Source: Allomuricauda sp. (lineage in GTDB: Bacteria; Bacteroidota; Bacteroidia; Flavobacteriales; Flavobacteriaceae). From it: a stretch of 64,000 nt of DNA. Shown in pieces: positions 1 through 64,000 of this stretch; the stretch's first letter is position 1, and every line of letters begins with the position of its first letter. The notes under the pieces are model-generated. The model was not told the DNA's origin and ran no database searches. It was given only the letters and a program-made list of their open reading frames with translations. Both the position numbers and the translations under genes were made by a program. The stretch lies in NCBI GenBank assembly GCA_030148335.1, contig JASBTQ010000036.1, positions 1 through 64,000 on the forward strand, written 5' to 3'.

Positions 1-113
1 AGAAGGGTATTGGGATGCTGATTCCTGTATTTTCTATCGTTTTTCTTGTCCTGGCCAACAGGGCTATCAAAAAGGATGAAGATCTTGTAAAATCTGTTGA
101 TCGCTTACGTTGA
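1..113 (+). CDS. DUF4293 family membrane protein, C-terminal fragment
   Basis: The open frame runs in from the left edge and stops with TGA at 111-113. The visible 36 residues hold a hydrophobic segment (IPVFSIVFLVLANRAI) followed by a charged tail ending KSVDRLR. This tail matches what I know of the small Bacteroidota membrane family DUF4293, usually encoded near rho and truA, which fits the truA gene just downstream. Most of the gene is outside the window. It converges on the phosphoesterase gene and a hairpin terminator lies between them. Confidence 0.7.
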   Translation, partial: KGIGMLIPVFSIVFLVLANRAIKKDEDLVKSVDRLR

Positions 114-142
114 ACCTAACATCTTAGTAGTATTAGTGCGAG

Positions 143-169
143 AAAACCCTGGCTTCGGCCGGGGTTTTT
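143..169. terminator. Bidirectional rho-independent terminator
   Basis: An A4 tract leads into a GC stem with a TTCG tetraloop (154-157), then a T5 tract. The arms 143-153 and 158-168 pair with one mismatch. It sits between the convergent DUF4293 and phosphoesterase genes and can serve both strands. Confidence 0.85.
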
Positions 170-179
170 ATGTGTTTGC

Positions 180-674
180 CTAGCGTTTCCCTAGTTCTAT
201 CACCTCCAAATCCGAAATTTTATCACCATCAATCACAAATCGGAGCATGGTCCGTACCTGATGGAAACCATGTTTGCCACAGGCCCCTGGGTTCATGTGC
301 AGCAGCCCCAGTTTTTTGTCGTACATCACTTTCAGGATATGGGAGTGCCCACAAATGAAGAGTTTTGGCGGATGCTGTCTGATCTCATCCCTTACCCGAA
401 CATTGTAGCTGCCAGGATAACCGCCAATGTGGGTGATCCAAACATCCACCCCTTCGCACATGAACCTGTTGTTCTCTGGATATTCTTTCTGTATGATGTG
501 GTCATCAATGTTCCCGTGCACTCCCCGTATTGGCTTTACGGCCATCAAGGCATCCATCACCCCAAGGTTGCCAATGTCTCCCGCATGCCAGATTTCATCG
601 GCCTGGGCCGCATATTTTAAGATGGACTTGTCCATGTGCCCATGGGTATCGGAAAGCAATAAAATCTTGGTCAT
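180..674 (-). CDS. Calcineurin-like metallophosphoesterase (YfcE/MJ0936 type)
   Basis: This 164-residue protein carries the complete metal-binding set of the Metallophosphatase_2 family. SDTHG is at residues 8-12, HAGDIGN at 30-36, GNID at 54-57, THIGG near 82 and CGHSH near 110, followed by NPGACG. It is a small cytoplasmic two-metal phosphodiesterase; the substrate cannot be read from sequence. The length is normal for the YfcE class. It is divergent from truA (88 bp between starts) and convergent with the DUF4293 gene across a shared terminator. Confidence 0.9.
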   Translation of the reverse strand: MTKILLLSDTHGHMDKSILKYAAQADEIWHAGDIGNLGVMDALMAVKPIRGVHGNIDDHIIQKEYPENNRFMCEGVDVWITHIGGYPGSYNVRVRDEIRQHPPKLFICGHSHILKVMYDKKLGLLHMNPGACGKHGFHQVRTMLRFVIDGDKISDLEVIELGKR

Positions 675-708
675 AACGCTAAAAATATGCTAAAAAAAGA
701 AGGCAGGA

Positions 709-738
709 TTTGTGTTGGAAAGGATTGGACTATCTTTA
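709..738 (+). promoter_or_regulatory. Predicted sigma-A promoter of truA
   Basis: TTTG at 709-712 and TATCTTTA at 731-738 are separated by 18 bp. This is close to the Bacteroidota consensus TTTG / TAnnTTTG (7 of 8 in the -7 box). It lies 25 bp before the truA TTG start, in the gap between the divergent phosphoesterase and truA genes. Confidence 0.5.
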
Positions 739-762
739 TTGGTTTAAAAGTAAGGCATTCCA

Positions 763-1518
763 TTGAGATATTTTATCCAATTTTCCTATTTCGGGAAAGC
801 ATACCACGGATGGCAGAACCAACCCAATGCCATCACCGTGCAAGAGGTGTTGGAAAAAGCCCTGTCCACCCTTCTCCGCCAAAAAGTGGAGGTCGTAGGG
901 GCGGGAAGGACCGATACCGGAGTGCACGCCAAGGAAATGTTTGCCCATTTCGATTTTGACCCTATTGAAGATACGGCACAATTGGTGTACCGCTTGAATG
1001 CCTTTCTTCCAGAGGACATTGCGGTTCAGGATATCCATCGAATGGTGCCCGGGGCCCATGCCCGGTTCGATGCCGTGGAACGCTCCTATGAATATTGGTT
1101 GGTGCGGGAAAAGAACCCCTTCTACTTTGACCATGCCCACGTGGTGACATATCCTTTGGATATGGTAGCCATGAACCAAGCGGCATTGAAGTTGTTGGAG
1201 CATACGGATTTTGAATGTTTTTCCAAGTCCAATACCGATGTGAAAACGTTCAATTGTGACGTTCGCCATACGGTTTGGGAGGCCAGGGAAGATAAGTGGG
1301 TCTTTACCATCACGGCCGACCGATTTTTGAGGAACATGGTAAGGGCCATTGTGGGTACTTTGTTGGACGTGGGTATGGGAAAAACGGCCCTTGGGGACAT
1401 CGATGCCATATTGTCAAGCAAGGATAGGGGGGAGGCAGGTGTCTCCGTCCCTGCAAAAGGTTTATATTTGACCAAAGTTTTATATCCAAAAGAACTATTT
1501 GATGAGCAAAAAGGATGA
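763..1518 (+). CDS. truA: tRNA pseudouridine(38-40) synthase TruA
   Basis: TruA isomerises uridines 38-40 in the tRNA anticodon arm. The 251-residue product has the family's catalytic segment GAGRTDTGVHA, with Asp51 the expected nucleophile, and the conserved AYHGWQNQ segment near residue 13. The start is TTG at 763: an in-frame TAA at 751 leaves no room for an upstream ATG, and the first residues MRYFIQFSYFG match the usual TruA N-terminus. The end overlaps the following ABC transporter gene by 17 bp, implying coupled translation. Confidence 0.95.
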   Translation: MRYFIQFSYFGKAYHGWQNQPNAITVQEVLEKALSTLLRQKVEVVGAGRTDTGVHAKEMFAHFDFDPIEDTAQLVYRLNAFLPEDIAVQDIHRMVPGAHARFDAVERSYEYWLVREKNPFYFDHAHVVTYPLDMVAMNQAALKLLEHTDFECFSKSNTDVKTFNCDVRHTVWEAREDKWVFTITADRFLRNMVRAIVGTLLDVGMGKTALGDIDAILSSKDRGEAGVSVPAKGLYLTKVLYPKELFDEQKG

Positions 1519-3274
1519 TGTAGGAAAAGCGTTTGATTTTCGACTGTTCAAGCGGGTTTTTTCACGAACTAGGCCCTACAGGGGCATCTTTTGGTTGGTG
1601 GCCATCGTGGCCATTCTTTCCGCTGCATTTGCCATTGTAACACCATTGCTGGTAAAAAATATCATCAACCAATCCCTGGAAAACAAGGATGCAGGGCAAT
1701 TGCTTTACAATGTTGTGTTGATGTTGACCTTTTTGATCGGTCAGGTAACCACCCAATTGTTGTTCAATTATTATGCGAACTTGTTGGGGGAGTCGGTCAT
1801 CAGGGACATCCGAATCGATCTTTTTGAGAAGATGACCAGCTTTAAAATGACGTATTTTGACAATTCGTCCATTGGGGTTTTGGTCACTAGGGCCGTTGCG
1901 GATATGCAACGTATCGGCGAGATTTTCAGCCAAGGATTTTTCATGATCGTGGCCGATGCCCTGAAAATGTTGTCCGCGGCCATCATCATGGTGGTCATCA
2001 ATTGGAAATTGGCATTGATCGTATTTGCCATAATGCCGATTATCCTTATTGCCACGCGACTCTTCCAGCAAGCCATGAAAGTGGCCTTTGTGGAAGTACG
2101 TGCGCAGGTGGCTAACCTCAATTCATTTGTACAGGAACGCATTGCGGGAATGAAGATCGTCCAATTGTTCAACCGAGAGGAAATCGAGAAGGAAAAATTC
2201 AGGGTCATCAACGAAAAGCACCAAAATGCTTGGTTGAAGACGGTTTGGTACAACTCCATATTTTTCCCCATCGCGGAAATCGCAAACTCTATCGGCATCG
2301 GTTTGGTGGTCTATTTTGGATTGATCCAGAACATACAGAATGTTGGCATGGACAATAAGGGGGCCATCATTGCCTTCTTTTTCTTGATGGACCTTTTGTT
2401 CCGTCCGTTGCGTCAAATTGCGGACAAATTCAACACTCTCCAAATGGGTATGGTGGCCGCGAATAGGGTGTTCAACATTTTGGACACCAATAGCCACATT
2501 GCAGATGAGGGTACACAGGAAAGGGAACAGGTCATGGGAGATATTGAGTTCAAGGATGTCCGGTTCAGCTATGTCAAGGATGAGGAGGTGCTCCATGGAA
2601 TCTCATTTCAGGTGAAGGCAGGTGAGACGGTTGCCATTGTCGGTGCGACGGGTGCCGGAAAATCTACCATCATCAATCTGCTCAATCGTTTTTACGAGAT
2701 CGATTCCGGGGAGATATTGGTGGACGGAATAAACATCAAAGAGTATACGTTACGGTCCCTACGGTCTCACATAGCCATTGTGTTGCAAGATGTTTTCCTT
2801 TTCGCCGATACCATTGCCAACAACATTTCGCTTCGCGATGGGAACATTACCACTGCCGATATTGAGGCCGCTGCCAAGCAAATTGGGGTACATGAATTCA
2901 TATCGAGCCTTCCCGGCGGATATCAGTACAACGTGAAGGAACGGGGTACCATGCTTTCCAGTGGGCAAAGACAATTGATTGCCTTTTTGCGTGCCTATGT
3001 GAGCAACCCCAGCGTCCTGATCTTGGACGAAGCGACCTCTTCCGTGGATACCTATTCGGAACAATTGATCCAACAAGCTACTGATAAGATAACGGAGGGA
3101 AGGACTTCCATCATCATTGCGCACCGTTTGGCCACCATCAAAAAGGCGGACAAGATCATTGTGATGGACGGAGGCAAGATCATTGAAGTCGGAACGCACC
3201 AAGAGCTCCTCAAAAATGGAGGGTATTACAACGATTTGTACACTGCCCAGTTCTTGGCGGAGGAGGTGGCTTAG
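1502..3274 (+). CDS. ABC exporter, fused permease and ATPase (MsbA-like)
   Basis: A half-transporter of about 590 residues. The N-terminal half is an ABC exporter transmembrane domain with roughly six hydrophobic segments. The C-terminal ATPase has Walker A GATGAGKST, signature LSSGQRQ and Walker B VLILDEATSSVD, followed by the switch His in IIAHRL. It probably works as a dimer in the inner membrane exporting a lipid or drug-like substrate; the cargo is unknown. I chose ATG 1502 over the adjacent in-frame TTG at 1499. It overlaps the end of truA and its stop overlaps the stop of the opposing DUF3667 gene. Confidence 0.9.
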   Translation: MSKKDDVGKAFDFRLFKRVFSRTRPYRGIFWLVAIVAILSAAFAIVTPLLVKNIINQSLENKDAGQLLYNVVLMLTFLIGQVTTQLLFNYYANLLGESVIRDIRIDLFEKMTSFKMTYFDNSSIGVLVTRAVADMQRIGEIFSQGFFMIVADALKMLSAAIIMVVINWKLALIVFAIMPIILIATRLFQQAMKVAFVEVRAQVANLNSFVQERIAGMKIVQLFNREEIEKEKFRVINEKHQNAWLKTVWYNSIFFPIAEIANSIGIGLVVYFGLIQNIQNVGMDNKGAIIAFFFLMDLLFRPLRQIADKFNTLQMGMVAANRVFNILDTNSHIADEGTQEREQVMGDIEFKDVRFSYVKDEEVLHGISFQVKAGETVAIVGATGAGKSTIINLLNRFYEIDSGEILVDGINIKEYTLRSLRSHIAIVLQDVFLFADTIANNISLRDGNITTADIEAAAKQIGVHEFISSLPGGYQYNVKERGTMLSSGQRQLIAFLRAYVSNPSVLILDEATSSVDTYSEQLIQQATDKITEGRTSIIIAHRLATIKKADKIIVMDGGKIIEVGTHQELLKNGGYYNDLYTAQFLAEEVA

Positions 3275-4050
3275 CTTTTTATGGGCCGAAAATCTTCCAG
3301 AGTTAGCTCCCCAGTGAGCAACATGATTATAGGAAACAAGGCGGACAACATAAAATAAAGTATCCCTGTCAAAAAAAAGAACAATATGATTCGGGCCACT
3401 AATCCCATGCCTTTTGATGAGGAAATCCGCATGACTACATATCCGGCATAGGCTAACATGGACAATGAGCCAATCAAGGAATAGGAAAGATAAAATTGTG
3501 GCACAAATGCTAAGACCAAGAGAGAAGGGACGAAGCTGAACAGGCTGAAATGGGCCAATGTGTACATAAAGATAGTGGTCCTCTCGGCGAAATTGTATTT
3601 TTTCTCATCAAAGCACAACCAACCAGCAATTGCCATTAAAGGAATGAAGAGGATGAAGATCAATGCTTGGAAATCCAAAATAAAACCCATCATTTTTTCT
3701 TGATAGGCCGTCTGTGCCCCCATATCAAGAAAATCAAAATCCATGCTTCCCAAAGATTGGGCCATCATATAAACAATGAATCCGGAAAGGGTAATAGCAA
3801 TCCCCAAATAACTTATCGGGTTCAGGTATTTTCTCCGTTGGCCCTGCAGGTAGCCCTCGATTACATCTTCAGGTTTGGTGAAAAGGTGCACAAAGGTTTT
3901 GATGAAGGTATTGTCCAAATTGAAATACCTGTCCATGATATCCACCCAAAGATTTTTGATAGTAATCCTGTTGCGGATCACTTTTCCACCACAATTCGGA
4001 CAGTAGAGGTAGTCGGTCCTCAGGGTGTCGTCACAATTTTTACATTTCAT
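3271..4050 (-). CDS. DUF3667 family zinc-ribbon membrane protein
   Basis: The N-terminus has a rubredoxin-like zinc ribbon (CKNC at residues 3-6, CPNCG near 17-21). A conserved stretch with FIKTFVHLFTKPEDV then leads to several transmembrane segments through residue about 245. This is the layout of Bacteroidota DUF3667 proteins, whose function is unknown. It lies 2 bp after cdaA on the same strand, so the two are probably cotranscribed. Its TAA overlaps the TAG of the opposing ABC exporter gene, leaving no space for a terminator. Confidence 0.85.
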   Translation of the reverse strand: MKCKNCDDTLRTDYLYCPNCGGKVIRNRITIKNLWVDIMDRYFNLDNTFIKTFVHLFTKPEDVIEGYLQGQRRKYLNPISYLGIAITLSGFIVYMMAQSLGSMDFDFLDMGAQTAYQEKMMGFILDFQALIFILFIPLMAIAGWLCFDEKKYNFAERTTIFMYTLAHFSLFSFVPSLLVLAFVPQFYLSYSLIGSLSMLAYAGYVVMRISSSKGMGLVARIILFFFLTGILYFMLSALFPIIMLLTGELTLEDFRPIKS

Positions 4051-4052
4051 GC

Positions 4053-4838
4053 TTAGTCCAGATCCTTTTTGATGAGCTTGATGAGTTCTTCCGCGCCTTT
4101 AAAGGGAACAAATTCACCATTTTTGATATAGGAGATAGATCCCGTTTCTTCACTGACCACCAGACAGACAGCATCCGTCTTCTCCGTGATCCCCACAGCG
4201 GCCCGGTGCCTCAGTCCAAAACGGAGCGGAATGTTCCGATCGTTGGAAACGGGAAGGATGACCCTTGTGGCCGTTATGAAATTGTCCTGGATCACAATGG
4301 CCCCATCGTGCAACGGGCTGTTCTTGAAAAAAATACTCTCCAAAATGGGCTGGGTGACCTTTATGCTCATGGCATCACCGGAAGATTTGATGAAATCCAG
4401 GGAATTGTTCCGCTCGATAACGATCAAGGCACCTGTCTTTGTACTTGCCATGCGCTCACAAGCACCTATGATGGCATCCACGTCGGTACTGGAGGAAATG
4501 GCGTCCTGTTTCAAGAACTTAAAATGTTTGAGGAAATTGCGTTTGGTCGCAAAATTGGTGGAGCCCACCATCAGTAAAAACTTGCGGATCTCTTGCTGGA
4601 ACACGATGATGAGTGCGATCAACCCAATGTTCATGAACCCGCCCACCATGCTGCTGATCATTTTCATCTGGAGCAACTCGGTCAGTTTCCACAAGGCCCA
4701 AACAATCACAATGCCGATAAAAATATTGATGGCCACGGTGCCCTTGACCAGCTTGTAGATGTAGTAGAGCAATGCGGCCACGAGGACAATGTCGATAATA
4801 TCCGTGATCTTGAAATCGAGAAAATTTAGAAAATCCAA
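4053..4838 (-). CDS. cdaA: Diadenylate cyclase CdaA (c-di-AMP synthase)
   Basis: CdaA condenses two ATP into cyclic di-AMP. The 261-residue protein has three N-terminal transmembrane segments (about residues 12-90) followed by a DisA_N catalytic domain. The signature DGA is at 178-180 and RHR at 210-212 within RHRAAVGITE. The length is typical. It is followed at once by the DUF3667 gene, and folP lies 44 bp upstream on the same strand, so folP-cdaA-DUF3667 is a likely operon. No c-di-AMP phosphodiesterase is in the window. Confidence 0.93.
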   Translation of the reverse strand: MDFLNFLDFKITDIIDIVLVAALLYYIYKLVKGTVAINIFIGIVIVWALWKLTELLQMKMISSMVGGFMNIGLIALIIVFQQEIRKFLLMVGSTNFATKRNFLKHFKFLKQDAISSSTDVDAIIGACERMASTKTGALIVIERNNSLDFIKSSGDAMSIKVTQPILESIFFKNSPLHDGAIVIQDNFITATRVILPVSNDRNIPLRFGLRHRAAVGITEKTDAVCLVVSEETGSISYIKNGEFVPFKGAEELIKLIKKDLD

Positions 4839-4882
4839 CCGCAGTGTTTTTGTAAAATTAGCAAAAATAGAAGAACCATAAA

Positions 4883-5716
4883 TCAGAGCGCATTCGCTTT
4901 TAAGGCTTCCACAAGTTTAATACATTCCACCGCTTCTTTTACATCGTGCGCCCTAATAATATTGGCACCTTTCAATAAAGCAATGGTGTGCAGGGCCGTG
5001 GTGCCGTTCAGCGCCTCTTGGGGCGTGATTTCCAAAACCTTGTAGATCATGGATTTTCGGCTCAGGCCGATCAGTATGGGCAGACCAAAGGTCTGAAACA
5101 GGTCCAGGTGGTTCAGAAGGGTGTAGTTCTGTCCCGTGGTCTTGGCAAAACCAAAACCGGGATCTATGATGATGTCGTTGATTTTCAGTGATGTGGCCTG
5201 TTGCACTTTTTCGGAGAAATAGAATCGAAGATCTTTGATAAGATCATCATAAGAGGCCTCCTTTTGCATGGACTGTGGTGTGCCCTTCATGTGCATCATG
5301 ATGTAGGGCACCTGATGTTTGGCCACCGTTGCAAACATTTCTGGGTCTATGTTCCCCGCTGCGATGTCATTGATCATGGCGGCACCGTGCTGGATACTTT
5401 CCGACGCGACCTTGCTCCTAAAAGTGTCAATGGAAATTAACGTTTTTGGGAAATGTTCCAAGATCAGGTCCAGAATGGGGATGATCCGTTTCAGTTCCTC
5501 ATCCTCCGGGACGTGGTCGGCACCTGGTCTGGAACTGTAGGCCCCGATGTCGATAAAATGGGCACCATCGTTCAACATATTTTCGACCTGCTTCAGAATT
5601 GAAGTCTCGTCTTTGTATTTCCCCCCATCAAAAAAGGAATCAGGGGTAAGGTTGAGGATGCCCATCACTTTGGGAACGGTCAAATCTATCAGCTCACCTT
5701 TACAGTTTATGGTCAT
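4883..5716 (-). CDS. folP: Dihydropteroate synthase
   Basis: FolP joins para-aminobenzoate to the pterin pyrophosphate in folate synthesis. The 277-residue TIM barrel begins with the pterin-binding signature NLTPDSFFDGG (residues 22-32). DPGFGFAKT near 187 and GLSRKS near 219, the sulfonamide-site region, are also intact. It is divergent from the DUF1599 gene with a 96-bp gap and lies upstream of cdaA on the same strand. Confidence 0.95.
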   Translation of the reverse strand: MTINCKGELIDLTVPKVMGILNLTPDSFFDGGKYKDETSILKQVENMLNDGAHFIDIGAYSSRPGADHVPEDEELKRIIPILDLILEHFPKTLISIDTFRSKVASESIQHGAAMINDIAAGNIDPEMFATVAKHQVPYIMMHMKGTPQSMQKEASYDDLIKDLRFYFSEKVQQATSLKINDIIIDPGFGFAKTTGQNYTLLNHLDLFQTFGLPILIGLSRKSMIYKVLEITPQEALNGTTALHTIALLKGANIIRAHDVKEAVECIKLVEALKANAL

Positions 5717-5812
5717 AAAAAATACCTGCTTTGTTGGGTTTCATTATCTTTGGCAAAGTGCACCTTTGCACACACGGAATTGGACGAAATTTACGCAAAT
5801 TAGCAACATTAC

Positions 5813-6355
5813 ATGCAGCAGACATCCCAACAATACGATGCAGTGATACATACCTGTAGAGAATTGTTCCTGAAAAAGGCCCAAGATTATGGCACCGCTT
5901 GGCGGATTTTGCGGCTCCCATCCCTTACCGATCAGATCTTTATAAAGGCACAGCGCATCCGAAGCCTTCAGCAGAACGCGGTGCGGAAGGTGGATGAGGA
6001 TGAACGGTCAGAATTTATCGGGATCATCAATTATTCCCTCATGGCACTGATACAACTAAAAAAAGGCATTGTTGAGCAGCCCGATTTGACAGCTGAAGAT
6101 GCCATTGCCCTATACGATGAGCAAGTGGCCATCACCAAAAAACTGATGGAGGACAAAAACCATGATTACGGTGAAGCTTGGCGCGATATGCGGGTGAGTT
6201 CATTGACGGACCTTATTCTGCAGAAAGTGCTGCGTGTGAAGCAAATAGAGGACAATAAAGGCGCCACCTTGGTGAGCGAGGGCGTGGATGCGAACTATCA
6301 GGATATGGTCAACTACGCTGTGTTTGCATTGATTCATTTAAGCGAAGAAAAATGA
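5813..6355 (+). CDS. DUF1599 domain protein
   Basis: A 180-residue cytoplasmic protein with two similar halves. KKAQDYGTAWRILRLPSLTD near residues 22-42 is echoed by KNHDYGEAWRDMRVSSLTD near 119-137, so the DUF1599 unit occurs twice. The family is linked in databases to nucleotide-modification proteins but has no established role. The stop overlaps the next gene as ATGA, so it is translationally coupled to the DoxX gene. The order folP / DUF1599 / DoxX / tpiA is, as I recall, common in Flavobacteriia. A TATCTTTG box at 5745-5752 could be its -7 element. Confidence 0.85.
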   Translation: MQQTSQQYDAVIHTCRELFLKKAQDYGTAWRILRLPSLTDQIFIKAQRIRSLQQNAVRKVDEDERSEFIGIINYSLMALIQLKKGIVEQPDLTAEDAIALYDEQVAITKKLMEDKNHDYGEAWRDMRVSSLTDLILQKVLRVKQIEDNKGATLVSEGVDANYQDMVNYAVFALIHLSEEK

Positions 6356-7446
6356 AATATTTAGTTTGGGTTTCAAGGGTCATCGTTGGGATACTCTTTA
6401 TTATCAGTGGTTTGATCAAGTTGAACGACCCCATGGGATTTTCGTTCAAATTGGAGGAATATTTTAGCACCGGCGTATTGAATATGCCTTTCCTGATGCC
6501 AATGGCATTGGGCATTTCCATTTTTGTGGTCATTGTGGAAGTGATCTTGGGCGTGTTGTTGCTGATCGGTTTTAAACCCAAGTTTACCGTTTGGAGCCTT
6601 TTGTTGATGATCGTGTTCTTCACCTTCCTCACTTTTTACTCTGCCTATTTCAACAAGGTGACCGATTGTGGTTGCTTCGGCGATGCCATAAAGTTGACCC
6701 CATGGGAATCCTTCACCAAAGATGTGATCCTGTTGGTGTTGATTTTAGTGTTGTTCTTCGGAAGGAAATACATTACACCGCTTTTCAGTACGAGAACCAA
6801 TTGGATTGTGGGCGGAGTGGCCCTAGTGGCCTGCATCCTCTTTGCCAACCATGTGCTCAATCACTTGCCTTCCGTGGATTTCCGGCCGTACAAGATAGGA
6901 GCGAACATTGAAGAAGGTATGACGGTTCCCGACGGGGCTCCAGAACCCCTTTATGAATACGCATGGCGTTTCAAGGTAGGGGGCGAGGATAAAATCGTGG
7001 TGACCAATGGGGAGTACCCTTCGGTGGACGGTGAATTTGTCGATGTGGAAACGACCATGATCCAAAAAGGCTATGAACCGCCCGTGCACGACTTCACCAT
7101 TGAAAAGGATGGGGAGGACTTTGCGGCCGAACTTTTGAATGAGGAGAAACTGGTCATGGTGATTGCATACGACTTGGCCAAGAGCAACTATGATGCTTTT
7201 GCGGAAGTGGCAAAAGCGACAAAAAAGGCCAAGGAAAGCGGATACAGGGTAATTGGGATGTCGGCCTCCAGTGCAGATTTGGCGAACCGGATAAAGAGCC
7301 AATACGGTCTGGAATTTGATTTTTACTTTACGGATGAAACGACCTTGAAGACCATTGTGCGTTCCAACCCGGCCCTATTGGTGCTCATGAGAGGAACTAT
7401 CCAACAAAAGGTACATTATAACGATATTGATGAACTTGGGTTTTAA
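6352..7446 (+). CDS. DoxX/MauE-like membrane protein with thioredoxin-like C-terminus (BT_3928 type)
   Basis: The first 160 or so residues form four transmembrane helices of the DoxX/MauE superfamily, with a Cys pair in DCGCFGD near residue 104. The remaining 190 residues look like a degenerate peroxiredoxin/thioredoxin domain (ELLNEEKLVMVIAYDLAKS, later FYFTDETTLKTIVRSNPALLVL) without an obvious CxxC. The protein may pass reducing power across the inner membrane; that is inference. It overlaps DUF1599 by 4 bp. A 224-bp gap holding a repeat separates it from tpiA. Confidence 0.8.
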   Translation: MKYLVWVSRVIVGILFIISGLIKLNDPMGFSFKLEEYFSTGVLNMPFLMPMALGISIFVVIVEVILGVLLLIGFKPKFTVWSLLLMIVFFTFLTFYSAYFNKVTDCGCFGDAIKLTPWESFTKDVILLVLILVLFFGRKYITPLFSTRTNWIVGGVALVACILFANHVLNHLPSVDFRPYKIGANIEEGMTVPDGAPEPLYEYAWRFKVGGEDKIVVTNGEYPSVDGEFVDVETTMIQKGYEPPVHDFTIEKDGEDFAAELLNEEKLVMVIAYDLAKSNYDAFAEVAKATKKAKESGYRVIGMSASSADLANRIKSQYGLEFDFYFTDETTLKTIVRSNPALLVLMRGTIQQKVHYNDIDELGF

Positions 7447-7475
7447 AGTTTAGTGTTTTTCAAAAAGAAGAATAT

Positions 7476-7578
7476 CTGCCTGCCGACAGGAAGGTCGAAA
7501 TAAGGTTTATACTTTAGAAAATTATTTTCTCGATACAATTTTTTGACCTTCGGTTCCAAAAAATCACTCGAAATGACA
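7476..7578. repeat. Dispersed-type palindromic intergenic element
   Basis: Part of the 224-bp gap before tpiA. It contains the imperfect palindrome CCTGCCGACAGG near 7479-7490. It also has a hairpin with perfect 8-bp arms, ATTTTTTG at 7538-7545 and CAAAAAAT at 7557-7564, and a TCGAAATGACA end. From memory this resembles short repeats scattered in flavobacterial genomes. Only one copy is in the window, so the repeat status is not proven here. Confidence 0.45.
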
Positions 7579-7670
7579 AATTTTCTATCAAAATACACTG
7601 AAGGTAAAAGAATGATATTTTACATCAAACAGAAATAACTTAATAACAGAGTAACGTAATAATACAACAC

Positions 7671-8420
7671 ATGAGAACAAAAATTGTGGCAGGCAACTGG
7701 AAAATGAACAATAACCTCAAAGAAACCGAAGCCTTGCTTACCGAGCTTTCGGCCAAATTGCCGGATACCAAAGCCGAAGTGATCGTGGCCCCTACCTTTG
7801 TGAACCTAGCGGCTGCAAACGCTGCACTTCAATCATCTACCATAAAAGTGGCTGCGCAGAACATGCATTATGCGGAGAGTGGTGCCTACACTGGTGAAAT
7901 TTCTGCAGACATGCTCCTGGGCATCGATGTGGATATCGTCATTCTGGGCCATTCGGAAAGACGTGCCTATTTTGGTGAGGATGATGCGCTTTTGGCCAAG
8001 AAAGTGAAGACCGCCGTGGACAAAGGATTGAAGGTCATTTTTTGCTTTGGTGAAGAATTGGAGGACAGAAAAGCGGACAAGCATTTTGCTTTGGTGGAGA
8101 GCCAATTGAAAAATGCCCTGTTCAATTTGGATGCCAGTGCATGGAGGAACATTGTGCTGGCCTACGAACCCGTTTGGGCCATAGGGACAGGAGAGACGGC
8201 AAGTCCGGAACAGGCACAGGAAATGCATGCCTTCATCAGAAAGACCATTTCGGATGCCTTTGGTTCGGCCGTGGCAGATGAGGTCTCCATCCTTTACGGG
8301 GGCAGTGTGAAACCCGGGAATGCCGCTGAGATTTTCTCCAAGCCCGATGTGGATGGTGGACTGATCGGGGGAGCATCTTTGGTGGCATCGGACTTTGTGG
8401 CCATCATCGAGGCCATCTAA
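7671..8420 (+). CDS. tpiA: Triose-phosphate isomerase
   Basis: TpiA interconverts dihydroxyacetone phosphate and glyceraldehyde 3-phosphate. The 249-residue barrel has the substrate-binding GNWKMN (Lys11), the catalytic His in ILGHSERR, the catalytic Glu in AYEPVWAIGTG and the phosphate-binding YGGSVKPGN and GGLIGGASL loops. It is followed 9 bp later by prmA and then clpS on the same strand. Confidence 0.97.
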   Translation: MRTKIVAGNWKMNNNLKETEALLTELSAKLPDTKAEVIVAPTFVNLAAANAALQSSTIKVAAQNMHYAESGAYTGEISADMLLGIDVDIVILGHSERRAYFGEDDALLAKKVKTAVDKGLKVIFCFGEELEDRKADKHFALVESQLKNALFNLDASAWRNIVLAYEPVWAIGTGETASPEQAQEMHAFIRKTISDAFGSAVADEVSILYGGSVKPGNAAEIFSKPDVDGGLIGGASLVASDFVAIIEAI

Positions 8421-8429
8421 TATTTCTAC

Positions 8430-9263
8430 ATGGCATTGATCTATATTGAATACGATTTTAAGGTAAACCCAACTCAACCGGCAACCGATATCCTGATTGC
8501 CGAGTTGGGTGAAGTGGGTTTTGAAAGTTTTGTGGAAAATGAGACTGGATTGTTGGCCTATATCCTCAAATCGGAATGGAAAGAAGGTCTTTTGGACGAT
8601 TTTTTCATATTGCAGCACCCCGATTTCGAAATTTCATGGACCAGCACGGAAATTGAACAGAAAAACTGGAACGCCGAATGGGAAAAGAATTTCCACCCCA
8701 TCAAAGTGGGGGAGAGGTGTATGGTCCGGGCCCCTTTCCATGAGCCCGAGGCAGTGGAGTACGATATTGTCATCGAACCCAAAATGAGCTTTGGCACTGG
8801 GCACCATCAGACCACCTACATGATGTTGCAGCATATTCTGGATGTCGATTTTGAAGGAAAATCCGTTCTGGACATGGGCTGTGGCACCGGGGTGTTGGCC
8901 ATTCTTGCCAAGAAACGCGGCGCAGGTCCCGTAGAGGCCATCGATATTGATGAATGGTGTTTTTTGAACAGCAAGGAGAACGTGGAAAGGAACGATTGTG
9001 CCGATATTGCCGTTTTTCAAGGCGATAGTGCCCTACTTGCCGGAAGAAAATACGATATTATCCTGGCCAACATCAACAGGAACATTCTGCTGGAAGACAT
9101 CCCGATTTATGCACAATGTCTCCGAAAAGGAGGCAATCTTTTTCTGAGTGGCTTCTATTTGGACGATTTGGATGCCATTTCTTCAAAATGTAAGGCGCAT
9201 GGTTTGGAATTTGAAAAAAAACTGGAGAAGGACAACTGGATTTCAGCAAAATATGTAAATTAG
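8430..9263 (+). CDS. prmA: Ribosomal protein L11 methyltransferase
   Basis: A 277-residue SAM-dependent methyltransferase. The motif I glycine loop DMGCGTGVLAI is near residue 148, preceded by MSFGTGHHQTT, and ANINRNIL is the catalytic-site stretch typical of PrmA. The N-terminal about 100 residues match the L11-recognition domain. It sits between tpiA and clpS with short gaps, so all three are probably one transcript. Confidence 0.93.
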   Translation: MALIYIEYDFKVNPTQPATDILIAELGEVGFESFVENETGLLAYILKSEWKEGLLDDFFILQHPDFEISWTSTEIEQKNWNAEWEKNFHPIKVGERCMVRAPFHEPEAVEYDIVIEPKMSFGTGHHQTTYMMLQHILDVDFEGKSVLDMGCGTGVLAILAKKRGAGPVEAIDIDEWCFLNSKENVERNDCADIAVFQGDSALLAGRKYDIILANINRNILLEDIPIYAQCLRKGGNLFLSGFYLDDLDAISSKCKAHGLEFEKKLEKDNWISAKYVN

Positions 9264-9285
9264 AAAGGCATAAACTCCACAGAAC

Positions 9286-9561
9286 ATGGGCACAAGGGAA
9301 AGATTGCTTGAGGATGTCCTTCTAGAGGAAGAGACGGTGAACCAGAACGAGATTGTACTTTTCAATGACAATGTCAATACGTTTGACCATGTCATAGAGA
9401 CCTTGATCAACGTGTGTGAACACACGCCCGAACAAGCCGAGCAGTGTTCCCTGATCGTGCATTACAATGGAAAATGTACGGTAAAGACCGGGGAATATTC
9501 CTATCTGAAGCCCAAGTGTACCCAACTTCTGGAGGCGGGGCTGAGTGCAGAGATCGTATAG
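9286..9561 (+). CDS. clpS: ClpS adaptor for ClpAP/ClpCP protease
   Basis: A 91-residue N-recognin adaptor. The core VLFNDNVNTFDHVIETL with the Asn-Asp pair that binds N-terminal residues is followed by CEHTPEQAEQC and a closing segment with ECS-like spacing, as in ClpS. The acidic N-terminal arm (residues 6-17) is typical. It lies 22 bp after prmA. Confidence 0.93.
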   Translation: MGTRERLLEDVLLEEETVNQNEIVLFNDNVNTFDHVIETLINVCEHTPEQAEQCSLIVHYNGKCTVKTGEYSYLKPKCTQLLEAGLSAEIV

Positions 9562-9763
9562 CCCATCTTACCCCCTAAATCCTTTTTTGAACTTACCTTT
9601 TTTACATCATGTGATGGTTGCGAGCAATCCTTCTGATGATTGGAGATGAAATGCCTAAAAAATCATGGATTCTTCACAAAAAAGAAAGAGGGAGATTGCT
9701 TGTATATTGTACATTTACCAACAACCAAGAAAAACAAAAACCACTAACCTCCCTTCCTGAGAA

Positions 9764-10360
9764 ATGAGCGAATTCTTTAAGGCAGAACTGAAAGACCGTT
9801 TTTTGGAGTATGCCTTGGAACGCAGCGATTATTTCGAGATACAGACCCTTTACGATGAGTTTCTCCGTCCAAACTATAGCTTGCAGTATGTGGAAAGATT
9901 GGTGGGGGAAATATTGGAATATGATCCCAACCTTTTGGATGTGATGAGTGGCAACGGCATGGACATTTTTATGCTGGCCTCCACGCCCTCCACGGAGGAT
10001 TTTTTGGAAGATGGCGGGTTCATGGATATGTATGTAAAGGAAGAGGAAAAGTGGGATGTGTTCCTAGATCAACTGTCCAGTACGCGAAAACCATCCAACA
10101 CGCAGAACAAACTGTTCAAGGCACCCAGCTTGAAAAGGGAAAAGACCATGCTCATGGTCCTTATATCGGCCATAGCCATGAGTTTCCTCTTCACGGTGAT
10201 CAGCATTTTCAAGGAAACCTTTCTGGAACCCGAATATGTGCCTGCGGACGAGTTCGAACGAAAAATGGAACTGCTACAGGAACAATACCTGCAAGAAAAT
10301 GGCCGTCTTCAGTCGGAGCTGAAACAGGCACTCCACACATTGGATTCCCTAAGCAAGTAG
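9764..10360 (+). CDS. Unknown protein with one membrane helix and coiled-coil tail
   Basis: I do not recognise a family. The 198 residues comprise an acidic helical N-terminal region (1-115), a positively charged linker, one transmembrane helix (about 129-148, LMVLISAIAMSFLFTVISIF), and a Glu/Gln/Leu-rich C-terminus likely to form a coiled coil. The codon use fits the neighbours. A 202-bp gap separates it from clpS, so it probably has its own promoter. It converges on the mocR gene with 3 bp between stops. Confidence 0.75.
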   Translation: MSEFFKAELKDRFLEYALERSDYFEIQTLYDEFLRPNYSLQYVERLVGEILEYDPNLLDVMSGNGMDIFMLASTPSTEDFLEDGGFMDMYVKEEEKWDVFLDQLSSTRKPSNTQNKLFKAPSLKREKTMLMVLISAIAMSFLFTVISIFKETFLEPEYVPADEFERKMELLQEQYLQENGRLQSELKQALHTLDSLSK

Positions 10361-10363
10361 ATT

Positions 10364-11851
10364 CTATAGGCCCAAAAAATGGGAGATGACCCATTCCATT
10401 TTGTGGATGCTTTCCTTGATCTGTTTTGGATTGACACAGCAAAAACCCATCACCAATCCGTTTTTCCCATTGGGGTGCACATAATATTTGCTGAGGGCAT
10501 GCACCAGGATGTTGTGTTCCAAAAGGACCTTTTCCAATTGCACATCGCTCAGGCCTTCCTTGGTGATATGGGCTATGAGGTGAAGCCCCGGATTTGAGGT
10601 GTCCAGATAAAAATAACGACCGAGGACCTTATTGAAATGGTATGCGAACACCTCTTTTCTTTCGTTGGAGACATCAATCACATTTCTCAGGTGTTTGTTC
10701 AGATGGTCTTTTTCAATGAAGGTGCTCATCGCCTTTTGGTTCTGTAGGGATACAAATCGACTCGATTGTTGATAAAGTGCGACCACGGCGTCGAACAGAT
10801 AGTGGGGCACGATCATGTACCCAAGACGCATGGAAGGATGTATGAGTTTGTTGAACGTGCCAAGGTAGATCACCCGTTCCTGCTGGTCCATTCCGAAAAG
10901 GGAACCAATCGGTCTTTCCCAATTACTGAACTCGTGGTTATAGTCATCCTCCACAATGAAAGTCTCTTTTTCCGAGGCCCATTTCAGAAGGTCCTTTCTC
11001 CGTTCCATGCTCATCTTTATGCCCGTCGGGTACTGACTGGAAGGAGTGGTATAGATAAATTTGGGTGATTGGCAGCGGATGTTTTGGATACACAGACCTT
11101 GCTCGTCCACATCGGCGGCACATATGTTGGCCCCCAAACTTTTAAAAAGAGCATGAGCCATGGGATAGGTAGGGTTTTCCACCACCACTTCATTATGGAT
11201 TTCCAACAGCACATTGGACACAAGGTATAAGGAATGTAGCGACCCCGAAGTAACGATGATCTGGTCGGGATCACAATCGATGTCGCGATACATTCGAAGA
11301 TAGTTGGCCAGGTTTTCCCGTAGGCATTTCAGACCAATGGTATTGGAGTAGGAGAGTTCGGAAGGAGTGACGCACCTCCAATAATCCCCGATTAATTTTT
11401 TCCACAACTGTACCGGGAATATGTCCAAAGGAGGGAGGCCGGGCCTAAAGGCGACCCCTTTTTCAGCACTTTCCCCTGACCAGTCCATGTGTTGGGAAAA
11501 TGCTTTTCCCTTATAGGAAAGTTGTGGGTAGTTCCCTTTTTTGTCCGCCAGTGTAAAATTGAGCCTCAACTTTTTGTCCTTGGGAGACAGTACATAGTAG
11601 CCAGATCCCTTGACTGAGTTAATGTAGCGTTCCACGAGCAGTAGGTCGATGGCCTTCAGGACTGTGCTTCGGGAAATGGCAAGATCCTTTGCCAAAATCC
11701 GAGAGGGAGGAAGCTTGGAACCCGGTTCCAAGGACCTCGTGAGGATGGCTTTCTTGAGCGCGTCGTATAGACTTATATAAATTTGAGGTTGGAGGTTGAC
11801 ATTCAAGCTTAAGCCATTTCGTATTAAAATGCTTTTAATATTGAAATGCAT
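10364..11851 (-). CDS. MocR/GntR-type regulator with aminotransferase-like domain
   Basis: The 495-residue protein fuses a GntR winged helix-turn-helix (about residues 22-90; LPPSRILAKDLAISRSTVLK) to a class-I aminotransferase fold. The PLP-lysine motif is present as GTFNKLIHPSMRLGY, and SYSNTIG and EDDYNHEF contribute cofactor contacts. MocR proteins use PLP or an amino compound as effector and usually control the divergent genes. Here the divergent operon is the M14-SusC-SusD locus, 87 bp away, so this is its likely activator or repressor. Two direct repeats lie in the shared gap. Confidence 0.9.
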   Translation of the reverse strand: MHFNIKSILIRNGLSLNVNLQPQIYISLYDALKKAILTRSLEPGSKLPPSRILAKDLAISRSTVLKAIDLLLVERYINSVKGSGYYVLSPKDKKLRLNFTLADKKGNYPQLSYKGKAFSQHMDWSGESAEKGVAFRPGLPPLDIFPVQLWKKLIGDYWRCVTPSELSYSNTIGLKCLRENLANYLRMYRDIDCDPDQIIVTSGSLHSLYLVSNVLLEIHNEVVVENPTYPMAHALFKSLGANICAADVDEQGLCIQNIRCQSPKFIYTTPSSQYPTGIKMSMERRKDLLKWASEKETFIVEDDYNHEFSNWERPIGSLFGMDQQERVIYLGTFNKLIHPSMRLGYMIVPHYLFDAVVALYQQSSRFVSLQNQKAMSTFIEKDHLNKHLRNVIDVSNERKEVFAYHFNKVLGRYFYLDTSNPGLHLIAHITKEGLSDVQLEKVLLEHNILVHALSKYYVHPNGKNGLVMGFCCVNPKQIKESIHKMEWVISHFLGL

Positions 11852-11883
11852 AATTGGTATGCCCTATCCGATAAGAATTGGTA
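11852..11883. promoter_or_regulatory. Candidate MocR operator (direct repeat)
   Basis: AATTGGTA occurs at 11852-11859 and again at 11876-11883, same orientation, 24 bp start to start, between the divergent mocR and M14 genes. On the other strand the first reads ATACCAATT. MocR proteins such as GabR are known to bind direct repeats, so this is a plausible operator, but no second locus is available for comparison. Confidence 0.4.
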
Positions 11884-11938
11884 GGTGGAAGGTAGAAGTT
11901 TATCCTTTAATTTTCTGCTTTTTAACAGAAAGTTCACA

Positions 11939-13192
11939 ATGAAAGTCCCAAATCCTATCATGAGAACTTTGCCGATCTTCGTTTTTTGTACAGGATTGCT
12001 GATCAGTTGTTCAAGTGTGCGGACAGTTGATTTTGAAACCCCGGTCGACACCTGCGACAAGCAGATCACATTTCAGGAAAGGCAAGTTTATTTCCAGGAA
12101 GACCTCGGTCTTGTTGTGGACAATACTTTTGATGGTGCCCGGCTGAACGGGATCGAAAAGTTGAATGACAGCACCATCAAAGCCATCATCCGGCCAGAAA
12201 ACGAACCCATCAACAGTAGCCCTTACTACGCTTTTAAAATAGCATCCAATACCCCCAAAAAAGTATATGTCTCCCTGGAATATCCGAAAGGACATGCACA
12301 CCGATATGTTCCAAAGGTTAAGAAACCGAACGAAGATTGGGAAACAATGGATCCCACAAAGATTTTTAGTATAGATTCCTTGGTCACGCTCGAACTTTTA
12401 TTGGATGAACGACCGACCGTCATTGCTGCTCAAGAACTGCAAACCTCGGAACAGGTAAAGGAGTGGTACCATAACCTGTCTTCGAGAAAGAATTATATGA
12501 GAACCTATATTTATGGAACCTCCAAATTGGGAGGGGAACTTCCCGTTTTGGACGTGTATCATGGAGGGAAAGCAAACAAACCTATCATTGTCCTGTTGAC
12601 CCGTCAACATCCGCCGGAGGTAACCGGATTTTTTGCATTCAAGGCCTTTTTGGAAACGGTACTGGACGATTCAGAATTGTCCAAAGCGTTCTTGGAAACC
12701 TATAGGGTTTTGGCCTTTCCCATGTTGAACCCGGATGGGGTGGACCTTGGCCATTGGCGTCACAATGCAGGTGGTGTGGATACCAATAGGGATTGGTCCA
12801 AATATCGTCAGCCAGAGATCCGTCAAACTGTGGAATTTATAGAGGAGCAATTGAAAAAAGATGGGGCACGACTGCTTTTGGGGCTTGATTTCCACTCCAC
12901 CTATAAAGATGTTTTTTACACCAACACCTCCAAAGAAAGCAGTGTACTCCCTCATTTTGAAAAGGATTGGTTCTCCGCCTTGGAGGAAAACCTACCCTCT
13001 TACAAGGTCAATGAATCTTCGGGAAACAGCACAAAACCAGTTTCAAAAGGGTGGTTTTTAAAACGACATGGGGCCGTTGGGATCACCTACGAAATAGGGG
13101 ACAACACCCCAAGGGACCGAATAAGGACCATAGGCAGGGTATCTGCCCAAGAAATGATGAAAATCTTACGCTCAAATACTAATTTAAACTAG
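11939..13192 (+). CDS. M14-family zinc carboxypeptidase-like lipoprotein
   Basis: A signal peptide ending in a lipobox (GLLISC, Cys near residue 22) points to a lipoprotein. The metallopeptidase fold shows the M14 zinc site as HPPE near residue 220, the NPDGVDLGHWRHNAGGVDTN segment, LDFHST as the third zinc ligand and a C-terminal Glu in GITYEIGDN. The first about 180 residues are a beta-rich domain of unknown type. I chose ATG 11939 over the longer frame because it begins the signal peptide. It ends 7 bp before SusC, so it probably trims peptides at the cell surface for uptake. Confidence 0.85.
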   Translation: MKVPNPIMRTLPIFVFCTGLLISCSSVRTVDFETPVDTCDKQITFQERQVYFQEDLGLVVDNTFDGARLNGIEKLNDSTIKAIIRPENEPINSSPYYAFKIASNTPKKVYVSLEYPKGHAHRYVPKVKKPNEDWETMDPTKIFSIDSLVTLELLLDERPTVIAAQELQTSEQVKEWYHNLSSRKNYMRTYIYGTSKLGGELPVLDVYHGGKANKPIIVLLTRQHPPEVTGFFAFKAFLETVLDDSELSKAFLETYRVLAFPMLNPDGVDLGHWRHNAGGVDTNRDWSKYRQPEIRQTVEFIEEQLKKDGARLLLGLDFHSTYKDVFYTNTSKESSVLPHFEKDWFSALEENLPSYKVNESSGNSTKPVSKGWFLKRHGAVGITYEIGDNTPRDRIRTIGRVSAQEMMKILRSNTNLN

Positions 13193-13199
13193 CTTGATT

Positions 13200-16100
13200 A
13201 TGGCCAAAACCCAGATGATATGTTTATGCATCCTGCTGTTTTTTGGAGGAATGGTACACGCGCAGAAGCAGATTACCGGCACTGTCTCCGATATTAATGG
13301 GCCGCTCCCGGGGGCCACTGTGGTCCTGAAAGGAACCACCGTGGGCACTACCACGGACTTTGATGGGAACTATACCATCACACTTCAAGGCGGACAGGAT
13401 GTCCTACAGTTCAGCTATGTGGGGTATCTCACCAAAGAAATACAAGTGGGCACGCAGACCGTCGTAAACGTCACTTTGGAAGAAAATGCCGAAGCCCTTC
13501 AGGAGGTGGTGGTCACTGCACAGGGGATCAAAAAATCGAAGAAGGCCTTGGGTTATGCCATTGCCAACGTACGACCCGATGAAGTCGAAAAACGGCCCGA
13601 AGCCGACATGGCCAGGGCCCTGCAGGGAAAGGTAGCGGGTGTGAACATCACCCCCGCCGATGGACAAACGGGTTCCTCCTCCGAGATCAGGATACGGGGA
13701 AATGTCTCTTTGACCGGAACAAACTCTCCATTGATCGTGGTGAACAATGTGCCCTTCAACGGATTGTTGCGTGATATTGACCCCAATGACATTGAAAGCA
13801 TCAGTATTTTAAAAGGTTTCAATGCATCGGTGCTCTATGGAAGCGAGGGGCGGAACGGCGTCATATTGATCCAGACCAAGAGCGGATCGGCACGAACAGG
13901 GGAGGTACGTACAACCGCATCCTACTCCACCACGGTTTACACCAATACAGTCTCCCAGCTCCCTGAATTCAAGAACACCTATGCCAATGGATTGGAAGGT
14001 GTCCAGTTCGATCCCACAATCGTTTCCAACTTTGGTCCAGCCTTTTCCACTTTAGGCGAAGTGGCCCATCCGTATGCGGCCTTGGGAGACATCTTTCCGG
14101 AATTTCAAGATGCCACCATTCAAATTGCAGCAAAACCAAACAATGTGAGGAATATTTTTAGGATGGGCATTGGCACCACTCATTCCTTCACCTTTGCGGC
14201 GTCAAGGGAAAAGGTGGGCTTCAATCTATCCGCCGGTTATGCCGATGAACAGGGGATCGTAGACCACAACGACCTCAAGCGATTCAACTTGAGCGTTGGA
14301 GGAAAGGCCCAATTGACGGAGAAGCTGAATGTGTCGGCCAATATCGGCTACTCCACCCGAAAGGTGAACCTCGTCAATGACGAGAACATTTTCAGTGTGG
14401 TCTATCACCTTCCGAGGTGGATCGACCTTACCGAACTGCCCTACCAGAATCCGTTGACAGGGGAATCGGTCTATTATAGGAATGGTACCAATCCTCTTTG
14501 GATACTTCATAACTCGGGTAATTATGACGACAAGGTGAGGGTCTTTGGCAATGTTGCCGCAGACTATCAGATTGCAGATGGGCTCAACCTGACCTACCGT
14601 GTGGGTTTTGACAGTGAGACCTATATGGGTTTTGATTATTCCAACAAAGGGGGCTATAGTGATGATAGCTATAGAGTAGGCTATTTGAACGTGGGGGATA
14701 GTAAGGAAGTCATCATCAACCAAACAGCTTTACTTGGGTATAATAAGGATCTCTTCAAGAACTTCAACCTAGAGGCACAACTGGGCATCAACTCCCAATT
14801 GACGCGCTACACCAGCAATTCGACCAATTCAGATGGACAGATTGTATATGGGTTTTTGAGGCCGAGCAATTTTACCACAACCGAGGCCAGCTATACTCGG
14901 ACAGAAGAGAATTTGGCGGGTGCTTTTGCCCAACTCCAATTTGCCTATAAGAATTATCTGTATGCCACGTTTTCAGGCAGGAACGATTGGGGGAGTACCG
15001 TGGAATTGGATAATCGGTCCTTGTTCTATCCCGGCGCGTCCTTTTCATTTATCCCTACTTCGGCCCTCAACTTTGGCGGAAATGCGATCAATTATTTGAA
15101 ATTCAGGTATGCTTATGCGACATCATCAGGCTATCCGGCCCCGTACAGGACCAGAAGTACCTTGATCATAGATCCCTTGCGCTTTGCAGCAGCCGATGGA
15201 ACATATCCGGTCACCAACAGATATAGCACCCGATATGCCAATTTGAACCTCAGACCGGAGCTGCACAAAGAAGTGGAGGTGGGAATGGAGGCCAAACTGC
15301 TCCATAATAGGGTCACTCTGGAAGCATCGGCCTATATAAGGGTCTCCAAGGACCAGATTGTGGAGTCCCCTTTGTCCCCCTCAACAGGCTATGATGACCA
15401 GTTTATCAATCTGGGGCGGATAGACAATGAAGGCGTGGAAGTAGATTTGGGTATCGATATTTTCAGGGGGGACAAATTTCGCTGGAATCTCCGGAATATT
15501 TTTACAGCGGATGAGTCGCTCGTGGTGGAGACCACGCCTACACGGGCGGACATCAACATTGTCGAGGACCGCTTTGCGGTGGAAGGACAACCCTTTGGGG
15601 TGATCAAAGGGGATTATGCCCTTCGGGACGAAAATGGCAACCTACTCATCAGTGGCAACGGATCGGCAACCCGAGTCGGTGAAGTGATTACCAGCAGCGA
15701 TATAGGTTTGGAAACCAAAGTGATCGGTGACCCCAATCCCGATTGGCGGTTGACCACCATAAACACCATCGGAATCAAGAAATTTTCCCTATCCGCCCAA
15801 TGGGAATACAGCCATGGTGGGGAGATTTATTCCAGCAGCGTGGCCGATATGCTACAGCGTGGTGTGGCCAAGGAGACCGAGGATAGGGAAGGCTCTTTCA
15901 TCATCCCAGGTTATTTGGCTGATGACGAAACGGGCGAAATTTTGCTGGATGCTAATGGAGACCAGATTCCGAATACCATCCAGATCAATAGCGGAAGGAT
16001 CGGATATTCCAACTACTACAATGCCAACGATCTGGCCATGTGGGACACCTCCATATTTCGGTTGAGGGAAATCGCGTTGGGATATACCCTCAGCCCAAAA

Positions 16101-16280
16101 AAGGGCGAACGGCTCCCTTTTCAAAGAATCGATTTTACCCTTTCGGGCAGGAATCTGTGGTACCGCGCTCCCAATTTTCCCAAGTATGTAAACTATGACC
16201 CAGAAAGTGATGGTCTGGAAGGGGACAGTACGGTGCCCTCCACGAAGAGGTTTGCTTTTGGGGTATCGGTAACATTTTAA
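13200..16280 (+). CDS. SusC/RagA TonB-linked outer-membrane transporter
   Basis: About 1026 residues: signal peptide (VHAQ), carboxypeptidase-D regulatory-like domain (residues about 22-100), TonB box region (LQEVVVTA), plug with LYGSEGRNGVILIQTKSG and a long beta-barrel ending in Phe. There is no N-terminal STN domain, so it is unlikely to signal to a sigma/FecR pair; control by the adjacent MocR protein is more likely. ATG 13200 is preferred to TTG 13194. It forms the import pore with the next gene's SusD. The substrate is inferred to be peptide-like from neighbouring hydrolases. Confidence 0.95.
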   Translation: MAKTQMICLCILLFFGGMVHAQKQITGTVSDINGPLPGATVVLKGTTVGTTTDFDGNYTITLQGGQDVLQFSYVGYLTKEIQVGTQTVVNVTLEENAEALQEVVVTAQGIKKSKKALGYAIANVRPDEVEKRPEADMARALQGKVAGVNITPADGQTGSSSEIRIRGNVSLTGTNSPLIVVNNVPFNGLLRDIDPNDIESISILKGFNASVLYGSEGRNGVILIQTKSGSARTGEVRTTASYSTTVYTNTVSQLPEFKNTYANGLEGVQFDPTIVSNFGPAFSTLGEVAHPYAALGDIFPEFQDATIQIAAKPNNVRNIFRMGIGTTHSFTFAASREKVGFNLSAGYADEQGIVDHNDLKRFNLSVGGKAQLTEKLNVSANIGYSTRKVNLVNDENIFSVVYHLPRWIDLTELPYQNPLTGESVYYRNGTNPLWILHNSGNYDDKVRVFGNVAADYQIADGLNLTYRVGFDSETYMGFDYSNKGGYSDDSYRVGYLNVGDSKEVIINQTALLGYNKDLFKNFNLEAQLGINSQLTRYTSNSTNSDGQIVYGFLRPSNFTTTEASYTRTEENLAGAFAQLQFAYKNYLYATFSGRNDWGSTVELDNRSLFYPGASFSFIPTSALNFGGNAINYLKFRYAYATSSGYPAPYRTRSTLIIDPLRFAAADGTYPVTNRYSTRYANLNLRPELHKEVEVGMEAKLLHNRVTLEASAYIRVSKDQIVESPLSPSTGYDDQFINLGRIDNEGVEVDLGIDIFRGDKFRWNLRNIFTADESLVVETTPTRADINIVEDRFAVEGQPFGVIKGDYALRDENGNLLISGNGSATRVGEVITSSDIGLETKVIGDPNPDWRLTTINTIGIKKFSLSAQWEYSHGGEIYSSSVADMLQRGVAKETEDREGSFIIPGYLADDETGEILLDANGDQIPNTIQINSGRIGYSNYYNANDLAMWDTSIFRLREIALGYTLSPKKGERLPFQRIDFTLSGRNLWYRAPNFPKYVNYDPESDGLEGDSTVPSTKRFAFGVSVTF

Positions 16281-16299
16281 CGAATCAAAAAGTATCAAA

Positions 16300-17901
16300 A
16301 TGCAAAGAACAATAAAACGCTTTGGTATCATGGTATCGGCCTCCCTGCTTTTTTTGGGCTGTGAAATTTCAAACTTTGACCTGCAGGAGAACCCCAATTT
16401 CCTTACCCCGGAAAGTGCCGATCCGGAATACCTGTTGAATGAGATCCAGTACCAGTTCCAGTATTTTATGGGTTTGATGATCCTGAACACGGACGATGTG
16501 ATGCGCTATGAGGCCATGACCGACAACTATAGGGATGTGGTCTCCGTGGATGTTCTTGATGCGGAATGGGAAAGCTATTATGAGGCCCTCAATAATTCCA
16601 GGACCATTGAGGCATTGGCCGCGGAAAATGAAAGTTTGCTGTTTCACAACGCAATAAACAAATTGCTCATGGGCTATCTCACCATTACAATGGTGGACTT
16701 CGCGGGCAAGATACCCTACACGGAAGCCGTCAACCCCTCCGAATATCCCAACCCAAGGTTGGATGATGGGGATGATATCTATAGGAGTGTATTGGCGGAC
16801 ATTGATCAGGCCCTGTTGGACATTGAAGCTTCCAATTTCAATTTCTCAACAGATCTTTTTTACAACAGCGACAAAGAGAAATGGAAAGCGTTTGCCAACA
16901 CCCTTAAGTTGCGAATATTGGTGCAAACGAGATTGTCCAGCTCCCAATTGGGAATTGCCAATGTGGCAACAGAGATCAACAAGCTCTTGGAGGGTGATTT
17001 AATAGATACCGCTGCGGAGGACTTCCAGTACACCTATTCCACTGTGGTCGAACCGGAAAGCCGACATCGCTATTTTCAGAGAGCTTATGTGAGTGATTTT
17101 GGCCAATACATGGGGAATTACTTTATGTATATGCTCAAGGATTCCAAAAGCATGACAGACCCCCGACTCCGCTACTACCTCTACCGTCAGGCCGATGAAG
17201 ATCCGTTTAGCATCCCGCCCTATTCCACTTGCCAAAATGAATCGAATGTGGATTATTGTTATGTGGGGGAATACTACAGAGGGTTGGACCATGGAGAGAG
17301 CCGAACAGGTTACGGTGATAACGCCAAAAGAGCAGTTTATGGTATTTATCCAGGTGGTGGAACGTTTGATGAGGACCAGTTTCTTAGGGCATCCACTACC
17401 TCTACCCATTTGGAGGGAGCGGGTATACTTCCCTTACTCACATCATCCTACGTGAAATTTCTGATGGCCGAGGCAGCCCTTACCCTTGGAACCAATGGGG
17501 ACCCGGCACTTCTGTTGGAAGAAGCCATTAGGGATTCCATGGAAAAGGTGTTTGGGTTTGGCAATGTCAGTTCCGATTTTGAGGCCACGGACAACGATGT
17601 GGATGACTATGTGACTGAGGTCATGACCAATTATGGCAATGCCACCACAGATGAAGAAAGATTGGATATCATCATCACCGAATACTATTTGGCGGCTTAT
17701 GGCAATTCCGTGGAAGCTTACAATGCCTACCGAAGAACTGGGCTCCCATCCAATATCCAGGAGCCCATCAATGGGGACACCAGCTTTCCCAGAAGTTTTC
17801 CATATTCTTCCAATGCTGTGGAAATCAACCGATTCATCAAGCAGAAACAGAATTCTGAACGGGTATTCTGGGACACCAATCCCGAGGGATTCATCAAATA
17901 A
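16300..17901 (+). CDS. SusD/RagB-family substrate-binding lipoprotein (SusD-like_2)
   Basis: A 533-residue lipoprotein with lipobox LLFLGC (Cys near 25), followed by helical TPR-like SusD architecture, including NALLMGYLTITMVDFAGKIPY-type helices and a C-terminal AAYGNSVEAYNAYRRTG segment typical of the SusD-like_2 group. It caps the SusC barrel at the surface. It starts 19 bp after SusC and ends 15 bp before the next lipoprotein gene. Confidence 0.92.
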   Translation: MQRTIKRFGIMVSASLLFLGCEISNFDLQENPNFLTPESADPEYLLNEIQYQFQYFMGLMILNTDDVMRYEAMTDNYRDVVSVDVLDAEWESYYEALNNSRTIEALAAENESLLFHNAINKLLMGYLTITMVDFAGKIPYTEAVNPSEYPNPRLDDGDDIYRSVLADIDQALLDIEASNFNFSTDLFYNSDKEKWKAFANTLKLRILVQTRLSSSQLGIANVATEINKLLEGDLIDTAAEDFQYTYSTVVEPESRHRYFQRAYVSDFGQYMGNYFMYMLKDSKSMTDPRLRYYLYRQADEDPFSIPPYSTCQNESNVDYCYVGEYYRGLDHGESRTGYGDNAKRAVYGIYPGGGTFDEDQFLRASTTSTHLEGAGILPLLTSSYVKFLMAEAALTLGTNGDPALLLEEAIRDSMEKVFGFGNVSSDFEATDNDVDDYVTEVMTNYGNATTDEERLDIIITEYYLAAYGNSVEAYNAYRRTGLPSNIQEPINGDTSFPRSFPYSSNAVEINRFIKQKQNSERVFWDTNPEGFIK

Positions 17902-17916
17902 TGTAAAAGGACTGTC

Positions 17917-19077
17917 ATGAGAAGAAACTTTAAACTTTTAACAGCGCTAATGTTAATGTTTGGCTGTGCCAACGAATACAATACATTCCAGGACATCGCC
18001 GAACGGGGAGGCTATGTTGTTTTTACGGAAGAACCGAGACTGAGCTTCAATATTTTGAAACTGGACACGGAGGTTTTTAGTGCGACATTGTTCGATCCCA
18101 ATGAAAATGCGACCGGCTATACCTTGACCATGATGTTTGATGATGTTATGGTGGAAAATGTGTTCCAGACGGCCACTTTTCCCGCTACTTTGGAGTTCAG
18201 CATTGCGGAAATCCTGGAATCCTTCAATTTGACCGCGGATGATATAGGTCTTTCGGATAGGATCACTTTTGTGGCCAAGGTCACAACCCCGGATGGAGTT
18301 TTTGATGGCCGCTCCCCCGATTTTGATTTTAACAATATCAATCAGGGAGGTGACACCACTGATCGATTGAAGTATCCCGGACAGCACAACGCAATGGAAT
18401 TTTCCTTTAGCTTTTACCAACCTCCGGGAAGGAAAATAAGGGGCACCTCTTTTGAGGAAGTACCTGTTGGTCCCGATGATGCCGTTTATGATAGGAATGG
18501 AGCCAATGATGAGACGTTGGACCTTGTCAATGGGGTTGACCCACCTTATGTGGATTATGTGTCGAAAGGTACTGAAACGGATGATGAACTCGGGTTCGAT
18601 TCCGAGTACATTGCCATTACCAATATCAGTGAGAGCAGTCTGGGGTTTTCGGAAGAGCGGATAGGGGTCACCGCTTTGTTGGAAAGCTTTGAGGCCTATC
18701 CGGATGGTGTCCAAGGATTTCATTCCGAGGATGCGGACGGTGCAATCAAAATCACCTTTGATACCGTTGAGGTCCCCGAGGGACAGAACAATTCAGGCAT
18801 TTCCTTTCAAGTCTTCTTTGGGGATACCAGCTGGGAAGAACTGGATGGGATCCATGCCTATGCCAATATCACCACTGATGAGGGCAACGATGTATTGGAA
18901 TTGATCAATGCCTACAATAACGATGTGGAAACCTTGGCAGGAAGGTGGCAAGAAGTCAATAGTGGGTTCCTCAAAGGGATACGATCCTACCAATTGGTCA
19001 TCCAGATACAGTCTGGGGCCACCCCAGAATTTTTTGACTTGGACAATATCATCATTTACGAACCCGAAGAAGATTAA
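17917..19077 (+). CDS. Surface lipoprotein of a SusCD locus (SusE/F-like position)
   Basis: The 386-residue protein starts with a lipoprotein signal (LMLMFGC). The rest is predicted mostly beta: an Ig-like first half and a C-terminal domain with GISFQVFFGDTSWEELDGIHAYAN and LVIQIQSG. I do not recognise a precise family. Position after SusC-SusD, where accessory ligand-binding proteins are encoded, suggests it helps hold substrate at the surface. A 61-bp gap separates it from the deacylase gene. Confidence 0.75.
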   Translation: MRRNFKLLTALMLMFGCANEYNTFQDIAERGGYVVFTEEPRLSFNILKLDTEVFSATLFDPNENATGYTLTMMFDDVMVENVFQTATFPATLEFSIAEILESFNLTADDIGLSDRITFVAKVTTPDGVFDGRSPDFDFNNINQGGDTTDRLKYPGQHNAMEFSFSFYQPPGRKIRGTSFEEVPVGPDDAVYDRNGANDETLDLVNGVDPPYVDYVSKGTETDDELGFDSEYIAITNISESSLGFSEERIGVTALLESFEAYPDGVQGFHSEDADGAIKITFDTVEVPEGQNNSGISFQVFFGDTSWEELDGIHAYANITTDEGNDVLELINAYNNDVETLAGRWQEVNSGFLKGIRSYQLVIQIQSGATPEFFDLDNIIIYEPEED

Positions 19078-19138
19078 AAAGTCCCTTGATCGTCTTATAA
19101 TGAAGTAAATTTATGATTACCAAAAATTTACAAAAGCC

Positions 19139-20689
19139 ATGAAGCACAAGATCATCATTCTTTTGACCCTGTTGTTAGGTTTCGGTTCCTGCAAAAAGAA
19201 CCGGATAGAAGTGGATATCCTGATTAAAAATGGAATAGTGTACACCGGGGTTGACACTGTACCAAGTATTACATCCATTGGTATAAAAAAAGACAAGATT
19301 ATATATGTTGGTAATGGAGAAGGGATTGATTTTTCTGCAGATAGAATTATAGATGCAGAGGGTTTGATCGTATCTCCGGGATTTATCGATCCCCATACAC
19401 ACGCCGACAGAGATTTGAAAAGCCCCGAAGAATCCCACAACAAGCCCTTTTTGTTCCAAGGGGTCACCACAGTGGTCGTGGGCAACGACGGGAGCAGCGA
19501 TTACCCCTTGGTGGAATATGAGCAGTTGTACCAAAAAAATGGCATCGGTACCAATGTGGCTTTTTTGGTGGGACAGGGGACCATCAGGGAAAAAGTAATG
19601 GGCAATAGCGACAGGGAAGCCACGGATGTTGAAATCTTAAAAATGATGGAACTAGTGCAACAGGAGATGGATGCAGGAGCCCTCGGTATGTCCACAGGAT
19701 TGTTCTACGCGCCAGGAAGTTATGCGGGTACCGAAGAAGTGATTGCCTTGGCAAAGGTAGTGAGACAGAACGGTGGAATGTATGACACGCACCTAAGGGA
19801 CGAGGGGGCCTACTCCATCGGCTTGGTGGCCGCTGTGCAAGAAGCCATCGAAATTGGTGAAAAAGCGAATCTGCCCATTCACATATCGCACATCAAATGT
19901 CTGGGAAAACAAGTTTGGAAACAGAGCGATTCATTGATCACGATCATTGAAGAAGCCCAGAAAAGAGGAGTGGAGGTAACGGCCAACCAGTATCCTTACG
20001 AAGCATCGGCCACAGGTCTCAAAGCAGCCGTAGTACCACGCTGGGCCGAAAGTGGGGGCAAGGATTCCCTGTTCATTCGGTATAGGGACAAAAGTTTGAA
20101 ACTTCGGATCCTGAAAGAAGTCGAAGATAACATCGAGCAACGGGGAGGTGCTGATAAATTGTTGATTGTCAATGCAGACCACAAGGAATTTGAAGGAAGA
20201 ACACTTCAAGAAATTGCACAGGACATGGGATTGGAAGCCAATGAAGTTGTTTTTGAAATCCTTGACAAAGGGTATGCACGGGTGGCTTCTTTCAGCATGT
20301 CACCTTATGATATCCAAAATTTTATGCAGCAGCATTGGGTCGTGACCAGTTCGGATGGCAATACGGGACATCCAAGGAAATATGGCACTTTCCCTCGTAA
20401 ATACAGAGAGTATGTCAAAAATGGGGTGATCCCATTGACAGATTTCATCAACGGGAGCACCTCAAGCACCGCAGAGATACTTGGAATCCCGAAAAGAGGG
20501 AAGATCCAGGAGGGATACCATGCCGATATCATCATTTTTGATCCAGAGAGCTTTGGCGACAAAGCGGATTACCAAAACCCTTTTCAACTTTCCGAAGGGC
20601 TGCGATATAGCATCATCAATGGAAAACTATCGGTGGAAAATGGAAATTATACTGGACAACTGAATGGAAAAACAATAAAAAAAGAATAA
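19139..20689 (+). CDS. N-acyl-D-amino-acid deacylase family amidohydrolase
   Basis: The 516-residue protein has a signal peptide ending near GFGSC, so it is probably a lipoprotein. Amidohydrolase landmarks follow the D-aminoacylase pattern: PHTHADRD near residue 82, GALGMSTGLFYAPGSYAGTEE, HISHIK as metal ligands, ANQYPYEAS, and SSDGNTGHPRKYGTFPR with the catalytic Asp. This family removes acyl groups from N-acyl-D-amino acids; the exact substrate is not provable here. The stop lies 1 bp before the next gene. It is part of the M14-SusCD operon. Confidence 0.85.
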   Translation: MKHKIIILLTLLLGFGSCKKNRIEVDILIKNGIVYTGVDTVPSITSIGIKKDKIIYVGNGEGIDFSADRIIDAEGLIVSPGFIDPHTHADRDLKSPEESHNKPFLFQGVTTVVVGNDGSSDYPLVEYEQLYQKNGIGTNVAFLVGQGTIREKVMGNSDREATDVEILKMMELVQQEMDAGALGMSTGLFYAPGSYAGTEEVIALAKVVRQNGGMYDTHLRDEGAYSIGLVAAVQEAIEIGEKANLPIHISHIKCLGKQVWKQSDSLITIIEEAQKRGVEVTANQYPYEASATGLKAAVVPRWAESGGKDSLFIRYRDKSLKLRILKEVEDNIEQRGGADKLLIVNADHKEFEGRTLQEIAQDMGLEANEVVFEILDKGYARVASFSMSPYDIQNFMQQHWVVTSSDGNTGHPRKYGTFPRKYREYVKNGVIPLTDFINGSTSSTAEILGIPKRGKIQEGYHADIIIFDPESFGDKADYQNPFQLSEGLRYSIINGKLSVENGNYTGQLNGKTIKKE

Positions 20690-20690
20690 T

Positions 20691-22016
20691 ATGAAAACCA
20701 AATCTTACAGCAACTACCTACAAAAAGTTGGGGCCTTCCTCGTGTTGGTCGCCGCTATAGCCTGTTCGTCAGGGAGCGAGGGTGAAGAGATCCCGGCACC
20801 CGATGCGCAAGCACCGTCCAAGCCTATAGGGTTGGTGGCCGAGGAGGTCACTCAGAATTCCCTCTACTTGTATTGGGAGCCTGCTACCGACAATGTGAAG
20901 GTGAAGAACTACTCCCTATACCTAAACAACGAGTTTTTGGTGGGTTCGGGCAAAACTTCCTATGCGTTATCCAATTTGGAACCAGGAAAAATGTACACAT
21001 TCCAGATCCAGGCCAATGATGCGGCCGGAAACTCCTCGGAGCTCAGCGAACCCCTGAACGTATCGACCTTGGATAAACTTGAGGCAGAGCTCCAATACGA
21101 TTCTGGAAACATCGAAACCTATTTGAGAGGTTTTGTCGATAATGTACCGGGCTTTTTGGGCAATAACTACAAAGTACCGACCGAAAATGACCAGAAGCAA
21201 TGGGAATTGATCATCGATGCCCTTCTGGACGAAAATATACCCGAAGCAGTAGAGCAGGCCGTTTACTTAAACTATCAGATAGTGGAATTCACCGATACGT
21301 TTTCCAGCCCCAACCAAGTCTTTTATGTCCTGAAGGAGTTTTCCATAAGAAGTAATTATTGGGGCACCTTTGTGTTCAGCAAGACCCCAAAACGAGAAAA
21401 TCTTGTGCTGGCGGCCCCACACGTGCTCCATGACCAGAACACAGGCTACCAAGCAGCCTACATTTTTAGGCAGAACGTGCCCAAAGCACTTTTTATCAGT
21501 GGTGCACACCGCTGCAACAGGGAAGAACCCGCTCCCTGTTCCGGGACCACAAGTGCCTGTAGCACCAATTATCAGGCATATCGCATTTCCGATGTTCCCC
21601 ATAGCGTAAATTCCATGTTCCAAAAGACCACGGAAATGATGTACGATGCGCTGCCCAATAGTGTCTTTGTACAATTGCACGGGTTTGACAAGGAAACCTC
21701 CGACCCTTCCTTGATCATAAGCAACGGGACAAACAAGACCCCACAGACAGATTATGCGGTTATGCTGAGGGATGCTTTGCTGCAAGAAGATAACAGCTTG
21801 ACATTCAAAATGCCCCATATCGATGTAAATTGGACCCGTTATGCAGCATTCGACAATACCCAAGGGCGTTTCATTAATGGTTCACCCAATCCTTGCAGTG
21901 TCGACGCTACCAATACCACGGGCAGATTTATCTATATTGAACAAGAAAGAGCCAAACTGCGTGCCAACGAGACGGGTTGGGCCAAGGTGAGCAATGCCCT
22001 TGAAAAGGTGTTCTGA
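20691..22016 (+). CDS. Fn3-domain lipoprotein with unrecognised C-terminal, hydrolase-like domain
   Basis: A 441-residue protein with lipobox (VAAIAC), an acidic linker and a fibronectin type III domain (about 42-125; LYLYWEPATDNVKVKNYSLY). A 310-residue domain follows that I do not recognise. It has features of a metal-dependent amidase or peptidase: LAAPHVLHDQNT, SGAHRCN, VFVQLHGF, and a late Glu in IEQERAKLRANETG, with paired cysteines. Membership of an M14-like or N-formylglutamate-amidohydrolase-like fold is a guess. It is the last gene of the locus. Confidence 0.7.
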   Translation: MKTKSYSNYLQKVGAFLVLVAAIACSSGSEGEEIPAPDAQAPSKPIGLVAEEVTQNSLYLYWEPATDNVKVKNYSLYLNNEFLVGSGKTSYALSNLEPGKMYTFQIQANDAAGNSSELSEPLNVSTLDKLEAELQYDSGNIETYLRGFVDNVPGFLGNNYKVPTENDQKQWELIIDALLDENIPEAVEQAVYLNYQIVEFTDTFSSPNQVFYVLKEFSIRSNYWGTFVFSKTPKRENLVLAAPHVLHDQNTGYQAAYIFRQNVPKALFISGAHRCNREEPAPCSGTTSACSTNYQAYRISDVPHSVNSMFQKTTEMMYDALPNSVFVQLHGFDKETSDPSLIISNGTNKTPQTDYAVMLRDALLQEDNSLTFKMPHIDVNWTRYAAFDNTQGRFINGSPNPCSVDATNTTGRFIYIEQERAKLRANETGWAKVSNALEKVF

Positions 22017-22020
22017 CAGG

Positions 22021-22040
22021 TTCCATCATTTATGATGGAA
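22021..22040. repeat. Perfect short hairpin after the SusCD locus
   Basis: TTCCATCA and TGATGGAA pair perfectly around a TTTA loop just after the last gene of the locus. It is followed by A residues rather than T on the plus strand, so it lacks the tract expected of a terminator for that operon. It could protect the transcript end. Confidence 0.4.
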
Positions 22041-22066
22041 AAAAAATGTCCAAAAAGCTCATTATC

Positions 22067-22139
22067 TGTCAGTTCGAGCGCATGCGAGAACATAAAGTGT
22101 GTTGATAATCAATGGGTTTCGACTGCACTCAACCTGACA
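22067..22139. repeat. REP-like element with terminal inverted repeats
   Basis: The ends TGTCAGTTCGAGCGCA and TGCACTCAACCTGACA are imperfect inverted repeats of about 24 bp around an AT-rich centre of about 25 bp. It lies in the gap between convergent operons. A related core, GAGCGCAGTCGA, appears at 48786-48797. From memory this matches a short repeat family widespread in flavobacterial intergenic regions. Confidence 0.6.
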
Positions 22140-22192
22140 AATTCAAAATTTTATTGCTCTTTGGACATCCTCTTTCTTGAGGGGAAGTAGGG

Positions 22193-23377
22193 TCATTTTG
22201 AATACTTTCTTCTGAGCAACTCTTTTTTGATCAGTTCCATTTCCCTTGACGATTGGGAGCCAACAGAAGAATTTTCCTCCGCACGCCTGATCAGATAGGG
22301 CATCACATCCCGTACAGGGCCAAAGGGAACATACTTTGCCACATTATAGCCTCGTTCGGCCAGATTGTAGCTGATATTGTCGCTCATGCCATATAGCTGA
22401 CCGAACCAAATGCGGTTATCTGAATTGGAAATGCCCTTCTCCTTGAGTTTTTTTACCAATTGAAGACAGCTTAGCTCATTGTGGGTTCCAAGGAACAGGT
22501 CGAACACATCTAGGTTTTCCAGGACATAGCTACATCCATTGTTGAAATTTTGGTCGGTGCTGGATTTATCTTCGCAGATGGGGCTTTCGTAGCCATGCTC
22601 AAGGGCTCTGTCCCGTTCTTTTTCCATATAGGCACCCCGTACCAACTTGACCCCAATTTTGATATGATTTTGTTTTCCAAGGGACTTCAACTTTTGCAGG
22701 TAATCAAGTTTTTTGCTCAGATAGAGCTGCACGGTGGCAAAAACCACGGTCCTTCGGGTATTGTATTTTACCATCATCTCTTCCGTGAGCTGGTCAACGG
22801 CCGCATGGCTCCAAGATTCTTCCGCATCGACCATGATCTTGAGATTATCCGTCTTCGCCACGGATTGGCAGATCAACTCAAACCGATTTTTCACCTTGTT
22901 CCATTCTTCCGTCTCCGATATGCTCAAAGGGGTGCCTTCCGATATTTTTTGGAAGAGCTCGAGTTTTCCAATACCCGACGGTTTGAACACCATGAAGGGT
23001 ACCTGTTTCTGAAATTCTGAAAACTGGCAAATTTTCAACAAGGTTTCCAAAGTTTGGTCAAAGCTTGCCTCGTTTTCGGCACCTTCCACCGAATAGTCCA
23101 AAATCGACATGATTTCTCCACCATTGTAAAGTGTATCTATGCTAGCTTTACATTCCATGAGGTTTTCCCCGCCACAAAATTGGGAAAAGATGGTCTTTTT
23201 GATGATGGGGTCAATGGGTAGCCTACTTTTGAAAGCGATGTTCAGCAGGGGTTTTGCCATACGTGTGAGCCAGCCGTATTCCAGCATCCCAAAAAGGAAT
23301 TTTGCCCGCAACAGTTCTTTTTTTGTCCTTGTGCCGAAGGCGATTTCCGTGTTATTGAAGTTTATAGTGTCCGACAT
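22193..23377 (-). CDS. Proline dehydrogenase
   Basis: A 394-residue flavin-dependent PRODH barrel oxidising proline to pyrroline-5-carboxylate. Family landmarks include FKPSGIGK, VDAEESW, the YLSKKLDYLQ helix, GVKLVRGAYMEKER and the C-terminal GPVRDVMPYLIRRAEEN, whose Arg pair binds the proline carboxylate. It is a stand-alone enzyme without the P5C dehydrogenase half found in PutA. It lies downstream of the S10/amidohydrolase operon but behind a hairpin terminator, so it probably has its own promoter. Confidence 0.93.
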   Translation of the reverse strand: MSDTINFNNTEIAFGTRTKKELLRAKFLFGMLEYGWLTRMAKPLLNIAFKSRLPIDPIIKKTIFSQFCGGENLMECKASIDTLYNGGEIMSILDYSVEGAENEASFDQTLETLLKICQFSEFQKQVPFMVFKPSGIGKLELFQKISEGTPLSISETEEWNKVKNRFELICQSVAKTDNLKIMVDAEESWSHAAVDQLTEEMMVKYNTRRTVVFATVQLYLSKKLDYLQKLKSLGKQNHIKIGVKLVRGAYMEKERDRALEHGYESPICEDKSSTDQNFNNGCSYVLENLDVFDLFLGTHNELSCLQLVKKLKEKGISNSDNRIWFGQLYGMSDNISYNLAERGYNVAKYVPFGPVRDVMPYLIRRAEENSSVGSQSSREMELIKKELLRRKYSK

Positions 23378-23522
23378 GATGATTGCGCATTTACATACAC
23401 CCCATTGATCTTGGATTTGGACCTATTGCGGATGCATAGGGACAGAACCCAACATGGGCGTTACTGATCTATAAAATTTTTAAGTTGACTTGCCTTGGTT
23501 TGGGCAATTCCAAATGAAGAAA

Positions 23523-23554
23523 GTATCGTGGCAACGGTATGGGTCGCCACGATA
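23523..23554 (-). terminator. Hairpin terminator after the amidohydrolase gene
   Basis: GTATCGTGGC at 23523-23532 and GCCACGATAC at 23545-23554 form a perfect 10-bp stem. Read on the minus strand it is followed by TTTCTTC. It lies 60 bp past the amidohydrolase stop and separates that operon from proline dehydrogenase. Confidence 0.65.
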
Positions 23555-23613
23555 CATAAAAGGGCACACTAACCTATTTCACTATAAAAACAACTCATGT
23601 TTCAACAATCTAT

Positions 23614-25230
23614 TTAGCCCTTTTTTCCTGGTTGTAAAATTTTGTAATTGGTCTTTTCCTTTTCTTTTTCCACCATTTCCTTGACATCTTCCAAGAGCTG
23701 TTTGGCATCATAGATGATCCCGTCCTTGACGGTGTATTTGACGCCACCTACCCTTTGGATGGTGTTGTCTTCCATCAGTTTGATCGCTCCTGTTCCATAA
23801 AGTGTCTTGAGGTTAACCAATGGGTTTTCTTCCGTGATCACAAAATCGGCCAGTTTGCCGACGGCAATCGTTCCAATTTTATCATCCATTCCCAAAGACT
23901 CGGCACCATTGAGGGTAGCAGCCTTGATAATTTCCAGCGGATGGAACCCGGCCTCTCTCAATAGTTCCATTTCACGGGGGTATGAAAAGCCATAGAGTTC
24001 ATAGATAAACCCTGCATCCGTGCCCACGGTTACCCTGCCACCACGGTTTTTGTATTCATTGATGAAGGTCATCCATAGTTCATAGTTCTTTTTCCAATCG
24101 ATCTCATGTTCAGTGCCCCAATAATGCCAATACGAACCGTGCGATTGCCGACTTGGGGAGTAGAACTCCCAAAGGGAGGGCAGGGTATATTCCTCGTGCC
24201 ATTCGGCGCGTCTGGCACGGGCAAGGTCCCTGTTCGCTTCATAGATGACCATGGTGGGCGAAAGGGTGAAATCCAGTTCGAGCAGTTCGCTCATCACGGC
24301 ATTCCATTTATCGGAATACGGTTTCGCGGCCTGAGTCCATAATTGTCCCGCTTCACCAAAACGATCTTGCTCGTTTTGGTAATTGTAGTCCAAGGAATAG
24401 TCTTGCACCGTTCTGTCATCAAACAATGCTTCGGGCAACCCATACCAGTGCTCCATGGCAGTTAGCCCGGCCCTGGCACTATGAAGTACGTTCCATCTAC
24501 CCACATAAACTTGGGCATGGTGCATTTTGGATCGTAGGCCTAAATTTTTGTTTTCTTTGATGGCTGCGGCCATGACTTCTGGTTCAGCACCGAAAAATTT
24601 GATGCCATCCGCCCCTTTCTTGGCGTTTTGGCGCACCCATTCCACTGCTTGTTCCGGTGTGGATAGGTCTTCCCTTCCCATACCGCCGTTCAGTTTGCTG
24701 CCAAAAGCGGTATAGGCCATTATCCTTGGTGCCGTTATCTCATTTTTCGTGCTTTTTCGCTTATGCTCCAAGGTCCAATCTATCCCATTGCCCGAAGCTG
24801 GATCTGCAATGGTGGTCACCCCATGGCCCATCCAGAGTTTGAACACATATTCGGCAGGGGTTCCCTGCGCTGTGCCTCCGATGTGGGCGTGGGTATCCAC
24901 AAATCCGGGCATGATGTACATTCCCTCGGCATTCAGTTCTTTGCCTCCGGGTTTTAGGGCCGGACGTCTATTGGGGTTGATGGGCACCCCTGGATATCCT
25001 ACCACACTTACCTGGGTTATGATGTTGTTCTCGACCACGATGTCCACTGGGCCTTGCGGTGGGGCCAAGGTTCCATTGATCATGGTGGCGCCCCTGATGA
25101 TCAATTGGCTCCAAGGACCTTCACCTTCACTTCTTGCAGGGGCTTTTTCTATTTGACCAAACCCGTTCTGGAACATCAGGAAGCAAAAGCTGAGCAGGAG
25201 ACTGGATTTTAAAGTTTTCATTGTAATCAT
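23614..25230 (-). CDS. Secreted amidohydrolase (imidazolonepropionase-like superfamily)
   Basis: A 538-residue exported protein; the signal peptide ends near GFGQ. Metal site landmarks: GFVDTHAHIGG (HxH near residue 115), the carboxylated-Lys candidate in GADGIKFFGAEP, His in MHHAQVYVGR and MEHWYGL, and the catalytic Asp in VTVGTDAG. The closing strand has KIGTIAVGKLADFVI. A second Met three codons in (25221) is an equally good start. Relatives include prolidase-like dipeptidases and other C-N hydrolases; the position after two carboxypeptidase genes favours a peptide or acyl-amino-acid substrate. Confidence 0.85.
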   Translation of the reverse strand: MITMKTLKSSLLLSFCFLMFQNGFGQIEKAPARSEGEGPWSQLIIRGATMINGTLAPPQGPVDIVVENNIITQVSVVGYPGVPINPNRRPALKPGGKELNAEGMYIMPGFVDTHAHIGGTAQGTPAEYVFKLWMGHGVTTIADPASGNGIDWTLEHKRKSTKNEITAPRIMAYTAFGSKLNGGMGREDLSTPEQAVEWVRQNAKKGADGIKFFGAEPEVMAAAIKENKNLGLRSKMHHAQVYVGRWNVLHSARAGLTAMEHWYGLPEALFDDRTVQDYSLDYNYQNEQDRFGEAGQLWTQAAKPYSDKWNAVMSELLELDFTLSPTMVIYEANRDLARARRAEWHEEYTLPSLWEFYSPSRQSHGSYWHYWGTEHEIDWKKNYELWMTFINEYKNRGGRVTVGTDAGFIYELYGFSYPREMELLREAGFHPLEIIKAATLNGAESLGMDDKIGTIAVGKLADFVITEENPLVNLKTLYGTGAIKLMEDNTIQRVGGVKYTVKDGIIYDAKQLLEDVKEMVEKEKEKTNYKILQPGKKG

Positions 25231-25255
25231 TCTTGAGTATTTGAATTATTTTTTA

Positions 25256-25295
25256 GACCAGCGGGCCGTTCATTTGGGGGACAGGCCCACTGGTC
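25256..25295. repeat. Intercistronic GC-rich hairpin
   Basis: GACCAG-C-GGGCC (25256-25267) pairs with GGCCC-A-CTGGTC (25284-25295), 11 pairs and one mismatch. It fills the 86-bp gap between the second S10 gene and the amidohydrolase gene. No T tract follows on the sense (minus) strand, so it is more likely an mRNA-stability or processing element than a strong terminator. Confidence 0.55.
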
Positions 25296-25316
25296 AAGGT
25301 TGGTTTGATGTATTTT

Positions 25317-26828
25317 CTATCTCTTATATTGTGCGGGCATGCCTTCGGCAGGAAGCGATTTGCTGATAAACTCCCTAAGGTCGTCATTCGCGGTTTTCAG
25401 ATCTTCCTTTCTCAGGTACATCATGTGGCCGCTTCTATATCCTTTCCAGTCCATTCGATAGCGCAATTTTCCACTGGGGTCCATTTGCCAGAGATTGTAC
25501 TTGGAGTTGAAGTAGTCCGTTCCGCCATCGTAATATCCGGCCTGTACCAGAACATTCAGGTAGGGGTTCTGTGCCATGGCCTGCCTCAGGTCATAGCCCG
25601 TCGTGTTGTTGCTCCTGTCCCATGGACGGACCGGCCCGAACATATTGTATTTGAGGTCGGTTTCATATTTCAGATGGTTTTTGGCATAGAAATTCATGGC
25701 AGGGGTGAAGGAGTGCAACCAACTGGTAAGCTCCGCGGCATAATCAGGTCTGCTCCCGGTGGTCTCCTTATCGATTCCCAAATAGCGGGAATCCAACCTA
25801 CCGATATTGAAACCTTCATCCCTTAACAATTCTTTCCAGAAAAAGGTTTTGGGAATACGCAGGTTGTGTTCCAAGATGACTTTTTCGGATAGCCCTGTGT
25901 ATCTAGCTATCCTTGCAGCAACTTCTTTCCTCTCTGCTTCAGGAAGAAACCCTCCCTTGGAGATGGCCGGGGTGAGTTCGTCTATGGTATACTTTTCCAC
26001 TTCGGGAAGCACATCGACCAAATCTTTGGATTGCAGGTCGGAAGGTAATTTTTTGTGAAACCAGGCCGCGGCGGTATAGTAAGGCAAAAAGTTTGCGGCC
26101 TCTGGCACGGTGCCCCTTTCTATTCCCAAGTCGGTAGGCGATACCAAAATGACCCCGTTCAAGTACATCCAATGGGAGTTTTGAAGTTCCAGGGAAAGTC
26201 CGGATACCCTTGGTGTACCATAGCTCTCTCCTATGAGAAACTTGGGTGAGGTCCAACGGTCGTAGCGTGTCACAAAAGTATTGATCCAAGTGGCCAAGTA
26301 CTCAATGTCTTGTTTGACCCCAAAAAAGTTTTTCGCCTTCGTCTTGTCGTCCATTTCATCGATGGCCCTGGAATAGCCTGTGTTCACTGGGTTTACATAG
26401 ACAATGTCGGCCACGTCCAGGATCGAGTTCGGGTTGTCCTTGATGCCATAGGGCTGTACGGGATAGCCCTCATCATCAATCGCCAAGATCTTTGGGCCAG
26501 TGTAGGCAATGTGCATCCAGACCGATGCGGAACCGGGCCCACCATTGAAAGAAATGACCAATGGTCTTTTGGATCTATCGGCAATCCCAGTTCTTTCATA
26601 GTATGTAAAAAAGAGCCCGGCGATTATTTTTCCTTTTTCATCCCATACGGGCAATTTTCCAGTGGTAGCGGTATATTTTACCGGGACCCCCTTGATGGTC
26701 ACCTGCCCTGAGGTAGTAACCGTGGAATCCATGTCGGTGTTCAATTGTTGTGCCTGTATTGGATGGCTAAAAGCGATCCATACGATGGCGATTGCAAAAA
26801 ATCTGTACAATTTCATAAGGTTGATCAT
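25317..26828 (-). CDS. S10-family serine carboxypeptidase, copy 2
   Basis: The 503-residue exported protein (signal peptide ending PIQAQ) removes C-terminal residues from peptides. It shows SFNGGPGSASVW (oxyanion region near residue 92), the nucleophile in GESYGTPR near 192, the Asp region VQAGYYDGGTDYF and the catalytic His in YRSGHMMYL. It is a tandem paralogue of the upstream gene, overlapping it by 4 bp, and DNA similarity is obvious along the length. It probably acts in the periplasm or at the surface, feeding the SusCD locus. Confidence 0.9.
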   Translation of the reverse strand: MINLMKLYRFFAIAIVWIAFSHPIQAQQLNTDMDSTVTTSGQVTIKGVPVKYTATTGKLPVWDEKGKIIAGLFFTYYERTGIADRSKRPLVISFNGGPGSASVWMHIAYTGPKILAIDDEGYPVQPYGIKDNPNSILDVADIVYVNPVNTGYSRAIDEMDDKTKAKNFFGVKQDIEYLATWINTFVTRYDRWTSPKFLIGESYGTPRVSGLSLELQNSHWMYLNGVILVSPTDLGIERGTVPEAANFLPYYTAAAWFHKKLPSDLQSKDLVDVLPEVEKYTIDELTPAISKGGFLPEAERKEVAARIARYTGLSEKVILEHNLRIPKTFFWKELLRDEGFNIGRLDSRYLGIDKETTGSRPDYAAELTSWLHSFTPAMNFYAKNHLKYETDLKYNMFGPVRPWDRSNNTTGYDLRQAMAQNPYLNVLVQAGYYDGGTDYFNSKYNLWQMDPSGKLRYRMDWKGYRSGHMMYLRKEDLKTANDDLREFISKSLPAEGMPAQYKR

Positions 26829-28330
26829 TTGGTTTTTCGTAGATATTGTGCCGGTTGTCCATCTTTTGGGGTGGACAGCTTGATGAATTCACGGATATGC
26901 TCGTTGGAAGACTCCAAGTCCTCAGTTCTTAGGTACATCATGTGTCCGCTACGGTATCCCTTCCAACTCATCCTGTCCTTCAACTTGCCGCTCAGGTCCA
27001 TTTGCCAGAGGTTGTATTTGGAATTGAAATAGTCCGTTGCCCCATCATAATAGCCTGACTGTACCATTACGTGAAGATAAGGATTCTGCGACATGGCCTG
27101 ACGAAGGTCGTCCCCAGTGGTGTTGCCACTCCTGTCCCACGGGCGCGTGTGCCCCCCGATGTAATAATCCAGATCGGTGTTATAGTTCAGGAAATTTTTG
27201 AAGTAATAATTAATGGCAGGGGTGAACGAGTGTTGCCAAGAACGGATTTCCGCTGCATAATCGGGGCGCTCACCGGAATCGTTTTTGTCGATGCCCAAGT
27301 ATCTGGAATCGAGCCTGCCAATGGTGAATCCTTCATCGCGAAGCAGTTCTTTCCAGAAGAATTGTTCGGGAATCCTCAGGTTGTGTTCCAAGATCACCTT
27401 TTCGGATAATCCTGAATATCGGGAAATATTTTTGGCGGCTTCTTTTCGTTCCGCATCTGAAATGGAACCTCCCTTGGCCATAATAGGAATCAGTTGGTTG
27501 AGGGTATATCGTTCCACTTCGGGCAATACGTCATCGAGGTCTTTGGATTGCAGATCCGATGGCAATTTTTTATGGAACCAGGCAGCAGCAGCATAGTAAG
27601 GTAAAAAGTTAGCAGCCTCCACAGCCGTGCCCCTTTCGATCCCAAGACCGGTCGGCGATACCAAGATGACCCCGTTGAGGTACATCCAATGGGAGTTTTG
27701 CAGTTCCAATGAAAGCCCAGAAACACGTGGAGTACCGTAACTTTCACCGATAAGGTATTTTGGGGATGCCCAACGGTTTTGACGGGTCACAAAGGTATTG
27801 ATCCATGATGCCAGGTATTCAATGTCCTGATTGACCCCGAAAAACCTTTCGGCCACTTCTTTTTCGTCCATGGTTTCCACAGGTCTTGAAAAGCCCGTGT
27901 TCACCGGTTCGATATACACGATATCGGCCACATCCAGAATGGAATGGGGATTTTCCTCAACGCCATAGGGCTGTACCGGGTAGCCTTCATCGTCCACTTT
28001 CACGCGATAAGGGCCGGTGTACCCCAAGTGCATCCAGACCGAAGCAGCCCCTGGGCCACCATTGAACGAAAAGAAGAGCGGTCTTTTGGATCTGTCCTTC
28101 ACATCGGTTCTTTCGTAATAGGTAAAGTAAAGCCCGGCAATGATCTTGCCCTTGTCGTCCCACACGGGTTGCTTTCCGGCAATTGCCTTGTACTTCACTG
28201 GTTTTCCCTTGATGGTGACTTCCCCGAATGTGGCGACCGTTGAATCCATTGCCGTGTTCAGTTGTTGTGCGTTGGAAGTGATCGTGAACACAAGAAAAGC
28301 CAAGAAGATTTTGTAATTTTTTATGTTCAT
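26825..28330 (-). CDS. S10-family serine carboxypeptidase, copy 1
   Basis: The 501-residue secreted enzyme is colinear with the next gene. It has SFNGGPGAASVWMHLGY, GESYGTPRVSGLSLELQNS with the nucleophilic Ser, QSGYYDGATDYF with the Asp, and YRSGHMMYL with the His. Differences cluster in the central helical insertion (residues about 255-330), which could change specificity. A 247-bp gap with hairpins separates it from the SusD gene upstream. Confidence 0.9.
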   Translation of the reverse strand: MNIKNYKIFLAFLVFTITSNAQQLNTAMDSTVATFGEVTIKGKPVKYKAIAGKQPVWDDKGKIIAGLYFTYYERTDVKDRSKRPLFFSFNGGPGAASVWMHLGYTGPYRVKVDDEGYPVQPYGVEENPHSILDVADIVYIEPVNTGFSRPVETMDEKEVAERFFGVNQDIEYLASWINTFVTRQNRWASPKYLIGESYGTPRVSGLSLELQNSHWMYLNGVILVSPTGLGIERGTAVEAANFLPYYAAAAWFHKKLPSDLQSKDLDDVLPEVERYTLNQLIPIMAKGGSISDAERKEAAKNISRYSGLSEKVILEHNLRIPEQFFWKELLRDEGFTIGRLDSRYLGIDKNDSGERPDYAAEIRSWQHSFTPAINYYFKNFLNYNTDLDYYIGGHTRPWDRSGNTTGDDLRQAMSQNPYLHVMVQSGYYDGATDYFNSKYNLWQMDLSGKLKDRMSWKGYRSGHMMYLRTEDLESSNEHIREFIKLSTPKDGQPAQYLRKTK

Positions 28331-28425
28331 CTATGTTTTTTTAGTGCAGGTTGATGGTAGTTGTATTTATCTTGATAAATTTTAAATAATTGAAAATCAA
28401 TTAGTTATATTTAATTTGTAGTAAG

Positions 28426-28485
28426 AAAGGGCAGAGGCTGATTTTGAACGATCAAAGATAATTGAGAGAGCTCCCCTGCCCTTTT
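28426..28485. repeat. Inverted repeat in the SusD-S10 gap
   Basis: AAAGGGCAG (28426-28434) and CTGCCCTTTT (28476-28485) are inverted repeats with a loop of about 41 nt. On the minus strand the structure is followed by TTTCTTAC, so a weak partial terminator between SusD and the S10 genes is possible. The remaining bases of this 247-bp gap, apart from the hairpin at 28526, are AT-rich with no gene. Confidence 0.4.
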
Positions 28486-28525
28486 CCTAGCTAATCAATC
28501 AAACTAACGAACAAGATCTTTGATG

Positions 28526-28549
28526 ACCGGGACCCGATCGGGTCCCGGT
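28526..28549. repeat. Perfect 24-bp palindrome in the SusD-S10 gap
   Basis: ACCGGGACCCGA followed by its exact complement makes a very stable GC-rich hairpin. The T-rich tail (TTTCTTT) lies on the plus strand, antisense to the operon, where no gene ends. In the sense RNA the stem is preceded by an A-rich stretch. It sits 29 bp past the SusD stop. Confidence 0.6.
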
Positions 28550-28577
28550 TTCTTTAGTTATGTTAAAATGGCCATCA

Positions 28578-29999
28578 TCAATTGACGTCCCAAAACAGTT
28601 TAGTGGTCATCAGGTCCCCGCCCACGGAAGATGCTGCACTTTCGTAGTTGGCCTGATTCAATGTCTGTTCTGAAATTGGATAGGTCAATCGTACGGGAAC
28701 TGTTGGGATAAAGGATAGCGGTGGAGCCTCAAGAACCGGGTAGTCCAATCTTCTGTACTCTGTCCATGCCTCCAATCCTTGGTTGAACAGGGCCACCCAT
28801 TTTTGCATGCCTATTTTCTCTTCCCATGTTCCGGGGGCCGTGGCATAGTCCACATCGGGGTTGGCCAAGTACGCATCGGCACTATCGGCAAGGCCATAGT
28901 AGTCAAAAGAGGCCCGAATGGCTGCGGTATAGTGACCGGCGGCATCGGTAACCCCACCAATTCCTCTTTCCGCTGCTTCGGCCAAAAGGAATTCCACGGA
29001 TGCATAATCCATAAATATTACCGGTGTTGTGGGCTGATAGAACAATGTGCCAAAGCGTGAATAATCAAAATAGGTAACGGCAAGGCCCGAAGGAGACCCC
29101 AAATAGACCCCATCCGTTCCGTCCACTTCTTGAAAAAATACGGCCCTTCTTGGATCCTCCAAAGCGTTCATATAGTCCACAAAAGGCTCACTGCCCACAA
29201 AATCCCTACGGTTCCCTACGGCAAGGTCGGTCCATAGTTCGGCAGTGTTGGGTTGTGACTCCAAATGCTCCACCTGTGCCACATCGGCATTGGAAGTGAA
29301 GATATTGGGAAGGGCGGCGGTAATGGCCTGTGTTCCCAATGTGGCATCGGCATCAATGACCCTCATTCCCATTTGGAACAAAAGGGAGCTTCCAAACTTT
29401 TTCCAACCGGCTACGTCACCATTGTACAGAATGTCCTGGCTCCAAGAAGCCTGACCTTCATCCAAAGTATTGATGGCAGTCGTCAAACGTGAAATTAGGT
29501 CCGCATAGATCACTTCGTCCGCATCGTATGCAGGTGAAATGTTGTTGTAGTCCAATGCTTGGGAATAGGGGATGTCCCCAAAGGATTCAACAAGTTTGGC
29601 ATAGGTGAAAACCGTCATGATCTCAATGATGGCCAATTGGTTGGCCGCTACGGTCGCATTGGTTGGGGGAGCGGCCTCGATGACCTGGGCACTTTGGTCC
29701 AAGTTGATCAAGACCCCCATATAAACATTGTCCCACGTAAAGTTGGAATAGTAGGTCGTACCTTCGTTATAGGTGACCGATGATATCTGCTGAACCAGCA
29801 ACCTTGTGGTGTTGAACGGGTTGCCGTTTGCACCATAGGTAATGCCGCTCAATAGGTCCGACATATTTTTTACGGCATTGTTGAAGAAGTTTTCCGCAGG
29901 AGCTTCGGTGGCGTTCTTGACATCCACGTTCATATCCTCCAAATCTCCAGAGCACGAAAAAAACAGGGCTATTAGAAATATGACAATATAGTTTTTCAT
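28578..29999 (-). CDS. SusD/RagB-family lipoprotein (SusD-like_2)
   Basis: A 473-residue lipoprotein with lipobox LFFSC (Cys near residue 16). The helical SusD framework includes LAIIEIMTVFTYAKLVESFG, GDIPYSQALD, LYNGDVAGWKKFGSSLLFQ and the closing LEAWTEYRRLDYP. It lies 18 bp after the SusC gene and is its surface-lid partner. Gene products downstream (two carboxypeptidases, an amidohydrolase) point to peptides as the likely ligand. Confidence 0.93.
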   Translation of the reverse strand: MKNYIVIFLIALFFSCSGDLEDMNVDVKNATEAPAENFFNNAVKNMSDLLSGITYGANGNPFNTTRLLVQQISSVTYNEGTTYYSNFTWDNVYMGVLINLDQSAQVIEAAPPTNATVAANQLAIIEIMTVFTYAKLVESFGDIPYSQALDYNNISPAYDADEVIYADLISRLTTAINTLDEGQASWSQDILYNGDVAGWKKFGSSLLFQMGMRVIDADATLGTQAITAALPNIFTSNADVAQVEHLESQPNTAELWTDLAVGNRRDFVGSEPFVDYMNALEDPRRAVFFQEVDGTDGVYLGSPSGLAVTYFDYSRFGTLFYQPTTPVIFMDYASVEFLLAEAAERGIGGVTDAAGHYTAAIRASFDYYGLADSADAYLANPDVDYATAPGTWEEKIGMQKWVALFNQGLEAWTEYRRLDYPVLEAPPLSFIPTVPVRLTYPISEQTLNQANYESAASSVGGDLMTTKLFWDVN

Positions 30000-30017
30000 A
30001 ATTTATTTTTTTCTGGT

Positions 30018-33000
30018 TTAGAATTGAACTTGAAGGTTAAAACCAAGATTTTTTACCGTCGGGAGCACACCATTCTGTGAACCTTGAAGGTTTCCTGAGC
30101 TCAAGCCCGCTTCTGGATCGGCATACGGAAGGTTCTTGTGTATGATCCATAGGTTGGAACCTACCAATCCCAACTTCAGCGATTGGATGCTGAGCTTTTC
30201 CATGAATGCCATTTTGGGGAAACTGTAGTTGAGTGCAACTTCCCTTAGCTTCACGTAAGAGGCATCATAGATGAAATACGCTTGAGGGGCCCTTGTGCTA
30301 CCGGTCGCATTTTGGTAGTGGTCCATTGCGGTCCTTACCGTGTTCGGAGAACCATCTGGGGCCACCCCTGGCAGAATGATACCTCCACCATTTGCCAATG
30401 AGTTTCTTATGGGGTTGCCCAAATCGTTGAGTCCGACGGACCATGCATATAGACCTGATCTGTTTCCGGTGGAGATGTCATTGGAAAACACATCGCCTCC
30501 ACTTTGGATATCGATCAAAAAGCTCAGGTCAAAACCTTTATACTTGAACGAGTTGGTGATACCAGCGGTCCAGTCAGGGGTAATATTACCGATGACGTTG
30601 TTCGATGTAGAGGTACGCTCATAGGCACCGGTGGTCTGGTTGATCAGGGGTTTTCCATCCACATAGATGTAATCCGTTCCTTGGATGGTCCCATAAGGCT
30701 CACCCACAGTGGCGTTTATGGACACACCGCTGACGCTGCCGAGCTGAAGGTTGCTCCCTCCTTCAAAAAGGGAAAGAACCTCACTTTGGTTTTTGGCCCA
30801 GTTCACATTGGCCCTCCATTGAAAGTCACCGGTAGGGATGATGGCTCCATCCAATGCAATTTCGATTCCTTTGTTCTCCACCTCACCTGCATTCACAAAT
30901 TTTGAGGAATATCCCGTGGCCGTAGAAATGGCAACAGGGATGATCTGATCTTTGGAATTGGTCTTGTACAACGAAAGGTCCATTCCAATACGGCTGTTCA
31001 AGAACCTCATTTCCAGACCGGCTTCCACACTCACCGTTGTTTCTGGCAGTAGGTCTGCATTGTTCTTGGTCGCATTGGTGCCGTATAAGGGCACTGCACC
31101 GAAGGGAGTGGGCTTGTTCAGTACATCCACCAAACTGTTTGCAGGTGCGGAACTTCCGACTTCTGCATAGTTCAGACGTAGTTTACCAAAGCTCAACCAA
31201 TTTTTATCGACCAAATTGGAGAAAACAAAACTGGAAGAAATGGATGGGTAGAAATAGGTGCTGTTCTCCGAGGGCAAAGTCGAGGAGTGGTCAAACCTTC
31301 CGGTCAGATCCACATAGATCAAGTTGTCATATCCGAAAGAAGCCAGGCCATAAAAACCGTCCACGCCCACTTTTTCAACACTTTCCACTGGAGCAGGGGG
31401 TAGGTTCAATGAATTGGACAACGAATACAGGCCGGCCAATACCAATCCGCCGTTGGTTTCGGCATAGATGGAGCTTAGGTCGGTCCTTCTGATATTGGTT
31501 CCGAGAACCCCGCTGATGTTCAACTTGTCGGTCACATATTTGTTGAAGTTCAGCATCAGGTCATAATTTTCCTCACTAAAGTTGACATTTCTTCGGGAAT
31601 ATCGTCCAACAGCTCCCGCCGTACCTTTGTTGTTCCTTTCTTCCTGGATGAAGGAGTAGGTGTCCAATGAAACCCTTCCCTCGATGTTCAACCAATCGGT
31701 GAACTTGTATTTTACGGAGACATTTCCAAAAACCCTGCTACGGGAATCGTTCTGATAGTTTTCATACACGACCCAATAAGGGTTGTCGATGGTACCTCCC
31801 ATAAAAGGATCCACGTTCAGACCTGTATTGAAATAGGCATCTTTTAGTTCATCGATCCCAACGTTCATGGCCCAATATTTTCTCATGGAAGAAATCACAT
31901 TCTGTGCATTGGCACCTGTCTCGTTACCGGTACGGTTCCTTCCCAGTGCATCCGTCAAGATGTAATTGGCGCTACCGCTCACGGATAGTTTGTCGGTAAC
32001 ATCGAAAGAGGTATTGATGGAAATGTTGTCCCTGTTCAGGTTGCTGTTGGGCATGATGCCCTCTTGGCTGAAACGGGTATAGGCAATCCGATAGGTGGCC
32101 TTTTCGCCACCACCGGCAACTGCAATACTGTTTGTGGTGGTTATTGGGGTCTCAAAGAAATCGATCAACTTACTTTTGGGAGCTTCCCAAGGGGTAGGCT
32201 GTAGATAGTAAGGTGAACCTTCATAGAAGGAGTCCCATTGATAGACCAATAAATTGGAATCAAAAGGAGCTCCGTACGATCCATAGGCCGTTGCGGGTGT
32301 GACCAAATCAAGCCCTCCATCACCGTCCACATCTCTATCCACGAAATAGCTGTCTCCCCCGCTACCGTAGATGGCCCCGTAACCGGTACCATATTCGTAT
32401 TGGAAATCTGGCCAGGTGGATTTGTCTATCCAACCAGACGTAATACTGGAGTTGATGGTGATCGTGGGCTTTTGTTTTGCTCCGGCCCCGGATTTTGTTG
32501 TGATGATCACAGCACCGTTTGTGGCCCTAGATCCATAAAGTGCTGTTGCTGCCGCACCTTTCAGCACGTTGATGGATTTAATATCGTTCGGGTTGATGTC
32601 CGAAGCCATGTTGCCATAGTCAAAACCTCCGGTACCACTTTGCTGGGCCGACGTGTTGAAGTTGGAGTTGCTCACAGGCACACCATCGACCACGAAAAGG
32701 GCTTGGTTGTTCCCGGTCAAAGATGTACTTCCCCTGATCACCACATTGGTGGAACCACCCATGTTGGTGTTCCTTTTGATCTGCACCCCGGCAATCTTAC
32801 CGGAAAGTGAGTTGACCACGTTATCGGTCGGCGTTCTGTTCACCTCTTCGCCATCAAGCTCTTGGGTGGCGTACCCAAGTGATTTTTTCTCCCTTGAAAT
32901 ACCAAGGGCGGTGACCACGACCTCATCCAACTGTGCTGAATTTTCTTCCAGGGTGATGGTTATCGGGGAAGTGCCCGTTACTTCAACTTCTGCAGTTTTG

Positions 33001-33578
33001 AAACCAATGTAGGAAACTACCAGAATGGCACCTACTTCAGCTTCAATGGTAAAATTTCCGTCAAAATCGGTCTGTGTACCCTCAGTGGTTCCCTTTACCA
33101 TAATATTGGCGCCCAAAAGGGGCATACCGGCATTGTCCACGACACTGCCCGAAACCGTGTTTTGCATTACGGGGGTTGTGACAGGTTCCACAGAAGCTCC
33201 CTGATCGGATCGGAAATTCGGGGATTTCATCAAAATGATCTGACGCCCCCTTACCTTATATACTATCGGCATGTTCTTGAACAAAAGGGTAAGTACCTCG
33301 TCAAGGTTTTGGTTGTTGGTCCGTAGTGTGACCTTCTTTTGTAGGGGAATTTGGTTGTATTCGTACATGAAACGGTACTCTGAGAGCGATTCAATCTCTC
33401 CCAGTGCCCTTTCAAGGGTAACTCCTTCCAGTTCAAGGGATAGCTTGTCCCCTTGGGAACCAGGTCCTGCTTGAATCTGGACAATTGAAGCGATGATCAG
33501 AAAAATGGTCAGTTTGGTTGGTAAACCATTCTTCAAGAATCCCTTCAGAAAAAGAAATCTAGATGGTTTTTTTTTCAT
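30018..33578 (-). CDS. SusC/RagA TonB-linked transporter with N-terminal STN domain
   Basis: A 1186-residue protein. After a signal peptide comes a secretin/TonB N-terminal (STN) domain (about residues 45-115; KLSLELEGVTLERALGEIES), then a carboxypeptidase-D-like domain, the TonB box region (LDEVVVTALGI), a plug with LYGSRATNGAVIITTKSG, and a barrel ending QVQF. STN domains relay substrate occupancy to FecR-type anti-sigma factors, and a FecR gene is immediately upstream. This makes a complete outer-membrane sensing transporter. Confidence 0.95.
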   Translation of the reverse strand: MKKKPSRFLFLKGFLKNGLPTKLTIFLIIASIVQIQAGPGSQGDKLSLELEGVTLERALGEIESLSEYRFMYEYNQIPLQKKVTLRTNNQNLDEVLTLLFKNMPIVYKVRGRQIILMKSPNFRSDQGASVEPVTTPVMQNTVSGSVVDNAGMPLLGANIMVKGTTEGTQTDFDGNFTIEAEVGAILVVSYIGFKTAEVEVTGTSPITITLEENSAQLDEVVVTALGISREKKSLGYATQELDGEEVNRTPTDNVVNSLSGKIAGVQIKRNTNMGGSTNVVIRGSTSLTGNNQALFVVDGVPVSNSNFNTSAQQSGTGGFDYGNMASDINPNDIKSINVLKGAAATALYGSRATNGAVIITTKSGAGAKQKPTITINSSITSGWIDKSTWPDFQYEYGTGYGAIYGSGGDSYFVDRDVDGDGGLDLVTPATAYGSYGAPFDSNLLVYQWDSFYEGSPYYLQPTPWEAPKSKLIDFFETPITTTNSIAVAGGGEKATYRIAYTRFSQEGIMPNSNLNRDNISINTSFDVTDKLSVSGSANYILTDALGRNRTGNETGANAQNVISSMRKYWAMNVGIDELKDAYFNTGLNVDPFMGGTIDNPYWVVYENYQNDSRSRVFGNVSVKYKFTDWLNIEGRVSLDTYSFIQEERNNKGTAGAVGRYSRRNVNFSEENYDLMLNFNKYVTDKLNISGVLGTNIRRTDLSSIYAETNGGLVLAGLYSLSNSLNLPPAPVESVEKVGVDGFYGLASFGYDNLIYVDLTGRFDHSSTLPSENSTYFYPSISSSFVFSNLVDKNWLSFGKLRLNYAEVGSSAPANSLVDVLNKPTPFGAVPLYGTNATKNNADLLPETTVSVEAGLEMRFLNSRIGMDLSLYKTNSKDQIIPVAISTATGYSSKFVNAGEVENKGIEIALDGAIIPTGDFQWRANVNWAKNQSEVLSLFEGGSNLQLGSVSGVSINATVGEPYGTIQGTDYIYVDGKPLINQTTGAYERTSTSNNVIGNITPDWTAGITNSFKYKGFDLSFLIDIQSGGDVFSNDISTGNRSGLYAWSVGLNDLGNPIRNSLANGGGIILPGVAPDGSPNTVRTAMDHYQNATGSTRAPQAYFIYDASYVKLREVALNYSFPKMAFMEKLSIQSLKLGLVGSNLWIIHKNLPYADPEAGLSSGNLQGSQNGVLPTVKNLGFNLQVQF

Positions 33579-33633
33579 AATTTTGAGTGATTTAAATTAG
33601 TTTGAATCGTTATTTATTACACAGTTTGAGAGA

Positions 33634-33653
33634 GGGAATGGGCCAACATTCCC
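33634..33653. repeat. Hairpin in the FecR-SusC gap
   Basis: GGGAATG and CATTCCC form a perfect 7-bp stem, with a T7 tract following on the plus strand (33654-33660), antisense to the operon. On the sense strand the stem follows A7 and precedes TCTCTC. It lies in the 144-bp gap between fecR and susC and could reduce read-through or mark a processing point. Confidence 0.5.
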
Positions 33654-33722
33654 TTTTTTTGTGTATTTTTTTCAAATACTTATGTCATAGGCAGAAAGGT
33701 TTTTTGAATGTTCATATATGGT

Positions 33723-34868
33723 TCAGTTGATTGTTATTTCTTTGGTGTGGACAGTACTTTTATCTTTGATTTCATATCCAAAAGGAGCAATGATCTTTAG
33801 TGCTTCCAATACGTCTTCGATGCTTTCGACCTTTATATTGTACCTGGCATTGAAGGCCTTTTCCTCCAACCCAATGTTTTTGTTCACGATACGTACATTA
33901 TAGGCCCTTTCCAGTTTTGTCAGAAGTTCTGAAAAGGGAGTGTCCCTAAACACGATCTCGCCATTGAGCCAGCTGGTGTAGAGCAGGGTGTCCACTTTTT
34001 CCACACTCATGGTTTCTTGGGTCTTGTCCCACGAACCCTTATTGCCGGGCTCCAACAATGTTTTGCTTTCAGGATCCGATTCATGCGAAAGGCTAACGGA
34101 ACCTTCCACCAATACTGTATTGATGGTACTTTGCTCTTTATAGGATGTAACATTGAACTCGGTTCCCAATACTTGCACGGCCACTTGCTCGGAGTTGACA
34201 ATAAAGGGATGTTCCTTGTTCTTGGACACTTTGAAATAAGCCTCGCCCGTCATGGTCACTTCCCTGTTGCCCTTCGTTGGGAACTTTACGGGATATTTGA
34301 TGTGTGTGCCGGAATTCAATTGTATTTCCGTACCATCGGACAGTACAAGGGTGAACACTTTTCCATAAGGAACATGGAGTTCATTGAACACTGGATGGTC
34401 CACATTTCCAGGGTCATACCTGAGGGTATTGCCTTCCTGTACGGCAACTACTTCCCCTGAGGCCAGTACAATGGATTGTTTCTCGCCCTCCTGTATCGTT
34501 TTTACGGCATCTCCGGTATGGAGTGTGATGGTGTTTTCGGGAAGAGGTTGTTCCTTGTGTTGCAGGGTCAACTTAAGGGCGATCCCCAACGAAACCACAC
34601 CTATAAATATAGCAGCGTATTTAAGGATGGTGGGCATGTGCAGTTTTCTTACTTTTTTGCCCGATAGACGTTTCTGTACATCGGCCCAATCTTGTTCCTC
34701 ATCCAATGATTGCATGAACCCTATGGCTTCATCGACCAGTCCTTCCTCCAAAATTTTATCCAATAGCTCTTTATCGGCTTTCGAAAGTCCAATATCGGGA
34801 ACATTGCCCGTATTTTCTGACGTTTTCAGCTTTTGTAGGTACTTTAGCAATTGTTCCTTCTTGGACAT
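33723..34868 (-). CDS. FecR-type anti-sigma factor
   Basis: A 381-residue single-pass protein. The cytoplasmic N-terminal part (residues 1-83) would bind sigma, one transmembrane helix (about 84-101, ILKYAAIFIGVVSLGIAL) follows, then the periplasmic FecR domain (SDGTEIQLNSGTHIKYPVKF, TMTGEAYFKVSKNKEHPF) and a C-terminal STN-like DUF4974 domain (about 290-375). It senses the STN domain of the adjacent SusC and controls the divergent ECF sigma factor. Confidence 0.92.
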   Translation of the reverse strand: MSKKEQLLKYLQKLKTSENTGNVPDIGLSKADKELLDKILEEGLVDEAIGFMQSLDEEQDWADVQKRLSGKKVRKLHMPTILKYAAIFIGVVSLGIALKLTLQHKEQPLPENTITLHTGDAVKTIQEGEKQSIVLASGEVVAVQEGNTLRYDPGNVDHPVFNELHVPYGKVFTLVLSDGTEIQLNSGTHIKYPVKFPTKGNREVTMTGEAYFKVSKNKEHPFIVNSEQVAVQVLGTEFNVTSYKEQSTINTVLVEGSVSLSHESDPESKTLLEPGNKGSWDKTQETMSVEKVDTLLYTSWLNGEIVFRDTPFSELLTKLERAYNVRIVNKNIGLEEKAFNARYNIKVESIEDVLEALKIIAPFGYEIKDKSTVHTKEITIN

Positions 34869-35037
34869 GAAAATGGTTTTCTTTATATATGAGTTGTCTT
34901 TTTTGTTGAACAGGGTGACAAAGGAAACTTTTTTTTTAAAAACGTTAATTTTTGATACTCAAGCCACTATTTGTTAAACATTAAATTTATATTTCCTTAA
35001 CTTTAAGTCACCTAATAACCCCCAAACCCAAAAGCAT

Positions 35038-35559
35038 ATGACCAATAAGGTAGAGGAGTTATTTAAAGATAACTACGCTTTATTATGTCTGGTCTCGTTT
35101 TCCTTCGTGAAGGATAGGGATGTTGCAAAGGATATTGTGCAGGATTTTTTTGTTTCCTTCTGGAACAAAAGGGACACGATAACCATTACGACTTCCTTTG
35201 AGGCCTATGCCAGGAAATCGGTAAAAAACCTCAGCCTCCAGTATCTTGAAAAAGAGAAAAAAACACGAAGGTTGGGACATGACCTTGATGTGGGCAAGGA
35301 AGAGATCCAACCCCTATTGGACAAGCCCAAAAAAAACCACAAGCTTTATGACCTGTTGGACCAAATGCCCGACAAAAGACGGGAGATTTTCATATCCTTT
35401 GTGGTCCAGGGAAAAAGCTACTCGGAAATTGCCGAATCAAACGGGGTGTCCATCAATACCGTGAAGACCCAGATGAAAAGGGCATATGCTTTCCTACGGT
35501 CCCACAAGAAGCAGGATTTCATCTCTTTTTATGTATTGCTCTTTTCGTTTTTTTACTAG
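35038..35559 (+). CDS. ECF sigma factor (Bacteroidota FecR-partner class)
   Basis: A 173-residue sigma-70 family protein with region 2 (DIVQDFFVSFWNKRD near 36-50) and region 4 (DKRREIFISFVVQGKSYSEIAESNGVS in part, near 110-136). The length and motifs are those of sigma factors paired with FecR in Bacteroidota. It is divergent from fecR across a 169-bp gap instead of preceding it in one operon, so a shared control region may drive both. A hairpin terminator follows. Confidence 0.92.
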   Translation: MTNKVEELFKDNYALLCLVSFSFVKDRDVAKDIVQDFFVSFWNKRDTITITTSFEAYARKSVKNLSLQYLEKEKKTRRLGHDLDVGKEEIQPLLDKPKKNHKLYDLLDQMPDKRREIFISFVVQGKSYSEIAESNGVSINTVKTQMKRAYAFLRSHKKQDFISFYVLLFSFFY

Positions 35560-35562
35560 CTT

Positions 35563-35586
35563 GTTCCATAGTTGGAACTTTCTTTT
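35563..35586 (+). terminator. Terminator after the ECF sigma gene
   Basis: GTTCC (35563-35567) and GGAAC (35574-35578) form a short stem followed by TTTCTTTT. It begins 4 bp after the sigma stop codon. Confidence 0.55.
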
Positions 35587-35604
35587 GACGGGAACCTCAC
35601 TATT

Positions 35605-35629
35605 GTTATATACGGATTGATTAGCTTTG
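35605..35629 (+). promoter_or_regulatory. Predicted -7 box of the TerC gene
   Basis: TAGCTTTG at 35622-35629 is an exact TAnnTTTG match, with TTG ending at 35605, 16 bp before it. The TerC start codon is 16 bp downstream, giving a very short leader. Confidence 0.4.
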
Positions 35630-35645
35630 CAGCTAAAAGAAATTT

Positions 35646-36587
35646 ATGCTGGTCTGGGGACTTTTCATTGCGGCAATATTGATTTTTTTGGCCTTGGACC
35701 TTGGGGTCTTCAACAAAAATCCACACATTATAAGCGTAAAGGAGGCCTCCCTATGGACCGCTATATGGATTACAATGTCCTTTATTTTTTCGGGTGTGGT
35801 CTATTGGCTCTATTCCAGTGGCAGCATCGATAATGCGGACCAGCTGACCCCTACGGGTGCCAGCATGAAATACATCACGGGATATCTCATAGAACTGTCC
35901 CTGAGCATCGACAACATTTTTGTCATTGCCATTATTTTCACTTCGTTCAACATTCCGCAACGCTATCAGCACCGGGTATTGTTCTGGGGCATTCTGGGAG
36001 CCATAGTGTTCAGGGCGCTCATGATCTTTTTTGGGATCGCCATCATCAAAAAGTTCAGTTTTGCCACTTATGTTTTCGGGGCATTTTTGTTGATTACGGC
36101 CTTCAGGATGCTTTTCTCCAAAGAAGAAAGTTTCAACCCAAAGAATTCCTTTATCTATAGAAATTTAAGGAAAGTAATGCCGATAACCACCCATATGGAG
36201 GGACAGAAATTCTTCATCAAACGTAGGCATATCACAGCCGCAACTCCCTTGTTCATAGCATTGGTGGTCATTGAGTTCACCGATATCCTCTTTGCATTGG
36301 ACAGTGTTCCGGCCATATTGGCCATCACTTCCGACCCATTTTTGGTGTTCAGTTCCAACATATTTGCCATTTTGGGTCTTCGGTCCATGTATTTTTTCTT
36401 GGCCCATATGATCAGCAAGTTCAGCTACCTCAAGTACAGTTTGGTGGCCATCCTTATTTTTGTGGGGATCAAGCTGATATTGGCACACCATTACACTTTC
36501 CCGGAATGGCTCTCACTTGGCTTCATTGCGGTGGCCCTTATTTTGGGCGTCGTGGTCTCTTTGAGCAGGGATTCGTCCGAAGAATGA
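35646..36587 (+). CDS. TerC/Alx-family membrane protein
   Basis: A 313-residue integral membrane protein with about eight to nine helices. The family motifs ELSLSIDNIFVIAIIF and IEFTDILFALDSVPAILAI contain the conserved Asp residues in the membrane thought to bind metal. TerC/Alx members export manganese or assist folding of exported proteins; the role here cannot be chosen from sequence. It follows the ECF sigma terminator and seems to be monocistronic. Confidence 0.92.
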   Translation: MLVWGLFIAAILIFLALDLGVFNKNPHIISVKEASLWTAIWITMSFIFSGVVYWLYSSGSIDNADQLTPTGASMKYITGYLIELSLSIDNIFVIAIIFTSFNIPQRYQHRVLFWGILGAIVFRALMIFFGIAIIKKFSFATYVFGAFLLITAFRMLFSKEESFNPKNSFIYRNLRKVMPITTHMEGQKFFIKRRHITAATPLFIALVVIEFTDILFALDSVPAILAITSDPFLVFSSNIFAILGLRSMYFFLAHMISKFSYLKYSLVAILIFVGIKLILAHHYTFPEWLSLGFIAVALILGVVVSLSRDSSEE

Positions 36588-36697
36588 AATAGCGCAGTGT
36601 CCCCCTTTTTGCTTCTGGGAAGAAAAGCGTCGTCCGTATGCTCCTTTTGCCTAACTTTCTGCGACTAACCAAAACTTTTGGGCAGACCAAATAAATT

Positions 36698-37204
36698 ATG
36701 GATAAGGAGTTGATGGATTTTCTTTCTGGGATAGTCGGTTTTTTGATTGCGGCCATCACTATCTATCTGACCGTTCGGCATTTCATGACCTCAAAGACCA
36801 TTTCATACATTGAACGGATGAACACTGGCGAAATGGCCCTGATCAGGGCCGAGATAGACCAATGGATATCTTTGGAAAAAACTGATGCTGAAAAATGTGA
36901 GCTGGCCGACAGGGACAAACAACTTTCGGCCAAACTGATGATGTGGATCAATATTTTCACCGAAATAGGGATTTCGTACAAACAACGGATCATCCGCAGA
37001 AAACTGACCCGTGAACTTTTCTATCCCATGGTGCCCAATTACTGGCGTGACCTACTATTTTATATTGAGCATAAGCGCCGGAAGGGTCATGCCATTGGTT
37101 ACTATTTTGAATTTCTGGCCAATGAGGTCCGGAAAATGGAAGGGAAAAATAAGTCCAACCTTTTCAAAAGATATGCATATATGAAAACGAAAAGCGAACA
37201 GTGA
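36698..37204 (+). CDS. Unknown protein with N-terminal membrane helix
   Basis: I do not recognise a family. The 168 residues begin with one membrane helix (about 7-25, FLSGIVGFLIAAITIYLTV), then a basic, helix-rich soluble part (ISYIERMNTGEMALIRAE, YWRDLLFYIEHKRRKG). Pro and Gly are scarce, so it is probably an all-alpha membrane-anchored protein. It is preceded and followed by roughly 100-bp gaps. Confidence 0.7.
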   Translation: MDKELMDFLSGIVGFLIAAITIYLTVRHFMTSKTISYIERMNTGEMALIRAEIDQWISLEKTDAEKCELADRDKQLSAKLMMWINIFTEIGISYKQRIIRRKLTRELFYPMVPNYWRDLLFYIEHKRRKGHAIGYYFEFLANEVRKMEGKNKSNLFKRYAYMKTKSEQ

Positions 37205-37289
37205 TACGCATCATCCCACAATGTTAATTTAATGTAATGCAATTGTAAATTTATTTACACAATAGCTTATTTTTGCCTAAAAAGTAAGC

Positions 37290-37607
37290 TTGGAAATTCA
37301 CTGGAAATCTTTTGGCAATAACCCGCTACAGCGGATACATCTGGAATACGCCGTCCAATTGCAGGTAAGGATGGCCCTTATCAAAGAAGCAGAGCATTTG
37401 ATGGATTATCTTTCCTTGGTCATTGTTGAGGTATGTGCGGATAAAGGGACCGTTTCCATTGGCAAGGAAACCCCAGAGCCTCTGTACTCCATCCTCTCCA
37501 GGAATTTTGACCCATCTGGTTCTTTTGCAACAGACCAGAATCAAGAAGAAAACAACGCTCTTGTGGCCTACTTCCAAGCTTCGACCCCGGTTCCGGCATC
37601 ATTTTAA
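37290..37607 (+). CDS. Small unknown protein, TTG or internal ATG start
   Basis: The frame of 105 codons opens with TTG at 37290; ATG at 37371 would give 79 residues. Codon choice resembles neighbouring genes more than the antisense frame does. A TATTTTTG box near 37268 could be its -7 promoter element. The product looks soluble, with a helical centre (VRMALIKEAEHLMDYLSLVIVEV) and a Ser/Pro-rich end. I know no family, and a non-coding reading is possible. Confidence 0.4.
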   Translation: MEIHWKSFGNNPLQRIHLEYAVQLQVRMALIKEAEHLMDYLSLVIVEVCADKGTVSIGKETPEPLYSILSRNFDPSGSFATDQNQEENNALVAYFQASTPVPASF

Positions 37608-37655
37608 ACTTTTTTTAGGTTTCCAGGGAACCACGGTTACACTTAAAAATGCTTT

Positions 37656-37690
37656 TTTTGTAACCTTTTGAATGGATGCGGTTGTCCTAT
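37656..37690 (+). promoter_or_regulatory. Candidate ECF-sigma promoter, copy 1
   Basis: TTTTGTAACCTTTTG at 37656-37670, then 13 bp, then GTCCTAT at 37684-37690, 36 bp before the ATG of the amidohydrolase lipoprotein. The same two blocks at the same spacing precede the serine hydrolase gene (39226-39260). A GTAAC -35 and GTC -10 is the usual ECF layout. The ECF sigma encoded at 40777 is the natural candidate reader. Confidence 0.55.
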
Positions 37691-37726
37691 CTTTTTGAGG
37701 AATCCTTCATCCAAACCTAAAAAGCA

Positions 37727-39178
37727 ATGTCCAAAAGCATATCAATTGGGAAGGTTCTTGCGCTCGCTATACTTTTCATAGGCTGCAAAACTTCCAACAA
37801 AAAGGAGTTGGCCGTTTCCGATCTAGAAATGAACACATTGCCCAAGAATGAGGTTCCGGACCAAATCCAACGCTATATCAAGTATCAGGACAGCAGTATG
37901 GTTCTGATCAATGCCACGATTGTGGATGGTACGGGCAATCCCATCAAAAGAAACCAAACCATCATTGTTGAAAACGGATGGTTCAAGGCAATTGGCAAAG
38001 CTTCAGAAATTGAGATTCCCCAAAAAAACACTTTGATCGATCTAAAGGGCAAAACTGTAGTTCCCGGTTTTGTGGGAATGCACAACCATTTGCACATCCC
38101 AAGGTTCCCTTTTGTGGGCGACATAGCTTCAAAATTGTACCTGGCTTCGGGTGTTACCACCATACAGACCTGTGGGGCGGCATCTCCGATAGAGGAGCTA
38201 AACCTCGCCAACCAAATAGCCGAAGGGAGCAAGATAGGTCCTGATATAGTTCCCAGTGCTCCATTTATCACTGGCGAAGGCGGGAACCCCAATATGATCA
38301 TTCCCAGAAATGAGAAGCATTTGAGGGATACCATGCAATATTGGATGAAAAAAGGGATCAAGTGGTTCAAAGTTTATCGCAACACTAGCCCCGAGGATTT
38401 AAAAATCATCATCGACGAAGCCCATAGGAACAATGCTAAGGTGAGGGGCCATTTGTGTTCCGTTACCTTCGAGGAGGCCACAAAAATGGGAATTGATGGT
38501 ATTGAACATGGGTTGAACAGTGCAAGCGATTTTAGGACCCATAAGGAAACTGGTATCTGCAATGGTGGAAGGGAATACATGGACGAGCTCCTTATCGCTG
38601 GGCCAGAGGTGAGAAAGTTACAGCAATTGATGATCGACAACGAGGTAGTGTTGACCTCGACACTTTCCATTTATGAGGCCAGTGTGCCGAATAGGGCTTA
38701 TGCCGATGATAGGACATTGGAAACAATGTCACCTTATTTGCTTCAAACGTACCAGGAGCGGAGAAAGCAGTTTGATGAAGAGGTCAGGGACCTCACCCGA
38801 GAAGGGCGCCTCAAAAGAATCATGCAATTCGAATACCAGTTCCATAAAATGGGTGGGCTTTTGTGCAGTGGTGTGGATGCGGGCAGACACGTGCTTCCCG
38901 GATTTGGGGACCAAAGGAACTACGAACTGCTCCGAGAAGCCGGTTTCACTACCGAAGAAGCGGTACAGATCATGACCGGAAACGGGGCAAAGGCACTGGA
39001 AAGATCCGATATCGGCACTGTTCAGCAAGGCAAAAGGGCCGATTTTGTGGTTCTGGATGGAAATCTGGAAGAGGACCCCACCATCATCAAGAAAGTGGAA
39101 ACGGTCTTTAAAAAAGGAGTGGGGTACACCCCTGAACAATTATTGAAAGATACAAAGGGGAAATTCGGGCTGGAATGA
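37727..39178 (+). CDS. Amidohydrolase lipoprotein (imidazolonepropionase-like superfamily)
   Basis: A 483-residue lipoprotein (lipobox LFIGC, Cys near 20). Metal site landmarks are VPGFVGMHNHLHIPR (HxH near residue 125), Lys in IKWFKVYRN, VRGHLCSVTFEEA, GIDGIEHGLNSA and the catalytic Asp in LLCSGVDAGRH. The end has DIGTVQQGKRADFVVLDG. It is one of four amidohydrolases of this broad type in the window and closest in layout to the one at 23614. It shares a promoter-like motif with the serine hydrolase downstream. Confidence 0.85.
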   Translation: MSKSISIGKVLALAILFIGCKTSNKKELAVSDLEMNTLPKNEVPDQIQRYIKYQDSSMVLINATIVDGTGNPIKRNQTIIVENGWFKAIGKASEIEIPQKNTLIDLKGKTVVPGFVGMHNHLHIPRFPFVGDIASKLYLASGVTTIQTCGAASPIEELNLANQIAEGSKIGPDIVPSAPFITGEGGNPNMIIPRNEKHLRDTMQYWMKKGIKWFKVYRNTSPEDLKIIIDEAHRNNAKVRGHLCSVTFEEATKMGIDGIEHGLNSASDFRTHKETGICNGGREYMDELLIAGPEVRKLQQLMIDNEVVLTSTLSIYEASVPNRAYADDRTLETMSPYLLQTYQERRKQFDEEVRDLTREGRLKRIMQFEYQFHKMGGLLCSGVDAGRHVLPGFGDQRNYELLREAGFTTEEAVQIMTGNGAKALERSDIGTVQQGKRADFVVLDGNLEEDPTIIKKVETVFKKGVGYTPEQLLKDTKGKFGLE

Positions 39179-39225
39179 AAACCCTATAAAAGCTATTTTG
39201 GGGAACAAAGCATATTTCCAAACGA

Positions 39226-39260
39226 TTTTGTAACCTTTTGCCCGTCTCGGTTTGTCCAAT
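39226..39260 (+). promoter_or_regulatory. Candidate ECF-sigma promoter, copy 2
   Basis: TTTTGTAACCTTTTG at 39226-39240 and GTCCAAT at 39254-39260, with the same 13-bp spacing as at 37656. Between the blocks only a GTT before GTCC is shared, which argues for selection on the blocks rather than a recent duplication. It lies 46 bp before the serine hydrolase start. Confidence 0.55.
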
Positions 39261-39306
39261 GGATGTGAATTCACCAAAACACATTCAATAAGATAAACTT
39301 TTACAC

Positions 39307-40419
39307 ATGAGACATATAAAAAACTTTTTTGGAATCCCTTTACTATTTTTTTTCTCCCTTATGCCGATAGGGGCCCTTTCCCAAGACAAGACTGTGGAAA
39401 TCCCTGAGGGAAAAACCATCACCCATACAGCGTTGGATCGCGGGATAGAAAACATCATAAAGGAAAAGGACATCCCGGGAATCTCAATCGCCATCATCAA
39501 CAAGAACGAATTGGCATACCATAATGTTTTTGGAGTGGCAAATTCCGAAACAAAGGAATCGGTCACCAAACAGAGCATTTTTGAAGGGGCCTCCCTTTCC
39601 AAGCCCATTTTCGCCTATTTTGTAATGAAAATGGTGGATAGCGGGGTGTTGGATTTGGACAGACCGCTCCACGAATACCTCCCGCATCCGGGAATCGCAC
39701 CCGAAAGCCAAGAAGATTACAAGTTGATCACCGCGCGCATGGTATTGGCACACCAAACAGGGTTTCCCAACCATGCCAATGGCAAGCCGATACAATTGGC
39801 CTTTACCCCAGGAACTGATTTTATGTATTCTGGGGAAGCCTACCAATATTTGGCCGCTGTTATCGGAATGTTGAAAGGTGTGGGTATGGGAAAAGACATG
39901 AACGATCTGTTTCAAAAAGAAGTGACCGAACCCCTTCAAATGGAGCACACTTCCTTTGTTTGGGACGATTATCTCCACAACCATAAGGTGTATGGGCATG
40001 ACAAGGGACTGAACCCCACGGCCAACAAACCGGTTGCGGGCCGTTGGAGTGGAAAAACGTTCAATGCGTTTTCCAGCGTCCACAGTGAAGCTTCGGAATA
40101 CGCAAAATTCATCATCGCTATGCTCAAACGGGAAGGGCTCTCATCAGCCTCTTTTGATGCCATGCTGAAGGAAGAGACCCATTTTTCGGAAGACAACCCA
40201 CTCAAAAAAGAGATTGGCCAGACCGGATGGGGCCTTGGTTTTGCCCAAAAAATAAGACCCAACGGCACGATGCACATGCACACGGGGAACAACCACGATT
40301 TTCAGGCCTACACCATGTTCATCCCAGAAAAGGAATATGGGTTGGTGGTTTTTACCAATTGCGGCAAAATGCCCATTTTTTTGGAGGAAATCTCGAACAT
40401 ATTGGGGGAACAATTTTAA
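39307..40419 (+). CDS. Serine hydrolase of the beta-lactamase (class C / S12) family
   Basis: A 370-residue exported protein (signal peptide ending ALSQ). The catalytic Ser-x-x-Lys is in GASLSKPIFAY near residue 98, the Tyr motif is YSGE rather than the usual YxN near 178, and the third motif is HTGNN near 319. It is more likely an esterase or D-aminopeptidase/peptidase than a true beta-lactamase; the altered Tyr motif supports this. It lies 128 bp after the amidohydrolase gene behind its own ECF-like promoter. Confidence 0.85.
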   Translation: MRHIKNFFGIPLLFFFSLMPIGALSQDKTVEIPEGKTITHTALDRGIENIIKEKDIPGISIAIINKNELAYHNVFGVANSETKESVTKQSIFEGASLSKPIFAYFVMKMVDSGVLDLDRPLHEYLPHPGIAPESQEDYKLITARMVLAHQTGFPNHANGKPIQLAFTPGTDFMYSGEAYQYLAAVIGMLKGVGMGKDMNDLFQKEVTEPLQMEHTSFVWDDYLHNHKVYGHDKGLNPTANKPVAGRWSGKTFNAFSSVHSEASEYAKFIIAMLKREGLSSASFDAMLKEETHFSEDNPLKKEIGQTGWGLGFAQKIRPNGTMHMHTGNNHDFQAYTMFIPEKEYGLVVFTNCGKMPIFLEEISNILGEQF

Positions 40420-40454
40420 ACGTAACTTGCTGATAATACCTAAAAAACAATAGA

Positions 40455-40787
40455 ATGGAAAACGTACAAGAGGCCCTTGGGGCACTGTTTCTGGTACTCG
40501 GATTGGTGGCCGTGATCTTCATCATAGCCCGTTATACTTACCTTTTGAAAAAGGCCATGATCGAAAAAGGGCTGCAGCCTTCCCCTTCAAACAAGAGGAT
40601 GCAATATGTGGATATCGGGTGCATTGTGCTCGGATTGGGGATAGGACTGATGGTATCGTCCGTTTTCACTATCATGGACCTTGCCGAAGATACTGCGGAC
40701 CTGATCATTTGGGGAACCATACTGATTTTTGGTGCACTGGGGTTGCTCACGGCACATTGGTTGAGAAAAAAAGAAGGTGGGCGATAG
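40455..40787 (+). CDS. Small three-helix membrane protein (DUF6249-like)
   Basis: The 110-residue protein has three hydrophobic segments (about 8-27, 53-70, 82-101) with a short positively charged loop and a Lys/Arg-rich end. Similar small proteins accompany ECF sigma genes in Bacteroidota (DUF6249 type, from memory). The end overlaps the GTG start of the sigma gene by 11 bp, which makes cotranslation very likely. Confidence 0.75.
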   Translation: MENVQEALGALFLVLGLVAVIFIIARYTYLLKKAMIEKGLQPSPSNKRMQYVDIGCIVLGLGIGLMVSSVFTIMDLAEDTADLIIWGTILIFGALGLLTAHWLRKKEGGR

Positions 40788-41346
40788 AAATTCCAAGGAT
40801 ATTTCGCTGGTAAACAGGAGCTTGAAAGGGGATATGCAGGCCTTTCGGGAGTTGGTGGACGCCCATAAGGATGCCTCACTCACCCTTGCCTGTTCCATTT
40901 TGAAGGACCCCATGATCGCAGAGGATGCCGTGCAGGCCACTTTCATCAAAGTTTATCAAAAACTGCACACCTTTGGGCAAAAATCCAAGTTTTCAACATG
41001 GTTGTACCGTATTGTGGTCAATACTTCATACAACGTGCTGAAACAACAAAAAAAGTTTGTGGACCTTGATGCCGTGGGGAATGTGCAAGAAATCACAGAT
41101 CTTGGGAACGGCAATTCCAAGGAACAGGATCAAAAAAAATACATTCACCAGGCCTTGGATGCCCTAAAGCCGGATGAAGCCTTGGTGCTGAGACTGTTTT
41201 ATCTGTATGAGCACAAGATCACGGAAATCCAGGAAATCACGGGATTTGGCAAGTCCAAGGTAAAGGTGGACCTGCACCGCGGCCGCAACAATATGGAACA
41301 GGAATTGAAAAAATTATTGGGTAACGAAATACACGAACTGCTATGA
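40777..41346 (+). CDS. ECF RNA polymerase sigma factor
   Basis: A 189-residue sigma-70 protein starting with GTG. Region 2 includes FRELVDAHKDASLTLACSIL and AEDAVQATFIKVYQKL (near 49-64), with FSTWLYRIVVNTSYN as region 2.4. Region 4 has LKPDEALVLRLFYLYEHK and ITGFGKSKVKVDLHRGR (near 155-171). It overlaps the upstream membrane gene and the downstream putative anti-sigma gene (4 bp ATGA). It is a different class from the FecR-linked sigma at 35038. Confidence 0.92.
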   Translation: MGDRNSKDISLVNRSLKGDMQAFRELVDAHKDASLTLACSILKDPMIAEDAVQATFIKVYQKLHTFGQKSKFSTWLYRIVVNTSYNVLKQQKKFVDLDAVGNVQEITDLGNGNSKEQDQKKYIHQALDALKPDEALVLRLFYLYEHKITEIQEITGFGKSKVKVDLHRGRNNMEQELKKLLGNEIHELL

Positions 41347-41693
41347 ACGAAGAGGAAATCAAAAAAATCATTCAAAAAAGTGGCCTGAAGACCAAGGATG
41401 ATTTCACGGACAGGCTTATGCTGGAGTTGCAAAGGGAAGCTGTGGAAATGCCTAAAAGTGTACATTCTGTCCGACCGAAATTTTATTTTTCGGTTTCATT
41501 TGCCCTATTGCTCGGTATCGGGGCTGTATTGTTTTTTGTGGGTGTGCCTTCATTTGCAGTGGTAGACCTTAAGATCAACCTGCCGAAGACCCCAGTGTTT
41601 GTGGGAGTGCTGTTTCTGATCTTATATGGAGCGAACAGAGTTTTGACCCTTAGCTCTACCCAAGGGGACTATGAAGAAAAGTGGGGCACTTAA
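41343..41693 (+). CDS. Putative membrane anti-sigma factor
   Basis: A 116-residue protein with a charged N-terminal part (residues 1-42, helical) and two membrane helices (about 48-65 and 81-96). No family is recognised, but a short cytoplasmic helix bundle plus membrane anchor translated by a 4-bp overlap right after an ECF sigma gene is the classic anti-sigma position. It converges on the SRPBCC gene. Confidence 0.65.
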   Translation: MNEEEIKKIIQKSGLKTKDDFTDRLMLELQREAVEMPKSVHSVRPKFYFSVSFALLLGIGAVLFFVGVPSFAVVDLKINLPKTPVFVGVLFLILYGANRVLTLSSTQGDYEEKWGT

Positions 41694-41710
41694 TGGCCCC
41701 TGTCCGAATT

Positions 41711-42169
41711 TTATTTTTCCGAAAGCTCCTTGAGTTTGCTCAAGGCCTTTGGCCAAGCCGTATTGAAATAATCAAGATAGTCTTCGGTGGTGTCACTTTC
41801 CACGGTCACTGTTGTTACCCCATTATGCTCACGGAATGTATAATTTTCAAGTGCGCCGGCCCATTTTTCAATTTCAGCACCTTTGGTGATTTCATTTTCG
41901 CCGTCCAAAACCCCATAATGGCGAATGGAAACAAACTGGAATGGAATATTTTCCGCAATTTCAGAAACCATTCCACCTCTTTTTCCATTTTCATCCGTGC
42001 CAACAAAGTAAATCTTTGCCCCCTTTTCCCAGCTTCCCTCGTATGTGGAGGTGGGATTGAACTCAGAGGTCCATTGCTCATAGGTTTTGATATCATCCAT
42101 ACCGAGCATGGTGTTATAGACCTTCTCCGCGGATGCATGGATGTCTTTTTTGTACTGTAGTTTTTTCAT
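41711..42169 (-). CDS. SRPBCC-domain protein
   Basis: A 152-residue START/Bet v1-fold protein. The order of features fits the SRPBCC/AHSA1-like group: KKDIHASAEKVYNTMLG at the start, WTSEFNPTSTYEGSWEKGAKI in the middle, and a long C-terminal helix (YFNTAWPKALSKLKELSEK). Such proteins bind hydrophobic ligands; none can be named. It is monocistronic, with gaps of 17 bp (convergent) and 148 bp. Confidence 0.85.
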   Translation of the reverse strand: MKKLQYKKDIHASAEKVYNTMLGMDDIKTYEQWTSEFNPTSTYEGSWEKGAKIYFVGTDENGKRGGMVSEIAENIPFQFVSIRHYGVLDGENEITKGAEIEKWAGALENYTFREHNGVTTVTVESDTTEDYLDYFNTAWPKALSKLKELSEK

Positions 42170-42317
42170 GATGTGTGCCGGGGTTGAAATTTTTTCTTTG
42201 TCTCTAGGTATATGGGGATTTTTGTATTACAATATACGCCAAAGGTTGGGATAAATCTACAGCGACCGTTCACGGAGCAATATTTACTGGACTGTAGACA
42301 GGGCTTGTCTTTTCAGA

Positions 42318-42875
42318 TCATTCAGCTTGCGATATCCATTCAGCGGCCACATTTGCTTTGCTTCTGAGTATATAATTCAACTGTGCCACGTGGTGCTGGA
42401 CATGCCTGAAATTGTAGAATAGGATTTCAAGTAAGGAATAGTCTTCCACAATCGATGGACAAAGTCCATGTAATCCAATTTCTGACTTTTTGATCCATTG
42501 TGCCGTTAAATCTTTATCCGAGTGTGGACCGATCAAACCTTCACTTTTTTTTCTTGCCAGGTTGATATAGGATAGGACTTCTTCTTTGCTATAATGCCTA
42601 TTTGGAAATACATCATCCATGGCCTCCGAAGGAAGTTCATGCTCAGGCAGGAGGGTGTAGGGTAATTTGGGTTCAAATGCCTTTACGGGATAGGATAGGT
42701 AGTAGTCCAGAAATATGACCGTATGATACGACATATAAAAGAATTTGTCCTTCTTCCTCCATAAGGCATCGGGACATAATTCAATGACATTATGGAGCAT
42801 ATCGATGGTTGCCGCGAAATTTTTCCATAAACATTCCTTGAACGTGTTTTCCATAGCCGATGCGATTGTTCCCAT
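42318..42875 (-). CDS. DinB-family protein
   Basis: A 185-residue four-helix protein with His at SYHTVIFLDYYLSY (near 50) and HVQHHVAQLNYILR (near 157-171), the metal-ligand pattern of the DinB/YfiT superfamily. Members are putative metal-dependent thiol transferases. A second Met at 42854 (MENTFKEC) is the likelier start, since the seven residues before it are not conserved-looking. Confidence 0.85.
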   Translation of the reverse strand: MGTIASAMENTFKECLWKNFAATIDMLHNVIELCPDALWRKKDKFFYMSYHTVIFLDYYLSYPVKAFEPKLPYTLLPEHELPSEAMDDVFPNRHYSKEEVLSYINLARKKSEGLIGPHSDKDLTAQWIKKSEIGLHGLCPSIVEDYSLLEILFYNFRHVQHHVAQLNYILRSKANVAAEWISQAE

Positions 42876-42993
42876 CTAAATTAGGTGTTTTGGAGATGGC
42901 AACATATACACACTTACTGAAATTAAACCGCCCTCGAAAATTCTTTTCTTCATGGGAATGTCCAGATAAACTATCGAGTGGGTTATGCCCAAC

Positions 42994-43527
42994 TCATTTT
43001 TTTCGTTTGTAATGCAGTTGTACCAATCCAGTTTCAAATGTTTTTACCTTCACAAATTCAAGGAGTTGCTCAGGTCGTCCGTCTTTGAACAATCTTGTTC
43101 CATTCCCCAACAATATAGGTACGATTGAAATGATAAGCCCATCGATCAGGTCATTTTTTAAGAGCTCATTGATCACTTCTGCACCACCATCGCAATATAT
43201 GTTTTTTCCGTTTTCGGATTTGAGTTGTTCTACCAGATCGGTCAAGTTTCCTGTGTAAAAAGTTGTCCTTCCCACACTTGGACTCGGGGTTCTTGTGATC
43301 ACATATACGTCCCTTTGTCCATTGTCGTAAAATGATGGACCAATTTCCTTGAGGACATAATCATAGGTCTTTCTGCCAATGATCAAAGTGTCAATGGTAT
43401 CCGTAAATGCTGCATAACCATAGTCCTCGCCCTCTTTTTCCACCAGTTTTAAGAAACTCAGGTCGTCATTCGGTTTTGCAATGTATCCATCCAAACTTGT
43501 GGCAATAAAAAGTGAAATTTTTCGCAT
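42994..43527 (-). CDS. Dihydrofolate reductase-like (RibD C-terminal) protein
   Basis: A 177-residue protein with the fold signature ISLFIATSLDGYIA at the start, DTLIIGRKTYDYVL near 50 and the NADPH-site IYCDGGAEVINELL near 112, followed by ISIVPILLGNGTRLF. This is the dihydrofolate reductase family as used in database naming; the true substrate is unknown and is probably not dihydrofolate. It is followed by a 118-bp gap before dinB. Confidence 0.9.
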   Translation of the reverse strand: MRKISLFIATSLDGYIAKPNDDLSFLKLVEKEGEDYGYAAFTDTIDTLIIGRKTYDYVLKEIGPSFYDNGQRDVYVITRTPSPSVGRTTFYTGNLTDLVEQLKSENGKNIYCDGGAEVINELLKNDLIDGLIISIVPILLGNGTRLFKDGRPEQLLEFVKVKTFETGLVQLHYKRKK

Positions 43528-43600
43528 CGGTTTTTACATTTTAATGTTTTGGCAAAACTAGGCTTGGACTTTCTTTTGCTCTTTGTATAAATGCGACATT

Positions 43601-44335
43601 TTAAAGTTGCGATGGCGAAAGCCCCGTATTTCGTTTTATTTCGTTGGTGAGATGCGAATGGTCATAATAGCCACACTCAAATGCGACATCCAACAAACTG
43701 CGATTTTCATTTGAATTTTTAATGATGCCCAATGCATTTTGAAAACGTACAATGTTTGAGTATTCTTTAGGTGAAATGCCTATTTGCGATTTAAACTTTC
43801 GTTCCAACTGACGAACGGATATATGATTTCGCTTTGAAAGTTCCAGAATGCCCAATTTTCCATGTGAAGAATGTATATCGCCAATGATGGATTGTAGTGG
43901 GTTCTGTTTGCTTTTGACCCTGTCCATAAAATATCGGTTCAGGTAATGGGAACGGTTGGAAAGTACTTTGTCAATAGCAAACGAATACGATTTTTCAAAT
44001 TCAATAGTGTGATCGGTCAGTTCAACTTGGGCCGCATACTCAAAGAAATTGGTAAATGCCGCGGGTTTGAAGCAAACACCCCATAAATGTGTGTTGCTTT
44101 CGATAAAACTGTCCTTAAAAGAAGTCATTGCACCCACAACATAGGTTTTTCCGAATTCCATGGATACGGCACCATTGTCGGTCAAACAGGTTTCTCCCAA
44201 GTTCATGACCAGGCCTGCACAGCCATCGGGAAAATTTCGTTCCCATTGCCCATCCGATTCTTCCCCCTTGAGTTCCCAGTAGGAATGGATAAAGGGCTCC
44301 AGTTCTTTGTATGGCTTTACTTCTATATACTCCAT
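43601..44335 (-). CDS. AraC-family transcriptional regulator
   Basis: A 244-residue protein with a cupin-like sensor half (DUF6597-type; YKELEPFIHSYWELKG) and a C-terminal AraC DNA-binding domain from about residue 150. The two helix-turn-helix units are visible as ISVRQLERKFKSQIGISPK and LLDVAFECGYYDHSHLTNEIK. It lies 73 bp upstream of the DHFR-like gene on the same strand, which is its likeliest target. Confidence 0.88.
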   Translation of the reverse strand: MEYIEVKPYKELEPFIHSYWELKGEESDGQWERNFPDGCAGLVMNLGETCLTDNGAVSMEFGKTYVVGAMTSFKDSFIESNTHLWGVCFKPAAFTNFFEYAAQVELTDHTIEFEKSYSFAIDKVLSNRSHYLNRYFMDRVKSKQNPLQSIIGDIHSSHGKLGILELSKRNHISVRQLERKFKSQIGISPKEYSNIVRFQNALGIIKNSNENRSLLDVAFECGYYDHSHLTNEIKRNTGLSPSQL

Positions 44336-44365
44336 TATTTTGCTTCATGACCGTCAAAAGCCACG

Positions 44366-44392
44366 GACATTTCCGAAGGGGAATGGTCCGTA
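44366..44392. repeat. Hairpin between TspO and AraC genes
   Basis: CGGACATTTCC and GGGGAATGGTCCG are inverted with a few wobble or mismatched pairs. It lies in the 153-bp gap upstream of the araC-type gene. No T tract follows on either strand, so its role is open. Confidence 0.35.
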
Positions 44393-44488
44393 TTAAATCC
44401 TGCCGTGTGAAAGATCAATGGGTTTAAAGATAGCCAGAATCCTGCAATGGATCATGACCCACGTGGCACCCTCACTTTTGTCATGTTT

Positions 44489-44968
44489 CTAGATCAACTT
44501 CCCAAGTTTCATTTCCCCAACAACGATCAGACTTGCAAAAGCGGTCCATACAATGACAGGAATGGTCAACAACGCGGCTGTTGTGTTTATCGGTAAGAGT
44601 TTATAAACGACCAGACCGGCAAACAGGATCACCACGATGTTTCCCCATAGCCCGAACCACAGTGCCGAAATATGGGTCACTTTGGCAAGGCCCAACGTAT
44701 AGTAGGCGTATGTCGCACAAAGAAAAGCAAGCCCGAACAACCACCATTGATAACTGCCAGACCCGGTTTGGATGAGATGGTAACGCCCTATCCCCAAAAG
44801 CGTGAACAGTACAAACCAAACAATGGGTATCACAAACCCGGGTGGCGCATACCAGAGCTTGGGTGTTTCGGCATTTTCAAAGTTTAACCCGATAAAGGGT
44901 GCTGGAATATTCACTACGATCAAAATCGCGTAGAAAATAAGAATACTAAGGACTAAGGACCATATCAT
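44489..44968 (-). CDS. tspO: TspO/MBR-family membrane protein
   Basis: A 159-residue protein with five hydrophobic helices. The TspO signature is present as LWYAPPGFVIPIVWFVLFTLLGI in part (near residues 36-56), with Trp-rich loops (YQWWLFGLAF, ALWFGLWGN). TspO proteins bind porphyrins and cholesterol-like ligands in the membrane. It adjoins the half-site at the left end of the cassette array. Confidence 0.82.
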   Translation of the reverse strand: MIWSLVLSILIFYAILIVVNIPAPFIGLNFENAETPKLWYAPPGFVIPIVWFVLFTLLGIGRYHLIQTGSGSYQWWLFGLAFLCATYAYYTLGLAKVTHISALWFGLWGNIVVILFAGLVVYKLLPINTTAALLTIPVIVWTAFASLIVVGEMKLGKLI

Positions 44969-44990
44969 GTGTTACGTTTTAGGTGAGGCA

Positions 44991-45017
44991 AGCGGTTACT
45001 TATAGCCATTGTCGTGG
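44991..45017 (-). repeat. attC-like half-site D, left end of array
   Basis: On the minus strand CCACGACAATGGCTATAAG follows the MscS stop, resembling CCAACAATGGGTATAA of site B. CCACGAC (plus GTCGTGG, 45011-45017) would pair with GTTGTGG of site A with one G-T wobble. The second half of the site is not recognisable before the tspO-like gene. Confidence 0.45.
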
Positions 45018-45023
45018 CGTCGT

Positions 45024-45873
45024 TTATTCTGCTTTTTTTATAATAACGTTTTGGTAATTATAAGGTATTTCTATTTTTTCTTCATCAAATCTTTCTTTGA
45101 TTGATCGTAATAAATCGCAGTACATAATAAATTCATTCGAGGAAGTATCGGAATAAGCCCAAGCCTTCAACGTTACAGAAGAGTTGCCCAGTGCCACAAC
45201 TCTAGAAACAACTTCAGGGACATTGTTCTGTTTGTCTTCTGCGGTTCTGTTATCTATATGAAGCGGGTGTTTCATGATTTCCTCTTCCATTATTTTGAGG
45301 GCTTTACCGATATCTGAATCATAGCCAATCCCAATTTCTATCATTTTGCAGACTTTGGTTTCGGTCAGATTTGCATTCACTACCACTTGTGTGCTTATAA
45401 CGGAATTTGGAACAATGACACGATTGTTTTCAAAGTCCCTAAGAACCACTTGCCTTAAATTGATTTCTTCCACAACGCCTGTGTAGGTTTGGTTAAAGGT
45501 AATTCTGTCATTGATTTTAAAGGGTTTGAACATTACGATTAAAAACCCACTCATAATGTTGCTCAACGCTTGTTGGGAAGCCAATCCTGCCACAAGTGAT
45601 AAAATACCTGCACCCGCCAATAAGGAATGCCCCACAATTTTCATTTCTGGTATTTGTACAAGTGCGAAGGACATCCCGATTATATAAATAATCACTGTAA
45701 TTACTTTTTTGGCAAACACATAGCTAGGTGGGGTCGATATGCTTGGTGAGAACAAGTTTCTTGATATATTTTTCGGTCAGGAACTTGAAAGAATAGGCAC
45801 TCACAATGGTCGCTACAATGATTAATATTATAATGAGAACCGTTCTAAAATCGGTAAAAATGGATGTCGTCAT
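45024..45873 (-). pseudogene. Small-conductance mechanosensitive channel (MscS), frameshifted
   Basis: From ATG at 45873, which overlaps the DUF1003 stop by 4 bp, the frame runs 49 codons to a TAG at 45724-45726. The MscS homology continues in another frame from about 45755: SYVFAKKVITVIIYIIGMS, the pore helix GAGILSLVAGLASQQALSN, VMFKPFKINDRITF and the C-terminal vestibule. Removing one C from the CCCC run at 45730-45733 (minus strand) joins both parts as HIDPPSYVFAKK. It is a single indel, so either a recent mutation or a base-calling error. The longest intact frame (45024-45755) lacks the first helix. Confidence 0.75.
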
Positions 45874-46400
45874 AATTTCTGTTCAAGCTTTTTTAAGATC
45901 TCCAATTGTGCTGCCTGGCTTTCAAATAAGGATTGTATTTGCTCTCCCAACAGTAGGTCAATTTTTTGGTTCAAAGCATTTATTTCCAATTCAGCTTTTA
46001 GATTGATGAGATAATCATTCTCACCGCGTTTTCTGTCTTTCTCTTCTTGCCGATTTTGACTCATCATAATAATGGGTGCTTGCAATGCTGCAATACAGGA
46101 AAGGATGAGGTTCATTAAGATGAAAGGATAAGGATCAAAGTTGTTCTCTTTGGGTGTCAGCGTATTAAAAAGTATCCAAACAACCAGTATTATTAAAAAT
46201 GAGACAAGGAAGGCCCAACTGCCTCCAAATTTGGCAACCTTATCGGATATACTCTGTCCTTTGGTGAGCAGTTCTTTTGGCGGGTTTAAAAGGTTGTTCG
46301 TTATCAAATTTTCATCTTCTATCGCTTTCTTAACGATTTCCTGAAGTTTCTTGATTTGGGCAGTTTTAGCGGTCAACAAATTGTCTATATCCTTATCCAT
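45870..46400 (-). CDS. DUF1003 family membrane protein
   Basis: A 176-residue protein with two membrane helices in the DUF1003 core (FGGSWAFLVSFLIILVVWIL near 65-84 and FILMNLILSCIAALQAPIIMM near 100-120), then MSQNRQEEKDR and a coiled-coil-like tail. I chose ATG 46400 (MDKDIDNLL) over a longer frame because the added 15 residues run into the attC-like site. It shares an ATGA overlap with mscS, so the two form one two-gene cassette. Confidence 0.85.
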   Translation of the reverse strand: MDKDIDNLLTAKTAQIKKLQEIVKKAIEDENLITNNLLNPPKELLTKGQSISDKVAKFGGSWAFLVSFLIILVVWILFNTLTPKENNFDPYPFILMNLILSCIAALQAPIIMMSQNRQEEKDRKRGENDYLINLKAELEINALNQKIDLLLGEQIQSLFESQAAQLEILKKLEQKL

Positions 46401-46439
46401 GATTTGTTTTTTTTTATTGGAATGTTCGATTTTTATACA

Positions 46440-46490
46440 CCACAACGTTTAGTATATGGCGCGTTTTAATGCACTATATACTGTTGGCAT
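46440..46490 (-). repeat. attC-like site A
   Basis: On the plus strand CCACAAC (46440-46446), GTTT, AGTATAT (46451-46457), a loop, ATATACT (46476-46482), GTTGGCA (46483-46489). The inner arms pair perfectly; the outer boxes pair at CAAC/GTTG with unequal spacers. It lies between the amidohydrolase stop (8 bp away) and the DUF1003 start. Confidence 0.6.
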
Positions 46491-46494
46491 GTTG

Positions 46495-47988
46495 TTATTG
46501 TTTTGCGGATAAATTTTCTCTAATTAACACTTTACCTCTTAGCACTATATTTTCAATAGCGTTGTAGGCCTCTATTTCTTTAAGAGGATTCTTTGTCATC
46601 AATATCAGATTTGCTTTTTTTCCAACCTTTATGGAGCCTACATCGGAGAACAGTTTAAATGCCTTTGCGTTGTTGATTGTCGCTGACGCAAGAATTTGAT
46701 CTAACGGAACTCCTGCTTCATCCATTAATTTTAATTCCCAGAATCCATTGTGACCAGGTTGGTTTCCATAGGTTGGTGCTGATGGAGTGTCCGTGCCAAA
46801 TAGAATTAACCCTCCATTGTCCGATAGGTATTTTAAAGCGAGTTTTGCATGGGCTTGAATCCTGCCATAAATGGCATGGATTTCCTCAGCTGGATAGTCC
46901 CCAAAAAGTTCATTGGCAAACCATTGCCCTTCCTCTGTCCTATACCATTCCAGCAATTTTTTTGGCACAACCTTGTTCAGTGCAGGGTCGTGGAGAAACG
47001 TGTCATCTGCCAAAGCTTCTTCACCGGATATAACAGTCAGAGTGGGTGTATAACCAATCTGTTTTTGAATTTGCAAGTCCAGGACGTTCCTTATCTCCGT
47101 GGGCAATGAATCTTTAGGTACATCTTTATATTTTCCCCAGTTCCATAAACCATGGGCGATGACATCTACCCCAACATCGGCCAAGAATGAGTGGGCCTCC
47201 AGCGAATTGCCATGAACAGTAAGAACAAGTCCATTTGAATGGGCTTCGCTTAACAAATCGTCCATAATACTTTTTGTGGGCACGGGCAATTTTGGCATAT
47301 TTCTAAAGCCAGATTCATAATAGGACTTGACGGCAATGGCACCTGAGTTCTTTATACGACTTACAACAGCTTTTGGAGTATGGTCCCCGGGTTCAAATTT
47401 ATCTGGGATATTGTCGGCCTCACTTTCCAGATATACAAAATTTGGAGTTCCTTCGAACCGGAATTGTTCAGGGGCAAAATTCATGGGGTAACCGTTTGCA
47501 ACCGAAGCTCCCGACCTACCAGTATGAAATAAATCAGGTTTTATGGGTTGTGCATTAAAAGAAGTGAGCTGTTCCTCTGATATGCCTCCCAAGTTGATCA
47601 AAGTTGTAAAGCCATGGTACAGATAGCTTCGCGGCATCTGTTTGTTGAATTCTTCTGCTAATTCAGGATATTTTTCCATATGTTGGGGGAGCATTCCCTG
47701 TACTTCTGTGATATGGACATGACTATCGATCAATCCTGGAATTACAAATTTTCCTGTTCCATCAATTTTTTCAAATTTCCCGCTAACACTTGGCTCGTTT
47801 TTATCAAGGTAAACAATTTTATCTTTTTCAATCACCAAATGACCTATGTATGGGCTGTAGGTTCCATCTTCAGAAGATATTATGGTGATGTTCGATATAT
47901 ATACTCCTTGAGTAAGGTTCAATCGGCCCTGTGTGTCTTTACAAGAAAATAATGGTAAGATGGCTATCAGTAAAATTATTTTTTTCAT
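46495..47988 (-). CDS. Amidohydrolase lipoprotein in cassette array
   Basis: A 497-residue lipoprotein (lipobox LPLFSC, Cys near 16). The amidohydrolase metal site shows GLIDSHVHITE (HxH near 91), Lys in AIAVKSYYESGF, TVHGNSLEAHSF and VIAHGLWNWG for the paired His, and the catalytic Asp in ILFGTDTPS. It ends with the beta-strand closure VGSIKVGKKANLILMT. It is AT-richer than the other three amidohydrolases and forms a single-gene unit between sites A and B, so acquisition as a cassette is likely. Confidence 0.83.
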   Translation of the reverse strand: MKKIILLIAILPLFSCKDTQGRLNLTQGVYISNITIISSEDGTYSPYIGHLVIEKDKIVYLDKNEPSVSGKFEKIDGTGKFVIPGLIDSHVHITEVQGMLPQHMEKYPELAEEFNKQMPRSYLYHGFTTLINLGGISEEQLTSFNAQPIKPDLFHTGRSGASVANGYPMNFAPEQFRFEGTPNFVYLESEADNIPDKFEPGDHTPKAVVSRIKNSGAIAVKSYYESGFRNMPKLPVPTKSIMDDLLSEAHSNGLVLTVHGNSLEAHSFLADVGVDVIAHGLWNWGKYKDVPKDSLPTEIRNVLDLQIQKQIGYTPTLTVISGEEALADDTFLHDPALNKVVPKKLLEWYRTEEGQWFANELFGDYPAEEIHAIYGRIQAHAKLALKYLSDNGGLILFGTDTPSAPTYGNQPGHNGFWELKLMDEAGVPLDQILASATINNAKAFKLFSDVGSIKVGKKANLILMTKNPLKEIEAYNAIENIVLRGKVLIRENLSAKQ

Positions 47989-48008
47989 TTTTTTGAAGTT
48001 TTAATGAA

Positions 48009-48139
48009 TGCCAACGGTCTCGGGTATGAAACGTAGGAAATTTTGGAGCTTCGTACATGTCCACCGAGACAAAGTTTGATAAAAATCGAAATCTTTGGGA
48101 AAGTACTGTCTGCCCTATGTTTTATACCCATTGTTGGCA
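48009..48139 (-). repeat. attC-like site B
   Basis: TGCCAAC (48009-48015) pairs exactly with GTTGGCA (48133-48139). After spacers GGTCTC and ATT, GGGTAT (48022-48027) pairs with ATACCC (48124-48129) and the stem continues about 10 bp with two G-T wobbles (GAAACGTAGG / CCTATGTTTT). Unequal spacers leave unpaired bases, as in attC hairpins. Confidence 0.7.
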
Positions 48140-48143
48140 GTAG

Positions 48144-48692
48144 TTATTTATATAATCTAACAAACTTATATTCCACCGTTTTCTTTTCAGGTTTATCTTC
48201 TTCTTGGTCAAAGCTTTGGATCACAAAAGTATCGTTATCGATAAACTCCAAGATTTGTTTTATGTTGATTGTTTTTTTGGAAACAGGGTTGGTTAGTTTT
48301 CCATAAAGCGTTGCAGTATTTGTATTTTCATTCCATTCACCATTAAGGGACAAGGTCCCTGTTCCCATATTTGTGATAGTAGTCATTGAAATGGTGCTGT
48401 CAATGGTATTATAGCCGATGGTATAAACCGATTCATAATCCATTCCCATCATTTTGCCCTTTTGTTTTAATTCTAAAAATCGACCTCCCAAGACCATTTT
48501 ATGGGAAGAGCTAATCAGTATAGGCTCACTAAGCCCATTCATTTCAATTTCCATTTGAAATTCCCCTTCGTATTTTGAAAATAATTCGTGGATTGAAGAC
48601 GGTGTCATATATACTGTCCAAGGATCTTTTTCCTGTGCGCCCATAATGGATGATTGAATTAGTAGGATAAGTAATATTATTTTTTTGATCAT
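48144..48692 (-). CDS. DUF1579-like secreted protein
   Basis: A 182-residue exported protein (signal peptide ending IMGAQ). The core WTVYMTPSSIHELFSKYEGE and repeated beta-strand segments (RFLELKQKGKMMGMDYESV, FVIQSFDQEEDKPEKK) match the DUF1579 lipocalin-like family of unknown function. It stands alone between attC-like sites B and C and stops 5 bp before site B, a normal cassette arrangement. Confidence 0.82.
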   Translation of the reverse strand: MIKKIILLILLIQSSIMGAQEKDPWTVYMTPSSIHELFSKYEGEFQMEIEMNGLSEPILISSSHKMVLGGRFLELKQKGKMMGMDYESVYTIGYNTIDSTISMTTITNMGTGTLSLNGEWNENTNTATLYGKLTNPVSKKTINIKQILEFIDNDTFVIQSFDQEEDKPEKKTVEYKFVRLYK

Positions 48693-48723
48693 TCTTTTTG
48701 TTTTTTAATTACTGTCAACTTAT

Positions 48724-48837
48724 GGCTAACGGTCTCGATCATGCATAGTTGCATGGGCTGGCACTTAATTTTGCAAGCCTGTCCAGAGCGCAGTCGAAGG
48801 GTAGTCGAATCCACTAATTGCGGTTATACATTGTTGG
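48724..48837 (-). repeat. attC-like site C with nested REP-like segment
   Basis: GGCTAAC (48724-48730) and GTTGG (48833-48837) are the outer boxes. Spacers GGTCTC and ATT are the same as in site B, and GTATAACCGC reads out on the minus strand. Inner pairing is weaker. The loop contains CCTGTCCAGAGCGCAGTCGA (48778-48797), related to the REP-like element at 22067. The stop codon of the next gene lies inside this site. Confidence 0.55.
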
Positions 48838-49513
48838 TATTAGTTTTTTTGTTTTTATCGTTTCCAAGTTTTACAAGTCCAATCAAAAAAATAGTATGTA
48901 TTAAAAAGTTTAAAACATAGTTCCATATAGGATTTTCCCAAATCAATGGTATTTGGAAAGAAATCCAAGTTGTTATCGCACTGATTATTCCAATCATAAT
49001 TATCGAGGCGAACCAACCTACGATAGAGTTTGCTTTCCGTCCATCTTTACTGTAAAGTGGAAGGAAAATTATAAAAGGTAACATAATGGCAAGTATGTAA
49101 TTTGATGAGACAGCCATCCAAAAAATTGAGCGAATGGGTTTATTTGTGGTAGTTATAGGTTTAATATTAGCAGGTTTATTTTTTTCAATAATTTTTGATG
49201 TTTCAGATTTTATTGAGTCTTTCAAGAATATACGAGATAGTTCATCTGAATAATGTGTTTTAGATACAACTCTTTGCTCCATTTTGTTTAATTCAATAAG
49301 AGTAAGAGAATCTGTATGATATTTTTTCTTGAGATTGCTTATTTTCTCAAGTTGACCAATTTTATTATTCAGATGATAATTATAACTGAAACCTAAGTAA
49401 TAGTCCGAAACTAAAATTATAGCAAGTATAGAAATGAATAGAGCAGTTTTAAACCCCCAAGAAGTGGTTTTGTCTTTTATTAGGTCAATAAAGTGTTTAA
49501 AAATGTCTCCCAA
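48824..49513 (-). CDS. Unknown membrane protein, strongly AT-rich
   Basis: I do not recognise a family. The 229-residue protein has membrane helices near residues 20-40, 125-150, 160-185 and 195-215, with a Lys/Thr-rich periplasmic or cytoplasmic part between the first two (45-120). Its base composition is clearly more AT-rich than the tesA gene upstream. The TAA stop is inside attC-like site C, as often seen in integron cassettes. Confidence 0.75.
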   Translation of the reverse strand: MGDIFKHFIDLIKDKTTSWGFKTALFISILAIILVSDYYLGFSYNYHLNNKIGQLEKISNLKKKYHTDSLTLIELNKMEQRVVSKTHYSDELSRIFLKDSIKSETSKIIEKNKPANIKPITTTNKPIRSIFWMAVSSNYILAIMLPFIIFLPLYSKDGRKANSIVGWFASIIMIGIISAITTWISFQIPLIWENPIWNYVLNFLIHTIFLIGLVKLGNDKNKKTNTNNV

Positions 49514-49614
49514 TTTTATTTATGTTCAAATTAATTCAAACATTATTATATAAATACCTCCAGTAAAAATCAGAAAAAAATCCCAATTATCAGCATAACA
49601 GGGAATTAAAGCAA

Positions 49615-49637
49615 GGTAAACGGTTGCAACCGCGTAT
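49615..49637 (-). repeat. attC-like half-site E, right end of array
   Basis: GGTAAACGGTTGC on the plus strand resembles TGCCAACGGTCTC (site B) and GGCTAACGGTCTC (site C). The matching other half is not found between here and the tesA stop, so this may be a truncated site or the array's original entry point. The rest of the 159-bp gap is AT-rich. Confidence 0.35.
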
Positions 49638-49672
49638 AATAGTTTAAAAACAGCTAAAAAAGAAATAGCGGT

Positions 49673-50341
49673 TCAGAGCACTTCGGCCAAGACCTCCCAC
49701 ACATTTTCCGCCACCAATTGCTGCCCCTTTTGGGTAGGGTGGATGCCGTCCCCTTGGTTCAGTTCGGGGATGCCCGCAACACCTTCGAGCAGGAAGGGGA
49801 TCAAAGCCAAGTCCTCCTTTTCGGCCAGTTCGGGGAAAATGCCCCTGAACCCGGAAGTGTATTCAGGGCCCATATTGGGTGGGATCTGCATACCGGCCAA
49901 TACAATGGTCGCCTGGGGCAGTTTCTCCTGTATCATGTCCACCATCGCCTGAAGATTTTTTCGGGTCTCTTCCAAAGGAATGCCGCGAAGCCCATCGTTG
50001 GCCCCCAGTTCAAGGACCACCACGGAAATATCATCCTCCAATACCCACTCCATACGGTTGCGGCCACTTGCGGTCGTCTCACCACTCAGTCCGGCGTTCA
50101 CTACTTGGTACTCCAGCCCCAGCGAATCCAACTTTTCTTGGATGATGGCCGGGAAGGCATCGGCCACATCCAGGCCATATCCAGCGGTGAGGCTGTCCCC
50201 AAAAAAGAGGATTTTCTTCCCATTGGATTCCGCGGTGGTATCCTCGGTTTCAACAGCATCGGCATTCTGTTCCTTTTCCTTCGTCTTCTCTCCACAGCCC
50301 ATGAGCAATAGGCACAAAAAATAACAAAAGATTAACGGCAT
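49673..50341 (-). CDS. tesA: GDSL/SGNH esterase (TesA-like arylesterase), lipoprotein
   Basis: The SGNH set is complete: block I FFGDSLTAGYGL (nucleophilic Ser), block II VNAGLSGETT, block III LELGANDGLRG and block V DGIHPTQKG. I chose ATG 50341, which gives a lipobox signal (LLLMGC); a longer frame to 50401 would add residues before it. It is divergent from a YbbA-like ATPase gene, the same gene set as tesA-ybbA-ybbP in Escherichia coli. It hydrolyses lysophospholipid or thioester-like substrates in that family. Confidence 0.9.
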   Translation of the reverse strand: MPLIFCYFLCLLLMGCGEKTKEKEQNADAVETEDTTAESNGKKILFFGDSLTAGYGLDVADAFPAIIQEKLDSLGLEYQVVNAGLSGETTASGRNRMEWVLEDDISVVVLELGANDGLRGIPLEETRKNLQAMVDMIQEKLPQATIVLAGMQIPPNMGPEYTSGFRGIFPELAEKEDLALIPFLLEGVAGIPELNQGDGIHPTQKGQQLVAENVWEVLAEVL

Positions 50342-50410
50342 GGCGGAGTGTTGGCTTTGTATGGACATGGGCAATTTTCGTATTTTGAAGGTTTTTACCA
50401 AAAACAGGTT

Positions 50411-51091
50411 ATGTCAAAGATATTAAAAGTTGAAAACCTAAATAAGACCTACCGGAGCGGCAACCACGACCTTACCGTGCTGAAGGAGGTTTCCTTTGAA
50501 ATTGAAGAAGGGGAGACCTTTGCCATTGTGGGGCCATCAGGAAGCGGGAAGACCACTCTCTTGGGACTTTGTGCGGGTCTGGACGTGTCGCAGGCAGGGA
50601 ACATTTGGCTGTGTGGCCAGAACCTCACCTCCATGAGCGAGGACGAGCGCGCCCTGCTCCGAAACAGGCACGTAGGTTTTGTGTTCCAGGATTTTCAATT
50701 GTTGCCCACGCTCACCGCACTGGAAAACGTGGTGGTGCCGTTGGAATTGCAAGGGGTCGGCAGGGCAGCTATGGACCGAGGAAAGGAACTTCTGGAAAAA
50801 GTGGGGCTGGGGGACAGGTTCCACCACTATCCTTCTCAATTATCGGGAGGCGAGCAGCAGCGTGTGGCCTTGGCCCGTGCCTTTTCCAACAAACCGTCCA
50901 TCCTTTTTGCCGATGAGCCCACGGGCAACCTTGATGGGGAGACAGGCGCCAAAATAGAACAGTTGTTGTTCGAACTCAACAAGGAATTGGGCACGGCATT
51001 GGTAATCGTGACCCACGATCTGGAACTGGCCCAAAAGACCAACAGAAGTTTACGCCTAAGGTCGGGCAGCATGGAGCAGATGGCCGTATGA
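50411..51091 (+). CDS. ABC transporter ATPase (YbbA/LolD type)
   Basis: A 226-residue ATPase with Walker A GPSGSGKTT near residue 43, signature LSGGEQQR near 144, Walker B ILFADEPTGNLD and switch His in VIVTHD. ATG 50411 (MSKILKVENLN) is the start; the longer frame extends into the tesA promoter region. It overlaps the permease gene by 4 bp. A possible promoter is TTTG at 50356 with TATTTTG at 50381. Confidence 0.93.
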   Translation: MSKILKVENLNKTYRSGNHDLTVLKEVSFEIEEGETFAIVGPSGSGKTTLLGLCAGLDVSQAGNIWLCGQNLTSMSEDERALLRNRHVGFVFQDFQLLPTLTALENVVVPLELQGVGRAAMDRGKELLEKVGLGDRFHHYPSQLSGGEQQRVALARAFSNKPSILFADEPTGNLDGETGAKIEQLLFELNKELGTALVIVTHDLELAQKTNRSLRLRSGSMEQMAV

Positions 51092-53634
51092 GCAGGGAAC
51101 TAAAAAAAGCGGGCCTGTCTTGGTTGGTCACGATGGCCTGGCGCGATGGGAAATCGAGCTACGGCAAATTGGTGCTCTTCATCTTTTCGATCGCTTTGGG
51201 CGTGACCGCCGTGGTGAGCATTTATGCTTTTAGCGAAACCCTTCGGGACAGCATCGCACAGCAATCCAAATCCTTGGTTGGGGCAGATTATATCATCGAG
51301 AGCGATAAGCCGGCCAATGAAAAGGTACAGGGCATCATCGATTCGTTGGGTGGAGCCGGGGCCAGGGAAATCAGTTTTCTGTCCATGGCCGCCTTTCCGG
51401 GAAATATCGGGACAAAATTGGTGGAGGTCAGGGGACTGGAGGGCGATTTTCCGTTCTATGGCGAATTGGAGACCGAACCCACATCCGCCGCAAAAAAATA
51501 CAAGAGTGGGCAGGCGCTAGTGGATGCCACCACCATGTTGCAACTGGACCTCAAACAAGGGGACAGCATAAAATTGGGAGGGGTGACCCTGCCCATTGGC
51601 GGCATTTTGAACTCGGTTCCGGGCAACACGTCCGTCTTCGGGGCCATAGCGCCGCCTGTGATCATTCCTTTGGAATACATTGATGCAACCGGACTTGTCC
51701 AAACAGGAAGCAGGATAGACTACAAATACTACTTCGTGGCCGCCCAGGATCAGGACATGGCCCAGCTTGAAGAAACCGTCGAACCCGTTTTGGAGTCGGA
51801 GGATGCCGACTTGGACACCCATGCCTCGGAGGGACGACGAATGGGACGACGGTACGATAATTTTGGTAAATTTTTGAACTTGGTCGGGTTCATAGCCCTG
51901 TTGCTGGGTTGTGTCGGGATTGCCAGTGGCATGAACATCTATATCAAGGAAAAGCTGAAGTCCATTGCCATCTTGAAATGCCTTGGGGCCACCAAACGTC
52001 AGACCTTTTTCATCTTTTTTATCCAAGTAGGGGCCATGGGGTTGATCGGAGGGGCCGTCGGAACAGTGTTGGCCTATTTCATACAGCAACTTTTCCCTAT
52101 TGTGGCCGACGGCATGCTGCCTTTGGACATAGAAGTGGGCATGTCTCCCCAAAGTGTGCTTTTGGGACTTTCCTTGGGGCTCACCATGTCCATTCTCTTT
52201 GCACTTTACCCTTTGATGCGTACGCTCTATGTTTCCCCCTTGCAGACCCTTCGTGTGGTGGATGAAAGCGGGGCAAGGTCCAAAAGGGCATCATGGGGCG
52301 TTGGGTTGGGCATCGTTCTTTTTGTGTTCTGTTTCTCTTGGTGGCTGCTGGGGGACATTTTCCATTCCCTTTCCTTTGTGGGTGGCTTGGCCCTCGTTTT
52401 TTTGATTCTTACGGGAATGACCTATGGGATGATGAAGCTTATCCAACGGTTTTTTCCAGTGGGATGGGGATTCATGGCCCGTCAGAGCCTGCGTAATCTG
52501 TTGGGGCCACAAAACCAGACCCTGACCTTGGTATTGACCATTGGGATAGGCACATTTTTGATGAGCACCCTCTATTTTACGAAAGATATGCTCTTGGCCA
52601 AAGCCTCCATTGAGGACAACGCCAATAGTGCCAACATGATCCTGATGGATGTGCAACGGGAACAAATGGATGCCGTATCGAGCACCATTCAGGAACAAGA
52701 ATTGCCCGTGATCGACAGGATTCCCATTGTCACCATGCGGGTCGAATCCTTAAAAGGGGTCAGTGTGGACGAAATCAGAAAAGACTCCACTTCCCAAGTG
52801 AGCGGATGGATACTGAGCCATGAGTTCAGGGTCACCTATCGCGATTCCATCATCGGTTCTGAAAGTGTGGTGGAAGGCGAATGGTTTCCCACCGTTCCCG
52901 AAACCGGGACCGTACCCATTTCCGTGAGTGCCGATTTTTCGCAAATGGCAGGAGTGGGCATTGGCGACGGCGTCACCTTCAACGTACAGGGACGGATAAT
53001 GGACACCCAGGTGAAGAGCATCCGAGAGGTGGATTGGACGCGGTTGCAACCTAATTTTTCCGTCGTATTCCCAAAGGGAATATTGGAAAATGCGCCACAG
53101 TTTGGTGTCATCACCACGAAGGTCCCTAATGAAATGGTCTCGGCCACCCTTCAACAGCAATTGGTGCAAGAATTTCCGAATGTATCCATATTGGATCTCA
53201 AGCGCATCCTGACCCTCATTGAGGACATTCTGAACAAAATGGGATGGGTCATCAATTTCATGTCGTTCTTCAGCATTTTTGTGGGGATCATTGTGCTTTT
53301 GGGAGCCATTTATAACAGCAAGCACTTGCGGGTCAGGCAGAGTGCCCTCTTGAAGACCTTGGGTGCAAAAAGTGCGCAGATCTTGCGGATGTTCGCCTTT
53401 GAATATGCCTTTTTGGGGATTTTGGGAGCGGCTTCGGGGGTGCTTTTGTCCCTGCTGGGCAGCCTTGCCCTGTCCTGGCTTTTGTTCAACACCTCTTTTG
53501 TGCCGTCCTGGGTGCCCTTTGTGGTGATTTTTCCCTGTATTGTGCTCTTGGTACTGGTGTTGGGCGTGAGCAATAGTTTTGGGGTGATCCGCAGCACACC
53601 GCTTGAAGTTTTGCGCAAGGGTGATAATGGATAA
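51088..53634 (+). CDS. ABC transporter permease (FtsX/YbbP type)
   Basis: An 848-residue permease with two FtsX domains. Hydrophobic clusters sit near residues 25-45, 260-285, 310-335, 355-375, 405-460 and in three helices at the C-terminus (about 715-840), separated by two large periplasmic domains. The family motif appears as IAILKCLGATKRQTFFIF and again as SALLKTLGAKSAQILRMF. In YbbAP homologues the pair is linked to a TesA-type esterase; the exported substrate is unknown. It overlaps the ATPase gene. Confidence 0.93.
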   Translation: MSRELKKAGLSWLVTMAWRDGKSSYGKLVLFIFSIALGVTAVVSIYAFSETLRDSIAQQSKSLVGADYIIESDKPANEKVQGIIDSLGGAGAREISFLSMAAFPGNIGTKLVEVRGLEGDFPFYGELETEPTSAAKKYKSGQALVDATTMLQLDLKQGDSIKLGGVTLPIGGILNSVPGNTSVFGAIAPPVIIPLEYIDATGLVQTGSRIDYKYYFVAAQDQDMAQLEETVEPVLESEDADLDTHASEGRRMGRRYDNFGKFLNLVGFIALLLGCVGIASGMNIYIKEKLKSIAILKCLGATKRQTFFIFFIQVGAMGLIGGAVGTVLAYFIQQLFPIVADGMLPLDIEVGMSPQSVLLGLSLGLTMSILFALYPLMRTLYVSPLQTLRVVDESGARSKRASWGVGLGIVLFVFCFSWWLLGDIFHSLSFVGGLALVFLILTGMTYGMMKLIQRFFPVGWGFMARQSLRNLLGPQNQTLTLVLTIGIGTFLMSTLYFTKDMLLAKASIEDNANSANMILMDVQREQMDAVSSTIQEQELPVIDRIPIVTMRVESLKGVSVDEIRKDSTSQVSGWILSHEFRVTYRDSIIGSESVVEGEWFPTVPETGTVPISVSADFSQMAGVGIGDGVTFNVQGRIMDTQVKSIREVDWTRLQPNFSVVFPKGILENAPQFGVITTKVPNEMVSATLQQQLVQEFPNVSILDLKRILTLIEDILNKMGWVINFMSFFSIFVGIIVLLGAIYNSKHLRVRQSALLKTLGAKSAQILRMFAFEYAFLGILGAASGVLLSLLGSLALSWLLFNTSFVPSWVPFVVIFPCIVLLVLVLGVSNSFGVIRSTPLEVLRKGDNG

Positions 53635-53689
53635 CGCATTTGTAACGGATGGAACAGGCATTGTGATAGGTTGTTGGGCCATTGTCGTG

Positions 53690-53697
53690 TACCTTTG
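53690..53697 (+). promoter_or_regulatory. Predicted -7 box of the TonB receptor gene
   Basis: TACCTTTG matches TAnnTTTG exactly, with TTG at 53671-53673, 16 bp upstream. It lies 41 bp before the receptor's ATG. Confidence 0.4.
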
Positions 53698-53738
53698 CCC
53701 AAGTAAGGCCATTATGTCAAAAACAATAGATTAGCTAC

Positions 53739-55802
53739 ATGAAAATATCCCCCCTTTTATGCTTTTTTCTTGCGGTTCCATGGATTTTTTTCGCCCAGGA
53801 CCAAAAAAAGGACTCCATTACCACCTTGTCCGAAGTGGTCCTTATCGAGAACGGCATCGAGAAGAGAACCACGGGCATTACCCCGTCCAGTACTTTGGTG
53901 ACGGCGCAGATGGAGCGAAACGGACCATTGGACATTGCAGCCACCATCAATCAGATATCAGGGGTCTATCTACTGTCCGGTGCATTGAACACCAATCGCA
54001 TTACCATTCGCGGGGTCGGTGCCCGAACGCCTTATGGTACCGATAAATTACGCTTATACTTCAACAATATTCCCGTGACCAACGGCGCTGGGTTTTCGGT
54101 GATCGAGGCCTACGACCTGGAGAACATGGGAGCCATTGAAGTAGTCAAAGGCCCGAAAGAGACCGCTTTGGGGACCAATCTTGGCGGGGCCATCGTCCTG
54201 AATACCAAAGCTCCCGAAGCGGGCAGTACCTTTTTGGCCAATTCTGCTTCCTTCGGTTCCTACGAAATGTTCAAGAACAACTTGGCCTTCCGGCATTCGG
54301 AAAACGATTTCAACATCAGTTTGGTGTACAACCATCTCGAGATCGAAGGTTACAGACAGAACAACGCCTTTGAAAGGGATGGTCTCCTGCTCACTTCTTC
54401 CGTTAAGATGGGCAGTAGGGGCAAACTGGACCTGATGTTCAACATGATCGATTATACCGCAGGGATTCCCAGTTCCCTGAACCAGACCAATTTTGAGCAA
54501 AACCCCACCATGGCAGATGCCAATTGGTTAGCGGCAAAGGGATATGAGGCAAATACCTATACGTTGGCCGGAATTACCTATTCGCACCGCTTCAAAGGCT
54601 CATTGCGGAACAGCACAAGTGTATTCCATACCTATCTGGACCACTACGAACCACGCCCTTTCAACATCCTGGACGAAATCACGAACGGGTTTGGGCTGCG
54701 CTCTGTGTTCAAGGGAAATTTGCTTGGCGGGAACTTCACCTTGGGCGGGGAACTGTACAAGGACGAGTATAGTTGGGGCACTTTTGAAAATCTGTATGAA
54801 GAAAACGATGGGAACGGGAGCCTTCAGGGCAATAGATTGAGCAATAACAAGGAGTTTAGGAGCCAGTTCAACCTTTTTGGCACATTTGAACTGGGTTTGA
54901 CCGAGGACTTTTCGGCCCAAGTAGGGATGAATCTCAACAAGACCACTTACGATTTCAGGGATGTGTTCAATGCCGGGGAGGGGAACAGGTCGGCGAGACG
55001 TAGTTTTAGTCCCATACTTTCCCCGAGCTTAAAACTTCGCTACCAATTACAGAGTGGACAACTGTTTGCCAGTGTGGCGAGGGGGTTCTCCAATCCCGGT
55101 TTGGAGGAGACATTGACGCCCGAAGGGGTCGTCAATCCCGATATTTCCCAAGAAAAGGGGGTAAGCTACGAACTGGGAGGGGAATTTTGGTTGCTGGACC
55201 AGTCCTTGCAAGTGAATGCCACGGTATATCTTATGCACATCAAGGACCTATTGGTGGCCCAGCGGGTGGGAGAGGACCAATATATTGGTCGGAATGCAGG
55301 AAAAACAAGACATCAAGGGTTGGAACTGGAAGCCAAATACTCCGTTCCGGTTTCCGCCATGTTCACCCTATCGCCATTTATGGCCTACACCTTGAACGAT
55401 CATAGTTTTGTGGATTTTGTGGATGGCGACAACGATTACAGCGGCAACCCATTGACAGGTGTGCCCAAACAGCGGATAAGTTCAGGCTTGGATGTTGCCT
55501 ATGGCAAAGATGCGATGCTAAGCATTTTCCATCAATTTGTGGACGATATCCCGTTGACGGATGCCAACAGCCAGAGCAGTGATGCCTACACGGTAATCAA
55601 TATGTCGGCCAAGTATACCGTTCAGGTGACCGACCATTTCAAGCTCAGGTTGAATGCAGGTGTCAATAATGTTTTTGACACCAACTATGCGGGATCGGTA
55701 TTGATCAATGCGGTTGGCTTTGGTGGCAATCAGCCCCGTTATTTCTATCCGGCCAATGGAAGGAATTTCTATGGCGGCATAGGGCTTACCTATATGTTCT
55801 GA
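53739..55802 (+). CDS. TonB-dependent outer-membrane receptor
   Basis: A 687-residue receptor: signal peptide (IFFAQ), short TonB box region, plug domain with ITIRGVGARTPYGTDKLRLY, VVKGPKETALGTNLGGAIVL, and a 22-strand-type barrel ending YMF. It lacks the carboxypeptidase-like and STN domains of the SusC proteins, so it resembles siderophore or cobalamin receptors; the ligand is not evident. No binding protein or partner SusD is adjacent. Confidence 0.92.
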   Translation: MKISPLLCFFLAVPWIFFAQDQKKDSITTLSEVVLIENGIEKRTTGITPSSTLVTAQMERNGPLDIAATINQISGVYLLSGALNTNRITIRGVGARTPYGTDKLRLYFNNIPVTNGAGFSVIEAYDLENMGAIEVVKGPKETALGTNLGGAIVLNTKAPEAGSTFLANSASFGSYEMFKNNLAFRHSENDFNISLVYNHLEIEGYRQNNAFERDGLLLTSSVKMGSRGKLDLMFNMIDYTAGIPSSLNQTNFEQNPTMADANWLAAKGYEANTYTLAGITYSHRFKGSLRNSTSVFHTYLDHYEPRPFNILDEITNGFGLRSVFKGNLLGGNFTLGGELYKDEYSWGTFENLYEENDGNGSLQGNRLSNNKEFRSQFNLFGTFELGLTEDFSAQVGMNLNKTTYDFRDVFNAGEGNRSARRSFSPILSPSLKLRYQLQSGQLFASVARGFSNPGLEETLTPEGVVNPDISQEKGVSYELGGEFWLLDQSLQVNATVYLMHIKDLLVAQRVGEDQYIGRNAGKTRHQGLELEAKYSVPVSAMFTLSPFMAYTLNDHSFVDFVDGDNDYSGNPLTGVPKQRISSGLDVAYGKDAMLSIFHQFVDDIPLTDANSQSSDAYTVINMSAKYTVQVTDHFKLRLNAGVNNVFDTNYAGSVLINAVGFGGNQPRYFYPANGRNFYGGIGLTYMF

Positions 55803-55810
55803 GAAAAGTA

Positions 55811-56659
55811 TTATGAAAAAATAACGGTCTTGTTGTTATAGACCATGGTCTTTCTTGCCACATGGAGCTGCACGGCACGGGAAAGCACGATGCGTTCCAA
55901 ATCCCTTCCCTTTGCAATGAAATCCTGTATGGAATGCGAGTGGGAGACCGTGGTGACATCTTGTTCGATAATGGGCCCGGCATCCAGATCGGCCGTCACA
56001 TAATGGCTTGTGGCACCAATGATCTTGACCCCTCGCTCGAATGCGGCATGATAAGGTTTGGCCCCCACAAAAGCGGGTAGGAAAGAGTGGTGGATGTTGA
56101 TGATTTTTTGCGGGTACACATCAATCACCTTTGGTGATACGATCTGCATGTAACGCGCCAGGACGATAAAATCCACCCCATGCTCCCGCAACAGGGCCAA
56201 TTGCGTTTCTTCGGCCTTTTCCTTGTTGTCCTTGCCCACGGGGATATGAAAAAATGGAATCTGGAACTGCCCGGCCACGTATTCCAAGTCTTTGTGGTTG
56301 CTCAGGATGAAAGGAATGTCCACCTTGAGTTCACCAGAATTGTACCGGCTCAACAGATCATAGAGGCAGTGGTTGTATTTGGAGACAAAAATGGCCATCT
56401 TGGGCTGGTAGTCGTCTGTATAGATGTCCCACTCCATCTGAAAGGCATCGGCCAGTTCGGTCTCAAACGTTGCCTTGAAACTTTCCAGGGATATTTCTCG
56501 GTCAAACTCGCTCTGCAAGCGCATAAAAAATACACCGGCCTGTTTGTCCACATGTTGGTCCAAATAAATGACATTTCCCTCTTGTTGATGTACGAAGGTG
56601 GTAACGGAACGAATGATTCCCGATTGATCGGGACAGTGTATCAATATGGTGAGCTTCAT
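55811..56659 (-). CDS. purU: Formyltetrahydrofolate deformylase
   Basis: PurU hydrolyses 10-formyl-tetrahydrofolate to formate. The 282-residue protein has an N-terminal ACT domain (LTILIHCPDQSGIIRSVTTF) and a formyltransferase-like hydrolase with the catalytic Asn-His-Asp set in INIHHSFLPAF and ADLDAGPIIEQD. It converges on the TonB receptor gene with 8 bp between stops and is divergent from icmF. Confidence 0.94.
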   Translation of the reverse strand: MKLTILIHCPDQSGIIRSVTTFVHQQEGNVIYLDQHVDKQAGVFFMRLQSEFDREISLESFKATFETELADAFQMEWDIYTDDYQPKMAIFVSKYNHCLYDLLSRYNSGELKVDIPFILSNHKDLEYVAGQFQIPFFHIPVGKDNKEKAEETQLALLREHGVDFIVLARYMQIVSPKVIDVYPQKIINIHHSFLPAFVGAKPYHAAFERGVKIIGATSHYVTADLDAGPIIEQDVTTVSHSHSIQDFIAKGRDLERIVLSRAVQLHVARKTMVYNNKTVIFS

Positions 56660-56801
56660 GGATTACTTTTGAAGGTTCAAAATTATGGCATTCAAAAAAG
56701 GATGCCCAAACCCTTTGTCTTTTTTGTAAAATTCCAATCGAAATCAATTATTACTTGCATTTTCTGTAAATTGCATAGCAAATTCAGACCTGTTATTGCA
56801 G

Positions 56802-59800
56802 ATGGAACAAAACAAGCCCTATAGCCCCAAGAACAAAATCAGGATCGTGACCGCAGCTTCCCTTTTTGATGGACACGATGCGGCCATCAATATCATGAGG
56901 CGAATTATCCAAGCCACTGGGGTTGAGGTGATTCATTTGGGGCACGACAGGAGTGTGGCCGAAGTGGTGGACTGTGCTATCCAAGAAGATGCCAATGCCA
57001 TCGCCCTGACCTCCTACCAAGGTGGACACAACGAATATTTCAGGTATATGTTCGACCTGTTGAAGGAAAGAGGTGCTGGCCATATCAAGATTTTTGGAGG
57101 TGGTGGTGGAGTGATCCTTCCAGAGGAGATCAAAGAGCTGATGGATTATGGGATTGAGCGTATCTATTCCCCCGATAACGGTAGGGAAATGGGGCTTCAA
57201 GGCATGATCAACGATTTGGTGGAGCGATGTGATGGTCCCACCCCGACACTCCCCAAAGGGGAGGATGTTTCGGAACGTCTCACAAGAAAAGACGTCAATA
57301 CTATTGCAAGGCTGATTTCACTGGCCGAAAATCGACATGAGGAATTTGAAAAGTTCCAGTCCATTGTGGAAAAGCAGCAGGGCAATGTGCCCGTTTTGGG
57401 AATCACGGGGACAGGAGGGGCTGGGAAATCCAGTTTGGTGGATGAATTGGTCCGACGATTTTTGATGGATTTTCCCGAAAAACACATTGGGATCATTTCC
57501 GTGGACCCATCCAAACGAAAAACTGGAGGCGCCCTTTTGGGGGACCGGATTCGTATGAACGCGATCAATAACGATAGGGTCTATATGCGTTCCCTGGCCA
57601 CTCGCCAATCCAATCTGGCCCTATCCAAACACGTTTCGGAGGCGATACAGGTGTTGAAGGCGGCCAAATATGATCTGATTATTTTGGAAACATCGGGGAT
57701 AGGCCAATCCGACACCGAAATTTTGGAACACAGTGATGTTTCGCTCTATGTGATGACGCCTGAATTTGGGGCGGCCACACAATTGGAAAAGATAGACATG
57801 TTGGACTTTGCAGATATTGTTGCCATCAATAAGTTCGATAAAAGAGGGGCACTCGATGCCCTTCGGGATGTGAAGAAGCAATATGCCCGCAACCACGGAT
57901 TGTGGCATGCCAAAGAGGACGAATTGCCTGTTTTTGGGACGATTGCTTCGCAATTCAATGACCCTGGGATGAACAACCTCTACAAAAAGGTGATGGACAC
58001 TTTGGTGGAAAAGGCAGGTTCCACACTCACCTCAAACTTGGAAGTGACCCAAGAGATGGCTGAAAAGATGTATGTGATCCCGCCATCGCGCACCCGATAT
58101 CTGTCAGAAATTGCCGAAAACAATAGAAACTATGATGCCAAGGCTAAAGAAGAGGCCAAGGTGGCCCAGAAGCTCTATGGTATTTTCCTGACTTTGGCGG
58201 CTACTTTGGAAATGGAGCAGGATAAAGCAGAAGAACTGTTTTTGGACAAATCGGGCCTGGACGAAGCGAAAATCAAGTCCCATGTCAACAATGAAACATC
58301 CAAAGTATTGGTGGATCTATTGGTGAAGGAGTTCGATAGGGTGAAAATGCACTTGAACCCCCTCCATTGGGAAGCGATTCTAAAATGGAGGGAAAAAGTG
58401 GAACGGTACCGATCTGAATTCTATTCCTTTCAGGTACGCGACAAGGAAATCAAGATAAAGACCCACACGGAATCCCTTTCGCACAGCCAGATTCCGAAAG
58501 TGGCCCTGCCCAAATACAAAGCGTGGGGGGACATATTGCAATGGCTCCTGCAGGAAAACGTACCAGGGGAATTTCCATACACCGCAGGTCTGTACCCGTT
58601 CAAGAGGGAAGGGGAGGACCCCACCCGAATGTTCGCTGGAGAGGGCGGACCTGAGCGCACCAACCGCCGCTTCCATTATGTGAGCATGGACATGCCCGCA
58701 AAGCGGTTGTCCACAGCCTTCGATTCGGTCACATTGTACGGAAACGACCCCGACCACCGTCCTGATATTTATGGAAAAATAGGGAATGCAGGCGTATCCA
58801 TCTGCTGTTTGGACGATGCCAAGAAATTATATTCCGGATTTGACCTGAGCAGTCCCATGACCTCGGTGAGCATGACCATCAACGGTCCAGCGCCCATGCT
58901 CTTGGCCTTTTTCATGAATGCGGCCATCGACCAAAACTGTGAGAAATACATCAAAGAAAATGGTCTGGAGAAAGAGGTCCGGGACAAGATCAAGACCATT
59001 TTCAAGGAAAAGGGCACACAGCAGCCTGAATATTATGGGGAACTTCCCAAAGGGAACGATGGCTTGGGACTCCTGCTTTTGGGAGTTACGGGAGATCAAG
59101 TGCTGTCAAAAGAAACTTACGAAGAAATCAAGACAAAGACCTTGAATCAAGTCCGGGGTACGGTACAGGCCGATATATTGAAAGAGGACCAAGCACAGAA
59201 CACCTGTATTTTTTCCACGGAGTTCGCCCTCAGGTTGATGGGCGATGTGCAACAGTATTTTATTGAGCAACAGGTCCGCAATTTTTATTCGGTTTCCATT
59301 TCGGGTTACCACATAGCCGAGGCAGGGGCCAACCCGATTTCCCAATTGGCGTTTACCTTGTCCAACGGATTTACCTATGTGGAGTATTATTTGAGTAGGG
59401 GGATGGACATCAATAAATTTGGGCCCAATCTTTCGTTCTTTTTTTCCAATGGGGTGGATCCCGAATATGCCGTGATAGGGCGCGTGGCGCGAAGAATCTG
59501 GTCAAAGGCATTGAAGGAGAAATATGGGGCCGACCCAAGGGCGCAGATGCTCAAATACCACATTCAGACCTCGGGAAGAAGCCTGCACGCACAGGAAATC
59601 GATTTTAATGACATACGCACCACGCTTCAGGCCTTGTATGCCATTTATGACAATTGTAACTCACTGCATACCAATGCCTATGACGAGGCCATCACCACAC
59701 CGACGGAGGAATCTGTCCGGAGGGCCATGGCCATCCAGTTGATCATCAACAAAGAATTGGGCCTGGCCAAAAACGAAAACCCGATCCAGGGATCGTTCAT

Positions 59801-60254
59801 TATAGAAGAGTTGACGGATTTGGTGGAAGAGGCCGTTTTGATGGAGTTTGACCGCATTACGGAACGAGGTGGCGTGTTGGGCGCCATGGAAACGATGTAC
59901 CAACGTTCCAAAATCCAAGAAGAGAGCCTTCATTACGAAACCTTGAAGCATTCGGGGGAGTATCCCATCATCGGCGTGAATACTTTTTTGAGTTCCAAGG
60001 GCTCACCCACCATATTGCCCGCAGAGGTAATTCGGGCCACCGAGGCCGAGAAGGAAAATCAGATCAAAACGTTGAAAAATCTACATCAGTATAAGAAAGA
60101 GGAGGCGCAGAGGCAATTAAAAGAACTTCAACAGGTGGCCATCAACAACGGGAACATTTTTGAAAAACTGATGGAAGTGGCCAAGCATTGCTCGTTGGGC
60201 CAAATCACAAAGGCATTGTTCCAAGTGGGAGGGCAGTATAGAAGAAATATGTAG
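56802..60254 (+). CDS. icmF: Fused isobutyryl-CoA mutase (IcmF)
   Basis: An about 1150-residue fusion. Order: B12-binding domain (DGHDAA with His25, then FGGGGGV), G-protein chaperone domain (P-loop GTGGAGKSS near 203, NKFD near 341) and the mutase barrel from about 540, with [18 protein letters not shown] near 595. The Phe in YPF is where methylmalonyl-CoA mutase has Tyr, which favours isobutyryl-CoA to n-butyryl-CoA. ATG 56802 is preferred to the TTG six bases earlier. The enzyme needs adenosylcobalamin. An Lrp/AsnC regulator gene lies downstream. Confidence 0.92.
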
Positions 60255-60261
60255 AAAGGGG

Positions 60262-60663
60262 TCAGTCGTTTCTGTTGATCAGTGACTTTCTCCATTTTTT
60301 GAAGGAAATCCGAAACGTCTTGATTTCCCTTCGGAGCAAGTTGAGGTATTCTTTTTCCTTCACACCGTCCCTTTCAAGGCCATTGCAGTAGGCCAAGATG
60401 TTGCGGGTCATGATATTGACAAAGGTGAGGCTCCTCATACGGACCGAGTGGGAATTGCTCAAAGCGGCCTGCTCCACTTCCTTGGTGATCTGGAGGGCAT
60501 CCGTCATCAATGATTGGGTAATGTCATCGCGGAAGCAGTCTATTTTTCGCAACGATAGGATTTCCCGGTTATAGGAAAAATAGGATGCTACGGCCTCGCT
60601 CATCTCACGAAGGGCCAAAGATCGGCGATATACGGATAAAGAATCAAGGGAGTTTCTCTCCAT
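60262..60663 (-). CDS. Unknown all-helical protein
   Basis: I do not recognise a family. The 133 residues are highly charged and appear to form four helices with no signal peptide or membrane segment. It converges on icmF (7 bp between stops) and is divergent from the lrp-type gene. Confidence 0.7.
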   Translation of the reverse strand: MERNSLDSLSVYRRSLALREMSEAVASYFSYNREILSLRKIDCFRDDITQSLMTDALQITKEVEQAALSNSHSVRMRSLTFVNIMTRNILAYCNGLERDGVKEKEYLNLLRREIKTFRISFKKWRKSLINRND

Positions 60664-60758
60664 TTTTCAAAAGCAATTTTCACCTATAAAATTACATACG
60701 GAATAAATATTCTTACTTTTGTTAGTAAAGTACAAATGTGATTTTGCTTTTGATTGTA

Positions 60759-60777
60759 AAATTTATTTGATAAATTT
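60759..60777. promoter_or_regulatory. Perfect palindrome, candidate Lrp/AsnC operator
   Basis: AAATTTAT - TTG - ATAAATTT is a perfect inverted repeat ending 7 bp before the Lrp/AsnC ATG. Lrp-family proteins bind AT-rich palindromes and often control themselves, so this is probably an autoregulatory site. Confidence 0.5.
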
Positions 60778-60784
60778 CTTTCGT

Positions 60785-61237
60785 ATGAAGATGGATGATC
60801 TTAATTGGCAAATCTTGGGCCATTTGCAGCGGAACGCGAGGGAATCCTTCGCCAATATCGGGCGCAAGGTAGGCCTCACGCCCCCAGCTGTGGCAGAGCG
60901 GGTGAAAAAGATGGAGGACTTGGGAATCATTGAAGGATACAAGACCAATATTTCCTATGTCTTGGCGGGTCATCAGTTGACGGCCATCATCATGCTTCGA
61001 GCCTTTATGGGAAAACTAAAACCTTTTTTGGAAAAGGTGAAATCCTTTCAGGAGGTGATCAACTGCTATCGGATCACGGGAAATGAGAACATCATTATGG
61101 AAGTGGTGCTGCGCGATCAGTCCCATTTGGAAAAGTTCATAGACGAGCTCATTGTCTATGGGGAGTGCAGGACGCATATTGTGCTGTCCAACGTGGTTTC
61201 CGACGCTCCGATAAAAAATGCGAAAAGCATCAAATAA
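60785..61237 (+). CDS. Lrp/AsnC-family transcriptional regulator
   Basis: A 150-residue protein. The N-terminal winged helix (residues about 5-55; ESFANIGRKVGLTPPAVAERVKKME) is followed by the RAM ligand-binding domain (VINCYRITGNENIIMEVVLRD). ATG 60785 (MKMDDLNWQIL) matches the family start; the longer frame would read through the palindromic site. Its position next to icmF suggests control of branched-chain amino-acid catabolism, but the gene itself is the most likely target. Confidence 0.92.
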   Translation: MKMDDLNWQILGHLQRNARESFANIGRKVGLTPPAVAERVKKMEDLGIIEGYKTNISYVLAGHQLTAIIMLRAFMGKLKPFLEKVKSFQEVINCYRITGNENIIMEVVLRDQSHLEKFIDELIVYGECRTHIVLSNVVSDAPIKNAKSIK

Positions 61238-61293
61238 AATCCATTAATTTTAAGGAGCCCTCCCATTCATTTGGCTAGGTTTTTGTTAATAAC

Positions 61294-62718
61294 ATGAATA
61301 TGAAAAAAACACTGCTTCTGGCCTTTCTTTCCACGTTTGCGGCCTCATCCGTCCTCTCACAGGAAAAGATGGTGTTGAGAAAAGGAGAGATCATTGAGGC
61401 CATCCCCGTTCAGGATTCCGTTCACAATACCTTTTCACTCTATTTGCCCACTGGCTTCAACACGGATAAAAAATGGCCATTGCTGATGATCTTTGAAATG
61501 GAGGGCAAGGAACGACAGGCCATGTCCATGTTCGTGCAGGCGGCCGAAAGGGAGGGCTATGTGTTGGCCGCCCCCAAAATGAGGGACACCGTTAGCTTGA
61601 CCAATAGCATGATCGCCGTAAGCAAGTCATTGGAAAGGGTCATGGGAATGTTGCCGATAGACCTGGACCGGATCTACGCCGGAGGGGCTGCATCGGGAGG
61701 AAGATTTGCCAGCTTGACGCCCATTCTGCTCAACGGGATGAAAGGGGTCATCTCCGTGGGGGCCTCCATTGCCAACAGGGAATTGTTGAACCTGAAACAG
61801 CCATTTCATTTTGTGGGGATCGTGAGCCGGGAGAATTACAACTATACGCCCATGCTCAACGATTCGGAGCTGTTGGACAGGCTCAAGTTTCCCAATCAAG
61901 TGTTGCTGTATGAGGGGAACAGTGATTGGCCCAGCATAGATGAGCTCGAAAAAGGGATGCAGCTCTTTACCTTGGCGGCCATGGGACGAAGGCTCATCCC
62001 CAAGGACTCCCTGTATGTGGAAAAGGCATACCGGGAAGATCTTGACAAAGTCAATCAATTGCAGAGAACCGGTGACCTGCTTTGGGCGGAACAGTTCATG
62101 ACCGAGATGATGTCCATTTACGGAGCGCACAAAAACTTGGATTCCTTGCGTACAGTGCAAAGGGACCTGCGCCGCGATAAGCAGTTCAAGGCCATGAAGC
62201 GCAACGAAAATTCGGCATTCCTAAAGGAATCCCTATTGAAGGAAGACTACATTTATTATATGAAGGAGGACGTATATACCCACAATTTCAACAATTTGGG
62301 CTGGTGGAACCATCAAATGGGCGAGATCCAAAAGTTCATTTCAGGATCCAATCCCTATGAAAAGCAAATGGGCCATCGATTGTTGGGATTTGTGAATGCA
62401 CTGGCATTGGACAATATTGGGGTTATCCAATCGGATAGTGTGGTGGATGAGGATGCTTTGGCATTTCTCTATATGCTGAAGACCATTTTGGACCCCGATA
62501 ATTTTGACTATTACTTGAAGACCATATCCCTCAGTGCCAAGAATGAGGATTTTGGCACGGCATTGTTCTATTTGGAAGAGGTGCTGAAAAAGGGTTTCAA
62601 GGACAGGGAAAAACTCTACAGTATAGAAAATACCGCTTTGTTCCGAATCACACCGGAGTTTAATGAGATGGTGGCCAAGTACCTAAAAGATGCCCGGTAC
62701 GAGATGGATGAAAACTGA
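61294..62718 (+). CDS. Exported alpha/beta-hydrolase-like protein
   Basis: A 474-residue protein with signal peptide ending SSVLSQ (ATG 61294 or 61300). Residues about 35-230 resemble an esterase-like alpha/beta hydrolase: FSLYLPTGFNTDKKWPLLMIF, then IYAGGAASGGRFASLTP where the nucleophile elbow would be. The elbow reads G-G-A-A-S-G-G, so it departs from the usual GxSxG and activity is uncertain. The rest is helical. It overlaps the DUF1684 frame only if the longest start there is used. Confidence 0.7.
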   Translation: MNMKKTLLLAFLSTFAASSVLSQEKMVLRKGEIIEAIPVQDSVHNTFSLYLPTGFNTDKKWPLLMIFEMEGKERQAMSMFVQAAEREGYVLAAPKMRDTVSLTNSMIAVSKSLERVMGMLPIDLDRIYAGGAASGGRFASLTPILLNGMKGVISVGASIANRELLNLKQPFHFVGIVSRENYNYTPMLNDSELLDRLKFPNQVLLYEGNSDWPSIDELEKGMQLFTLAAMGRRLIPKDSLYVEKAYREDLDKVNQLQRTGDLLWAEQFMTEMMSIYGAHKNLDSLRTVQRDLRRDKQFKAMKRNENSAFLKESLLKEDYIYYMKEDVYTHNFNNLGWWNHQMGEIQKFISGSNPYEKQMGHRLLGFVNALALDNIGVIQSDSVVDEDALAFLYMLKTILDPDNFDYYLKTISLSAKNEDFGTALFYLEEVLKKGFKDREKLYSIENTALFRITPEFNEMVAKYLKDARYEMDEN

Positions 62719-62743
62719 TTTTACTTCACATAAATTATTGTTC

Positions 62744-63382
62744 ATGAGATATTTGACTCTTTTGTTTCTTTTTGTATTGATGACGGCCTGTGGTCAGAAA
62801 AAAAAATACCATGATGGCAAGAAGGAAGTACCGGAGTCACCTTTGGTGGCGGAGATTTTGGAATTCCAGGAAGAGTTGGATGAAAGTTTTAAAGACCCCG
62901 AAACTTCACCTTTGACCGACAAGCACCGGAAGGATTTTGAGGGGCTCGATTTTTTTGGACCCGACACATCATATATTGTAAAAGCTCGGTTTGAGCGGAC
63001 CCCGGATGCTGAGCCTTTTTTTATGCCGACGACTACCGATAGGAAGACACAGGAAGTTTTGTATGGTATTGCCCATTTCACCTTGAACGGGGCCGAGCAC
63101 CAATTGGAGGTCTATCAAAGTTTGGAACTGCTGGACCAGGAAGAGTACAAGGATTATCTGTTTTTGCCCTTTTTGGATGCGACCAATGGTGAGGAGACCT
63201 ATGGTGGTGGCCGTTATATCGACCTTTCCATCCCGAAAGGGGACACGTTGATCATCGATTTCAACAAGGCTTATAATCCCTATTGCGCTTACAATAAAAA
63301 GTACTCCTGCCCTCTAGTGCCAAGGCAAAATTATTTGAGAACTAAAGTGAGAGCAGGAGTGAAAAATTTTAAAAAGGACTAA
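62744..63382 (+). CDS. DUF1684 lipoprotein
   Basis: A 212-residue lipoprotein (LMTACG). The DUF1684 pattern includes DFEGLDFFGPDTSYIV, FFMPTTTDRKTQE, HFTLNGAEHQLEVYQS, FLPFLDATNGEETYGGGRY and the Cys pair region YNPYCAYNKKYSCPLVP. The family has no assigned function. ATG 62744 is chosen for its signal peptide, 25 bp after the upstream stop. Confidence 0.88.
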   Translation: MRYLTLLFLFVLMTACGQKKKYHDGKKEVPESPLVAEILEFQEELDESFKDPETSPLTDKHRKDFEGLDFFGPDTSYIVKARFERTPDAEPFFMPTTTDRKTQEVLYGIAHFTLNGAEHQLEVYQSLELLDQEEYKDYLFLPFLDATNGEETYGGGRYIDLSIPKGDTLIIDFNKAYNPYCAYNKKYSCPLVPRQNYLRTKVRAGVKNFKKD

Positions 63383-63414
63383 AAAAGCCTTCATCCAAGA
63401 GGAAAAAGGCTTTT
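63382..63414. terminator. Bidirectional hairpin terminator
   Basis: AAAAAGCCTT (63382-63391) pairs with AAGGCTTTT (63406-63414), with A and T tracts on both sides. It separates the convergent DUF1684 and outer-membrane barrel genes. Confidence 0.75.
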
Positions 63415-63443
63415 CTATTGGTATTTGGTTGGGTTGTTGCTTT

Positions 63444-64000
63444 TTAGAATGAATAGATGGCCGCAATCAAGAAAGAAGACTGATTGCTCGTAAAGCCTCC
63501 ATCTCCGTCGTTATAAGGCTCAATATCATTGCCCCAAGTGTCCAAACGAACTTCAGGTTTGATGATAAGATTGTCCTTTTTTAAGCTGCCTGTCAGTGTC
63601 AATCCAAGAACTGGAGAGTCTTCATCACTGGCATCATCGGTAAATGTCATATACTCCCCACGTAGTCCAAGAGCAAAGCTTTCGGATGCGGTCCATTGTG
63701 GATATATGGCTGCGCCATAAAATCCGGTTCCAGTTTCTGAGTTATCGTTATATGCGGCGTTGATTCCAAAGAAAAAGTCTTCAGAAAGATCAAAACCACC
63801 GGTGTAATCAATTTCAAAACCTAGACCGCCGCTTTTTCCGCTATCGTAATACAAGTTTAAGAATTGACCGTATGCACCCAATTGGCCCCCTAGAGAATAT
63901 TCTCCAGTTTCGCTTATATCGTTGGTGTCCCATGGGTTCATCACTGCAAGCATAAGGCTTACATCATCAGATAAGGCAAAATCAGCTTTTACTCCTAAAT
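63444..64000 (-). CDS. Outer-membrane beta-barrel (porin-like) protein, partial
   Basis: The frame is open to the right edge, so the N-terminus is missing; about 185 C-terminal residues are present. Alternating aromatic and polar strands (FALGLRGEYMTF, LIIKPEVRLDTWG) and the ending IAAIYSF with terminal Phe mark an outer-membrane barrel of the porin/BBP2-like type. MNPWDTNDIS recalls families that form non-specific porins. Its ligand or selectivity is not visible. Confidence 0.7.
   Translation of the reverse strand, partial: LGVKADFALSDDVSLMLAVMNPWDTNDISETGEYSLGGQLGAYGQFLNLYYDSGKSGGLGFEIDYTGGFDLSEDFFFGINAAYNDNSETGTGFYGAAIYPQWTASESFALGLRGEYMTFTDDASDEDSPVLGLTLTGSLKKDNLIIKPEVRLDTWGNDIEPYNDGDGGFTSNQSSFLIAAIYSF

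Follow-up and report, generated by a model that had tools for sequence, protein, structure and literature searches.

A probable ECF-type promoter motif, conserved before a sigma factor operon and also present before a neighbouring amidohydrolase gene in Allomuricauda

Two genes in the window, the 64-kb stretch of DNA from a marine Allomuricauda analysed here, are preceded by the same two-block promoter-like element, TTTTGTAACCTTTTG-N13-GTCC(T/A)AT, which is found before an amidohydrolase gene (37656-37690) and before a serine hydrolase gene (39226-39260) with a distance of 24 bp from G to G in both copies (Table 1). Both sites are very probably used as promoters by the stress-type ECF sigma factor whose gene lies at 40777, with the sigma operon being self-activating and the amidohydrolase gene co-controlled. 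In silico, an ECF-type promoter that would be used by the adjacent sigma factor is the best-supported reading: at 19 of 19 loci the orthologous sigma operon is preceded by the motif, whose conservation footprint falls off upstream. An earlier note on this DNA had claimed a two-block motif with equal spacing before both hydrolase genes, which is present exactly as described, and had connected it with the neighbouring sigma factor, a proposal that gains support here. The circuit is of a standard bacterial kind and is newly located; no description of the operon or of its promoter was recognised in the open-access journal literature searched. The operon combines a clean promoter with few targets and two candidate regulators, and is easily testable.

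Table 1. Features of the two promoter-like sites and of the adjoining genes (window coordinates).
Feature	Position	Strand	Evidence and remarks
-35-like block TTTTGTAACCTTTTG, amidohydrolase gene	37656..37670	+	Sequence; TTTTTTTGTAACCTATTG in A. taeanensis; matrix rank 2 in 64 kb
-10-like block TTGTCCTAT, amidohydrolase gene	37682..37690	+	GTC from 37684; GTCCTAT 37684-37690; TTGTCCCAT in A. taeanensis
Amidohydrolase-family gene, 483 aa, prolidase / Xaa-Pro dipeptidase-like by sequence	37727..39178	+	PF01979 1.6e-16
-35-like block TTTTGTAACCTTTTG, serine hydrolase gene (sigma operon)	39226..39240	+	GTRAC in 19/19 orthologous operons; matrix rank 1
-10-like block TTGTCCAAT, sigma operon	39252..39260	+	GTC from 39254; GTCCAAT 39254-39260; TTGTC in all aligned operon promoters
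Perfect 10-bp palindrome GTGAATTCAC	39265..39274	+	11 bp past G of GTCC, sigma operon promoter
Serine hydrolase, beta-lactamase/DD-peptidase family, 370 aa, operon gene 1	39307..40419	+	PF00144 2.2e-48
Small membrane protein, DUF6249-like, 110 aa	40455..40787	+	PF19762 32.4 bits, cutoff 33; 11-bp overlap with sigma gene
ECF sigma factor, 189 aa, GTG start, sigma2 + sigma4 only	40777..41346	+	PF04542 1.9e-15 and PF08281 1.6e-8, both above cutoff
Small membrane protein, 116 aa, candidate anti-sigma factor	41343..41693	+	4-bp overlap with sigma gene; no family match

Gene content of the locus

The 39226 site is followed by four genes on the same strand, encoding the serine hydrolase, the DUF6249-like membrane protein, the ECF sigma factor and a small membrane protein, the junctions being a 35-bp gap and then overlaps of 11 and 4 bp. 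Because the serine hydrolase gene is the first gene of this four-gene unit, the 39226 site is most simply taken as the putative promoter of the sigma operon itself. The earlier note had the sigma gene, together with its membrane partners, following directly; more than that, the sigma gene comes third in an operon whose first gene encodes the serine hydrolase.

The 40777 protein contains sigma2 and sigma4 and no other domain, which is the composition of ECF (group IV) sigma factors. With FecI/FecR-type systems it shares the pairing of an ECF sigma factor with a membrane partner, whereas its TIGR02985 score is below the cutoff of that type (66.0 versus 126.4 bits) and no FecR is found among the operon genes. 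The two small membrane proteins adjoining the sigma factor gave no match to an anti-sigma family. All nine aligned orthologues of the DUF6249-like protein match PF19762 at E<=0.01, and an ORF resembling the 116-aa protein follows the sigma gene in the 8 loci examined; its structural model is of low confidence (pLDDT 59) and has two N-terminal helices and two longer ones. In the serine hydrolase the residues S96xxK99, Y174SG and H325TG, which we take to be the SxxK, YSG and HTG motifs, are kept in a three-row alignment. This protein is a remote PF00144 member and reaches the cutoff of none of the 25 NCBIfam models listed, among them that for class C beta-lactamases (bla_class_C, 76.4 bits against a cutoff of 415), so that its assignment goes no further than the superfamily. 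The amidohydrolase, whose ATG lies 43 bp after the G of GTC, likewise scores below the NCBIfam Xaa-Pro dipeptidase cutoff (109 bits, cutoff 500), and its nearest PDB sequences are 2p9b and 3mtw. PADLOC matched none of the five locus proteins, and predicted terminators and sigma-70 promoters between 37150 and 41800 were at shuffle level (6 versus 6.6 and 7 versus 6.5, respectively). A TTG-start ORF of 105 aa at 37290-37607, possibly an overlooked gene, has no Pfam match; A. taeanensis has its equivalent in the corresponding position (L066 2198-2512).

Occurrence of the motif in the window and in the genome

The 13-bp spacers of the two window copies are equal at 5 of 13 positions, with TT ahead of GTCC in both. 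The remark in the earlier note that the bases between the blocks differ is thus correct for the window pair, but it does not extend to the family, where most species beyond the lineage of the window share a conserved spacer. The note had also called GTAAC plus GTC typical of ECF promoters. The bare core GTAAC-N17..20-GTC was found four times in the window against 3.0 expected, which is not unusual; GTAAC plus GTC alone therefore carries little weight, and it is the full motif that counts. GTAACCN{17,19}GTCC was found three times in the window against 0.21 expected, the third match being located at 17286 on the minus strand, antisense inside a 533-aa ORF.

The genome-wide motif search that had been proposed was carried out on the own genome (3.44 Mb in 47 contigs, 83.6% complete), and its outcome depended on the form of the motif. 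The short form GTAACCN{17,19}GTCC was not enriched (15 matches versus 57 for the reversed control), and TGTAACNNTTTN{9,14}NGTC gave four matches, two of them the window sites, with seven for the reversed control. The extended motif TTTGTAACCTTTTGN{10,14}GTCC, by contrast with the short form, matched at two places only, both of them the window sites, and gave no match in 248 other genomes of the family. The note had found no third intergenic copy by eye; the genome search with the full motif gave none, and the third short-form match of the window lies inside an ORF.

Conservation of the operon promoter in orthologous loci

Sigma orthologues were collected from several genome sets. In a set of 60 genus genomes, a clear sigma orthologue was identified in two apart from that of the window, and 11 further genus genomes added four. 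The A. abyssi copy is split by an apparent frameshift: in strain W52 (L077 5986-6560; L067 ~9107-9681) the promoter and the neighbouring genes are intact, and the split sigma gene is either a pseudogene or an assembly error. A scan of a named genome collection, which finds only loci that match two short peptide patterns, gave 29 loci, of which eight were clear; these belong to five Allomuricauda (A. taeanensis (87%), A. aurea, A. chongwuensis, A. abyssi and Allomuricauda sp. NAT111), to Sinomicrobium pectinilyticum, to one Dokdonia and to Leptobacterium flavescens, and the remaining 21 loci (<=44% match) were left out. Finally, a profile search of 397 family genomes with a cutoff of 1e-45 found 19 genomes, 12 at <=4e-71 (the window's included) and seven at 1e-50 to 1e-45. 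All 11 non-window genomes of the stronger class, which are all outside the genus and two of which are identical in sequence at this locus, have the gene order serine hydrolase, DUF6249-like protein, sigma factor, with the motif before the serine hydrolase gene; the fourth operon gene gave a tblastn match in 6 of these 11 family loci. In the seven genomes of the weaker class the serine hydrolase matches are distant or absent, and four of the seven have a different motif, GTAACC..GTCT with spacing 23, just before their own sigma gene, the other three having none.

The resulting set of 19 operons consists of seven from the genus, ten from the family sample (including Leptobacterium), S. pectinilyticum and Dokdonia, after one duplicate had been dropped (L123, equal to L122 in 2500 of 2500 bases); several Allomuricauda promoters are nearly identical, and the 19 are therefore not 19 independent observations. 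By genome labels, the operon was found in 11 genera. Searching for GT[AG]AC and TTGTC at 22-24 bp from each other identified exactly one GTRAC-N18..19-TTGTC site before the serine hydrolase gene in each of the 19 operons. An AAC-bearing -35 before the own operon, as in autoregulated ECF systems, is thus kept in the orthologues (GTAAC in 18 of 19, GTGAC in Dokdonia), while the CGT of such systems is not found in the -10, which reads TTGTC in 19 of 19. The G-to-G spacing is 23 in 17 of the 19 promoters and 24 in those of the window and A. taeanensis; the common spacing is therefore 23, and 24 is a lineage variant.

The conservation footprint was determined from 16 operon promoters, three near-identical Allomuricauda rows having been left out. 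Their consensus is TTGTAACCTTTT..AAAAGTCATCTTGTCCAAT..ATGTGAATTCACA. Per-column conservation was 0.81-1.00 for TTGTAAC and TCTTGTCCAAT, dropped to 0.31-0.62 in the upstream flank from -55 to -27, and was 0.38-0.81 from +30 onward; in this GTC-anchored alignment the -35 is blurred for the two rows with a spacing of 24 bp.

A palindrome downstream of the operon -10

The palindrome GTGAATTCAC follows the -10-like block of the operon promoter at a constant position and, by ECF promoter geometry, presumably covers the transcript start. Its left half, ATGTGA, is strongly conserved among the operon promoters (0.81-1.00 per column). Twelve of the 16 operon promoters contain a palindrome of at least 8 bp (at least 4 pairs), its centre being either AATT or GCGC, and some relatives have a TGAGCGCTCA-type palindrome in place of GTGAATTCAC. 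It is missing in the operon promoters of Sinomicrobium, Dokdonia and two further loci (L120 and L125), and neither of the two amidohydrolase promoters has it. In the window GTGAATTCAC is not enriched, with one exact match and three with at most one mismatch against 3.0 expected. The palindrome could act as an operator or else as an initially transcribed element. Its absence from 4 of 16 operon promoters leaves the case for a fixed operator unproven, and a leader peptide starting at the ATG of the palindrome was rejected by eye because the frame is not kept.

The amidohydrolase gene as a probable second target

To score the window independently of its own sites, a two-block matrix was derived from 13 distinct sites, all of them in species other than that of the window and A. 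taeanensis, with an author-set penalty of 1.5 bits for spacings 22 and 24. On both strands of the 64 kb this matrix ranked the operon site first (32.0 bits) and the amidohydrolase site second (23.4 bits), the next score being 16.3. None of 400 simulated first-order windows reached 23.4 bits (maximum 22.4), and an earlier run of 100 simulations had a maximum of 27.3, above the score of the amidohydrolase site. From the scores and both runs it follows that the operon site is secure, and that the amidohydrolase site is strong but by score alone not beyond chance.

The A. taeanensis orthologue of the amidohydrolase (75% protein identity) has its own motif with spacing 22, its GTC being located 43 bp before the ATG as in the window. 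The amidohydrolase was searched for in 17 of 18 sigma-positive genomes, G160 being omitted as it is the same as G354 at this locus. It was found at ~62% identity or more in 10 of the 17 and at 38% in one (G136); six had none at E<=1e-40. Nine of the 10 genes share the strand of the sigma operon and lie no more than ~6 kb away from it, and the copy of G398 lies elsewhere. The gene is upstream of the operon in the window and in A. taeanensis and downstream of it in seven genomes; in A. aurea and A. chongwuensis it adjoins the last operon gene. A motif of its own was seen in the window species and A. taeanensis only: the nine other copies (>=61% identity) and the 38%-identity gene all lack GTRAC..GTC with spacing 22-25 in the 1.5 kb upstream. 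Among 70 genus genomes, counted as such irrespective of kinship, the amidohydrolase (E<=1e-100) is present in 7 of 7 sigma-positive and 2 of 63 sigma-negative ones. Its location and its co-occurrence with the sigma factor suggest that the amidohydrolase is part of the same response, reached by two routes, namely neighbourhood to the operon or an own copy of the promoter. A G005 gene that precedes the operon (L045 1971-3434) was rejected as an amidohydrolase, being absent from the amidohydrolase matches; the orthologues in that genome lie downstream and elsewhere.

Extent of the regulon

The strict pattern TGTAACCNTTTN{12,15}TGTCCNAT, drawn up after three of the 71 genus genomes had been seen, matched in 7 of 7 sigma-positive and 1 of 64 sigma-negative genomes, where the match is antisense in an ORF, and its reversed control gave two. 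This link of motif and sigma factor is partly trivial because one copy precedes the sigma operon itself. The loose pattern TTGTAACN{15,17}TTGTCC matched in 30 of 70 genus genomes, 23 of the 63 sigma-negative ones among them. In the 18 sigma-positive genomes, which include G160 and G354 with identical sigma loci, it gave 30 matches: 17 operon promoters, two amidohydrolase promoters and 11 elsewhere. As these 11 do not exceed the 16 of the reversed control, the regulon looks local, and no wider one was seen in the 18 genomes. Nine of the ten off-target matches examined are inside ORFs of at least 80 aa; the eleventh (G309) has the same letters as that of G308. A narrower pattern, with the CATTT and CAAA variants excluded, had 14 matches in 10 of the 18 genomes, four of them off-target against three for its control, and was kept out of the counts. 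One off-target match in G132, ~30 bp before a small gene, marks a candidate target.

Alternative readings of the two sites

The sites could be ECF promoters used entirely or for the most part by a different ECF sigma factor, the 40777 sigma being a mere passenger of the operon. There are 21 sigma-like matches at E<=0.001 in the own genome, that is 20 besides the 40777 sigma, and any of them could read such a site. Moreover, another ECF gene (G000:C23:12038) has GTAACC-N17-GTCC directly upstream, so that core letters are shared between ECF sigma factors, and the available text of PMC9723704 discusses an overlap of ECF regulons in F. psychrophilum. We nonetheless consider this reading improbable, as the extended motif follows the 40777 sigma across genera and is absent from 63 of 64 sigma-negative genus genomes despite at least 11 sigma-like matches in each of 60 genus genomes. 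Similarly improbable is a reading in which only the operon promoter is real and the amidohydrolase site has arisen by chance or is a relic. The restriction of this copy to two species, with spacings of 24 and 22, its lack of the palindrome and a simulated score above its own in at least one of the 100 simulations of one run (0/400 in the other) would fit a chance match, but the same blocks at the same distance from the ATG before the 75%-identical orthologue of the second species, a score that is second in the window behind that of the operon promoter alone, and a gene that itself travels with the sigma factor all argue for a real site.

That the two blocks form a transcription-factor site or parts of a housekeeping promoter is very unlikely. 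The spacer AAAGTC(A/G)TCTT and the palindrome are conserved at most operon promoters, which is more than should be needed for a sigma factor alone and would suit a factor site. An ECF promoter nevertheless agrees with the AAC and GTC cores, with the distance between them and with their place before the sigma factor's own operon. As to a housekeeping promoter, no exact TTTG-N17..22-TAnnTTTG pair is present in 37500-37730 or 39150-39310, where isolated -7-like strings only were found.

A proposed model of the circuit and its relation to known systems

Under the preferred reading, promoters for the 40777 sigma, the 39226 site would drive the serine hydrolase, DUF6249-like, sigma and small membrane protein genes as one transcript, and because the sigma gene lies inside this operon the sigma factor would activate its own operon. 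The 37656 site would place the amidohydrolase under the same sigma factor, and its transcript may run on into the sigma operon. It is assumed that the unstimulated sigma factor is kept at the membrane by one or both of the small membrane proteins and that a putative envelope signal would free it; both hydrolases would then be made together with more sigma factor and its restrainer. Judged by eye from their N-termini, the two hydrolases are probably exported; their place of action would be the envelope. It is conceivable, if rather doubtful, that the DUF6249-like and 116-aa proteins represent an undescribed kind of membrane restraint for Bacteroidota ECF sigma factors, with the hydrolases taking part in signal processing and the start-site palindrome serving as an operator for a second layer of control.

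According to the available part of PMC8103513, most ECF operons are positively autoregulated and AAC/CGT-type promoters were an early hallmark, CGT in the -10 being no longer defining. The present operon resembles these autoregulated operons in its AAC-bearing -35 and GT-bearing -10 at the usual distance before the own operon and in its co-encoded membrane proteins; it differs from them in the -10 TTGTCC instead of CGT, in the serine hydrolase as first gene and in having no recognised anti-sigma domain. In Bacteroidetes, as far as the accessible text of PMC7406223 goes, only ~6% of ECF sigma factors have a class I anti-sigma domain protein nearby. For F. psychrophilum, the excerpted PMC9723704 describes a mapped CGT-box class of ECF promoters and the housekeeping box TAnnTTTG. 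Its SM6 promoters are likewise ECF-type promoters of Flavobacteriaceae, one of them preceding an ECF/anti-sigma pair, but they have the CGT box and type IX secretion genes among their targets. The sigmaP/PbpP system for beta-lactam sensing of Bacillus thuringiensis (PMC8092216, available in part) also links a penicillin-binding-type protein to an ECF sigma factor, whereas the window hydrolase is remote within PF00144 and below the NCBIfam cutoffs. The motif of P. gingivalis SigP, as given in the portion of PMC4800418 at hand, differs from the window motif, and in the corresponding portion of PMC12596196 no comparable motif letters were found.

Other sigma systems and ECF-like sites

Further ECF-like sites were noticed. 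In the own genome, GTAACC-N16-CGTCC (L004 1501-1527, G000:C23:11985) lies directly before another ECF sigma gene and is likely to mark a second autoregulated ECF operon. The site TGTAACATTTTAACA..GTCT, with spacing 22, is found before an ABC-transporter-like ATPase gene (by eye) in the own genome (L012 1501-1526, G000:C40:159831) and in G446 and G448 (L142, L146), and probably belongs to a different ECF regulon. At 33723-35559 of the window, a gene judged FecR-like by eye and a sigma gene of TIGR02985 type (35038, 129.8 bits) point away from each other; the pair seems to be of the FecI/FecR type and is a second sigma system ~5 kb from the 40777 sigma.
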